This document shows positions 1 to 39,830 of a DNA stretch of 39,830 nt, in pieces. The stretch is taken from NCBI GenBank assembly GCA_021820245.1, contig JAKADT010000003.1, forward strand, positions 1-39,830, written 5' to 3'. A program made the translations under genes and the position numbers. The stretch's first letter is position 1, and each line of letters opens with the position of its first letter. This stretch comes from Thermoplasmata archaeon. Lineage in GTDB: Archaea; Thermoplasmatota; Thermoplasmata; Thermoplasmatales; Thermoplasmataceae. The notes under the pieces are model-generated. The model was not told where the DNA came from. It did not search any database and was given only the letters and a program-made list of their open reading frames with translations.

Positions 1-110
1 TTTTTCAGAAACCCGGGAATCGAGAAATTATATTCCGGTGTGACTATCAGGAAACCGTCTGAATTCTTGATTGAATTCCTGAACTTTTCTATGTAAGGGT
101 TCTTTTCATC
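1..110 (-). pseudogene. NAD(P)H-dependent FMN reductase, interrupted, downstream part (partial)
   Basis: Read on the minus strand from 110 to the window edge, this is open and encodes a segment with the motif TPEYNFSIPG. That is the typical TPEYN-SIPG-LKN flavin-binding signature of the NADPH-dependent FMN reductase/azoreductase family (flavodoxin-like fold). The matching upstream part of the same protein lies at 1614-1787, on the other side of the IscB element. Joining codon 1614-1616 directly to codon 108-110 restores one continuous frame reading YNQDLE then DEKNPY. The gene runs out of the window on the left, so its end is not seen. The family assignment is from motif recognition; loss of function is inferred from the interruption. 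Confidence 0.72.
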
Positions 111-1361
111 TAACTCCCAAGGATACCCACCTTCTTCATAGGTGAGAGGAATTGGGCAGTGAACCTCAATCCTTTTCCATATTTTACCAGTTTGACCTTC
201 TTCGTGTTTATGTCCATCTTCTTTTCTCTTCCTTTTATTACGATTGATTTACCATAGTTATGCACACCGACAACACTGAATCTCTCATGATCATGCAGAA
301 TCATGTCTCCAGGCTGGAATGCATATCTTTTCCTTCTTATTGATGGCCTGAATCCCTTCCTGTTCGTCTGGATGGAACGGTTGTTCCTCCTTCTCTGTGT
401 GATTGTAAATGGCAATGTCCTGATCTGATCAGTTCCTCCGGCTATTACAAATGCGTCATTGACATGGGTTTTATCCAATCCCATGGCAATACGATTCTTC
501 TTTGTGATGAATCCCAATGTATGTTCTGATCCTGTAAGTTGTGTAAGCTTCCACCTTACAGTGTTCATGAATGCTGCATCTCTCATGGTGATCAATGCCA
601 TCTTCCTCACTTCAGGATGTCCAAACTCTTCTGCTGTGAGGTTGTTCTTCTTCTGGTTACAGTTGTGACATGAGATTGCGAGATTATTGACCGTATCGGG
701 ACCATCTCTTGATCTGGGCGTTAGATGCTCTATTTCAAGAGGCACACCTGTCTTGCCACAATAGACGCACTTTCTGTGAAACTTCTCAAGGAGGTATTCC
801 CTGATCTCATATCCCTGAAGTTCTCCCTGCTGGTATTCTATTCCACTCATCTCAGGATTCTGCATCTTCTGTGTATCGAAGGATGCAACCTCAATAATAA
901 CATCAGATATGGGGAGTATTCTTTTCAGTTTCCCAATAAGTCTCATGTGTGTCTGGAGTTTGTGATCTATGCTGGGTGCAAACCATCCTTCCTTTTTATT
1001 CCCACGGTTCATGAATCTCGGTTGCCTGTACCAGAGTTTATTTCTTCTATTCCTGCGGTACATCGCCTTCTCCTGATTCAGTTTCGGTATATCTGTTCTT
1101 ATGACCGCTTCTCCTGATATCAGTTCTCTTCTTTCTGTTACCACGGAGAATCCAATGTATTTATAGCCGGGAATCAGTTCCAAGTCTTACTGGCTGTTTA
1201 GTCTCCCCGGTTGCATAGAGAAGCTGGATGGTGAATGGATTTGAGATTGCAACCTTTGCCCTGTTCTCTTTCAATAGCTTTCTTGCCTTCCCTGGTGTTG
1301 TTGGCATTAATGGCTCATTGCGCATGTTTATGACGGGAACCCTCAGGTCCCGTCCAGTCAT
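110..1361 (-). pseudogene. iscB: IscB RNA-guided nuclease, broken by a one-base frameshift
   Basis: Two reading frames together give a full IscB. The upstream frame (1361 down to 1161) has the PLMP domain, with the PLMPTTPGKARKLL motif and a GTD that opens RuvC-I. The second frame (about 1183 down to 110) continues with PGYKYIGFSVV (rest of RuvC-I), an arginine-rich bridge helix (RRNRRNK), IIEVASFD (RuvC-II), an HNH domain with two CxxC pairs and EIEHLTPRSRDG, and HVNDAFVIAG (RuvC-III). Deleting the base at 1172 would read GTDPGYKYIGFS without a break, so one inserted base splits the gene exactly in RuvC-I. All other catalytic motifs look intact. The start was put at ATG 1361 because the longer frame upstream overlaps the structured RNA. 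The stop lies on the insertion junction. It could be a recent mutation, a sequencing error or a translated frameshift. Confidence 0.85.
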
Positions 1362-1613
1362 GCCTGACTGTAGGTCCACATGGGGGTTGTTAGAAGGGGT
1401 TTTTAAGCTCTGCTCACTGAGAGTTTCCTCTCTGTTTAAAGACAGAGTCACAGAGCTACGGACTTGTGGAGCATCCGTAGGTGTGCATGTATTTCTCCCG
1501 ACTAACTTCTGCTTTTCTCTCATGTTTTTCTCCATGTTGTTAAAGCCCCCTAATCAACTCTTGCGATGTCCCTCACGAGACAGGCCCACGACTTCGGTCG
1601 TGGGTAGTTGACT
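111..1613 (-). mobile_element. IscB (IS200/IS605-like) element inserted in an FMN reductase gene
   Basis: About 1.5 kb separates two halves of one FMN reductase gene, which defines both ends to within a base or two. The right end (minus-strand 3') carries a small hairpin at 128-144 (CACCT, 7-nt loop, AGGTG). The left end carries a perfect 8-bp hairpin with a four-base loop at 1585-1604. Subterminal hairpins at both ends and the absence of an obvious target duplication are known for IS200/IS605-type elements. Inside are only iscB and its omega RNA. No TnpA (Y1 transposase) is present, so mobility would need a transposase supplied in trans. The insertion and gene content are visible; the mobility mechanism is inferred from the family. 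Confidence 0.78.
1362..1613 (-). ncRNA. omega RNA (HEARO-type) of the IscB element
   Basis: The stretch upstream of iscB is rich in hairpins on the minus strand: a perfect 8-bp stem at 1585-1604, a 7-bp stem at 1456-1480 (CTACGGA with TCCGTAG) and a 6-bp stem at 1430-1447 (CTCTGT with ACAGAG). IscB elements are known to carry a structured guide RNA (omega RNA, earlier called HEARO) immediately upstream of iscB, with the guide drawn from the host DNA 5' to the element. Here that guide would be host sequence at 1614-1629 and just beyond. The exact 5' and 3' ends of the RNA cannot be read; the boundaries given are the element end and the iscB start. Confidence 0.68.
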
Positions 1614-1787
1614 TTCAAGGTCCTGATTGTAAAGAGGTATCCCTGAAATATCTGCTATTTCAAGAATGGATGAGTCAGGCATGAGTCTCTGCGCCTCCCT
1701 TAGAAGCATCCCATTATAGGAACCTTTTCGAAAACTTCCTCCAAAGCCCGTTATCCTTATTTCCTTCTGAACATCAACCGTGCCACA
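1614..1787 (-). pseudogene. NAD(P)H-dependent FMN reductase, interrupted, upstream part
   Basis: The minus strand reads RITGFGGSFRKGSYN and, at its end, GIPLYNQDLE. The family usually starts GISGSLRKGSYN (phosphate-binding loop) and has LPLYNQDLE about 40 residues later. The next residues of the protein are encoded at 110-1, beyond the IscB element. No ATG, GTG or TTG occurs in this frame between the upstream stop (1788-1790) and the GFGGS loop. A GTG at 1786 opens a short frame that stops after nine codons, so a second small frameshift near 1765-1775 is likely. The gene therefore seems to be decaying in addition to being interrupted. Confidence 0.66.
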
Positions 1788-1798
1788 TTATTGTAAAA

Positions 1799-1808
1799 CA
1801 ATATTTAA
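1799..1808 (-). promoter_or_regulatory. TATA-like box of the interrupted FMN reductase gene
   Basis: Minus-strand TTAAATATT lies about 20-25 bases upstream of the GTG at 1786. That is the spacing expected for an archaeal promoter driving a leaderless mRNA. If active, transcription would run through the 5' gene fragment into the IscB element and could produce the guide plus omega RNA as one transcript (inference). Confidence 0.35.
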
Positions 1809-1812
1809 CCTA

Positions 1813-1987
1813 TAGGAGAGCTGACATACTCTCCCCGGCTAAATTGGTGGTTCTGACCTTTGTTCCGCTTTAGTCTTTATCCCTCACGGTCCGGAAGGTT
1901 TTGTGAGAACCCACTACCGGGTTTTAAGGTCGCTACCGATTTCAAAGGTGCCTCTTCATGGGCATACGTGATCCCCTGCGCGCATCA
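1813..1987 (-). mobile_element. Remnant of a TnpB-type element end (decayed)
   Basis: The + strand at about 1820-1842 reads GACATACTCTCCCCGGCTAA, which resembles the end sequences of many IS200/IS605 elements. On the minus strand, 1984 down to 1877 is an open tail of 35 codons containing AHEEAPLKSVATL and then a stop. It resembles the low-complexity C-terminal tails of TnpB proteins. No zinc-finger or RuvC part is left. The identification rests on recalled similarity of the end sequence and tail, so it is tentative. It lies directly beside the IscB insertion. Confidence 0.35.
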
Positions 1988-2041
1988 CTTTCTGGTTATT
2001 CTTCCAAACAAATCTGTCCTTCCAGCATTGGGGAGCATGGG

Positions 2042-2701
2042 TTATATGTCTAAATCTTTGTCATCAATGGATTTGCCATTTCGAGACACCATTGATAGGA
2101 TGTGAATCAAGATGAGTAAGTCAAGAACCAGGATGCCGTAAATTTCATTTTCTGCTACTGATCTGAATCTTATTGACACTTCAACAATCCAAGCTATGAC
2201 GTTGAATACAAACATAGTTGTTCCATAGAGCTGAAATTTTCGTAATATCAATGAGATGCCGACTATCAGGAAGGAGATTTTGCCAAGAAGAAAGAACCAC
2301 TCGGCCAAAAACACATGAGGGTATGTCCCTTCATGATAAACGCCGACAAGAGCCAGAAAGAGACCTGCAAGGATTAGAAAAGAAAAACCAGTAATCTCCA
2401 CACGGCTTCCGGATCTATTTATAACAGTCACCGAGTACAGTCCAATTAAGAGCCCGGTGATCATAAGCCCCCCGTTGTATACGAACGGATAGTTCGGATA
2501 AGGGTGATCACTCGAATTTATTGACTTTCCCCCAAGATCACTCAGAGCGTTTACAGTCACATGAAACCATGGATTTAGATAAATTGCGAGTGAAATAGTA
2601 AACCAGGCAAACAGTATTGAAAGTACAGCGAAAAAAACAGGAAGATACCAAGTCTTGGGGCTTAATGTTGACATTCCTTGGCGCGGTATACCATGTGCCA
2701 T
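2042..2701 (-). CDS. DUF998-type multi-pass membrane protein
   Basis: This 219-residue protein has about six hydrophobic helices, the first at roughly residues 17-42. After the first helix comes NPWFHVTVNALSDLGG, and later PFVYNGGLMITGLLIGLY, which fit the DUF998 family of archaeal and bacterial membrane proteins. The biochemical role of that family is not known to me. The start is either ATG 2701 or the ATG at 2674 (residue 10); a TATA-like ATTATAATC lies at about 2716-2724. The short C-terminal tail is acidic. No operon partner: the next gene on either side is on the other strand or is a mobile-element remnant. Confidence 0.68.
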   Translation of the reverse strand: MAHGIPRQGMSTLSPKTWYLPVFFAVLSILFAWFTISLAIYLNPWFHVTVNALSDLGGKSINSSDHPYPNYPFVYNGGLMITGLLIGLYSVTVINRSGSRVEITGFSFLILAGLFLALVGVYHEGTYPHVFLAEWFFLLGKISFLIVGISLILRKFQLYGTTMFVFNVIAWIVEVSIRFRSVAENEIYGILVLDLLILIHILSMVSRNGKSIDDKDLDI

Positions 2702-2765
2702 TAATAATCTTACCCGTGATTATAATCACAGTTTAGCCGCATAAATTGATTCTTCACGTATCGGG

Positions 2766-3025
2766 TTTTAACATATCGAGCTGGAATTCCCTTTTCGCAA
2801 AACATGGGATGAAAGCGAGTGAAAATATATTGTGGTTGTCTGGATATTGTTCAGTCAGCTGGTAGACAGGAGTGAAAGAGGATGGATAGCATATTGCTTC
2901 ATGCGTGCCTGTGTATGCAAAGTGGAAGACTTAGCATGTATGACAGAGTACCTTCGGACCGAGGGAAATTCCAGTTCATTGAAATTACATCAGCAACTAT
3001 TGAAGCAGGAAATTCCTTGTGAATT
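2766..3025 (+). repeat. Diverged intergenic repeat, copy 1 (probable IS-end fossil)
   Basis: The stretch between the DUF998 gene and tpiA matches 18624-18880. Shared blocks include GTTCAGT, AGTGAAAG, GGATA, GCTTCAT, AGCATG and GAAATTC, in the same order and nearly the same spacing, over about 190 bases (about 65-70 percent by eye). Its first 40 bases also match 19532-19577 closely (GCTGGAATTCCC then TTTCGCAA). No convincing gene is present; a 65-codon open frame at 2832 is not conserved in the second copy. The closing TTTTAAC edge resembles the right end next to the TnpB fossil at 24188, so this may be the decayed 3' end of TnpB-type elements. Confidence 0.55.
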
Positions 3026-3103
3026 ATAGAAAAGGAGGTCACCACACCTATCCCCGCATCACTAATTTTGAAAGACATTTAAATGCTGGTTACATGGGGA
3101 ATC

Positions 3104-3772
3104 ATGGAAAAACAAAGGACTGCTATTGTCAACCTCAAGAATTATAAAGAGTCAACGGGAAAAAATATTGAAAATTTTCTTGGTTCTTTGAACAGTGTTC
3201 ATACCGACGAAAAGGTGAGAATTATAATGGCCATAAATCCAATAGACCTGAAAAGTGCAAGGAAATATTCCAAATTTGAGGTATTTTCCCAGACTGTTGA
3301 TCCGGTCCCAAAAGGGTCCTTCACTGGCAAGATTCCCATGGAAAGCCTCAGTGAGATTGGCGTGAACGGGTCTTTGATCAACCACTCGGAAAACAGGATT
3401 GAACCCCAGAAGATTGAGTCGATTATTCAGATGTCCAGAACATATAGTCTTGAGACTGTTCTTTGTGTGGAATCACCTGAAGAGGCAAGCAGGTACGCAT
3501 CATTGAAACCAAATTTTATGGCCTATGAGCCACCAAGTCTAATTGGAGGCAATATATCTGTCACTACGGCGGAGCCATCAATAATAAGTGATGTGGTGAG
3601 TGTGTGTAGAACCCATGGCGTAAAAGTCCTGGTAGGGGCCGGCGTGAAGACAGGTGAGGATGCCAGAAGATCCGTAGAGTTAGGGGCCGAAGGTGTGCTT
3701 ATAGCATCTGGAATAGTAAAATCAGATGAACCGTCAAATGCACTTGAAGCAATTATCCATGGCTTGATCTAA
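3104..3772 (+). CDS. tpiA: Triosephosphate isomerase, archaeal type
   Basis: This cytosolic enzyme interconverts glyceraldehyde 3-phosphate and dihydroxyacetone phosphate in glycolysis and gluconeogenesis. It is short (222 residues), as archaeal TPIs are. NLKNYKES near the N-terminus supplies the Asn-Lys pair, NHSENR carries the catalytic histidine, AYEPPSLIG carries the catalytic glutamate of the flexible-loop region, and VGAGV plus VLIASGIV form the phosphate-binding end of the barrel. The start was set at ATG 3104, because the upstream ATG at 3083 lies inside the TATA-like CATTTAAATG (3076-3083), which is correctly placed for a leaderless start at 3104. It is a single-gene unit preceded by a repeat. 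Confidence 0.93.
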   Translation: MEKQRTAIVNLKNYKESTGKNIENFLGSLNSVHTDEKVRIIMAINPIDLKSARKYSKFEVFSQTVDPVPKGSFTGKIPMESLSEIGVNGSLINHSENRIEPQKIESIIQMSRTYSLETVLCVESPEEASRYASLKPNFMAYEPPSLIGGNISVTTAEPSIISDVVSVCRTHGVKVLVGAGVKTGEDARRSVELGAEGVLIASGIVKSDEPSNALEAIIHGLI

Positions 3773-3922
3773 ACACTCAAAAAATTAAGCCATAATCTCC
3801 CAAAATAGCAGTAAGCTGGTAAAACCACCAATAAGATGCGAAAGCCTAAATAAAGCAATTACATTTCACGCACATGCCTTTCGCAAAGAGGGCGTGCACA
3901 TTTAAGCAGCGTGGGACTTGAC

Positions 3923-4585
3923 ATGGCAAAGAAACCTGATGAACCATTATTCGTGGAACCTGAATTCAACGAGAGGGAATTCCTTGAGACAGAGAAAGAG
4001 AGAGCAAAGAGCACCATTGTTGTTTTTATTATAGGAGCACTGCTTGGAATATTTTCAGGTTACCTTGACCTGCTGGGATATGCCTATATTTCAGTGCTTT
4101 TGATTATCGTCTTCATAATATTCATAGCGAGAATACTTCAAAAAATGAACATCAGGATACCGAAAAGAACTTCACACAAATTATACACATACGCAGTCCT
4201 TTTCTTTTCCTGGCTAATATTCTGGATAATATTCCTGAATGCACCTTTTCATACCCTTACCGGTCCACAGTTTACAAATCTGGAATACAATAATTCTGGA
4301 ACGTGGACTGTCGTATCCTCTCACAGCGGGGTTTACAGTATTTCTGCTGGCCATAACAGTTACAAGATATATGCATATTATATACACCCACTTAACAATT
4401 CCAATGTGTATGTTAATTATACGCCTGCAGGAGGTACCTCCCTGACGCCTATCAGTTCCAATTTGCATAATAATTATTTATATTTTAATCTCACAGGCAC
4501 TGCAGGGACAACATATGATATATACCTTGATTGGAACAGCTATGGCAGAAGTGGATCAGATGAGCTGGTAATTTCAGTCTCCTGA
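3923..4585 (+). CDS. Small membrane protein with extracytoplasmic C-terminal domain, unknown function
   Basis: The protein is about 220 residues. A charged cytoplasmic N-terminus (about 30 residues) is followed by three hydrophobic segments, at roughly residues 33-53, 58-78 and 94-114. The C-terminal half is rich in Asn, Ser, Thr, Tyr and Gly with several N-x-S/T sites and looks like a beta-rich outer-facing domain. I do not recognise the family. The start was set at ATG 3923 rather than GTG 3911, because a TATA-like CATTTAAG lies at about 3898-3905. A tRNA gene follows on the same strand after 40 bases. Confidence 0.6.
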   Translation: MAKKPDEPLFVEPEFNEREFLETEKERAKSTIVVFIIGALLGIFSGYLDLLGYAYISVLLIIVFIIFIARILQKMNIRIPKRTSHKLYTYAVLFFSWLIFWIIFLNAPFHTLTGPQFTNLEYNNSGTWTVVSSHSGVYSISAGHNSYKIYAYYIHPLNNSNVYVNYTPAGGTSLTPISSNLHNNYLYFNLTGTAGTTYDIYLDWNSYGRSGSDELVISVS

Positions 4586-4625
4586 TGGAAAGTTAATTAA
4601 AAACCAAATGATCTCCAACCCAAGG

Positions 4626-4699
4626 GCAGGTGTAGTGTAGTCTGGTCAGCACGAGAGCCTTCCAAGCTTTCAACCCGGGTCCAAATCCCGGCACCTGCA
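4626..4699 (+). tRNA. tRNA-Gly (anticodon UCC)
   Basis: A complete cloverleaf can be folded. The acceptor stem GCAGGTG pairs with CACCTGC. The D stem is GTGT/GCAC. The anticodon stem AGAGC/GCTTT (with one G-U pair) encloses the 7-base loop CTTCCAA with anticodon TCC, and the T stem CCGGG/CCCGG encloses TCCAAAT. The variable loop has four bases and the discriminator is A. CCA is not encoded and no intron is present. It reads GGA (and by wobble GGG) glycine codons. Confidence 0.93.
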
Positions 4700-4811
4700 C
4701 TCCATGAGATTTTAGAAATATCTGCAAGAAAATGAAAATTTGGTTCCCATCCCCCTCTGGATTTACAAAGAAATGTGTTTTAGGATAGAATATATTTCCC
4801 TCTGATCTGTT

Positions 4812-6311
4812 TTGATATTTATTGATGGAAATAACCTGAAAATTGAGGATGTTTACGCAGTAGCAGTAAAGAATGAGAAAATTGGAGTCTCTGACGAAGT
4901 CGTTAAATGTGTTGTTAAAAGCCAGAAAAAACTTAAGGAGCTTGTAAACAAGGGTGGTGTGATTTATGGTGTCAATACAGGGTTCGGAAGCCTTCTCAAC
5001 GTACGGATATCCCAATCCGATGTGCTGGATCTGCAGAAAAACCTCATCAGAAGCCATTCATCTGGAACTGGACATCCACTGGAGAGAGAGTATGTACGGG
5101 CAATGATGGTTGTGAGGTTAAACAGTCTCTGCAAGGGTTACTCTGCGGTTTCACCTGAACTGATAGCACACGCAATGGAATTCATCAACCGTGACATAAC
5201 ACCATTCGTTCCCAGGTACGGTTCAGTTGGTGCTAGCGGTGATCTTGCACCACTGGCCCATGTGGCCCTTACACTCATGGGAGAGGGAGAGGTATTCTTC
5301 AATGGGAAAATTATGGCAGCCTCACAGGCGCTGGAGGAGACCGGCCTGAAACCGTACTCCTTCCTTGAGAAGGAGGGAGTTGCCTTCATAAACGGCACTT
5401 CCACAATTTCCGGAATACTTGCTGTTAACCTGCATAGATCAATGGATGTATTGAGAAATGCAATACTTTCTGCTGCAATATCATTTGAAGGGCTGAAGGG
5501 AACCAGGAGAGCATATACCCCATGGGCGGTGGAATCAAGACCACATAAGGGTCAGATAGCAATTGCCAGAAATTTCCTCAAGTTGATTGATGGAAGCAGG
5601 ATCATAGAAAAATCCACCAAGGATAAAGTTCAGGACCCCTATTCCCTGAGATGCATTCCACAGGTATATGGAGCAGTCCTTGATACCCTAAAATATGCTC
5701 AATCCGTTTTAACCACCGAGATAAACTCCGCCACAGATAATCCTCTTGTGGGAGATGATGAGGTTATATCTGTAGGAAATTTTCACGGTGAGCCAGTTGC
5801 ACTTGTATCTGATTTTGTTGCCATTGCAATGACTGACCTTGGAAACATGATTGAAAGGAGGCTAGCAAGAATAACAGATGAGAATCTCAGTGGACTTCCT
5901 CCCTTTCTTGTTGAGAACAGCGGCCTCAATTCTGGTTACATGATCCCACAATATACGGCAGCAGCCCTGTGTAACCGAAATAAAACTCTCTGTTTTCCAT
6001 CATCGGCGGACAGTATTCCTACTTCAGCCAATCAGGAGGATCATGTGAGCATGGGTACAAACGCTGCAATAAAACTTTCTGAAATTGTTGAAAATGTCAA
6101 GCAGATTGTGTCAGTAGAATTTCTGCTGGGATCACAGTCACTCGAATTTGCTTCTGACGAACCGTCTCCTGTTGTGAGGAAGCTTTACACGGAGATCAGG
6201 AAGAAAGTTGCCAGATTGACCGCTGATAGACCGCCATACACTGATATTCAGACTCTCAGCAGGATGATTGATGACGGAACATTTACGCGAGTTCAATTGC
6301 CACAGATCTGA
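4812..6311 (+). CDS. hutH: Histidine ammonia-lyase
   Basis: It deaminates L-histidine to trans-urocanate, the first step of histidine breakdown. The 499-residue length is normal. The Ala-Ser-Gly triad that forms the MIO prosthetic group is at residues 141-143 within GSVGASGDLAPLAH. The active-site tyrosine is in YGVNTGFG (residues 52-59). Later conserved blocks include TDNPLV, GNFHGEP and NQEDHVSMG. The start appears to be TTG 4812: no ATG lies near the domain start, and a TATA-like GAATATATTT sits about 25 bases upstream, giving a leaderless transcript. No urocanase or other hut gene is next to it, so the rest of the pathway must lie elsewhere. Confidence 0.94.
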   Translation: MIFIDGNNLKIEDVYAVAVKNEKIGVSDEVVKCVVKSQKKLKELVNKGGVIYGVNTGFGSLLNVRISQSDVLDLQKNLIRSHSSGTGHPLEREYVRAMMVVRLNSLCKGYSAVSPELIAHAMEFINRDITPFVPRYGSVGASGDLAPLAHVALTLMGEGEVFFNGKIMAASQALEETGLKPYSFLEKEGVAFINGTSTISGILAVNLHRSMDVLRNAILSAAISFEGLKGTRRAYTPWAVESRPHKGQIAIARNFLKLIDGSRIIEKSTKDKVQDPYSLRCIPQVYGAVLDTLKYAQSVLTTEINSATDNPLVGDDEVISVGNFHGEPVALVSDFVAIAMTDLGNMIERRLARITDENLSGLPPFLVENSGLNSGYMIPQYTAAALCNRNKTLCFPSSADSIPTSANQEDHVSMGTNAAIKLSEIVENVKQIVSVEFLLGSQSLEFASDEPSPVVRKLYTEIRKKVARLTADRPPYTDIQTLSRMIDDGTFTRVQLPQI

Positions 6312-6369
6312 ACCACATCCACATGAATTTTTTCGACTATCTTAAATATTCTTTAGAATTCTGGGAATA

Positions 6370-8391
6370 ATGGCTGAACATGAACATAAGAAGATTTACA
6401 GCGCTCTGAAGGGCCATACGTACCTTGAAGCCCTGGGCGATAGACCATCCGGCAACATTATAGCCGTAAAGACTGGAAACAGACTTCACGATCTCAGGCA
6501 GGTAGCGGATTCTGATGTTGAATTCCAGGCAGTCTATCTTGATTCGGATGATGGCCTGAAGATATTAAGACATTCTGCGGCACATCTGCTAGCACATGTA
6601 ATAACCTCACTTTATCCTGATTCAAGGCCAAATGCTGGCCCTGCTACAGAGGATGGTTTCTATTATGATTTTGACATGAGACCCATATCGTCTGACCAGT
6701 TTCCGTCCATTGAGGAAAAGATGCGGGAAATTGCCGGAAAGAACTATCCCATTATCAGGGAGGAGTATGAGAAAAGTGAGCTTATTTCATTGTTCTCAAA
6801 CAATCCATACAAGATTGACAAGATAAAGGACAATGTTCCTGAGGGTGGAAGGTCCTCCATATACAGACAGGGTGATTTTTACGATTTCTGCACAGGACCT
6901 CATGTTCCATCCACAGGATACCTGAAAGCCGTGAAGATCATCTCTCTTGCATCCACCCATTACAGGGGTGATGAAAAGAATGCACCTATGGTAAGGATAT
7001 ATGGTACAGCGTTTCCTGATGAAAAGAGTCTCAAGAAATACATGTTGAACAGAGAAGAAGCGTTGAAGCGGGATCACCGTAAACTTGGTACGGAGATGGA
7101 TCTGTTCGTTTTCAATACAGAAAGAGCACCTGGCTTCCCCCTCTACACACCCAGCGGATCAATAGTCCGAAGCGAACTTATGGCCTTCATGAAGGAAAAA
7201 AACGGCCAGAGAGGATGGCAGGAGGTCTGGACACCCCACATATTCCGAGATGTAATATGGAAGCAGTCCGGACACTATGCAAAATACAAACCGAACATGT
7301 ATGTTTTCACACTGGAGGATGGAGACAGCTATGGTGTTAAGCCCATGAACTGTCCCGGACATATCAGCATATTTGAGAGAGAACCGCACAGTTACAGGGA
7401 TCTTCCTGTACGCCTCAGTGAGCCGGGAACTGTCTACAGATATGAAAAATCAGGAGAAGTTGGTGGACTGACCAGACCAAGGGCTTTTACAATTGACGAT
7501 GGACATGCATTCATGAGATTTGATCAGATAGTGGATGAGATTACGTCAATACTGGAGATGGTAAAGGAAACGTTCAACGGAATACTTGGTAAGGTCGACC
7601 TGAAATTCGATCTTTCCGTAATGGACAAGGAACATCCCGAAAATTATCTCCTTGTTTACAGATGCAGAAACTGTGGAAACACAATAGAAGCCAGAAAAGC
7701 TTCGATGGAGGAACATCTTTTATGCCCATCCTGTGGTTCCGAGAATCTTGAACCTGATTTCTCCGTGTGGGATGGAGCAACTGAACAGCTGAGGGAAGCA
7801 CTGGACAGGGAAAAGCTGGAATACGAAGAATACCCCGGTGAAGCAGCCTTTTATGGACCGAAGATCGATGTTCATGTGAGGGATGCCATTGGGAGAATGT
7901 GGCAGCTTTCCACAGTCCAGCTTGACTTCTTCATGCCAACAAATTTCGGACTTTCATATGTTAACAGTGAAAGTAAACCTGAAAGAATTGTCATGGTGCA
8001 CAGGGCAATATTCGGAAGCTATGAGAGATTCATGGCAATCGTCCTTGAACATTTTGCGGGAAAACTACCTACATGGCTTTCTCCCATACAGGCGTATATC
8101 ATACCGGTGAGTGAAAACTATGATGAATATGCCAGGAAAGTTCAGTCAGACCTGATCAAAATTGGTGTCAGGGCAGGACTTGATACGTCTTCAGAAACAC
8201 TGGGTAAAAAGATCAAGACAATAAGGGGAAAGAGACCGGCTTACATTGTTGTTGTCGGACAGGCAGAAATGGAGTCAGGGACTGTAACTGCCAGGAACAG
8301 GAAAGATGTGCAGAAATCGATGAAACTGGATGATTTCGCGAGGGAGATCCGGGAAGAGATATCCGGAAGAAAAATAGATCAATTTTTCTGA
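6370..8391 (+). CDS. thrS: Threonyl-tRNA synthetase, bacterial-type, with zinc-ribbon insertion
   Basis: It charges tRNA-Thr with threonine. Domain order: a TGS-like domain (about residues 12-62); the bacterial-type N2 editing domain with HSAAHLLAH and, further on, the CTGPH pair; a class II catalytic core with MNCPGH (zinc/threonine site), RYEKSGEVGGL (motif 2) and HRAIFGSYERF (motif 3); and an anticodon-binding domain. This is the bacterial architecture, not the archaeal one with a D-aminoacyl-deacylase-like N-terminus. Unusual: between motifs 2 and 3, CxxC pairs at residues 432/435 and 452/455 form a zinc-ribbon-like insertion of about 33 residues that standard ThrRS lacks. A TATA-like CTTAAATATTC lies about 25 bases before ATG 6370. 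Confidence 0.95.
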   Translation: MAEHEHKKIYSALKGHTYLEALGDRPSGNIIAVKTGNRLHDLRQVADSDVEFQAVYLDSDDGLKILRHSAAHLLAHVITSLYPDSRPNAGPATEDGFYYDFDMRPISSDQFPSIEEKMREIAGKNYPIIREEYEKSELISLFSNNPYKIDKIKDNVPEGGRSSIYRQGDFYDFCTGPHVPSTGYLKAVKIISLASTHYRGDEKNAPMVRIYGTAFPDEKSLKKYMLNREEALKRDHRKLGTEMDLFVFNTERAPGFPLYTPSGSIVRSELMAFMKEKNGQRGWQEVWTPHIFRDVIWKQSGHYAKYKPNMYVFTLEDGDSYGVKPMNCPGHISIFEREPHSYRDLPVRLSEPGTVYRYEKSGEVGGLTRPRAFTIDDGHAFMRFDQIVDEITSILEMVKETFNGILGKVDLKFDLSVMDKEHPENYLLVYRCRNCGNTIEARKASMEEHLLCPSCGSENLEPDFSVWDGATEQLREALDREKLEYEEYPGEAAFYGPKIDVHVRDAIGRMWQLSTVQLDFFMPTNFGLSYVNSESKPERIVMVHRAIFGSYERFMAIVLEHFAGKLPTWLSPIQAYIIPVSENYDEYARKVQSDLIKIGVRAGLDTSSETLGKKIKTIRGKRPAYIVVVGQAEMESGTVTARNRKDVQKSMKLDDFAREIREEISGRKIDQFF

Positions 8392-8561
8392 TTCTTCTCT
8401 ATGATTGTGCAGAGAGCAAACCGATCCCCATCAAAAAACAGTTCCCGATCAAGATGATGCATGTGGTACCTGGTCATCATTTGATCCATTTTCCTCAGAG
8501 TGAAACTCTTTTTCCCTCTGGCACTGAATATGATCCTTCGGCTAAGCATGTGGTGAAACAT
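8379..8561 (-). CDS. Possible small basic protein, unknown
   Basis: This is a 60-codon frame, converging on and overlapping the last 13 bases of thrS. It begins with ATG 8561, about 20 bases after a minus-strand TATA-like TTAATATATTTATG. The product is basic and His/Met-rich (RRIIFSARGKK, RYHMHHLDREL) with no recognised domain. A promoter-like box in the right place is the main support; length and composition alone would not separate it from chance. Confidence 0.28.
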   Translation of the reverse strand: MFHHMLSRRIIFSARGKKSFTLRKMDQMMTRYHMHHLDRELFFDGDRFALCTIIEKNQKN

Positions 8562-8616
8562 ACTGCATAAATATATTAATCTTAACTCATCATTTTTTTA
8601 AGTAACACTTACGGAT

Positions 8617-8645
8617 AGTCCTGCCACTTTTGACAGGACTTTTTG
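8617..8645 (+). terminator. Hairpin followed by T-run downstream of thrS
   Basis: A perfect 7-bp inverted repeat (AGTCCTG and CAGGACT, 10-base loop) is followed at once by five T bases on the + strand. It has the form of an intrinsic terminator. It lies about 225 bases after the thrS stop, so it could end the thrS transcript or an unrecognised short RNA from this gap. Confidence 0.4.
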
Positions 8646-9129
8646 GATGATTGATCATATAGATTGATATGTAAGGTTCAATGTTTATGAGGGCCAGAAA
8701 GTTTATAGGAATTATGTACCTGGAAACGGGGATTAATAAGACAGCAAGAGAATCATGAGATTCAGAGAAGGAAGGCTCCGCCACGGTTCAAATGATACGT
8801 TCATAAAGAATATAAGATCGAGTTTGCAATAACGGTAGGTCGGCATGGAAATTTTCACGCCTGTATAGCTAAGGTCCACGGATTATAATCATCTATGATT
8901 GCTGTGCCCCTGTAATAGCCAGATAAAAAGTTTTTTCATGAGGGAATTATATCATCACGCGGAATCTTTTTCCACTTCAATCCCAGTTCTGTATCATGAG
9001 TCAGGTGAACGTTTTCAAGAAAATTTGGCATGGAAAAGAACTTTTCGTAAAGAACGATGCCGCGTTCAGAATTAGATGGAGCACATCAAAGTCAAAAATA
9101 TGGGTTTGAAAAGATATGCAAGTGCTTGT
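8646..9129. other. Gene-poor stretch with an orphan coding-like fragment
   Basis: About 480 bases between thrS and etfA have no convincing gene. On the minus strand, 9085 down to 8936 is an open 49-codon segment without a good start (first ATG at codon 19). Its peptide looks protein-like: VLYEKFFSMPNFLENVHL, then DTELGLKWKKIPRDD, then a stop. It may be the 3' end of a lost gene. On the + strand near 8810-8870 another short protein-like frame is broken by stops. I recognise no family for either. The etfA stop follows directly. Confidence 0.3.
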
Positions 9130-10176
9130 TTAGACCTTGTTTTTTGATCCGGACTTCCTCTTCCTGATCTCTTCAGTGAGTTTAGGAAGTGCGTCGTAAA
9201 GGTTTCCATGTATGTAGAAATCTGAGTATTTGACTATCTCTGCGTCCGGATCAGTATTTATGGACACTATGAACTCACTGTCCTTCATTCCCACAAGGTG
9301 CTGTATCTTTCCGGAAATCCCGGCTGCAACATAAAGATGAGGCCTCACTGTTCTGCCAGTCTGCCCAACCTGATGATCGTATGGAATCCACCCCAGATCC
9401 ACTACAGGTCTTGATGCACCAACCACTCCGTCTAGCTCCTTTGCAAGATCCTCTACATACTTGAAACCCTCCGGTTTTCCCAAACCAAATCCGCCGGAAA
9501 CAACTGTTTTGGCAGTGGTGAGGTCAAGTGTCTCTTTGGGTCTGAACTCCACAACCCTTACAGTTTTCATCTTATCCGGTACCTTGACCTTCCGTATGTC
9601 TATCTTTACCTCCTTCCTTCTGTTCTTCTCCGGAAGTTTATAGCTTCCAGGCCTTGATGTTATCATCTGTGGCCTGTGTTTCCTGCAAAGTATCTGGTCA
9701 ATGGTCTTGTCCCCGAAAGAAGGCCTCCATGCAATCAGAAGACGGTTCTGCTTGTCAGCATCCAGTTCTATGCAGTCAGCGGCAACACCTGTATTGCATC
9801 TGATGGCAATTCTTGATACCAGATCCCTTCCCTCTCTTGTACCTGACAACAGGAATATGTTTGGCTTGTAGTCCTCAACTGTTTCTGAGATGAAATGAGA
9901 AAACGGTACGCTGCTGAATGTTTTGAGATCCGGAGATTCAATTCCTATAACTGTATCACAGTTGTAATTGGCAGCTTCCTCCGCCACCTTTGACAGATCA
10001 GAACCGACCATTATTCCAACCAGTTTTTCATCAAGCTTGTCCGCCAGTTCTCGACCCATTCCCAGCATTTCAAGAGAACCTCTTTCAATCTTTCCATTTT
10101 TATGCTGTACATAGACGAACACATCCCTGTACTCGTCAAGATTCTTTGGTGGATCACATCCCCTGAGTTCGACCAT
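9130..10176 (-). CDS. etfA: Electron transfer flavoprotein alpha subunit (FixB/EtfA)
   Basis: It pairs with EtfB to carry electrons from dehydrogenases (acyl-CoA or amino-acid oxidation) to the FixC/FixX quinone-reducing module. The N-terminal half has the alpha/beta fold. The C-terminal FAD-binding half shows VVSGGFGLG, then GASRPVVDLGWIP, then QVGQTG, then GISGKIQHLVGM, then SINTDPDAEI, which are the classic EtfA FAD motifs. The 348 residues are normal length. Its ATG directly abuts the stop of etfB, so the two are translationally linked. It is last in the four-gene operon fixC-fixX-etfB-etfA. Confidence 0.93.
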   Translation of the reverse strand: MVELRGCDPPKNLDEYRDVFVYVQHKNGKIERGSLEMLGMGRELADKLDEKLVGIMVGSDLSKVAEEAANYNCDTVIGIESPDLKTFSSVPFSHFISETVEDYKPNIFLLSGTREGRDLVSRIAIRCNTGVAADCIELDADKQNRLLIAWRPSFGDKTIDQILCRKHRPQMITSRPGSYKLPEKNRRKEVKIDIRKVKVPDKMKTVRVVEFRPKETLDLTTAKTVVSGGFGLGKPEGFKYVEDLAKELDGVVGASRPVVDLGWIPYDHQVGQTGRTVRPHLYVAAGISGKIQHLVGMKDSEFIVSINTDPDAEIVKYSDFYIHGNLYDALPKLTEEIRKRKSGSKNKV

Positions 10177-10974
10177 TTATGCATCACCTATTTTAATTGC
10201 GCCTTTTTCAATGAGATCATCAACAAGTTTTGGTATCTCCTCGACTTCATATTTCTTTCCTTCTCTCTTCTTTTCATCCGGTATTTTCAGAGAACCCACC
10301 ACAGTCGGTGACCCCTTTATTCCAACCCATTCCGGAGGAAGTTTCAGCTTCTCGTGATCCATCACGGTAATCCCTTTCTTAAGGGCATCAATCTTCATTC
10401 TAAGTGTGGATCTTCTGGGCATGTTTGATCCTATAAGTGTCGTGATGAGAACGGGCATCGGGACGTTTACAACCTCTATCCCATCCTCCAGGCTTCTCTC
10501 AACAATAACATTCTTTCCTTCGACCTTTGTGTTAACGGAGTAAGTAACCTGATCAATACCCAGAAATTCCGCAACTCCGGGGCCAACGTGTCCTGTTCCT
10601 GAATCCGTGGTACTCTCTCCCGCAAAAATAATGTCGAAATCATCCATGATGTTGAAGGCAGCAGCCAGCGTCAGTGAAGTGGCCCAGGTATCTGCAGCTG
10701 CAAATACACGGTCTGTTATCAGAATGCCTTTGTCAACGCCCCTTCCCATGCACTCTATGAGTGCTGTCTCGGCTGCTGGTGGACCCATGGTCAGAACAGT
10801 TATTTCTGCACCGGTTTCATCCTTAATCTTGAGCGCAGCCTCAATGGCATTTTCGTCAGCGGGGTTTATGATACCCCTGGCCTGTGATCTGTTCAACGTG
10901 AATTTAACAGGATCTATGAATATCTCCTCCGCGTCAGGAACCTGTTTTATAAGTACAACTATCTTAAGCGCCAT
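10177..10974 (-). CDS. etfB: Electron transfer flavoprotein beta subunit (FixA/EtfB)
   Basis: Partner of EtfA. It starts MALKIVVLIKQVPDAEE, the usual EtfB opening, then NPADENAIEAALKIKD, then VLTMGPPAAETAL, and the nucleotide-binding stretch AGESTTDSGTGHVGPGVAEFL. That stretch (D-x-x-T/G-x-V/H-G-P) binds AMP in simple ETFs and a second FAD in electron-bifurcating ETFs. Association with FixC and FixX puts it in the FixABCX group, for which electron bifurcation to ferredoxin/flavodoxin and quinone is established in some members. Which cofactor binds here cannot be decided from motifs alone. The gap to fixX is 6 bases. Confidence 0.93.
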   Translation of the reverse strand: MALKIVVLIKQVPDAEEIFIDPVKFTLNRSQARGIINPADENAIEAALKIKDETGAEITVLTMGPPAAETALIECMGRGVDKGILITDRVFAAADTWATSLTLAAAFNIMDDFDIIFAGESTTDSGTGHVGPGVAEFLGIDQVTYSVNTKVEGKNVIVERSLEDGIEVVNVPMPVLITTLIGSNMPRRSTLRMKIDALKKGITVMDHEKLKLPPEWVGIKGSPTVVGSLKIPDEKKREGKKYEVEEIPKLVDDLIEKGAIKIGDA

Positions 10975-10980
10975 TCCTGA

Positions 10981-11253
10981 TCACCCGTATTTATATTTCA
11001 CTCCATGTGCACCTTTAACGTTGTTCCAGCTCACGCTTCCATGAGAGCAAGCTACAACGCAGGTTCCGCATTCCACACAGTCTTCGTACTTGAAATTCAG
11101 CTTATCCTCTATCAGGGTGTAACATTTTGCCGGACATGCATATGTGCAGAAGTGATCCGGGCAAGTCTCGCATATATTCTGATCCACGGTAATATGAGCA
11201 AAGCTTTTGTCTGTCTTGTAGTTTAACAGAGATAGTCTGTCCTCAATTTTCAT
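10981..11253 (-). CDS. fixX: FixX-like ferredoxin
   Basis: A 90-residue ferredoxin-like partner of FixC. Cysteines at 28, 31, 36, 40 and 44 form an atypical first cluster region (CETCPDHFCTYACPAKC). Cysteines at 59, 62, 65 and 69 (CVECGTCVVAC) form a standard 4Fe-4S site. The ending SVSWNNVKGAHGVKYKYG matches the FixX C-terminus (W-x-x-P-x-G-G-x-G-V-x-Y). In ETF-quinone oxidoreductases this domain passes electrons on to FAD and quinone. One base separates it from fixC, indicating tight co-translation. Confidence 0.92.
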   Translation of the reverse strand: MKIEDRLSLLNYKTDKSFAHITVDQNICETCPDHFCTYACPAKCYTLIEDKLNFKYEDCVECGTCVVACSHGSVSWNNVKGAHGVKYKYG

Positions 11254-11254
11254 A

Positions 11255-12547
11255 TCATAGCCTCCTTATCATTTTGAATGATTCTGAAATCATCCTGGAA
11301 CTGCTTACATTTTGCTTTTTCATTGCATCCATGAGAATTTTGTACATATGTCTCTTGGGCATGCCGTTTTCCATGAATATCTCAAGCATGACGTTCTCAA
11401 GTATACCTGGAAGATGCTGATGTGTGAGATTGCCCCATGTCACGTTCTCAATTCCCTTGAAGTTTGTCATATCCTGCATAACGAACGTCTTCTGAAGTTT
11501 TTCCTGGTAAAGCGACATGGCACTGTTTGAAAAGTTTCCCTTTTCCTTAAGATCAATGAAGGTGTCAGCAGCAGTTATGCCAGACTGGATCGCGTAGTTC
11601 ATGCCCTGAAGCACAAGTCCGTTGCTGAATGAAAAACCAGCAGCGTCCCCAGTTATCATGTAGCCATCACCGAAAAGTTTCGGTATTGAGCTGTATCCAC
11701 CCTCCTGAACCATGTGGGCACTGTATTCGTCAATTTTTCCACCCTCTATTAAAGGTGCAATGGATGGATGGGAATTGAACTCCTCTATTATATCAAAGGA
11801 CCTTGTATTTCCATTTGCCCTCAGATGCTTCATGGATATGACCGCCCCAAGGGAAAGGCTTTCCTTGTTTGTGTATAGAAAACCACCGGCCTCGACGCCT
11901 CCCTTGAGGAATCCAAGCACATATTCCCCTGCGAAGCCTTCCTTTCCCCTGAGATTAAACCTTTCATTTATCTTCTCTTCCGGTAGTTTTATGACCTCCT
12001 TTACCCCGATGGCAACATCGTGATCTTTTAGTGGTTCCCTTATTCCGGACTGTATTGCAACTCTTGGATTTGCACCCTCCGAGAGTATAACTGTATCGGC
12101 TGTTATTGTGTCGCCATCCTGCTCCACGCCTACGACTTTGCCGTCCTTCATTGCGAGCCTGTCCACCGTGACTCCGTTAACCAGCATTGCTCCAGATTCC
12201 ACAGCCTTCTTTGCAAGCCATTGGTCCAGCTTTACCCTCAATACGGTATAACCTGATCTGTTCTCATCGAACTTTCTTGATCTGAAATCAATATTTATGC
12301 TGGATTCCTCGGTGAGAAAACCAACCGTTTTTGCCTTAACATACCTCTCAACCGGGGCCGTCTTTTCCCAGTCGGGAATAACCCCGTCAAGTTCATGTCC
12401 CCATAAAACGCCTCCGGAAACATTCTTTGTGCCGGGTGGGTCTGATTTCTCAACGAGAAGAACATTCATCTTTTTGGATGCTAAACGAATGGCTGCAGAT
12501 GAGCCTGCGGGACCTGCTCCCACAACTATAACGTCAAATTCGCTCAT
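11255..12547 (-). CDS. fixC: FixC, ETF-quinone oxidoreductase-like flavoprotein
   Basis: It takes electrons from the ETF (with FixX) to the membrane quinone pool. Residues 5-33 form the FAD dinucleotide-binding fold with GAGPAGS (10-16) and an acidic strand end (LLVEKSD). GDAAGFSFSNGLVLQGMNYAI is the second FAD motif of the geranylgeranyl reductase/FixC family. The 430-residue length is right for FixC without a fused ferredoxin, which is supplied by fixX next door. First gene of the operon; a promoter is expected in the AT-rich 12548-12600 gap, which it shares divergently with the glycosylase gene. Confidence 0.92.
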   Translation of the reverse strand: MSEFDVIVVGAGPAGSSAAIRLASKKMNVLLVEKSDPPGTKNVSGGVLWGHELDGVIPDWEKTAPVERYVKAKTVGFLTEESSINIDFRSRKFDENRSGYTVLRVKLDQWLAKKAVESGAMLVNGVTVDRLAMKDGKVVGVEQDGDTITADTVILSEGANPRVAIQSGIREPLKDHDVAIGVKEVIKLPEEKINERFNLRGKEGFAGEYVLGFLKGGVEAGGFLYTNKESLSLGAVISMKHLRANGNTRSFDIIEEFNSHPSIAPLIEGGKIDEYSAHMVQEGGYSSIPKLFGDGYMITGDAAGFSFSNGLVLQGMNYAIQSGITAADTFIDLKEKGNFSNSAMSLYQEKLQKTFVMQDMTNFKGIENVTWGNLTHQHLPGILENVMLEIFMENGMPKRHMYKILMDAMKKQNVSSSRMISESFKMIRRL

Positions 12548-12644
12548 TGGTTCAGTATGCCCATATAATTAATAATAATTTTCCAGTGTTAATAATGCGG
12601 GGCAAAATAGTTTTAAGCTTTCCTTGATTTCTTGAAAAATAGAA

Positions 12645-13310
12645 ATGGAAAGTCTGGAAAGGATCGGGAAAATGCACTCACTTCTTCTTGAAAGATACGG
12701 AGATCTTGAATGGTGGCCAGCCGATACTCCTGACGAGGTCGTCATTGGATCGATTCTCACACAGAATACATCCTGGACCAATGTGGAGAAATGCATCCTT
12801 AACCTCAAGAAGAACAATATGTGCAGCCTTATGGCAATTTCAGGAATGAAACGGGAGGAACTTGCCCCTTTAATTAAAAGTTCAGGTTTTTATAACCAGA
12901 AGGCAGAAAGGCTGGTTGATCTCTCAATAAAGATAACTGACAGATATTTCACACTGGAAAAGATGTCCGGACAGCCGGTAGAAGAACTGGAGGCGTTCCT
13001 GGAAAGTGTGAAAGGAGTGGGGAGGGAAACCATGGATTCCATCCTTGCATACGCCCTGGATAAGTCCGTATTCGTTGTCGACAAGTACACTGTGAGAATA
13101 TTCTCCAGGTTAGGCATAGAAACGGGTGCCCATGAAATTGACTCCATCAAGAATGCTGTGGAAAAAAGCGTTGGGAATAATTGCGATATTTTAAAAAATC
13201 TGCACGCTCTACTTGTTTATCTCGGTAAGGATCACTGCAGAACTAAACCATTGTGCCGGGATTGCCCCGTCAATTCAATATGCAATTATTACGCTACTGC
13301 ACATCCCTGA
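12645..13310 (+). CDS. Endonuclease III-like DNA glycosylase (MagIII-like)
   Basis: A base-excision repair glycosylase of the HhH-GPD superfamily, 221 residues. The helix-hairpin-helix is VKGVGRETMDSIL and the catalytic aspartate is in VVDKYTVRIFSRLG. The lysine found in endonuclease III (GVGRKT) is Glu here, which points to a monofunctional glycosylase such as 3-methyladenine glycosylase MagIII rather than a lyase. Four C-terminal cysteines for a 4Fe-4S cluster are spaced C-x5-C-x2-C-x5-C, one residue shorter in the first gap than in endonuclease III. Its last 17 bases overlap the convergent aIF2 gamma gene. Substrate range cannot be told from sequence. Confidence 0.85.
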   Translation: MESLERIGKMHSLLLERYGDLEWWPADTPDEVVIGSILTQNTSWTNVEKCILNLKKNNMCSLMAISGMKREELAPLIKSSGFYNQKAERLVDLSIKITDRYFTLEKMSGQPVEELEAFLESVKGVGRETMDSILAYALDKSVFVVDKYTVRIFSRLGIETGAHEIDSIKNAVEKSVGNNCDILKNLHALLVYLGKDHCRTKPLCRDCPVNSICNYYATAHP

Positions 13311-14517
13311 TATTTCCATAACCTATGAGCCTCCACCTGTTTGCAATTCTTCGTGCAATGGCAATCCTTTCCCCTGAATAGGCTGCCACGGGGTATTTCA
13401 AAGTTATCTCTGCACTTGTGTCCCTGGCTGAGGTCACAACACCCACCGTATTTGCGGTTCCCACCGTGAGCATAAGACTCTCCTTACTCTTGATTGAATC
13501 CACCTTGAGATCCTCCTGGAAACCAACAACCCTCTTGAGAAGGAACACATCAACAGTCATTCCAAATACTGTTGGAGGAACTTTTCCCGCTTTACCCACA
13601 ATTCTTCCAGTGAATGAGTCGCCCTTTGTGAGGAATGGATCCAGTTTTGTTCCAACTGCGGCAAGTCCACCGGGCTTCAGTGTTTTGTATGAGTTCTTAC
13701 CGGACATGAGGCTTACTATCTCTGTAGTTACGTTTTCCCATACCTGCTTATTCCCCTTTCCTGTCTGAATCCCCGGAGTTATCTCTATCTCGTCCCCTAT
13801 ATCCAGCTTCCCTTCAACCAGGGAACCTCCAAGGACTCCTCCTTTAAGATCCCTCAGGGGAGTTCCAGGTTTATTGACATCAAATGATCTTGCAAGGTAC
13901 ATCCTTGGATTTACGGATGGATCGAATACCGGACTCTTGATATTCTCCTCAATTGAAGCCAGAAGAACATCGAGATTTGTGTTATGGTATGCACTTACTG
14001 GGATTATGGGGGCATTCTCGGCCACGCTTCCCTTCAGGAATTTTTTAATTTCACCGTAACTTTCCATGGCCCTGTCCCGGGTTACCAGATCGATCTTGTT
14101 CTGTACGACTATTATATTTTTTATGCCCATTATGTCAAGAGCTGTTAAATGTTCCCTGGTCTGCGGCTGTGGACACTTTTCATTTGCGGCTATTACAAGT
14201 AGAGCTCCATTCATTATGGAGGAACCCGAAAGCATTGTGGCCATGAGTGTTTCATGACCTGGTGCGTCCACAAATGAAATCACGCGGGAGAGTTCACAGT
14301 TTTCGTTTTCTTTTTTGGATGTGAAATATTCTTCACCATGTTCATTTATACATTTATAAACCGGAGTGTCTGCATATCCTAGCTTTATGGATATTCCTCG
14401 TTTTATCTCCTCAGAATGTATATCAGTCTTGGTCCCGGTTATGGCTTTTGTAAGGGTGCTTTTCCCATGGTCGACATGACCCACCATACCTATATTTACT
14501 GATGGCTGTGGCAACAT
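13294..14517 (-). CDS. eif2g: Translation initiation factor aIF2 subunit gamma
   Basis: The GTPase core of archaeal initiation factor 2, which brings Met-tRNAi to the small ribosomal subunit. G1 is GHVDHGKS, G3 is DAPGHE and G4 is NKID; domains II and III follow to the C-terminus. The zinc knuckle usually built from two CxxC pairs is reduced to single cysteines 56 and 74 (numbering from the ATG at 14517). The start was set at ATG 14517, which overlaps the stop of rps6e as TGATG, so the two are translationally coupled. Gene order eS6 then aIF2 gamma is common in archaea. Confidence 0.95.
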   Translation of the reverse strand: MLPQPSVNIGMVGHVDHGKSTLTKAITGTKTDIHSEEIKRGISIKLGYADTPVYKCINEHGEEYFTSKKENENCELSRVISFVDAPGHETLMATMLSGSSIMNGALLVIAANEKCPQPQTREHLTALDIMGIKNIIVVQNKIDLVTRDRAMESYGEIKKFLKGSVAENAPIIPVSAYHNTNLDVLLASIEENIKSPVFDPSVNPRMYLARSFDVNKPGTPLRDLKGGVLGGSLVEGKLDIGDEIEITPGIQTGKGNKQVWENVTTEIVSLMSGKNSYKTLKPGGLAAVGTKLDPFLTKGDSFTGRIVGKAGKVPPTVFGMTVDVFLLKRVVGFQEDLKVDSIKSKESLMLTVGTANTVGVVTSARDTSAEITLKYPVAAYSGERIAIARRIANRWRLIGYGNIRDVQ

Positions 14518-14906
14518 CAATTAGCTTCCTGGGTTTCTTTCTGTTCCCCAAGGGCAGCAGGCCCGTATTGAATAACCTTGAGGTTTATCTGCGAAATATC
14601 CGTTCCAATTATTGAACCTCTGAAGGTGACCCTCTTTCTCAACCCTGCCTTGGATCTCCTTCCAATGTTGTATTTTCTCAGGATTCGCTTCTTGCCTGAT
14701 ATCTGAAGATCTGATTTCATGGGAAATCCACTTATTGAGCTCCCACCTGTGATCTTAAGCTTGTATCCCGGAAGTTCAAAAAATATTCCGTCCACTTCAT
14801 CCCCAATCTTTCTTCCCACCAGAGAGCTCAAGCTCTCAGGACTGACTTCTTTCTTGTATGTTTTACCGTCTTTCGGATCTGCAATAATTGCAACTGAGTT
14901 TGCCAT
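14517..14906 (-). CDS. rps6e: Small ribosomal subunit protein eS6
   Basis: Archaeal/eukaryotic ribosomal protein S6e, about 129 residues, in the 30S subunit. Typical features are the KTYKKEV start region, GRKIGDEVDG, KLKITGGSSISGFPM, and the basic RSKAGLRKRVTFRGSII block near the end. The start was set at ATG 14906; a GTG two codons upstream is also possible. A minus-strand TATA-like TTTATAAATA sits at about 14978-14987, giving a leader of several tens of bases. Promoter of the eS6-aIF2 gamma operon; a perfect palindrome lies just upstream of that box. Confidence 0.94.
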   Translation of the reverse strand: MANSVAIIADPKDGKTYKKEVSPESLSSLVGRKIGDEVDGIFFELPGYKLKITGGSSISGFPMKSDLQISGKKRILRKYNIGRRSKAGLRKRVTFRGSIIGTDISQINLKVIQYGPAALGEQKETQEAN

Positions 14907-15000
14907 ATTCACACTTTCTCCACAATGATTTGAATGTTTTCCACATTTTTTTGCGGGTCTTTCCCAATTAATTTCTTATTTATAAAATTATACTTGTGTA

Positions 15001-15020
15001 TTGAAACTCTTGAGTTTCAA
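15001..15020. promoter_or_regulatory. Perfect palindrome between the eS6 and Kae1-Bud32 promoters
   Basis: TTGAAACTC-TT-GAGTTTCAA is a perfect 9-bp inverted repeat with a 2-base spacer in the divergent control region. It lies about 15 bases upstream of the TATA-like box of the rps6e operon and about 100 bases before kae1-bud32. Its symmetry and place fit a dimeric regulator site. No regulator can be assigned. Confidence 0.42.
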
Positions 15021-15124
15021 GGAAATTAGTGCTTCAATTACACATTTTTCTCATTTTGCGTGGACAATTGTGATTTTTTACTTCCCATGGATAATATTTT
15101 CTTGAGGTTTGCAATCCTGAAATC

Positions 15125-16726
15125 GTGCCTGTCGTAATGGGACTTGAAGGTACAGCTCATACTGTAAGCTGCGGAATCGTTGATGAGGAGAGAATTCTTT
15201 CCAACTGTTCATCGTCTTATGTTCCACCCAGGGGTGGGATACATCCCAGGGAAGCCGCCGATCATCATGCAGAAAATATAGTTCCTGTGGTTGAGAAAGC
15301 ATTGCAGGATTCGAATCTTTCCATGGATGATGTTGACCTGATAGCATTCTCGCAGGGACCTGGGCTTGGGCCATGTCTCAGGGTTGTCGCGACAGCAGCC
15401 AGAACACTTTCATTGAAATTTTCAAAACCCATACTGGGGGTGAATCATCCCCTTGGCCATGTGGAGATAGGAAGAAAGCTGAGCAATGCTGGCGATCCGG
15501 TGATGCTTTATGTCTCAGGTGGAAACACCCAGGTGATAGCCCATCTCATGGGAAGGTACAGGGTACTTGGCGAGACAACTGACATAGGCCTTGGAAACAT
15601 GCTGGATAAATTTGCAAGAGAGATTGGGATCCCGTTTCCTGGGGGTCCGAAAATAGAGGAGATGGCGAAAAAAGGGAAAAAACTTCTTGATATACCATAT
15701 TCCGTGAAAGGCATGGATACTTCCTTTTCCGGAATACTCACTGCTGCACTTTCATTTCTGAAGAAGGGGGAGAGGGTCGAGGATGTCTGTTACAGTGTCC
15801 AGGAAGTATCTTTTGCAATGATTACTGAAGTGCTGGAAAGGGCACTTTATTATACAAACAAGAGAGAGATTCTTCTTGCTGGAGGTGTGGCAAGAAACCA
15901 TAGACTCAGAGATATGGTTTCCGCAATGGCAAACGATGCCGGAATGAATGCCTTACTGACGGATGAAAGATACTGCATGGATAACGGGGCAATGATAGCC
16001 CAGGCAGGCCTGCTCATGTATAAGAGTGGAACCAGGCAGAAAATTGAGGATACAGGAATAAACCCAAGATTCAGGATTGACGAGGTTGATGCTCCGTGGG
16101 TGACTGATAATAAGGATTTCTCCTACATATATTCTGGGGCGGAATCCAGAATCGACAGTGGTGAATTCTTCGGAAGAGTTTCGGTAGTGAAGGTGAGAAA
16201 CCGGAAGCTTTACAGAAACCTGGATCTTGACGGCAGGATACGCCTGATCCGGCTTAAGAATGAGGGATCAATCCTGAAGCGCATGAACGAGGCTGGGATT
16301 GATTCCCCAGTGCTGTATGATGTCAATTCAGAACGCTTTTCAATAACGATGGAGAAACTGAGTGGACCGACTCTTGAAGAATATTTGAGAACTGAAGGTG
16401 TAAACAGGGAAATAATCGTAAGAATTGGAAAAGCAATTGGAAATCTTCACCAGAGCAGGATATCACATGGTGATCTTACGCCCAACAACATCATCATGTC
16501 AAACGAGAAACTCTATTTCATAGATCCAAGCATGGGTTCACTCTCGCCAGGAAACGAAGATTTTGCAACAGACCTGTTCCTGATTCTGGAAAGCATGAAA
16601 GCGTTGCATGTTGTTGACAGTGGAATGCTTGACCTGTTAAAGGAAGAATACTCCAGGGCAGTGAAGAATGGTGATGAAATTATGGAAACACTTGAAAAAA
16701 TGGAAAAAAGGAGGAGATATGTCTGA
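15125..16726 (+). CDS. kae1-bud32: Kae1-Bud32 fusion (KEOPS tRNA t6A synthesis)
   Basis: Kae1 transfers the threonylcarbamoyl group to A37 of ANN-decoding tRNAs. Bud32 is the small kinase/ATPase of the KEOPS complex. Residues 1-325 are Kae1 (GLEGTAHT, metal-binding [31 protein letters not shown]). About residues 340-533 are Bud32, with [17 protein letters not shown] (catalytic loop) and FIDPSMG in place of DFG. Fusion of the two is known from several euryarchaea. The start may be GTG 15125 or ATG 15137; GTG gives an N-terminus like that of homologues. A TATA-like GATAATATTTT lies at about 15089. rdgB follows, overlapping the stop. Confidence 0.95.
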
Positions 16727-17283
16727 TAAGTTTTGTAACAAGCAATGCACATAAGTTCCACGAAGTAAAGGGTATAATGGATGCATCCGGTATTGAGATC
16801 GAATGGCATGAGTTGCAGTATGAAGAGATACAGGCAGATTCCACCGAAGAGATATCAAGAGACAGCTGCGTTAAACTTGCAAAAAAAATGGATGGGAAAT
16901 TCTTCCTAGAGGACACCGGCCTCTATATTGAACCACTGAACGGTTTTCCGGGACCTTACTCTTCATTTGTCCAGAAAACCATAGGTAACAAGGGTATTTT
17001 GAGGCTGCTCCATAATAATGGAAGAAATGCAAAATTCCTGACCGTGGTCTCTTACTGGAACGGAAATGAAGTGATTCAGTTCAGTGGAGAACTGAAGGGA
17101 AAAATCAGTTATACCGAGAGGGGAAACACCGGCTTTGGGTATGACCCAATCTTCATACCAGACGGATTCGAAAAGTCGCTTTCAGAGATGACTGTGGACG
17201 AAAAAAATAATATTTCACACCGATCAAAGGCCATCAGGAATTTTATAGATTATCTGAAAAAAGAAAATGGAACTTCCCTGTAA
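16723..17283 (+). CDS. rdgB: XTP/dITP diphosphatase (RdgB/HAM1), CTG start
   Basis: A house-cleaning pyrophosphatase that removes dITP and XTP from the nucleotide pool. The essential N-terminus FVTSNAHKF is encoded from 16726 on, followed by [33 protein letters not shown] and HRSKAI, all family hallmarks. No ATG, GTG or TTG precedes FVTSN in frame; the first ATG (16777) would cut the substrate loop off. A CTG at 16723 lies 8 bases after a strong GGAGG (16710-16714) and overlaps the kae1-bud32 stop as CTGA. This mimics the usual ATGA coupling, so CTG is the proposed start. A sequence error is the main alternative. Confidence 0.85.
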
Positions 17284-17387
17284 TGGCGACATGTCCCTGA
17301 AAATTTGGATTTTCACCATTCAATCCAAACCCGGAGACTATGCGAAAGATAAATAACTTGTTTTTATCTCATGCAGAAAGGATAACT

Positions 17388-17762
17388 ATGGCATTTCGCT
17401 TTAAGGATTTTCAAACTTACATATATATTGTACTGATGGCAATTGGCCTTGCGCTCTTCGTCATAAGCGCAAACGATCTCATTTTTGGTAACAAAGCGCT
17501 CATAAACAATGGCATAACTTTCAAGAGTGCGGGTCCGTGGAACTACTGGATTTTTACGCTTGGTATAATTATGACGGTGATGTTCGTATACCTTTATGCA
17601 AAGACCATGAGTGACGTGTCCAAATTCAGGCGTCTCATGGAGAGCGACAGTAAATACAGCTTCATGAAAAATATGAAGGAACTTGAGATTATTTCACAGC
17701 GCCTTGGTACAACGTATAAGGAAAGACTTTCAGCCGCAAAAGAAAGATGGAAAATAAAATAA
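17388..17762 (+). CDS. Two-helix membrane protein with cytoplasmic helical tail, unknown function
   Basis: A protein of about 124 residues with two hydrophobic segments (about residues 10-30 and 55-75) and a charged, helical C-terminal tail of about 45 residues (SKFRRLMESDSKYSF, then KERLSAAKERWK). It resembles the small Thermoplasmata membrane proteins grouped as DUF3198, from memory and without certainty. The start was set at ATG 17388, preceded by AAAGGAT; the ATG-less frame upstream to 17340 includes the TATA-like GATAAATAAC. Alone on its strand between rdgB and the convergent speE. Confidence 0.55.
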   Translation: MAFRFKDFQTYIYIVLMAIGLALFVISANDLIFGNKALINNGITFKSAGPWNYWIFTLGIIMTVMFVYLYAKTMSDVSKFRRLMESDSKYSFMKNMKELEIISQRLGTTYKERLSAAKERWKIK

Positions 17763-17771
17763 TCGGTTGAA

Positions 17772-18599
17772 CTATTCCGAAAGTATCTTTTTCACAAATT
17801 CTGGAAGTTCAGGTGCCCCTTTCAGTATGGATGAATTGAAATATTTCCCTGGTTCTATATTCGTCCCACGCGGTTCCAGTTTATCGTCAGATGACATTGT
17901 GAAAGACCAGAACCCGCTGGGATATGTGGGTATAAACGCAGTATAAACTATGCTGTTCCTGAACACAGACCTTGCGGAATTGTATGCCATTTTCAGTGCC
18001 TTTGGCTGGTAGAATGGAGATCCGGATTGAGCTACAACTATACCTCCGGGACTGAGCTTCTCCTTGACGTCTCTGTAGAAATCCAACCCGAATAGACCCT
18101 CCGCGGGACCCTCCGGATCTGTAGAATCAACAATTATGAGGTCAAATTTCTCCCTGCTTGACTTCATATATTTTATTCCGTCTTCAATCCTAAGATCAAC
18201 CTTTGGGTCCCTGAATGAATCTGCCAGATCCGGGAAATATTTTTTGCAAACCTCGACAACCTGGTTGTCTATCTCTATATTTGTTATGCTCTCAACTCCA
18301 AGACTCAGAAGCTGACCTGCCACTCCTCCATCACCCCCGCCGATAACAAGTGCCTTCCTGGGTGGCCTTTCCGCGTAATAGTACGGAAACATGGTTATCA
18401 TTTCGTGGTACACAAATTCATCCTTCTCGGTGAGCTGAACCGTACCGTCTATGGAAAGGAGTTTTCCAAAATCATAAGTATCAAACACGTCGATTCGCTG
18501 ATAGTCTGTCTTGACTGAGAGGAGTTGATCGCTTACCCTGAACGATAATTGCAAATTCTCCGAATATCTTTCCGAAAACCAGTTTTCTATGAGTTTCAC
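17772..18599 (-). CDS. speE: Polyamine aminopropyltransferase (spermidine synthase family)
   Basis: It transfers an aminopropyl group from decarboxylated S-adenosylmethionine to a polyamine acceptor. The 275-residue length fits. The N-terminal beta domain has [17 protein letters not shown], followed by the Rossmann core with [14 protein letters not shown] (dcSAM loop), [16 protein letters not shown] and the catalytic [16 protein letters not shown]. In archaea the acceptor may be agmatine or longer amines; sequence alone does not tell. The start is GTG 18599. It reads convergently with the small membrane protein gene, 9 bases apart. Confidence 0.93.
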
Positions 18600-18623
18600 G
18601 ATTTGGAATATAAATAAAGTGTA

Positions 18624-18880
18624 TTTTAACTCATGTGAGCGAGAAGTCCCTTACCCGGGATAGGGATGCACACAACCTGAACATATTATTGTTATCTGGG
18701 CATAGTTCAGTTTGCTGTCAGGCAGAAGTGAAAGTGTTGGGATAACCATACTGCTTCATAAGTGTACGTGTGCACGAAGCTGGAGGTAACAGCATGAAGA
18801 CCAAGCACTCCATGACTGAGAGAAATTCAAATTCCTGAAATCCTGTCAGCAGCCTTTTAAGCGGAAAGAACCCCTCTATA
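18624..18880 (+). repeat. Diverged intergenic repeat, copy 2
   Basis: It matches 2766-3025 in block order (TATTGT, GTTCAGT, AGTGAAAG, GGATA, GCTTCAT, AGCATG, GAAATTC). It opens TTTTAACTCATGTGAGCGA, which matches 24188-24214 (24 of 27 bases by eye) next to the TnpB fossil. On the minus strand a short protein-like frame (MKQYGYPNTFTSA, stop, QQTELCPDNNNMF) has a partly matching counterpart in copy 1, as expected of a decayed tnpB 3' end. The remaining 18881-19080 stretch before the HU promoter is AT-rich and shows nothing else. Confidence 0.55.
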
Positions 18881-19145
18881 TCCGGGAGAAGAGCTCAATG
18901 ACCGTGTATTTGATGGATCTTTCATTAAATTCATGAAAGAAATTTTTCAAACTATTACCTTTATAGAAAACCTTATCTGGACATTTAATTCACAACGCTT
19001 ATATAGTTTAGTCTGTTTTTTAATATACTATAATTTTAATAATAAAAATGATATACCTCTTAAGCCCATTTTTTTCGCTAATTAATAAATCGTCGATACA
19101 AATATTTTAATATAGGGAAGTATATTATCAAAGTGGAGGAATGAC

Positions 19146-19415
19146 ATGGTAGGAATAAGCGAACTTTCGAAAACCGTGTCCAAAAAAACAAACACAACCC
19201 AGAAGGTTGCCAGAAATGTTATAAAGACATTCCTGGACAGTGTTGTTTCTGAATCCGACAGAGGAGCAAAAATCAATCTGGCGGGTTTTGGGATATTCGA
19301 AAGAAGGACTCAGATGGCAAGAAAAGCCAGAAACCCACAGACCAAGAAAATAATTGAGGTCCCTTCCAAGAAGAAGTTTGTTTTCAGGGCATCAAGCAAA
19401 GTAAAGTACAAGTAG
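19146..19415 (+). CDS. HU-type DNA-binding protein (HTa-like)
   Basis: An 89-residue bacterial-type HU chromatin protein. A helical dimer core (about residues 3-45) is followed by LAGFGIFERR and the DNA-wrapping arm with the intercalating RNPQT, ending KKFVFRASSKVK. Thermoplasmatales are known to use such a protein (HTa), gained from bacteria, in place of histones; this is good evidence for the lineage. ATG 19146 is preceded by GGAGGA at 7 bases and by TATA-like sequences at about 19105-19130. The gene stands alone and is followed by a T-rich stretch (19440-19495) that probably ends transcription. Confidence 0.93.
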   Translation: MVGISELSKTVSKKTNTTQKVARNVIKTFLDSVVSESDRGAKINLAGFGIFERRTQMARKARNPQTKKIIEVPSKKKFVFRASSKVKYK

Positions 19416-19531
19416 TCTTTACTTAACTTGTCTAACACTAATTATTTATATTTTTTAAATTAATTTGATTTTTCATTTTTTGTTTTATTTTCACTTATCA
19501 ATGATTGGTTATTGGTCTTTATAGCCGATAT

Positions 19532-19577
19532 TTTTAACATTTCGGGCTGGAATTCCCATTTCGCAAGATGTGGATAA
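19532..19577 (+). repeat. Short copy of the intergenic repeat end
   Basis: TTTTTAACATTTCGGGCTGG and the following AATTCCCATTTCGCAA match 2765-2800 with only a few differences over about 40 bases. The rest of the 260-base repeat is missing. The surrounding 19416-19681 gap is very AT-rich and has no gene. It may be an isolated element-end fossil. Confidence 0.5.
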
Positions 19578-19681
19578 AATCAAAAGGGGATATATAACAA
19601 AAGGGAATGAAAAGAAAAAGTGAAATGTATTTCAGTGAGCCATACTCTCAGGACTGAGGAGTATTTTCTGGACAATTTCCA

Positions 19682-19975
19682 TTATATTTTCCCAAACTTC
19701 TTCTTTCTCTCTTTGGACGAGTATCCTGTAATGCTTTCCACCAGACTGTTATACATCTTGATTGTCTGTGAGAAATCCTTGAAGTCCGGGTCATTCTCTG
19801 TTTCAATGGCCAGATTCTTTCCACTTATGGATATTTCGAGTCTTTTTATACCCGGAATTGTTAATTCCACGCTCCCCTGTGAAACTTTCACATCGCTGGA
19901 AAACTCCCTGCATCTTGATGCTATGGTTTCCAGAGAAATATCAAAACCTTTCTTTACGGGATAGTCTCTTGCCAT
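19682..19975 (-). CDS. DUF5611-like small archaeal protein
   Basis: A 97-residue soluble protein with the KKGFDISLETIASRCREF start and an alternating beta pattern (VELTIPGIKRLEISISGKNLAIET), ending in a Lys-rich tail (SSKERKKKFGK). It fits my recollection of DUF5611, an uncharacterised family of Thermoplasmata and some methanogens. It starts one base after the stop of the TIM-barrel gene upstream, so the two form an operon. Function unknown. Confidence 0.6.
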   Translation of the reverse strand: MARDYPVKKGFDISLETIASRCREFSSDVKVSQGSVELTIPGIKRLEISISGKNLAIETENDPDFKDFSQTIKMYNSLVESITGYSSKERKKKFGKI

Positions 19976-19976
19976 T

Positions 19977-20999
19977 TTACGCCACCTGCTTTTTCATGGA
20001 AGCTTTTCTTTGGAGCTTCTTTGAAAGTGTCCTTAGGTATATGAGATACATGTATTGAGCATCATGCTCCAGAAGCGGAGAAGACGATATGATTGTTGAA
20101 TCTCCATCATAGTCTATGATCGCCTCTGTAAGGGTTTCAAATTTGAGATCTCCATGCTTTATTGCTGTGAGTTTTGTCTCATTGCTTTCCTCGTATTCAA
20201 CTCCGGAGAATTCCATGTAAAGATCGCCTTTGGAGAATTTTGAAAAATCACTAATAAGTGCCTCAAAGTCCTTTATTTCGATCAATGATCCTCCTGTCAC
20301 CGCGTGCACATGCGGGAAGTTCAATATGGGTTCAATGTCTTTCACTTTTTTTGAAACGGATAGAAGGTCCTGAACTGAACCAAAAATCTCGGTTTTCCCA
20401 GAACATTCCACGCCAATATACGGATACCCCCTAGATGGAGGAAGTTCAGCAGATATCCTGCCATAAAAATCTACTGCTTTTTTAACCGCAGTTTTCCTCT
20501 CTTTTGGATAAAATCCTGTATGCGTTATTGTTCTCTTTGCATGCATTGCTTTCCCGATTATGAGGGACCATTTCAGATGATTGTATGATTTATCGGCCAT
20601 TTCATTATCTGATAACATATCCATGTAGTAAGGTGCATGAATGGAAAGCTGCACGTCGAGTTCCCTGGCCAGTCTACCCCCCTCGTCCAGATCCGCATAG
20701 TTTCTTGCCATGTTCCAGAAGAGTTCCTGAACTATGTCATCCTCCTCAATGATATTATCGATCCCGATGCTATTGTAGTTACCGTCCTCGTCCTGTCTCA
20801 ATATATCAACTATTATGGAAGTATCTACATCCCTCGGTGAAAGTCCATTGTACTCAAGGGCAGGTCTCTCTTCAACATTTACCCTGAGAAGTTGAACTTC
20901 CAGAGCATTTAACCCTAGATTATTAGCATCCTCAACTGATTCTATAAACGTCCTTCCCTTGCTAGTCAGGGGAATTCCCGCAACACCAAATCTGATCAT
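19977..20999 (-). CDS. AP endonuclease 2-like TIM-barrel protein
   Basis: A protein of about 340 residues of the xylose isomerase-like/endonuclease IV superfamily. GVAGIP opens the barrel, LSIHAPYYMDM and ITHTGFYPKER carry metal-ligand histidines, PYIGVECSGK and PILNFPHVHAVTGG follow, and YMEFSGVEY supplies a late glutamate. The residues suggest a metal site as in Nfo-type AP endonucleases, but an 80-residue insertion near the N-terminus (about residues 40-100) and overall divergence leave the reaction open. The start was set at ATG 20999; an ATG at 21020 is also in frame, with TATA-like CTTATATAATT at about 21036-21046. Co-transcribed with the DUF5611-like gene. Confidence 0.7.
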   Translation of the reverse strand: MIRFGVAGIPLTSKGRTFIESVEDANNLGLNALEVQLLRVNVEERPALEYNGLSPRDVDTSIIVDILRQDEDGNYNSIGIDNIIEEDDIVQELFWNMARNYADLDEGGRLARELDVQLSIHAPYYMDMLSDNEMADKSYNHLKWSLIIGKAMHAKRTITHTGFYPKERKTAVKKAVDFYGRISAELPPSRGYPYIGVECSGKTEIFGSVQDLLSVSKKVKDIEPILNFPHVHAVTGGSLIEIKDFEALISDFSKFSKGDLYMEFSGVEYEESNETKLTAIKHGDLKFETLTEAIIDYDGDSTIISSSPLLEHDAQYMYLIYLRTLSKKLQRKASMKKQVA

Positions 21000-21307
21000 A
21001 AATAAATCTAGACCTTCCATGATTACAAATTATATAAGTTTATCAGAGCTTATTCACGCATACAGTTGGGTTACATATGACTTCTTCTGCATGTTGATTC
21101 CAGATTCCTGTGAAAATCCAGTGGACCAAAGTGATGGAAAGCTTAAAAATTCAGATATTGGTATAATTCAAAAATGCAATATCCGCTTACATAATATGGT
21201 CACTACCAAGTCTTAAATATTCTTAAGGCATACGATTGTGATGGTGGTAATTAAAGGGAACGGAATTTCTTGTATTACATCCATTTCGAATAAATCAGGT
21301 GATCAGT

Positions 21308-22654
21308 ATGAATGTAGATCCAAATTTAACAAAATACATGATAAAAGCAAAGATAGCTACGGATGGGGTGGTTGAGAAACCTGACGTCGTAGGTGCCATA
21401 TTTGGCCAGACTGAAGGACTTCTCGGTGACGAACTGGATTTAAGGGATCTCCAGAAGAGCGGAAAGATCGGTAGAATTGAAGTTGAAATAGACAGTAAAA
21501 AAGGAAGGACTGAAGGCTTTGCGCTAATACCTTCCGGCCTGGATCAGGTTGAGAGTTCAATTCTCGCGGCAGCTCTGGAAACCATAGACCGTATAGGACC
21601 ATGCAAGGCAAAGGTTGAGATTGAGAACATAGAAGATGTCAGAATACAGAAGAGACACAAGATCGTAGAGAGGGCTGAAGCGCTTTACAAAAAGATGAGC
21701 GAGAGCGGCAAGAGCGTCAGTGAGAGCATTGTAAACTCAGTTAGGGAAGAGGTTGAGAAAGGAGAGATCATCTCCTATGGAGAGGAAAGGCTTCCAGCAG
21801 GTCCTGCCATAAAGGATTCGGATTCAATAATTGTTGTGGAAGGCAGAAGCGATGTTCTTAATCTTTTAAGGTATGGTATAAAGAATACAATAGCTGTGCA
21901 GGGAACAAACATACCAAAGACTGTCCAGAAGCTTTCAAAGGAGAGAACTGTAACTGTTTTTCTTGATGGTGACAGGGGTGGAGACCTCATTTTGAAGGAG
22001 ATGCTCCAGGTTGCGGAGATAGATTTTGTCTCCAGGGCTCCTCCAGGAACAGAGGTTGAAGAACTCACATATAAGCAGATTGTTAAAGCCTTAAGGTACA
22101 AGACCCCTGTAGAGCAATATCTTTCAATGAGAGGAATGAGTGAGGAACTCAAGGAACTTGTTCAGAAGAATGCAACGGAATCTGGCAAAAATGGAAAGAA
22201 ACAGCCAGATATGCCGGTGGATGAACCAAAACCAGACAGAAGGGATAGACAGGAAGAGAGAAGAGAACAGAGACGCGAGGAAAGGAAAGAGGAGAGAGAA
22301 CCCGAACCTGAGCCACAGAAAGTCGAGGTTGAAGATGTACCTGGTTTTGTGGACCTTCAGAATCCAAAAGCAATAGAGAAAAAGGGAACCATACTTAATG
22401 AGAGCAAACTCACCGAAGTATATGGGGAAGATGGTAAGGCAATTGCCACACTCTCCATATCTGAAACTGTTGAGAAAATACCAGAAATCAAGGACGGAAA
22501 GGCAATAATAACTGGTGGAGTCATTTCACAAAGACTCATAGACACAGCGTTTCAGGCAGGAATCAAAAACATTTACGGGGCAAAAATGGGACACGTGACT
22601 AAGAAGCCTGCGGAGGTCAGAGTGGTTTCATGGGAACACCATATGCAGGCATAG
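21308..22654 (+). CDS. dnaG: DnaG-type primase, archaeal
   Basis: Archaeal DnaG is a TOPRIM protein found with the exosome and able to make RNA primers in some species. An N-terminal archaeal domain precedes the TOPRIM domain, with the catalytic glutamate E178 in VVEGRSDVL and aspartates 220/222 in FLDGDRGGD. A strongly charged linker rich in Arg and Glu (about residues 300-345) leads to a C-terminal domain ending near VVSWEHHMQA. ATG 21308 has a very good Shine-Dalgarno (AGGTGATC just upstream, overlapping the alternative GTG at 21299). The next gene starts within its last 25 bases, so the two are coupled. Confidence 0.94.
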   Translation: MNVDPNLTKYMIKAKIATDGVVEKPDVVGAIFGQTEGLLGDELDLRDLQKSGKIGRIEVEIDSKKGRTEGFALIPSGLDQVESSILAAALETIDRIGPCKAKVEIENIEDVRIQKRHKIVERAEALYKKMSESGKSVSESIVNSVREEVEKGEIISYGEERLPAGPAIKDSDSIIVVEGRSDVLNLLRYGIKNTIAVQGTNIPKTVQKLSKERTVTVFLDGDRGGDLILKEMLQVAEIDFVSRAPPGTEVEELTYKQIVKALRYKTPVEQYLSMRGMSEELKELVQKNATESGKNGKKQPDMPVDEPKPDRRDRQEERREQRREERKEEREPEPEPQKVEVEDVPGFVDLQNPKAIEKKGTILNESKLTEVYGEDGKAIATLSISETVEKIPEIKDGKAIITGGVISQRLIDTAFQAGIKNIYGAKMGHVTKKPAEVRVVSWEHHMQA

Positions 22655-24129
22655 ACCTGAAGAATCTGCCGGATACTTCGTACATCAAGATTCCAAAGAA
22701 TCCTCTGGAGATGGTTATAGGCCAGGATGAGGCCGTAAAAATGGCCAAGATAGCCGCAAAGCAACGCAGGCATCTTCTACTTGTCGGTCCACCTGGTGTA
22801 GGTAAATCAATGATAGCTCAGTCCATATCATTCTATATACCCCAACCTAAGGAGGAGATAAGAGTTGTCCACAACCCTCAGTATCCTGAAAGGCCATTTA
22901 TAGAGGTAAAAAGCAGGGTGCAGATTGTTCAGGAAAAAGAGGAGATGAATATGGTTGAGGGTGAACTCCTTGACCCAAAGGATGTTCCGGTATCAGTTGC
23001 CGAAAGACTCGGTTTCAGGTGCCAGAAATGTGGTTTCTATTCATCCTCTGCAGAAAATACCTGCCCCAACTGCAACAACCCCAAGGTTCAGAATGTGACA
23101 CAGGGACCATTTGGAGATGTATTCAATGTAATCGGTGCTGCATTTGGAGTCCAGAACAATACAGAAAAAGTAACCTCAACGAGAAAGATAGGGGAAAGAG
23201 AGGAGGTCATAGTCTATGAAAGATATAACGATCGAATCAGGGTCCTGGATGAAAAAACTCTCGAAAGAAGAAGAAAAATAGAGAAAAAGAGTCCCAGCAA
23301 GATCATTGTCCCTATTGACAGGAAACCTTTCATACTTGCAACCGGAGCGAGCGAAACGGAACTTCTTGGAGATGTCAGGCATGATCCCTATGGTGGTCAT
23401 CCCCAGCTTGGAACACTTCCTTACGAGAGGGTTATAGCCGGGTCTGTGCATGAAGCACACGAGGGGGTCCTTTTCATAGACGAGATTTCACATCTTGGCA
23501 ACCTTCAGAGATTTATACTGACAGCGATGCAGGAGAGACACTTTCCCATCACTGGAAGAAATCCGCAGAGCGCCGGGGCCAGTGTAAGGGTTGATAACGT
23601 ACCTGCTGACTTCATACTTGTTGCGGCCTGCAATATCAATGATCTTCAATATATTCTCAGCCCGCTGAGATCAAGGATTGTAGGAAGTGGTTACGAGATA
23701 CTCATGCAGGTAACAATGCCGGATAATCCTGCAAATAGGATGAAATATCTTCAGTTCATTGCGCAGGAGATCATAATGGACGGAAAGATACCGCAGATGT
23801 CCATTGAGGCTGCAAATCTCATAGTTGAGGAGGGCAAACGCCGTGCGGGTGAAATAGACCGCAAAGAGAACGCCCTTACCCTGAGACTTCGGGAACTTGG
23901 AGGGCTTGTAAGAGCTTCAGGCGATATTGCAGTGGGTGATGAGAGAAATCTTATTGAAAAAAGCGATGTACTTGAGGCTTTGAAGACCTATCTGCCTGTG
24001 GAAGAAAAAATAAAGAAGTATTACGGAAATATGGGAGCTGCACTGTCCTCGGAGAATACACTCTCCCAGAAAGGAGAGGAATATTACTCAAACTACCATA
24101 ATTTCAGGCAGGATCGTTCATACGACTGA
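22630..24129 (+). CDS. LonB-like AAA+ ATPase with zinc ribbon and without protease domain
   Basis: A 499-residue ATPase of the archaeal LonB group. Walker A is GPPGVGKS (53-60) and Walker B is VLFIDEIS (D284/E285). LonB-type LLGDVRHDPYGGHPQLGT, sensor-1 ACNIN, an arginine finger in PLRSRI, and RLRELGGLVRASGDIA in the lid are all present. LonB normally has membrane helices inserted in the ATPase domain and a Ser-Lys peptidase at the C-terminus. Here the insertion carries two CxxC pairs (131/134, 145/148) with no membrane helix, and the protein ends after the lid plus a 40-residue polar tail. It may act as a remodelling ATPase. It overlaps dnaG, which suggests a shared role, but none is established. 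Confidence 0.82.
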   Translation: MGTPYAGIDLKNLPDTSYIKIPKNPLEMVIGQDEAVKMAKIAAKQRRHLLLVGPPGVGKSMIAQSISFYIPQPKEEIRVVHNPQYPERPFIEVKSRVQIVQEKEEMNMVEGELLDPKDVPVSVAERLGFRCQKCGFYSSSAENTCPNCNNPKVQNVTQGPFGDVFNVIGAAFGVQNNTEKVTSTRKIGEREEVIVYERYNDRIRVLDEKTLERRRKIEKKSPSKIIVPIDRKPFILATGASETELLGDVRHDPYGGHPQLGTLPYERVIAGSVHEAHEGVLFIDEISHLGNLQRFILTAMQERHFPITGRNPQSAGASVRVDNVPADFILVAACNINDLQYILSPLRSRIVGSGYEILMQVTMPDNPANRMKYLQFIAQEIIMDGKIPQMSIEAANLIVEEGKRRAGEIDRKENALTLRLRELGGLVRASGDIAVGDERNLIEKSDVLEALKTYLPVEEKIKKYYGNMGAALSSENTLSQKGEEYYSNYHNFRQDRSYD

Positions 24130-24187
24130 TCTGAACCCACTGGTTTAATCCAAATTTATCTATATTTATGCTACCTTGACAGTTCCG

Positions 24188-24214
24188 TTTTTAACTCATG
24201 TGAACGACAATTCC
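24188..24214 (+). repeat. TnpB-element right-end fossil
   Basis: TTTTTAACTCATGTGAACGA and the bases after it match 18624-18650 (24 of 27 bases by eye). It sits just downstream, on the minus strand, of the zinc-ribbon remnant of a tnpB gene, where the right end of the element would be. This anchors the other repeat copies to TnpB-type elements. Confidence 0.5.
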
Positions 24215-24234
24215 ACTGATGATTGCTTTCGTAT

Positions 24235-24450
24235 TCAAGGATTCTCCACTGTCTGTGAATACGCTAATCGCTTTATTGCTGTCTTCAGTTTCCAGACATG
24301 CATGGTGTTGCATTTCGAGCATGTCTGTGTTCTTTCACTGAGTTCCATGTTGAAGATATACGCGCACTTTTGACACATCCTGAACGATGGAACAAATCTT
24401 CCTGTCTCGATTATGTTCTTTGAACCTGACAACACCATGGTTTTCAGCAT
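24235..24450 (-). pseudogene. tnpB remnant: C-terminal zinc ribbon
   Basis: A 71-codon frame reads TGRFVPSFRMCQKCAYIFN, then ELSERTQTCSKC, then NTMHVWKLKTAIKRLA. This is the TnpB zinc ribbon, usually [40 protein letters not shown], but the RuvC-III Asp-Arg-Asp has become VWKLK and other positions have drifted. The RuvC and N-terminal parts are gone. It is a fossil that cannot be active as a nuclease. The rest of 24130-24583 holds only its right-end repeat and no other gene. Confidence 0.68.
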
Positions 24451-24583
24451 AGCGAAAAAGGAAGGTCACTCTGACCTTAATTGCGGTTTCAAAACATTGG
24501 ATTCACTATCATCCAAAAACTGAATTCATTGGTTTTCCAGATGACGGTGAGGTTTCATAATGCGTCTTTATTTATAGGTTGGA

Positions 24584-25300
24584 TCAGACTGTTATGTCTG
24601 CCACAGGAGCAATTATCTGTGCACTTTTTTTTGATTGTTCCATGACAAGGTCGAAGGACTTTTGCGTAAGATGAGTGGGAATAAGATTTTTGCAATGACT
24701 ATCTGAAAACACATCCATTACGGAAGAATATGTGGAATGTTTCCACAATTGAGCCCTCTCCTTCTCTTCATCGGTGTAGGTCATCTCATGGAACAGGTAA
24801 TCTGCATCCTCAGCCGCCCTGACAACGTTTAAACTGTACGCAGTGTCGCCTGTATAAACGATGGAGACCTCTGGATAATCAAGTCGGTAGACATTATCAG
24901 GTATTATGTGGTTTCCATCATATACACTTATGAAATCCAGTTTTTTCCCCTCTACATACTCTACATTGATCTCATATTGATCATTCAGCGGAGTATTTAT
25001 CAATTTCATCATCTGATCCATTGCGTTCCCGATGCCTTTTGGACCCATCACTGTCAGGACATTTTTTACTCTGGTTGAACCCCTGTACCAGAGAAGTTCA
25101 GGAAGTCCCATAAAATGATCCAGGTGCAGATGCGTTATGAGCACAGCATCAATGTTCCCCGGGTCAATTCCCTTTTCAAGCAAGGATTCCAATGAATGTG
25201 GCCCAAAATCAATAACGGTCCTGTCATTAATAATTATGGATGAATTCCTGTGTCCAGCGCCTAAATGTGATGACCAGTTCCCAAGGAATTTTATCATCAT
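24584..25300 (-). CDS. Metallo-beta-lactamase-fold hydrolase (RNase Z-like)
   Basis: A 238-residue MBL-fold enzyme. The zinc motif is THLHLDHFMGLPELLWY, further ligands lie in YTGDTAYS and near IPTHLT, and HEMTYTDEEKERAQ with HSTYSS follows. The THLHLDH-x-x-GLP-LL pattern is that of tRNA 3' endonuclease (RNase Z) and related phosphodiesterases. It is shorter than most RNase Z proteins (about 300 residues), and the exosite arm is small, so another phosphodiesterase role is possible. Its ATG overlaps the stop of the MFS transporter gene as ATGA, so the two are co-translated. Confidence 0.75.
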   Translation of the reverse strand: MMIKFLGNWSSHLGAGHRNSSIIINDRTVIDFGPHSLESLLEKGIDPGNIDAVLITHLHLDHFMGLPELLWYRGSTRVKNVLTVMGPKGIGNAMDQMMKLINTPLNDQYEINVEYVEGKKLDFISVYDGNHIIPDNVYRLDYPEVSIVYTGDTAYSLNVVRAAEDADYLFHEMTYTDEEKERAQLWKHSTYSSVMDVFSDSHCKNLIPTHLTQKSFDLVMEQSKKSAQIIAPVADITV

Positions 25301-26739
25301 GGTGAAGCATCCTCCGCTAAGAGTTCACCCTCTGCGTGTTCACTGTGAGGACTGATTTTATTGGGGATTTCGCCAGCTATATCTTCCAGACTCCTCCCCT
25401 TTGTTTCGACTCCCAGGAATAGTGTGGAAAGCAATCCAATCGCAGCAAAACCTGTAAAGAAGAGTAGGCTTGTACTGATTCCGTATGCACTTACGATAAA
25501 TGGAAACGTTGTTATGCCTAATATTGCTCCGACCCGACTGACTGATGTTCCAAAACCGACTGCAGTGGCTCTCTCAGATGTTGGAAACAGTTCAAGTGGA
25601 TAGACAAAATCAGTAGAACCTGGCCCTATGGCCTGCGTTATCTCGAACACCAGAAACATAATGAATACCAGTGGAGCTACAGTCACAGCCAGGCCAGCCT
25701 TTGGAACAAAGTGTGTCACTATTGCAAGAACCGCGAGAGAGATGCCCATTCCAGAGAATCCTATTATGGTTATGATTTTTCTTCCCAACCGTTCTATCAA
25801 AATCATTGCAAAGATTCCACCAAGAATAGCAAAGAGATCAAATATGGCAGAACCAAGTACTGCTTTGTCTGAACTCAACCCCATAATGGTAAGTATGGTT
25901 GGAGAGAAAATACTGATTCCATAGAAGGCCACATCAAACGAGAACCAGAATATGGCAATAAAGAGCGTACTCCTTATATATCTTCTACTGAACAGTTTTG
26001 AAATGGAAGTCCTGCTTTTGAGGGACACTTCTGGGATGGAATCCGATTTTCCCGTAATTGCCATTTCCACTTTTCTTGCCTCTTCTGTCTGCCCCGCTTT
26101 TCCCAACCATCTTGCGGATTCCGGAACGTCTCTTCTCAATATAAGAACAATCACTGCAGGTATTATACCAGCCAGGAACATGTATCTCCATGCTTCCGGA
26201 CCGAACTGCAAAAGGATATATCCAACAAAGGCTGCTATTGCGGCTCCAGTGAACCATGATAGGGTATTACTTACCAGCAGCCTTCCCCTGTTTTTGGTCG
26301 GGGAGAATTCGGCTATAATTGTTGTGCTTATGGCATAGTCAGCTCCAATTGCAATACCGAGTACAAACCTGAATATAAAGAGGGACGTAAAATTAAAAGA
26401 TACACTTATCAAAAGTGTCATTACGATAAATATAACCATGTCCCATAGATACATAAATTTCCGCCCTTTCAGATCTGTGATATACCCGAAGATTATGGCT
26501 CCAAAAAACATGCCTATAACCGTAGACGCCGCTATCAAGGCCTTATTTGTTGGGTTGTTCAACCCAAACGCCGGAATACCGTATAATAAAATAAGGGCTA
26601 CAGATATAATAGAAATATCGTAGCCATCAAGCAGTGTTCCAGCAGCAGATAGCGCTGTAATTCTCAGGTGCGTTTTGCTTAGATGTGCCTCATCAAGAGC
26701 GCCGTATGTTGCAACGGCACCATCATTCGTGTTTTTCAT
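25297..26739 (-). CDS. MFS transporter (sugar porter/metabolite:H+ symporter type), paralog 1
   Basis: A 480-residue, 12-helix major facilitator. The N-terminus has LDGYDISIISVAL (helix 1), GYITDLKGRKFMYLWDM is the helix 2-3 loop signature D-x-K-G-R-K, RFVLGIAIGADYAIS is helix 4, and GRKIITIIGF is the loop between helices 8 and 9. The cytosolic tail ends TKGRSLEDIAGEIP, a typical sugar-porter ending. Substrate unknown; likely a proton-driven uptake of a small acid or sugar. It is closely similar in layout to the transporter at 37762-39105. First gene of a two-gene unit with the MBL-fold protein. Confidence 0.85.
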   Translation of the reverse strand: MKNTNDGAVATYGALDEAHLSKTHLRITALSAAGTLLDGYDISIISVALILLYGIPAFGLNNPTNKALIAASTVIGMFFGAIIFGYITDLKGRKFMYLWDMVIFIVMTLLISVSFNFTSLFIFRFVLGIAIGADYAISTTIIAEFSPTKNRGRLLVSNTLSWFTGAAIAAFVGYILLQFGPEAWRYMFLAGIIPAVIVLILRRDVPESARWLGKAGQTEEARKVEMAITGKSDSIPEVSLKSRTSISKLFSRRYIRSTLFIAIFWFSFDVAFYGISIFSPTILTIMGLSSDKAVLGSAIFDLFAILGGIFAMILIERLGRKIITIIGFSGMGISLAVLAIVTHFVPKAGLAVTVAPLVFIMFLVFEITQAIGPGSTDFVYPLELFPTSERATAVGFGTSVSRVGAILGITTFPFIVSAYGISTSLLFFTGFAAIGLLSTLFLGVETKGRSLEDIAGEIPNKISPHSEHAEGELLAEDASP

Positions 26740-27059
26740 GTCACTGGAAGGATAAATACTGTTTACTTAACCATAACCAATATATTATACAGATGAGTTC
26801 ATATCTATAGGTATAAATTATTAAATAAAAATATCTATACTTTCTATATACGTTATTCTACTTATAAATAACATTTGTAACAGGAAGACGCAAAACATGA
26901 CGGGAAGATATCTCGAGACATCATTGACGTACCAGGACACGAACGGTCACACGATTGACCAAAGCAGTCTAAATGACTCAGTGATTTTCGTAAGGCTATC
27001 CTGCCAGATCGGTGAAAAAGTTTTATTTTGTTATAATGCTCACCCAACAAGGATAAACA
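26740..27059. other. AT-rich divergent control region
   Basis: The gap between the MFS gene (minus) and the M61 peptidase gene (plus) begins with about 130 very AT-rich bases containing several TATA-like runs for both directions (for example CTTATAAATAAC at 26868-26879). Positions 26897-27050 carry short opposing open frames that do not look like proteins. No repeat or RNA structure was seen. Confidence 0.35.
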
Positions 27060-28826
27060 ATGAGACTATCGTATCTTCTTGAGATGGAAAACCCGGAATC
27101 CCACTTCTTTAAAGTGACAATGAATGTAGAAGACTATTCAGAGGAGTCAATGTCGGTTACCATGCCTGCATGGACACCTGGATCGTATGAAATTCTTGAT
27201 TTTTCAAGACACGTGAGAAAAATAAAGGCAGTTAACTCTGCAGGGGAATCCATTGAACTTTCAAAGAAGGATAAATCCACCTGGAAACTTGCCAATGGTA
27301 AGTCAAGAGATATCAGGATCACTTACGAGGTGTTTGCTCACGATCTATCGGTACATACAAGCCATCTGGATTCATCTCATGGTTACCTTAATGGCACAAA
27401 CATATTCCTCTATATCGAGGGATACAAGGACCAGACCGCAGAACTCACAATAAAACCCTGGAAAGACTGGAAGGTTTCCACTGGACTTGAGAAGGTTGGA
27501 GACTTTAAATACAGAGCAACTAATTTCGATATACTGGTTGATTCACCGATTGAGATAGGTACCCACAGGAGCCTCTTTTTCAACGTCGATGGCAAGGAGC
27601 ACGAAATAGTTCTTTACGGACACGGAAACGAGAATGAGGACAAGATTAAAAGTGATATCCAGAAGATAGTTGAATCCTTCCTAAAGATCTTCGGGCATCT
27701 TCCTTACAAAAGATACGTCTTCATATTTCATCTACTTTCTGAGGAAGACAGCGGTGGAGGACTTGAACACCTGAACTCCACCACAATTGATGTGGACAGG
27801 TTCATATTTTCACCCTTTGAAAGCTACAAGAAGTTCCTCAATGTAGTTTCACATGAATATTTCCACCTGTGGAACGTCAAGAGAATAAGGCCGGCAGAGC
27901 TTGGTCCTTTCAACTATAAGGAGGAAAATTACACATCCCTGCTCTGGATGGCAGAGGGATTTACCAACTACTATGGAAGAATGATGCTTCTCAGATCCGG
28001 GCTTATTTCCCAGAAAGATTTCTTCAAGCATTTCATGGAGACGGTGAGATTCTATGAGATGCAGCCTGGGCGACTGAACACTTCAGCCTATGAATCCTCT
28101 TTTGACTCATGGATAAAGCTCTACAGACCTGGACCAAATAATTTCAACAGTTATATATCGTACTACACCAAGGGAGACATGCTTGGGTTTCTCCTGAATG
28201 TGAGGATCATTGAAGCGACAAAGGGACAAAAGAGTCTTGACGATCTCTACCGGCATCTCTATGATAAATACAATAAGGATGGAAAGGGATATACTGAGAA
28301 GGATCTGCTTCTAGCGCTCAAAGAGATTACAGGAATGGACTTCACAGATTTTTATACGAGATTTATCAAGTCAACAGAACCCATCGATTTCCAGTCCGAA
28401 CTTGATAAACTCGGCGTAGTATTGAAGAAGATCTTTAAGGACGCAGACGAATTTCCAGAGGGTTCTCCATACATGGGATCAATATTCAGGAATGGATCTA
28501 AGAATACTGTGGAGACCGTGATCGAGGGTTCTCCGGCGTTCAAGGCAGGGCTGAGTCCTGGTGACGAGGTTGTTGCAATCAACGGTTACAGGTTTTCCGA
28601 CAGATTCATGAAACCCATCAGGGAAGATTACAGGAAGCTTAAGGTTGAAAAACTCACTGATTTCAGATCAGGGGATAGAATAAAGCTTCATGTTTTCAGG
28701 AAGGGTATCCTGGTGGAACTGGAACTGACGCTTGGTGATCCTGTCTGTGATCTCTACGAGGCAGTGGTCAGGGATGAACCCACAGAAAGACAGAAACTTT
28801 TCCTTGAAAAATTCCTCAAGGGCTGA
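27060..28826 (+). CDS. M61-family (glycyl) aminopeptidase with PDZ domain
   Basis: A 588-residue zinc metallopeptidase. An N-terminal beta domain (about residues 1-165) precedes the catalytic domain with HEYFH (265-269) and the third ligand glutamate E299 in MAEGFTNYY. GGGLEHLNS is the substrate-binding loop, equivalent to GAMEN in M1 enzymes. A PDZ domain (about residues 450-560) contains VIEGSPAFKAGLSPGDEVVAI. This order fits MEROPS family M61. No signal peptide is evident, so it probably acts on peptides in the cytosol, consistent with peptide-eating Thermoplasmatales (inference). No operon partner. Confidence 0.9.
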   Translation: MRLSYLLEMENPESHFFKVTMNVEDYSEESMSVTMPAWTPGSYEILDFSRHVRKIKAVNSAGESIELSKKDKSTWKLANGKSRDIRITYEVFAHDLSVHTSHLDSSHGYLNGTNIFLYIEGYKDQTAELTIKPWKDWKVSTGLEKVGDFKYRATNFDILVDSPIEIGTHRSLFFNVDGKEHEIVLYGHGNENEDKIKSDIQKIVESFLKIFGHLPYKRYVFIFHLLSEEDSGGGLEHLNSTTIDVDRFIFSPFESYKKFLNVVSHEYFHLWNVKRIRPAELGPFNYKEENYTSLLWMAEGFTNYYGRMMLLRSGLISQKDFFKHFMETVRFYEMQPGRLNTSAYESSFDSWIKLYRPGPNNFNSYISYYTKGDMLGFLLNVRIIEATKGQKSLDDLYRHLYDKYNKDGKGYTEKDLLLALKEITGMDFTDFYTRFIKSTEPIDFQSELDKLGVVLKKIFKDADEFPEGSPYMGSIFRNGSKNTVETVIEGSPAFKAGLSPGDEVVAINGYRFSDRFMKPIREDYRKLKVEKLTDFRSGDRIKLHVFRKGILVELELTLGDPVCDLYEAVVRDEPTERQKLFLEKFLKG

Positions 28827-28921
28827 AAATCATTTGAATAATCTAAAATTCATTTGAAATATCCAGTTTCTTTATCCTTCACCGTTTAAGCTATATAGTT
28901 TAAACAATTAGGTTAACTGCA

Positions 28922-29518
28922 ATGCTGCTTATTCTTGAGGAATATTTTAAGAATTATCCCATTAAGAAGAGAATCGTGGAAGGCATGTATTCCAGAGGCA
29001 TTTCCGTCAATGATGGATGCCTTTACCTGAAGGATCTTGAAATACCAATCAGCGAATTTGCAAAAGCATTGAATGTAAACAGAAGAACTGTCTATGATAC
29101 CATTAAATTCATAGAGGACAGGGAGGAGATAAAGGCGGTAATGTCCCTTCTTCAGCCATCTCCAGACATCTGCAGAATAGCTCCCCTGATGGGTGATCAG
29201 GTGGTAACCATTCATACAAAACATGGATATTTTTCCAAGGTGCTGAACGCATCCATGGATACATTCAGGAACTACGGGTGCTATATGAAGGAGATTTATG
29301 GAAGAAATTCATACAGGGATGAGACCATAATAAGGGCCATATTCCATAAGTCTGTACCAGCAAAAGTCTTTGCAGAGATTGAAAAAATAGATGGTGTGAA
29401 GCAGATAGTGATGAGTTCTCCTGCAGAAAACCCTGATTACCTCATATGTGAAAAATGCGTTGTGAAAATATGCCCAAGCAAACTTTCAAGCGACCTCCAG
29501 CAGGAAGAGTATATATGA
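28922..29518 (+). CDS. HTH-ACT regulator of amino-acid metabolism (COG2150-like)
   Basis: A 198-residue protein. A helix-turn-helix at about residues 42-66 (ISEFAKALNVNRRTVYDTI) is followed by an ACT-like ligand-binding region (about 85-165: SPDICRIAPLMG, then MKEIYGRNSYRDETI). It fits the archaeal predicted amino-acid metabolism regulators with an ACT domain. The C-terminus has CEKCVVKIC, which could hold a metal or act as a redox switch; I do not know this as a family feature. A TATA-like CTATATAGTTT lies about 28 bases before ATG 28922. Targets unknown. Confidence 0.72.
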   Translation: MLLILEEYFKNYPIKKRIVEGMYSRGISVNDGCLYLKDLEIPISEFAKALNVNRRTVYDTIKFIEDREEIKAVMSLLQPSPDICRIAPLMGDQVVTIHTKHGYFSKVLNASMDTFRNYGCYMKEIYGRNSYRDETIIRAIFHKSVPAKVFAEIEKIDGVKQIVMSSPAENPDYLICEKCVVKICPSKLSSDLQQEEYI

Positions 29519-29679
29519 ACCATATTGTGGTCGGTCCCTTTCCAGAAATGGCTATTGACAGTAAGCATTGAAAGAAGATCGCACTTTACATCAATTTATT
29601 TACGGTGCTCGAGGGAAACTGTTTCCACTGTTTGGTCTGTGAGTCCTGGGAAGAGTAAAAATATTGGAAAGTGGTGAAG

Positions 29680-29719
29680 TGCATGACCATCGTGCATGTT
29701 CATTTTTCATTCGAACATG
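29680..29719 (+). other. Two adjacent hairpins in the intergenic region
   Basis: TGCATGA-CCA-TCGTGCA (7 pairs, one G-U) is followed at once by CATGTTC and GAACATG around an 11-base loop. They lie 160-200 bases after the ACT regulator and about 130 before the next gene. They could end the upstream transcript or form part of a small RNA. The remaining 29519-29679 has no gene. Confidence 0.3.
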
Positions 29720-29769
29720 GATATAAGCCCAAGGATACTTGCATCACTGTATTTCTGCTGGCATACTTT

Positions 29770-29799
29770 GAGAGAAATACATAACAATATGTTTCTCTC
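29770..29799. promoter_or_regulatory. Inverted repeat upstream of the Cro/C1-type regulator
   Basis: GAGAGAAA and TTTCTCTC form a perfect 8-bp inverted repeat around 14 bases. It lies about 20 bases upstream of the TATA-like TTTTATACTATA (about 29819-29830) of the next gene, which encodes a helix-turn-helix protein. An autoregulatory operator is a reasonable reading. Confidence 0.38.
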
Positions 29800-29847
29800 A
29801 CTGGAACTATGCAAAATATTTTATACTATATTCTATACATATTAATC

Positions 29848-30798
29848 GTGGACGATCATCGAAGAGTGGTTATTCACAAGCTTTACGATATCCTTGCGAA
29901 GGAAGGTTTCAAGGTCTCAGAACCCGATTTGAAAGGGCTAGTGAGCTTTGACATAATTGCCAGAAGAGGAGATCAGAAATTTATTTTGAAGATACTTCAG
30001 AACATAGATACACTTCGCCTAGCCACTGCTATTGAAATTCAGAAACTGGCAAAAATAACAGGAGCTGCTGCAATTGTAGTGGGTGAAAAATGCGGAAGCG
30101 GTGATCTTGAGCAGGACGTGGTCTATTACAGGCATGGTGTTCCAATAGTATCGATGGATACTTTTGTCAGTTATGTTGATGGTGATCAGCTTTACGTTTA
30201 CTCTGGTCCTGGTGGATTTTATATCTCTATCGACGGAATGGAACTCCACAGAACGAGAGAAATGAGAGGGATGTCAATAGGGAACCTTTCTAAGAGGGTT
30301 GGCCTCTCCAGAAGATCCATTTCACTTTACGAATCCGGAAACGCAGCTACTGTTGATGTTTTCCTGAAACTGGAGGAGATATTGAGAACAGATTTCAGGA
30401 AAGCTATTGATCTCTTTAACATTGAATTGAATATGAATCTCGAACAGAGCAGGATAAGCGATCCATTTGTCAGTGAATTCGAGGACATAATAAAGAAAAC
30501 AGGTTACACATATGAGTCAATGAACAGATCCCCTTTTGATGTTATTGTATTCGAGACGTTAAAAGCCCTTATGCTTGTGGGACTTTTTGAGAATGTTCTT
30601 TCCAGGCCGGAGAGGGCCAATGCAATTAAGAACGTGAGCGACATATTTGAACAGCAGCCCCTCATAATAACCAGGGAGGAGACCAGCAGGGATAATCTCG
30701 GAGGATGCCCCCTTGTGACCCTCAGTGAACTTAAAAAGACATACGACCCAGATGATTTAATAAGATTATTGCATAGCAAAAAGAGTGCAATGTCATAA
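29848..30798 (+). CDS. Archaeal Cro/C1-type transcriptional regulator (COG1395-like)
   Basis: A protein of about 316 residues. Residues 1-125 form a nuclease-like or sensor domain (FKVSEPDLKGLVSFDIIARRG, then KFILKILQNID), typical of the archaeal putative HTH-type regulators of COG1395. The Cro/C1 helix-turn-helix follows (about 138-195: MRGMSIGNLSKRVGLSRRSI, then SLYESG), and then a helical C-terminal domain. The start was set at GTG 29848, because the longer frame to ATG 29809 would be encoded by the TATA-like TTTTATACTATATTC. It overlaps the following gene by one base (TAATG), so they form an operon. Confidence 0.78.
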   Translation: MDDHRRVVIHKLYDILAKEGFKVSEPDLKGLVSFDIIARRGDQKFILKILQNIDTLRLATAIEIQKLAKITGAAAIVVGEKCGSGDLEQDVVYYRHGVPIVSMDTFVSYVDGDQLYVYSGPGGFYISIDGMELHRTREMRGMSIGNLSKRVGLSRRSISLYESGNAATVDVFLKLEEILRTDFRKAIDLFNIELNMNLEQSRISDPFVSEFEDIIKKTGYTYESMNRSPFDVIVFETLKALMLVGLFENVLSRPERANAIKNVSDIFEQQPLIITREETSRDNLGGCPLVTLSELKKTYDPDDLIRLLHSKKSAMS

Positions 30799-31448
30799 TG
30801 CTTTACCAGGTTTTTCAACAGAACAGCGGCAGATACTTCTATCTTTTCGTGGGGATAAAGGGGCTGATAAGTGATGGCGACAGGCTAAAGGATGCGCTTA
30901 AAGTCCATACGCCTGATCAGTTGAGCATAAGCCTTTCACCGGAAGAGGTTGAGGGGATGAAGGCGTTCCTTGACGACCCCTTTGAGATGAATCTTTCAGA
31001 TTTCGAGATTGTCTACGGCCTGAGACTCTCAGTTTATGGAGAGATAATGACCCCATCGCCCTGCTACATAGAGATGATCAGGTATGCTAAGGAAAATGAT
31101 CTCCCTGTTAAGCCCCTTGATCTCAACGAGTATGATTTTTCCATGACATATACAAAACATGTGAAGACCTTCACCCTGATCAGGCACTCCATGAGAAAGA
31201 AGAAGATCATGAAGATGGATCTGAAAGACACCTCAGCGGAGGATTTTGTCACCAAATGGAACAATGAAGTCAACAAAATAAAGGGCATTGGGAGGGTGGA
31301 AAAGATTAGATCAGAATATGTGGCTCAATCCCTGCTTCGGGAGAACCTCAAGGGAAAAAGGCACTTTGCCTATATTGATTTTGAATTTTTCCCCGATTCC
31401 AGAGACCTGCTTGAAAAAAATGGATATAAGCTTGAAAAAATTTTATAA
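30798..31448 (+). CDS. Conserved-looking soluble protein, unknown (distant TraB-like features)
   Basis: A 216-residue protein coupled to the upstream regulator by a TAATG overlap. It has no membrane segment. The order SISLSPEEVEG, a central PVKPLDLNEYDFS, a basic RHSMRKKKIMKM, and then VEKIRSEYVAQSLLREN followed by a beta strand recalls the TraB/PrgY layout (a VAVELD-like strand, PV-x-LIDRD, RDE-x-MA). The conserved TraB residues are mostly missing, so this is only a hint. It may be a partner or ligand-processing enzyme of the regulator. Its end overlaps the convergent rlmE gene by 6 bases. Confidence 0.55.
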   Translation: MLYQVFQQNSGRYFYLFVGIKGLISDGDRLKDALKVHTPDQLSISLSPEEVEGMKAFLDDPFEMNLSDFEIVYGLRLSVYGEIMTPSPCYIEMIRYAKENDLPVKPLDLNEYDFSMTYTKHVKTFTLIRHSMRKKKIMKMDLKDTSAEDFVTKWNNEVNKIKGIGRVEKIRSEYVAQSLLRENLKGKRHFAYIDFEFFPDSRDLLEKNGYKLEKIL

Positions 31449-32030
31449 TTTGCCCTTAAAGATCATGTATATTTCCCTGCTTCCGTGCCTGGATGCCCGT
31501 GTGTTGGTAATCCGGGAAAACCTGTAGGAGTCCTTCCATTTCCTGAATAGATCCTGGGTCATATCCCCCTGGAAATGCTTGAAGACGCATGAACCGCCCG
31601 GAGCAAGAAATATCTTTGCGACTTCCATAACCCTGTCCGCAATGACATATGAAGCCGAGTGATCTATACTTCCATTTCCCGTGGTCTTAACCATGGCATC
31701 TGAAAGTACCGCCTGAAAATTCTCCATGCCTGTCTGTCTGAGAGCATCGCGAATCTTTTCAATGGATTCATCGCTCATTATATCCGTCTTAAGGAAAATC
31801 ACGTTATCCATGTACTTCATGGGCGATATATCCATGGCAACAACCGGCTTTCCAGTGATCTCATAAATGTATCTGGTCCAGCCCCCCGGTGATGCACCGA
31901 TCTCCAGGACATTCTCTCCCGGACCTATTATGCCGAATTTCACCTGGATCTCCTTCAGTTTATATGCAGCCCGGCTCGCATAATTTTCTGATTTGGCCCT
32001 GTAATAGTATGTGTCCTTTCTTGCGGACAT
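31443..32030 (-). CDS. rlmE: 23S rRNA (uridine-2'-O-)methyltransferase RlmE/FtsJ
   Basis: An SAM-dependent 2'-O-methyltransferase of 195 residues. SRAAYKLKEI holds the first catalytic lysine (K24), VLEIGASPGGWTRYI is the SAM loop, VVAMDISP follows, then the catalytic aspartate in VLSDAM, the second lysine in CVFKHFQGD and the glutamate in SREIYMIFK: a full K-D-K-E tetrad. It lacks the TRAM domain present in some euryarchaeal homologues. It starts 5 bases after the gcvH stop, so gcvH and rlmE are probably co-transcribed. Confidence 0.92.
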   Translation of the reverse strand: MSARKDTYYYRAKSENYASRAAYKLKEIQVKFGIIGPGENVLEIGASPGGWTRYIYEITGKPVVAMDISPMKYMDNVIFLKTDIMSDESIEKIRDALRQTGMENFQAVLSDAMVKTTGNGSIDHSASYVIADRVMEVAKIFLAPGGSCVFKHFQGDMTQDLFRKWKDSYRFSRITNTRASRHGSREIYMIFKGKL

Positions 32031-32034
32031 CGGA

Positions 32035-32415
32035 TCAGCTTTCGCCTATGAACTTCCTGTATTCATCAGCTGAAAGACCTTTACTCTGCACGTTTTCAGT
32101 TGTCCTGATCTTAACAAGCCAGTTGGAGTATGAATCTCTGTTTATGAGTTCCGGGTTGTCGGATAGGCTGTTGTTAACTTCTGCAACTTCACCTGAGACA
32201 GGTGTGAACACATCTTCCGCCGATTTTACAGATTCCACTGTGAGAAGTACTTCACCCTCTTTCTTTGAGGTACCGGCCTTTGGAAGATCAATATACACAA
32301 TATCTGTGAGCTGTTTCTGTGCAAAATCAGTGATACCAATCATAACGGTATCACCTTCAGCCTTCATCCATTCATGAGTCTTGGTGTATCTTAAATTTTC
32401 AGGAACCTGAGACAT
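32035..32415 (-). CDS. gcvH: Glycine cleavage system H protein
   Basis: A lipoyl carrier of the glycine cleavage system, shuttling the aminomethyl group between P, T and L proteins. The 126 residues include YTKTHEW at the start, VMIGITDFAQKQLTDIVYID, and the lipoylated lysine K64 in ESVKSAEDVFTPVSGEV, then NPELIN and W in the last third. None of the other gcv genes is in the window. It is transcribed away from thpR; the short gap between them holds the divergent promoters. Confidence 0.95.
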   Translation of the reverse strand: MSQVPENLRYTKTHEWMKAEGDTVMIGITDFAQKQLTDIVYIDLPKAGTSKKEGEVLLTVESVKSAEDVFTPVSGEVAEVNNSLSDNPELINRDSYSNWLVKIRTTENVQSKGLSADEYRKFIGES

Positions 32416-32462
32416 AAGCTGTTATGAAAAAAGATTATTTAACCTTGATCTGTTGTTATACT

Positions 32463-32978
32463 GTGAGAACCTTCATTGCTTCCCCTGTGACAAGAACAGA
32501 GGGGATTGAGGATCTACTCAGCCAGGTTTCACTTCTTCCCTCAGTAAGGGTACCAGGGACCAGGGATCTCCATCTCACGTACCTGTTTCTGGGAGATATT
32601 GGAGAAAGGGACGTAAAAAGTGCTTCTGAAGCAGTTAAGGCCATCTCTTTGAGAAAAGTGGTATCCGGTTTCTCTGAAATAACCGCGTTTCCAGATCTGT
32701 CCAACCCAAGAGTTCTTGTTCTTATATTTGACAATCCCGGGATTCTGGAGATATACAAACGCATCAGCGATCTTTTGCCGGGTTTTGCAACCCGTTCGAG
32801 AAATTTTGTTCCCCATCTTACCATCGGCAGGTTTGGAAGAGATAGAATAAATCCACACATTGAAAAATTGAAGGTGCCGGATGAAAGAGTTACCATAGAC
32901 AGGGTCTGCCTCTTCAGAAGTACCCTCACGCCTTCCGGTCCTATATATGAGGAAATTGATTCTGTTCAGCTTATATAG
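32463..32978 (+). CDS. thpR: RNA 2',3'-cyclic phosphodiesterase (ThpR/LigT)
   Basis: A 171-residue 2H phosphoesterase that opens 2',3'-cyclic phosphate ends of RNA. Both HxTx motifs are present: HLTY at residue 37 and HLTI at residue 118. The usual N-terminus RTFIA follows the start. GTG 32463 was chosen over the ATG 39 bases upstream, because homologues begin at RxFIA and a TATA-like GATTATTTAACC lies at about 32433-32444, giving a leaderless mRNA. Its 3' end overlaps a convergent small gene by 13 bases. Confidence 0.9.
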   Translation: MRTFIASPVTRTEGIEDLLSQVSLLPSVRVPGTRDLHLTYLFLGDIGERDVKSASEAVKAISLRKVVSGFSEITAFPDLSNPRVLVLIFDNPGILEIYKRISDLLPGFATRSRNFVPHLTIGRFGRDRINPHIEKLKVPDERVTIDRVCLFRSTLTPSGPIYEEIDSVQLI

Positions 32979-33286
32979 GTCATCTTTTCTCTGTCGCTGT
33001 GATCCTTTTTCCTGGGTTTTAGAAGCTCCTCATCACTGAACTCTATTGCTATGAGTCCTGAAACAGGAATTAACCTCAGCTTTGATTTTTCATCGGGGGT
33101 TTTCACTCTGAAACATATTGCGCCCTCCTCTCCCAGAAGAGTATAACCGATAAATTCGCCCTCAGTTTTCATGGGCTCGTCTGTTCCACTATTTGAAATA
33201 ACTGTATAGCTACCACCTTTCTTGATCTCTATTACATCCATTGTTAGAAGCGCCTCCATTACAGAAGAAATATTAGTCTTAGCCAT
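32966..33286 (-). CDS. Small conserved-looking protein, unknown
   Basis: A 106-residue protein with a predicted helix (ISSVMEALLTMDVIEIKKG) followed by alternating beta strands (YTVISNS, EFIGYTLLGEEGAICFRV, LRLIPVSGLIAIEFSDEE) and a very charged tail (LKPRKKDHSDREK). No family recognised. Good codon regularity and the tight fit between thpR and a regulator gene support it being real. It starts 51 bases before the end of the HTH gene, which is on the same strand upstream. Confidence 0.5.
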   Translation of the reverse strand: MAKTNISSVMEALLTMDVIEIKKGGSYTVISNSGTDEPMKTEGEFIGYTLLGEEGAICFRVKTPDEKSKLRLIPVSGLIAIEFSDEELLKPRKKDHSDREKMTYIS

Positions 33287-33336
33287 TATTGTCCCCTTCT
33301 CACCATAATATTGTATTATATAATAACATGATCAGT

Positions 33337-33774
33337 TCATCGCCTGGTCTGACTGAGATCAACAATATGCCTTACGGATTTACCATAATTTTCAAGGGCC
33401 ATCTTTACATTTACCTCAACCCAGCTCCACGCCCTGACGAGGTCACCCGACCTGAGACGGTATTTCTTTGTTTTTCCTTCCTGCACCTCTTCCAGGAGAT
33501 CCATGGATTTCAGCTTGTTTAAATGCCTGTAGAGTGTGGTCCTGCTGGTCTTGAGAAATGTCAGGAGTTCATCTCCGGTCCAGTACCTCTGCGAGTTAAG
33601 GAGAAAACAATCTTTGAAAAGACGGAAATAGGCGGCTTTCGATATTGTGGCAAAATCTGTGGACGGTTTAAGTCTGGGTATATACCCTATATCAGACAGG
33701 AAATATGCGATGTTCTTGTCCAGATCTTCATCCAGGATCCTGCTTGGTGTTGAAACAATAGTCATTTTGAACAT
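33337..33774 (-). CDS. Winged-helix transcriptional regulator (ArsR/MarR-like)
   Basis: A 145-residue protein. A helical N-terminal part (about 1-60) is followed by a winged helix at about 65-110 (WTGDELLTFLKTSRTTLYRH, then LNKLKSMDLLEEVQEG, then the wing KTKKYRLRSGD) and a C-terminal helix that may dimerise. The domain assignment is from the helix-turn-helix/wing pattern; the subfamily and targets are unknown. An internal ATG at codon 4 is an alternative start. It may regulate the neighbouring small gene or the PhzF-like gene (inference). Confidence 0.65.
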   Translation of the reverse strand: MFKMTIVSTPSRILDEDLDKNIAYFLSDIGYIPRLKPSTDFATISKAAYFRLFKDCFLLNSQRYWTGDELLTFLKTSRTTLYRHLNKLKSMDLLEEVQEGKTKKYRLRSGDLVRAWSWVEVNVKMALENYGKSVRHIVDLSQTRR

Positions 33775-33816
33775 ATGTCTTTATGGAATAACGGTTCACT
33801 GCCTATAAAGATATTT

Positions 33817-34725
33817 TTAGTCAGGTATTGACAACTTTCCTGTTCCCGCTTCAAAACATGCGCCTGCAACCTTAATATTCTCAACAGAACCCCGTATTAC
33901 ATCGCCGGTTACTCTCAACATGCTGGGCCTCATTATTTCTATCCCCTGTTCTATCCATACCTGTTCTCCACTCCCCGTAAGATGGTGCTTGAGCATATAT
34001 GCTGCGGCTGGTCCGGCAGCCGAACCTGTAGCAGGATCCTCACCTTTTTCATATATCATTCTGCAGTGAAGTTTAGTGTCCGGATAGACGGTTTCTCTTG
34101 TCACAAGATAGAAATGCATGGCGTTGTGCAGTTTCAGATATTCCTGGGCTGTATCCTTGTTTATCCTGATGCGTGAAAGATCCTGAAGATTCCTGAACGG
34201 AACTATAATGAAAGAATTCCCTGTTGAAACGCCCTCAACAGGAAGTTGTGGATCAAGCACATCAGGGTTTACTCCGAGGGCACTGGCAACATCACTTTTA
34301 CAGTGATCCCCAAGAAATTCAGGATTTCCCTGATCCATTTCAAAAAGCCTGTTATGGCCTGATTTCTCAATTCGAATCTTTACACTTCCTTTTCCCAGAA
34401 CCAAGGTTAAAGCATCAGCATCTTTTCCTTTTGTCAGAACGTAAGCTGTACCCAGTGAAGGATGGCCCGCAAAACTCATTTCCCCTGTGAGTCCAAAAAT
34501 TCTCACCTTTACTGGCCTGTCGATTGGATCGCTCTTCCCAATGAAAGTTGTTTCTGAATACCCGAATTCTCTTGTTATTTCCATCATTTGATCGCTTGTA
34601 TGTTTCTGATCTGTCCTGACTACTGCAAGCTGATTGCCCTCAAAAAGGCGTCTGGCGAATACATCCACAATTGTAAAGTCCAACGTTTTTTGATCTATAT
34701 TTTCCTCAGTGGTGGATGAAACCAT
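33817..34725 (-). CDS. PhzF-family isomerase
   Basis: A 302-residue protein of the diaminopimelate epimerase-like fold. VDVFARRLFEGNQLAVV begins the family signature. The catalytic glutamate is E58 in GYSETTF, GLTGEMSFAGHPSLGTAYVL carries the GHP block, and EDPATGSAAGPAAAYML carries the DPATGSAA block. Members isomerise small acids (phenazine precursors in PhzF), but archaeal members have no known substrate. There are no phenazine genes here. Single-gene unit. Confidence 0.88.
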   Translation of the reverse strand: MVSSTTEENIDQKTLDFTIVDVFARRLFEGNQLAVVRTDQKHTSDQMMEITREFGYSETTFIGKSDPIDRPVKVRIFGLTGEMSFAGHPSLGTAYVLTKGKDADALTLVLGKGSVKIRIEKSGHNRLFEMDQGNPEFLGDHCKSDVASALGVNPDVLDPQLPVEGVSTGNSFIIVPFRNLQDLSRIRINKDTAQEYLKLHNAMHFYLVTRETVYPDTKLHCRMIYEKGEDPATGSAAGPAAAYMLKHHLTGSGEQVWIEQGIEIMRPSMLRVTGDVIRGSVENIKVAGACFEAGTGKLSIPD

Positions 34726-34844
34726 GAGGCGTTATCCTTACTGGTTTTATAATTATGGTGTGCGTGGCTCAGATCTTTCACTTATGGCTCAGAATAAAAG
34801 AAAACTGAAACCTCTTATTTTATACTGAAATGGCATTATGAAAC

Positions 34845-35561
34845 GTGGATGATACGGTGCACTTGGACAATCCATTTGTGGCGAGAAATGGAAACTGTGA
34901 GGTTATAACATCAGTTTTCGGAAAAAATCCTGACGACTTATTTGTAAAACTCTCATCTGTAGCCGCGGATACCAGAAGGATATTCGAGGTTAGATTTGAT
35001 CTCTTTACCGATCACCATATGGAATCTCTGGCTGCAATTATAGGATACATGAACAGGAGAAAACTCCGCTATGTTTTCACCTATAGAACAGAAGATGCTG
35101 ACGATGCTTTGGAAAAATACCAGTATGCTGCCAGAAATTCGGCCCTTGCAGTTGATCTGGATATGAGGTTGAAGGAACTGGCTAATGACCTGCAAGGCAA
35201 AACACCCGTAATATTATCATATCACGGTAACGGTGAATGGGATTTACAGGAGATAATGAAGAATATGATAATGTTTCAGGCCCAATCGTACAAGCTCGCC
35301 AACACATATAGCGATATTGATCTTTTCCTCAATGATCTTGCTGCCATGACCTCAATGAGGGATAAAATTGAAAATCCTCTTTCATTCATACCAATGGGAA
35401 CCGGAAACAGCTTTCTGAGAGTTATATCAGCATCCCTGGTTTCAGATTTCACATATTCGATGCTGGATAATGAATCAGCACCCGGGCAGAAGAGTTATGA
35501 TCAGATGATTTCCATGATTGGAACCTGCAATAAGATCATGCAGCGGAAATTATTGCAATGA
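34845..35561 (+). CDS. aroD: 3-dehydroquinate dehydratase, type I
   Basis: Third step of the shikimate pathway. The 238-residue type I enzyme forms a Schiff base. EVRFDLF, TYR, the catalytic histidine H127 in ILSYHG, the Schiff-base lysine K150 in SYKLA, PMGTGNSFLR and the APGQ loop near the C-terminus are all present. The start is GTG 34845, about 25 bases after a TATA-like TTATTTTATACT. No other aro gene is adjacent. Its 3' end overlaps the convergent marC gene by 26 bases. Confidence 0.9.
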   Translation: MDDTVHLDNPFVARNGNCEVITSVFGKNPDDLFVKLSSVAADTRRIFEVRFDLFTDHHMESLAAIIGYMNRRKLRYVFTYRTEDADDALEKYQYAARNSALAVDLDMRLKELANDLQGKTPVILSYHGNGEWDLQEIMKNMIMFQAQSYKLANTYSDIDLFLNDLAAMTSMRDKIENPLSFIPMGTGNSFLRVISASLVSDFTYSMLDNESAPGQKSYDQMISMIGTCNKIMQRKLLQ

Positions 35562-36180
35562 GACCTGTTGTGATAAATTCAATGGCGATTGAAGCCAGAA
35601 GCAGACCCATTATCCTGGATATTATCAATGACCCGGTTTTTCCCAGTCTTGTGAACAGAGGAAGGGAAAATCTGAGAATTACATAGGACATGATCATCAC
35701 TGTCACTATTGCAATTACAACCATTATCTTGTCCACACCGATTGTAGTTTTTGAGTTGAAAAATATGATTGCAGTGGTAATGCTTCCCGGACCTGCCAGT
35801 AAAGGAGTCCCTATGGGAACAATGCCAATGCTCTCCTTTTCCATGGACTCTTCCTGTTCTGCTCCTGTGAGTTTTGTGTTTGATGTTCTGCCCTGAAGCA
35901 TATCAAAGGCTACCTTGAAGAGCAGTATGCCACCAGCAACTTTGAAATCTGAGATGTCAATCCCGAGAATTACAAAAACATATATTCCCACAAGCATGAA
36001 GCCAAGGATCATCCCGGAGGCAACCAGAACGCTCCGGTCAACCACACGAAGTCTTTCTTTCAGGGTATACCCTTCTGTCAGGGCAATAAGAGTTGGAATT
36101 GCCCCTATTGGATTCAATATTGCGAAAACAGTTGTCAAAACTGTAACGTAAAAAAGAATAGGAGAAAGAAGTCCAGGCAT
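35536..36180 (-). CDS. marC: MarC-family integral membrane protein
   Basis: A 214-residue protein with six hydrophobic helices in two sets of three. FAILNPIGAIPTLIALTEG is the family signature near the N-terminus. VAGGILLFKVAFDMLQG and IGIVPIGTPLLAGPGSITTA (second signature) follow. Despite the name, a role in multiple antibiotic resistance is not supported for the family and its function is unknown. Divergent from yceI, with which it shares a control region. Confidence 0.9.
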   Translation of the reverse strand: MPGLLSPILFYVTVLTTVFAILNPIGAIPTLIALTEGYTLKERLRVVDRSVLVASGMILGFMLVGIYVFVILGIDISDFKVAGGILLFKVAFDMLQGRTSNTKLTGAEQEESMEKESIGIVPIGTPLLAGPGSITTAIIFFNSKTTIGVDKIMVVIAIVTVMIMSYVILRFSLPLFTRLGKTGSLIISRIMGLLLASIAIEFITTGLIAIISAA

Positions 36181-36228
36181 TACCTGTGAGGTAGCTTCTT
36201 GTGCATTATTAAATTTTTTTGACGATGG

Positions 36229-36256
36229 CTTTACTTATGCAATGTACTAAGTAAAG
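36229..36256. promoter_or_regulatory. Perfect 9-bp inverted repeat, candidate operator for yceI/marC
   Basis: CTTTACTTA, 10 bases, TAAGTAAAG: a perfect 9-bp inverted repeat that touches the BRE/TATA region (TTAATATATCC, about 36257-36267) of yceI and lies 50-75 bases upstream of marC. The HxlR-family regulator encoded two genes on binds as a dimer to inverted repeats in known cases, so it is the obvious candidate binder (inference). Confidence 0.5.
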
Positions 36257-36284
36257 TTAATATATCCCCACACTATTCAGTGGT

Positions 36285-36845
36285 ATGGAAAGCGAAAAAG
36301 AAAGCGAAACTACAGTATGGAATCTGGATAGCGCCCATTCACAGGCAGACTTTGCAGTCAGGCATATGATGATTTCTACAGTGAAGGGTACCTTTGAAAG
36401 AGTAAGCGGTACTATTGTTGGAGATCCATCAGACGTTGAGAATTCCAGGGCCGAAATAAGGATCGATGCTTCTTCGGTCTCAACCAGGGACAAGCAGAGA
36501 GATGGACATCTTAAGTCACAGGACTTCTTCTACGTTGAGAAATTTCCGGAACTGAAGTTTGTGAGCAAGAAAATCACCAGGAAGGGAAAGGAAGAAATCG
36601 AGGTGACTGGAGAACTCACAATAAGAGATGTTACAAGAGAGGTTACCCTGACGGGAACACTTGAAGGACCGCTCAAAGACCCATATGGATTTGAGAGGTT
36701 TGGTGTCAGTGCTGAAGGCAGTATAGACAGATCACAGTGGGGCCTGAAATGGAACAGTGTATTAGAAACAGGCGGGGTCATGGTGGGTGACAGGGTGAAA
36801 ATATCTGTTAACCTTGAAGCAGTTAAGAAAAAAGATTCACTTTGA
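36285..36845 (+). CDS. yceI: YceI-family lipocalin-like protein
   Basis: A 186-residue beta-barrel protein of the YceI family, known to bind polyisoprenoid chains. VWNLDSAHSQADFAVRHMM is the signature start, VKGTFERVSGTIV and GHLKSQDFFYVEKFPELKF follow, then VTGELTIRDVTREVTL and GVSAEGSIDRSQWGL. No signal peptide is present, so it is probably cytosolic. ATG 36285 follows a TATA-like box by about 25 bases. It is followed by an HxlR regulator gene on the same strand. Confidence 0.92.
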   Translation: MESEKESETTVWNLDSAHSQADFAVRHMMISTVKGTFERVSGTIVGDPSDVENSRAEIRIDASSVSTRDKQRDGHLKSQDFFYVEKFPELKFVSKKITRKGKEEIEVTGELTIRDVTREVTLTGTLEGPLKDPYGFERFGVSAEGSIDRSQWGLKWNSVLETGGVMVGDRVKISVNLEAVKKKDSL

Positions 36846-36903
36846 GATGCATTACAAAAAAATATTAAGACATTTAACCATGAACATATAAGGCGTAAAT
36901 TAG

Positions 36904-37218
36904 ATGAATGACTGTCCTGTGACAAAAGCTTGGAAAATACTGGGCAAACCGTGGAGAATAGTAATAGTGTCCAGACTTTTGGAAGGGGACAAAACATTCA
37001 ACTCTCTTCTCTGGAGTCTACAGGGGATCAGTACCAGGACACTTTCCAGTGTACTTAAGGAGTTTATTGAAATGGGAATAATTGAACCTTTTTCAAAGGA
37101 CGAAAAGCATGGATACAGACTTACACAGAAAGGGGAGGACCTGGCTGAAGTTGTTGCAAAGATTAAGCAGTGGAGTGAAAAATGGCTTGAAACAGCCCCG
37201 ATGAATCTTAATACCTGA
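36904..37218 (+). CDS. HxlR-family transcriptional regulator
   Basis: A 104-residue winged-helix protein. The family Cys-Pro start is present (CPVTKAWKILGKPWRIVI, Cys at residue 4, often a redox sensor in this family), then LLWSLQGISTRTLSSVLKEF and the wing EPFSKDEKHGYRLTQKGEDL. A C-terminal helix (KIKQWSEKWLE) completes the dimer surface. It is probably a thiol- or stress-responsive regulator of yceI and itself (inference). The second half of the gene (37007-37166) is repeated at 39272-39430. Confidence 0.88.
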   Translation: MNDCPVTKAWKILGKPWRIVIVSRLLEGDKTFNSLLWSLQGISTRTLSSVLKEFIEMGIIEPFSKDEKHGYRLTQKGEDLAEVVAKIKQWSEKWLETAPMNLNT

Positions 37219-37308
37219 TTCTTTAAGCACCTGTATTTTAACCTAATTAATAGTATACTCTGTCAATGAAAATACAATCATGACCTTACTAACGTCGTGA
37301 CCTGCCAC

Positions 37309-37704
37309 CTATAAACAAGTTTCCAGAAATGACATGTTTTCGGATCCGGAGAATATTGCCGTTGAATCCATGAGGACATGTCCACCCTTCTCAGTCAGCT
37401 TTCTCATGATCTTGATGCTGTTATCTTCCGGAAGTGATGAGAGCATTTCAGATATTGACGAAGCTGTCATGGTTTTATCGAACATACTGGAGAGATATGT
37501 TTTTTCGTGCGGATACCGTACGGATTTCATGGGAAGTGGTTGTATTTCCTGGGGACCACTTAGCTGATGATTCTTTAATACCTTGTATTCATACATACTC
37601 GCACACCCATAATCATTTTCACAGGCATTAGCATAAAACTCGGAGAATAATCTGCAAGAAATTTGAAAAATATATGTTGTATAAAAGAGAGAGTCAAGGA
37701 TCAA
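37309..37704 (-). pseudogene. Transposase fragment (IS4/IS1634-like), N-terminal part
   Basis: The minus-strand open frame contains YHEKTYLSSMFDKTMTASSI-type sequence (read from PHEKTYLSSMFDKT), then ISEMLSSLPEDNSIKIM, then GGHVLMDSTAIFSGSENMSF. The last block resembles the first DDE aspartate region of IS4/IS1634 transposases (x-L-x-D-x-T-x-I-x-S-x-S), after which the frame ends. The catalytic remainder is missing. The family call is from motif resemblance only. The 37219-37308 and 37705-37761 flanks hold no other gene. Confidence 0.45.
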
Positions 37705-37761
37705 ATGGCCATATACAATATATATAGAAAAGATTTAAATGCATAATAATTGTGCCTACTT

Positions 37762-39105
37762 ATGGCTGAGCAACAATTTCTGAAAGAAATGGATGTGCTA
37801 AAACCACAAAAATACCATTACTTTATAACTGCCTTATCCGATGCGGGTTATTTTCTGGACGGTTATGATCTACTTGTGATTGGTCCAGCCTTGATATTTA
37901 TTGGTCCCTTATTTGGACTTTCGCCTGCCGTTTCAGCACTAATAGGGGTTTCGACAATAATTGGCCAACTTTTTGGAGGGGCTATTTTTGGGTTTATTGC
38001 AGATCTCAAAGGAAGAAAAGTAATCTATCAATGGGATATGCTGATATTTGCTGTGTTTGCTATTCTTAGCGGTTTATCCACTAACGCCACTGAATTGATA
38101 ATCTTTAGAGCACTTCTGGGATTGGCAATTGGTGCGGACTATACACTAACACTTTCCATCATAGGAGAATATTCTCCCGTAAAGGGAAGAGGAAAATTCC
38201 TGGGAACTGGTTTAATGTCATGGTGGATAGGTGGAACTGTGGCTGTCGCACTTGGTTTGTTATTTCTTCCCTTCGGGGACATAGCATGGAGATATCTTCT
38301 TGCTGCTGGAGCAATACCGGCTATAGTAGTGCTTGTCCTGAGAAGGAACGTTGAAGAAACGCCGAGATTTGCCGCAGAAATGAATAATACCAGGGAAATT
38401 TCTGAGATAAAGAGAAAATTTGGCATAAACAGAGATGAGGTAACAGTTAATTCCACCGTTGATGGAAACATAAGTAAACCTGATTATAGCAGGAGAAGCG
38501 CTTTTGTCTTTGTTTCATGGTTCTTAAACGATCTTATATTTTACGGAATAGGAATTTACACGACAGTTTTGCTTGTAGAATTAGGATATTCAACACATGC
38601 CGGTTCATTAACACTTACACTTATGCTCTATATAATAGGCGTATTCGGAACCCTGGCGTTTGTTTTTACGGCAGATATTTTTGGAAGAAAAAAATGGCAG
38701 GCATATACCTTCCTCCTTCAAGGACTGGCACTTCTGGTACTAGGGCTATATGCAATAATAATTAGAAGTGCACCCCCAATATTGTTGTTATTCCCAATGT
38801 TCGCCATATTTTACTTTGCCAATGCGGGTGGAACAGGAGAGACCACTGGAATATTTGTCAGTGAACTGTTCCCTACGAGACATAGAACAACTGCTCTAGG
38901 GGCCGGAACTGCTATTAGCAGAGTTGGAGCTATTATTTCTGCAGTTGTATTTCCAATTACTTTGACCCTTTATGGGATTATACCGATGGAAATGCTTCTG
39001 TTTGTAGTAGGCTTAACGGGATTTCTTGTAACCATGTTTCTTGGAGAGGAAACGAAGAACCGGTCACTGGAAAATATATCGAGTGATCTGACTACTGCAA
39101 GATAA
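37762..39105 (+). CDS. MFS transporter (sugar porter/metabolite:H+ symporter type), paralog 2
   Basis: A 447-residue, 12-helix major facilitator with the same signatures as the transporter at 25297-26739: FLDGYDLLVIGPAL, GFIADLKGRKVIYQWDM, RALLGLAIGADYTLT, FGRKKWQAY and ending TKNRSLENISSDL. Substrate unknown. The start was set at ATG 37762, because a TATA-like GATTTAAATG lies about 25 bases upstream (leaderless) and the TTG at 37750 is less likely. It lies between two copies of an HxlR gene segment and next to a transposase fragment, so it may have arrived or been duplicated with them. Confidence 0.86.
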   Translation: MAEQQFLKEMDVLKPQKYHYFITALSDAGYFLDGYDLLVIGPALIFIGPLFGLSPAVSALIGVSTIIGQLFGGAIFGFIADLKGRKVIYQWDMLIFAVFAILSGLSTNATELIIFRALLGLAIGADYTLTLSIIGEYSPVKGRGKFLGTGLMSWWIGGTVAVALGLLFLPFGDIAWRYLLAAGAIPAIVVLVLRRNVEETPRFAAEMNNTREISEIKRKFGINRDEVTVNSTVDGNISKPDYSRRSAFVFVSWFLNDLIFYGIGIYTTVLLVELGYSTHAGSLTLTLMLYIIGVFGTLAFVFTADIFGRKKWQAYTFLLQGLALLVLGLYAIIIRSAPPILLLFPMFAIFYFANAGGTGETTGIFVSELFPTRHRTTALGAGTAISRVGAIISAVVFPITLTLYGIIPMEMLLFVVGLTGFLVTMFLGEETKNRSLENISSDLTTAR

Positions 39106-39271
39106 ATTAATGGTAACTTAAACCTTTAAAATACCCAATTATTTTTATGTATACTAGTGCTTAATTGATTAGAGTACACGTAGTATTTTCTAAGAAGCGA
39201 ACCTTTAATCTCCCTTTCTTCCACAAGAACTGCCTCGCATTTTCGTTGTGTTCATTCATGAAACCAGTTAT

Positions 39272-39433
39272 TTCTCTGGAGTCTCCAGGAATCAGTACCG
39301 AGACACTTTCCAGTGTACTTAAGGAGTTTATTGAAATGGGAATAATTGAACCTTTTTCAAAGGACGAAAAGCATGGATACAGACTGACACAGAAAGGGGA
39401 GGACCTGGCTGAAGTTGTTGCAAAGATTAAACT
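39272..39433 (+). pseudogene. Truncated second copy of the HxlR regulator gene
   Basis: About 160 bases match 37007-37166 of the intact hxlR-like gene with only a few substitutions and a one-base deletion near 39287. They encode ISTETLSSVLKEFIEMGIIE and on to VAAKIK-like sequence, ending at KIKL and a stop instead of KIKQWSEKW. The DNA-recognition start (CPVTKAW to KTFNSLL) is missing, so no functional regulator results. The two copies are direct repeats flanking the MFS gene. The rest of 39106-39271 shows no gene. Confidence 0.85.
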
Positions 39434-39453
39434 TTAGTGCTGAAAAATTTCTT

Positions 39454-39476
39454 ATGCAATTGCAGAAAAATTGCAT
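39454..39476 (-). terminator. Hairpin downstream of the aldehyde dehydrogenase gene
   Basis: ATGCAATT and AATTGCAT form a perfect 8-bp inverted repeat with a 7-base loop, 70 bases past the stop of the minus-strand aldehyde dehydrogenase gene. It has no strong T-run on that side, so it may be a terminator or only a processing structure. Confidence 0.25.
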
Positions 39477-39546
39477 ACAAGACTTTTGCTTAAGGCTGAA
39501 TAACAGGCTGAGGTCGTGTCAATTAAATATTGTTAAAGTTAAAAAT

Positions 39547-39830
39547 TCATCCTTTAAAAATCTGGGAGTACCAGTCTTTTCTCACCTTTCCAGTTAAATC
39601 AAAATAGACATGTTTAATGTATGTGAATTCTTCAAGCGAATATGTTGACAAAGACGCTCCATGTCCACTCTGCTTGTATCCAGCCCATGGCATTTCCGAA
39701 GGAACAACGACATGTTCATTTACCCACACGGTACCAAATCTGAGATCCCGAACCGCTTTCATGGCAGTAGTTATATCTGATGTCCATACAGATGATCCAA
39801 GGCCATAAGTTACGTCATTACTTCTCCTTA
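39547..39830 (-). CDS. Aldehyde dehydrogenase, C-terminal part (runs off the window)
   Basis: The minus strand is open from the window edge and encodes the end of an NAD(P)-dependent aldehyde dehydrogenase. NDVTYGLGSSVWTSDI is the conserved YGL-x-x-x-VWT block, then LRFGTVWVNEH (G-x-VWVN), then PWAGYKQSGHG (P-x-GG-x-K-x-SG-x-G). The Lys-Gln-Ser-Gly stretch is typical. The catalytic cysteine part lies outside the window. The specific substrate cannot be told from this fragment. Confidence 0.92.
   Translation of the reverse strand, partial: RRSNDVTYGLGSSVWTSDITTAMKAVRDLRFGTVWVNEHVVVPSEMPWAGYKQSGHGASLSTYSLEEFTYIKHVYFDLTGKVRKDWYSQIFKG

Follow-up and report, generated by a model that had tools for sequence, protein, structure and literature searches.

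In archaeal LonB, a protein unfoldase, the AAA+ ring opens straight onto the enzyme's own peptidase ring. The 20S proteasome, for which Thermoplasma is a classic model organism, is the protease known to read docking-type tails. In such HbYX tails the terminal carboxyl group contacts K66 of the alpha subunit, the tyrosine and the last residue bind, and opening of the gate is driven by the hydrophobic residue (PMC12352868). Pyrococcus furiosus PbaB needs its Gly-Tyr-Leu end for binding and activating the 20S particle, whereas PbaA has the motif and yet does not bind mature 20S (PMC3605417). On the side of RNA turnover, DnaG has been identified as a subunit of the exosome cap in other archaea (PMC4227792), and a link between the archaeal exosome and the proteasome was predicted from gene order (Koonin et al. 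2001, as cited in PMC3095777).

In the window, by which we mean the whole stretch of 39,830 nucleotides analysed here, a gene overlapping dnaG codes for an ATPase that shares with archaeal LonB (TIGR00764; 3k1j, 4zpx) its AAA+ core, its fold and the position of an aromatic loop residue. It departs from LonB in lacking two features that define that enzyme, the Ser-Lys peptidase domain and the membrane-spanning insertion, in carrying a zinc ribbon, in forming a separate clade and in being linked to dnaG. Like PAN, Cdc48/VAT and AMA it is expected to form an AAA+ ring of the unfoldase type and has an x-Tyr/Phe-x ending of the same range; unlike them, it belongs to a different AAA+ branch and bears the zinc ribbon, with no OB/coiled-coil or Cdc48 N-domain recognised. 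The archaeal PAC2-type proteasome activator PbaB has a Gly-Tyr-x C-terminus resembling that of the ATPase, with a docking role demonstrated for PbaB itself (PMC3605417), but it is no ATPase and its fold is unrelated. ComM/YifB and the MCM-type helicases represent a related AAA+ branch, but with only weak fold similarity and a different architecture.

A LonB-like core with a zinc ribbon and no peptidase

The best NCBIfam model for the ORF is that of LonB (E 1.2e-100), whose score of 338 bits lies under the curated cut-off of 516.6 bits and which matches in two stretches, leaving the region between them unmatched. The best PDB matches are likewise to Thermococcus onnurineus Lon (3k1j, E 3e-82; 4zpx, E 3e-80), with the alignment confined to the ATPase part (residues 15-93 and 230-465), and identity to archaeal LonB is about 50% over residues 230-462. 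The best Pfam match is Mg_chelatase, and the PAN model TIGR01242 is absent among the 25 best NCBIfam matches. The AlphaFold model (mean pLDDT 84, the last 11 residues below 50) is closest to T. onnurineus Lon, with a TM score of 0.88-0.90 normalised to the length of 4zpx, where ComM and MCM reach only about 0.2-0.3 by target length; by query length the scores are about 0.16-0.30 for ComM and MCM against 0.6 for LonB.

Table 1. Features of the dnaG-ATPase locus (window coordinates; residues numbered in the ATPase)
Feature	Position	Strand	Remarks
dnaG, upstream partner	21299..22654	+	NCBIfam match; 25-nt overlap with the ATPase ORF (22630-22654)
Protease-less zinc-ribbon LonB-like AAA+ ATPase	22630..24129	+	499 aa, ATG start; coordinates include the stop codon
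Walker A GPPGVGKS, residues 53-60	22786..22809	+	G56, G58, K59 and S60 invariant in 59 members
Insertion in place of the LonB membrane insertion, residues ~94-229	22909..23316	+	Unaligned to LonB; hydropathy
Zinc ribbon C131-x2-C134-x10-C145-x2-C148	23020..23073	+	Four Cys invariant, four phyla
Loop HDPYGGH, candidate pore loop, residues 251-257	23380..23400	+	H251, D252, P253 and G255 invariant
Walker B LFIDE, residues 281-285	23470..23484	+	L281, D284 and E285 invariant
N335 (sensor 1 candidate) to R347/R349 (arginine finger candidates)	23632..23676	+	Invariant
R421 (sensor 2 candidate)	23890..23892	+	Invariant
C-terminal tail, residues 467-499, where the peptidase domain would be	24028..24126	+	Low-confidence end in the AlphaFold model
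C-terminal Ser-Tyr-Asp, HbYX-like motif	24118..24126	+	Penultimate aromatic in 166/167 members, three phyla

Conservation scored across 59 aligned members of the four phyla bears out the earlier note's description of an intact LonB-type ATPase core: based on the invariance of the Walker A and B motifs and of the candidate sensor and arginine finger residues N335, R347, R349 and R421, the protein is expected to be an active ATPase. Furthermore, Y254 of the candidate pore loop is kept in at least 90% of these members and aligns to a phenylalanine of LonB. That a zinc ribbon has taken the place of the membrane insertion, as also claimed in that note, agrees with the conservation of all four cysteines and with a 19-residue hydropathy that peaks at 1.27, as against about 1.8-3.0 in canonical LonB insertions; by hydropathy there is no transmembrane segment, in keeping with the soluble AAA+ machine that had been envisaged. 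The zinc ribbon probably helps to recognise substrates or partners.

The absence of the Ser-Lys peptidase domain is a family trait, with the peptidase serine motif GDSAS present in none of the 237 family sequences. The same motif was found in 20 of the 21 loci read for LonB, the one in the window's own genome included, the single exception (L263) probably being a wrong ORF; a complete canonical LonB with GDSAS lies on another contig of that genome. A protease domain encoded separately nearby would, according to the earlier note, have spoken against its interpretation, and no Lon peptidase gene was seen. The M61-family glycyl aminopeptidase with a PDZ domain that lies 3 kb downstream of the ATPase gene (27060-28826, + strand) belongs to another family and is not a generally conserved neighbour.

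We then examined the distribution of the family, with phylum names other than that of the window assigned in this analysis and genomes of other phyla reached through an archaeal histone as bait. Of the 390 Thermoplasmatota genomes sampled, 148 gave a match at E <= 1e-90; at thresholds of E <= 1e-70 to 1e-75, used outside this phylum, matches were recovered in 19 of 120 genomes of Methanobacteriota (the phylum of Methanobacteriaceae), 22 of 29 of Altiarchaeota (the phylum of Altiarchaeales) and 64 of 146 of Micrarchaeota (the phylum of Micrarchaeum). No family member was found in the 148 genomes of Halobacteriota (the Archaeoglobus phylum), in which a looser threshold with the same query did find LonB. 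The zero among the 151 Thermoproteota genomes (the Bathyarchaeota phylum) rests on the strong matches of the query elsewhere, because the same query found not even LonB in the few genomes of that phylum that it covered at this point; Thermococci, Methanococci and Asgard archaea are poorly represented in the sampling. In a maximum-likelihood tree the family and LonB are fully separate (support 100/100), on branches of 0.96 and 0.85 changes per column, and the members from Thermoplasmatota, Methanobacteriota and Altiarchaeota fall into a single group per phylum, with Micrarchaeota basal if the root is placed between the family and LonB. Based on this separation, we regard the family as an ancient paralogue that shares an ancestor with LonB, and not as the product of a local domain loss. 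Many hosts of the ATPase carry canonical LonB too, and LonB without the ATPase is common.

Linkage to dnaG

The upstream gene is an archaeal dnaG (NCBIfam 525 bits, cut-off 300). Counting as linked a dnaG that precedes the ATPase gene on the same strand by no more than 450 nt, we found the association in 121 of 124 Thermoplasmatota loci, overlapping in 60 of them, the exceptions being two loci that show no dnaG (one of these, L071, at a contig edge) and one with a 1-kb gap. It is likewise present in all 19 Methanobacteriota loci, in at least 12 of 25 in Altiarchaeota and in at least 9 of 50 in Micrarchaeota, the last two being minimum figures for any locus that is short. The linkage is far beyond chance. 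Its lack of conservation in relatives was the other outcome that would have refuted the earlier note; neither outcome was observed, save that the linkage is incomplete in Altiarchaeota and Micrarchaeota. The note's idea that the protein could work in replication, primer handling or RNA decay has the linkage as its sole basis and is not established.

Other genes around the ATPase, those downstream included, change between lineages, which leaves dnaG and the ATPase as the conserved unit; a wider operon beyond dnaG was rejected on account of this variation downstream. A function in a defence system was also rejected, as PADLOC returned only weak AAA+ matches. DnaG itself is present in many genomes without the ATPase. 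Divergent from dnaG in the window (19682-21020, - strand) are genes for a DUF5611 protein and a xylose-isomerase-like TIM-barrel protein, both of which recur in the same position in Thermoplasmataceae. Some relatives have a canonical LonB 1-10 kb from dnaG, and in one Thermoplasmatota genome without the ATPase (L150) it follows dnaG at a distance of about 1 kb. In three further ATPase-less genomes, of the same order (L144, L145, L147), dnaG stands beside a proteasome beta gene and an FttA/aCPSF1-type gene on the opposite strand, an assignment checked with Pfam in one of the three; we take this arrangement as circumstantial support for a link between exosome and proteasome.

The C-terminal tail

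Where LonB continues into its peptidase, the ATPase ends in a tail that is variable in sequence and length save for its extremity, and neither this motif nor the spread of the family over four archaeal phyla figured in the earlier note. When the ungapped sequences are aligned by their C-terminal ends, Tyr or Phe occupies the penultimate position in 122 of 123 Thermoplasmatota, 19 of 19 Methanobacteriota and 25 of 25 Altiarchaeota members, as against an aromatic residue at the same position in 5.8-8.4% of neighbouring ORFs. Position -3 is mostly Gly, Ser or Met and the last residue is free, giving endings of the forms GYx, SYx and MFx in the three phyla. Altiarchaeota copies unlinked to dnaG keep the Tyr/Phe motif. 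Its being tied to the free carboxyl end is the form expected of a docking tail; hence, we propose that the tail docks on a second machine, for which the 20S proteasome is the likeliest candidate.

20S genes were found in all 80 genomes checked, Micrarchaeota included. Moreover, the endings of the ATPase overlap the range seen in the PAN (MFA, MFG, MFH, MYH, LYQ, LYG, IYL) and Cdc48/VAT proteins of the same organisms or phyla (Thermoplasmataceae VAT: LYQ, LYL, LYN; Micrarchaeota Cdc48: MYR, GYG, GYD, SYS, QYA). In one family (f9) and several genomes of another (f8) PAN and the ATPase both end in Met-Phe-x, but the match is loose, as many lineages pair a PAN ending in MFA with an ATPase ending in GYx. 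Replacement of PAN by the ATPase was rejected as a general rule, since only Thermoplasmataceae fit it: they have no PAN, whereas most of the other families with the ATPase do.

Micrarchaeota (L308-L356) lack the penultimate Tyr/Phe and instead end in Glu-Val/Ile/Thr-x, with the Glu conserved. An explanation by loss of the tail where the 20S is missing was rejected, as Micrarchaeota possess the 20S particle. Docking may thus have arisen in the common ancestor of the three remaining groups, or Micrarchaeota may have lost or altered it, or else the tail has a different binding partner.

A putative unfoldase between exosome and proteasome

The simplest reading of an intact LonB-type core combined with an aromatic loop residue, the lack of a peptidase and a free tail of docking type is that of an unfoldase feeding another protease. 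Accordingly, in a reading to which we assign a probability of roughly 45%, the ATPase would be a LonB-derived unfoldase in which docking to the 20S proteasome has replaced the enzyme's own protease, with ties to DnaG and the exosome. The protein would be a soluble AAA+ polypeptide unfoldase, of an ancestry shared with LonB and presumably forming a ring, from which in Thermoplasmatota, Methanobacteriota and Altiarchaeota free C-terminal tails would emerge at the point where LonB continues into its peptidase. These tails, ending in Gly/Ser/Met, then Tyr/Phe, then any residue, might insert into the pockets between the 20S alpha subunits, and the docked ring would thread substrates into the separate protease. 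As DnaG belongs to the exosome cap, the pairing with dnaG would place the ATPase at or near the RNA-degrading exosome, where it could couple protein and RNA turnover. More tentatively, the family might rank with PAN, Cdc48 and AMA as an additional class of archaeal proteasomal ATPase, one that is related to LonB, has exchanged its own protease for a 20S-docking tail and is co-expressed with DnaG so that aberrant RNA is destroyed together with its protein products.

In favour of the proteasome-docking unfoldase are the invariant ATPase residues, the missing peptidase, the motif in three phyla, the endings shared with known proteasomal ATPases, the 20S genes in every genome checked and the dnaG linkage in four phyla. 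Against it, Micrarchaeota have their deviant ends although the 20S is present and their Cdc48 keeps Y-x ends; Gly or Ser at -3 is a weak match to the strict HbYX motif, the window's own copy ending in Ser-Tyr-Asp; the linkage is to dnaG and not to proteasome genes; and the motif alone is no proof, as PbaA illustrates (PMC3605417).

Alternatively, the ATPase may be a stand-alone chaperone, with no part for the proteasome: its zinc ribbon or its tail would contact DnaG or the exosome cap, and ATP would power the removal of proteins from RNA or the loading, unloading or remodelling of DnaG. DnaG is an exosome subunit (PMC4227792), and dnaG is the only conserved neighbour, overlapping in those 60 Thermoplasmatota loci and linked in all four phyla, even in members that have no Y-x tail; in single lineages there are RNA-related neighbours as well, such as the RNA-ligation genes for archease and RtcB immediately downstream in one Altiarchaeota locus (L253, in the order dnaG, ATPase, archease, RtcB) and a CLP1-type polynucleotide kinase gene next to an Altiarchaeales copy that has no adjoining dnaG (L251). 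We nevertheless consider this rather unlikely, in that DnaG occurs in many genomes without the ATPase and a motif of the proteasome-docking type at the free C-terminus, retained even in copies away from dnaG, would go unexplained.

A proposed replicative role of DnaG (PMC2643942) invites the further thought that the two proteins act on DNA at replication forks or in recombination, the ATPase being a helicase or clamp-type AAA+ motor of the MCM/ComM kind. Weak similarity to MCM, RuvB and ComM is compatible with this, as are the second, dnaG-unlinked copies of four Altiarchaeota loci (L292, L301, L303, L304), which immediately precede a Gins51-type gene and the gene of ribosomal protein L44E, and the Methanobacteriota copies, which sit upstream of a tyrosine recombinase gene. 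The fold and sequence are, however, far closer to LonB than to any helicase, no DNA-binding domain is recognised apart from the zinc ribbon, and such replication neighbours are lineage-specific, so that we judge a role of this kind improbable. Least probable of all, and in our estimate only a slim prospect, is that the ATPase regulates the full-length LonB of the same cell, for instance in mixed rings or by delivering substrates. Many hosts do possess both proteins, and in some relatives LonB is found within 1-10 kb of dnaG, but the long branches separating the two families and the lack of a membrane segment make mixed rings unlikely, and LonB frequently occurs where the ATPase does not.

We found no paper in the open-licence literature on a protease-less zinc-ribbon LonB or on its linkage with dnaG. 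Even without a proteasome role, the ATPase represents a LonB-related AAA+ family, easily mistaken for LonB, whose function is not described in the literature searched and which is closely tied to dnaG; depending on the phylum, between one sixth and three quarters of the genomes sampled in the four archaeal phyla carry it. Returning to the proteasome-docking unfoldase, this family may be a proteasome motor that has gone unrecognised. If so, what was once a self-contained membrane protease would now cap another protease, and Thermoplasma, which lacks PAN, would gain a second proteasomal unfoldase besides VAT. Likewise, the old proposal of a link between the archaeal exosome and the proteasome would acquire a concrete, testable protein.
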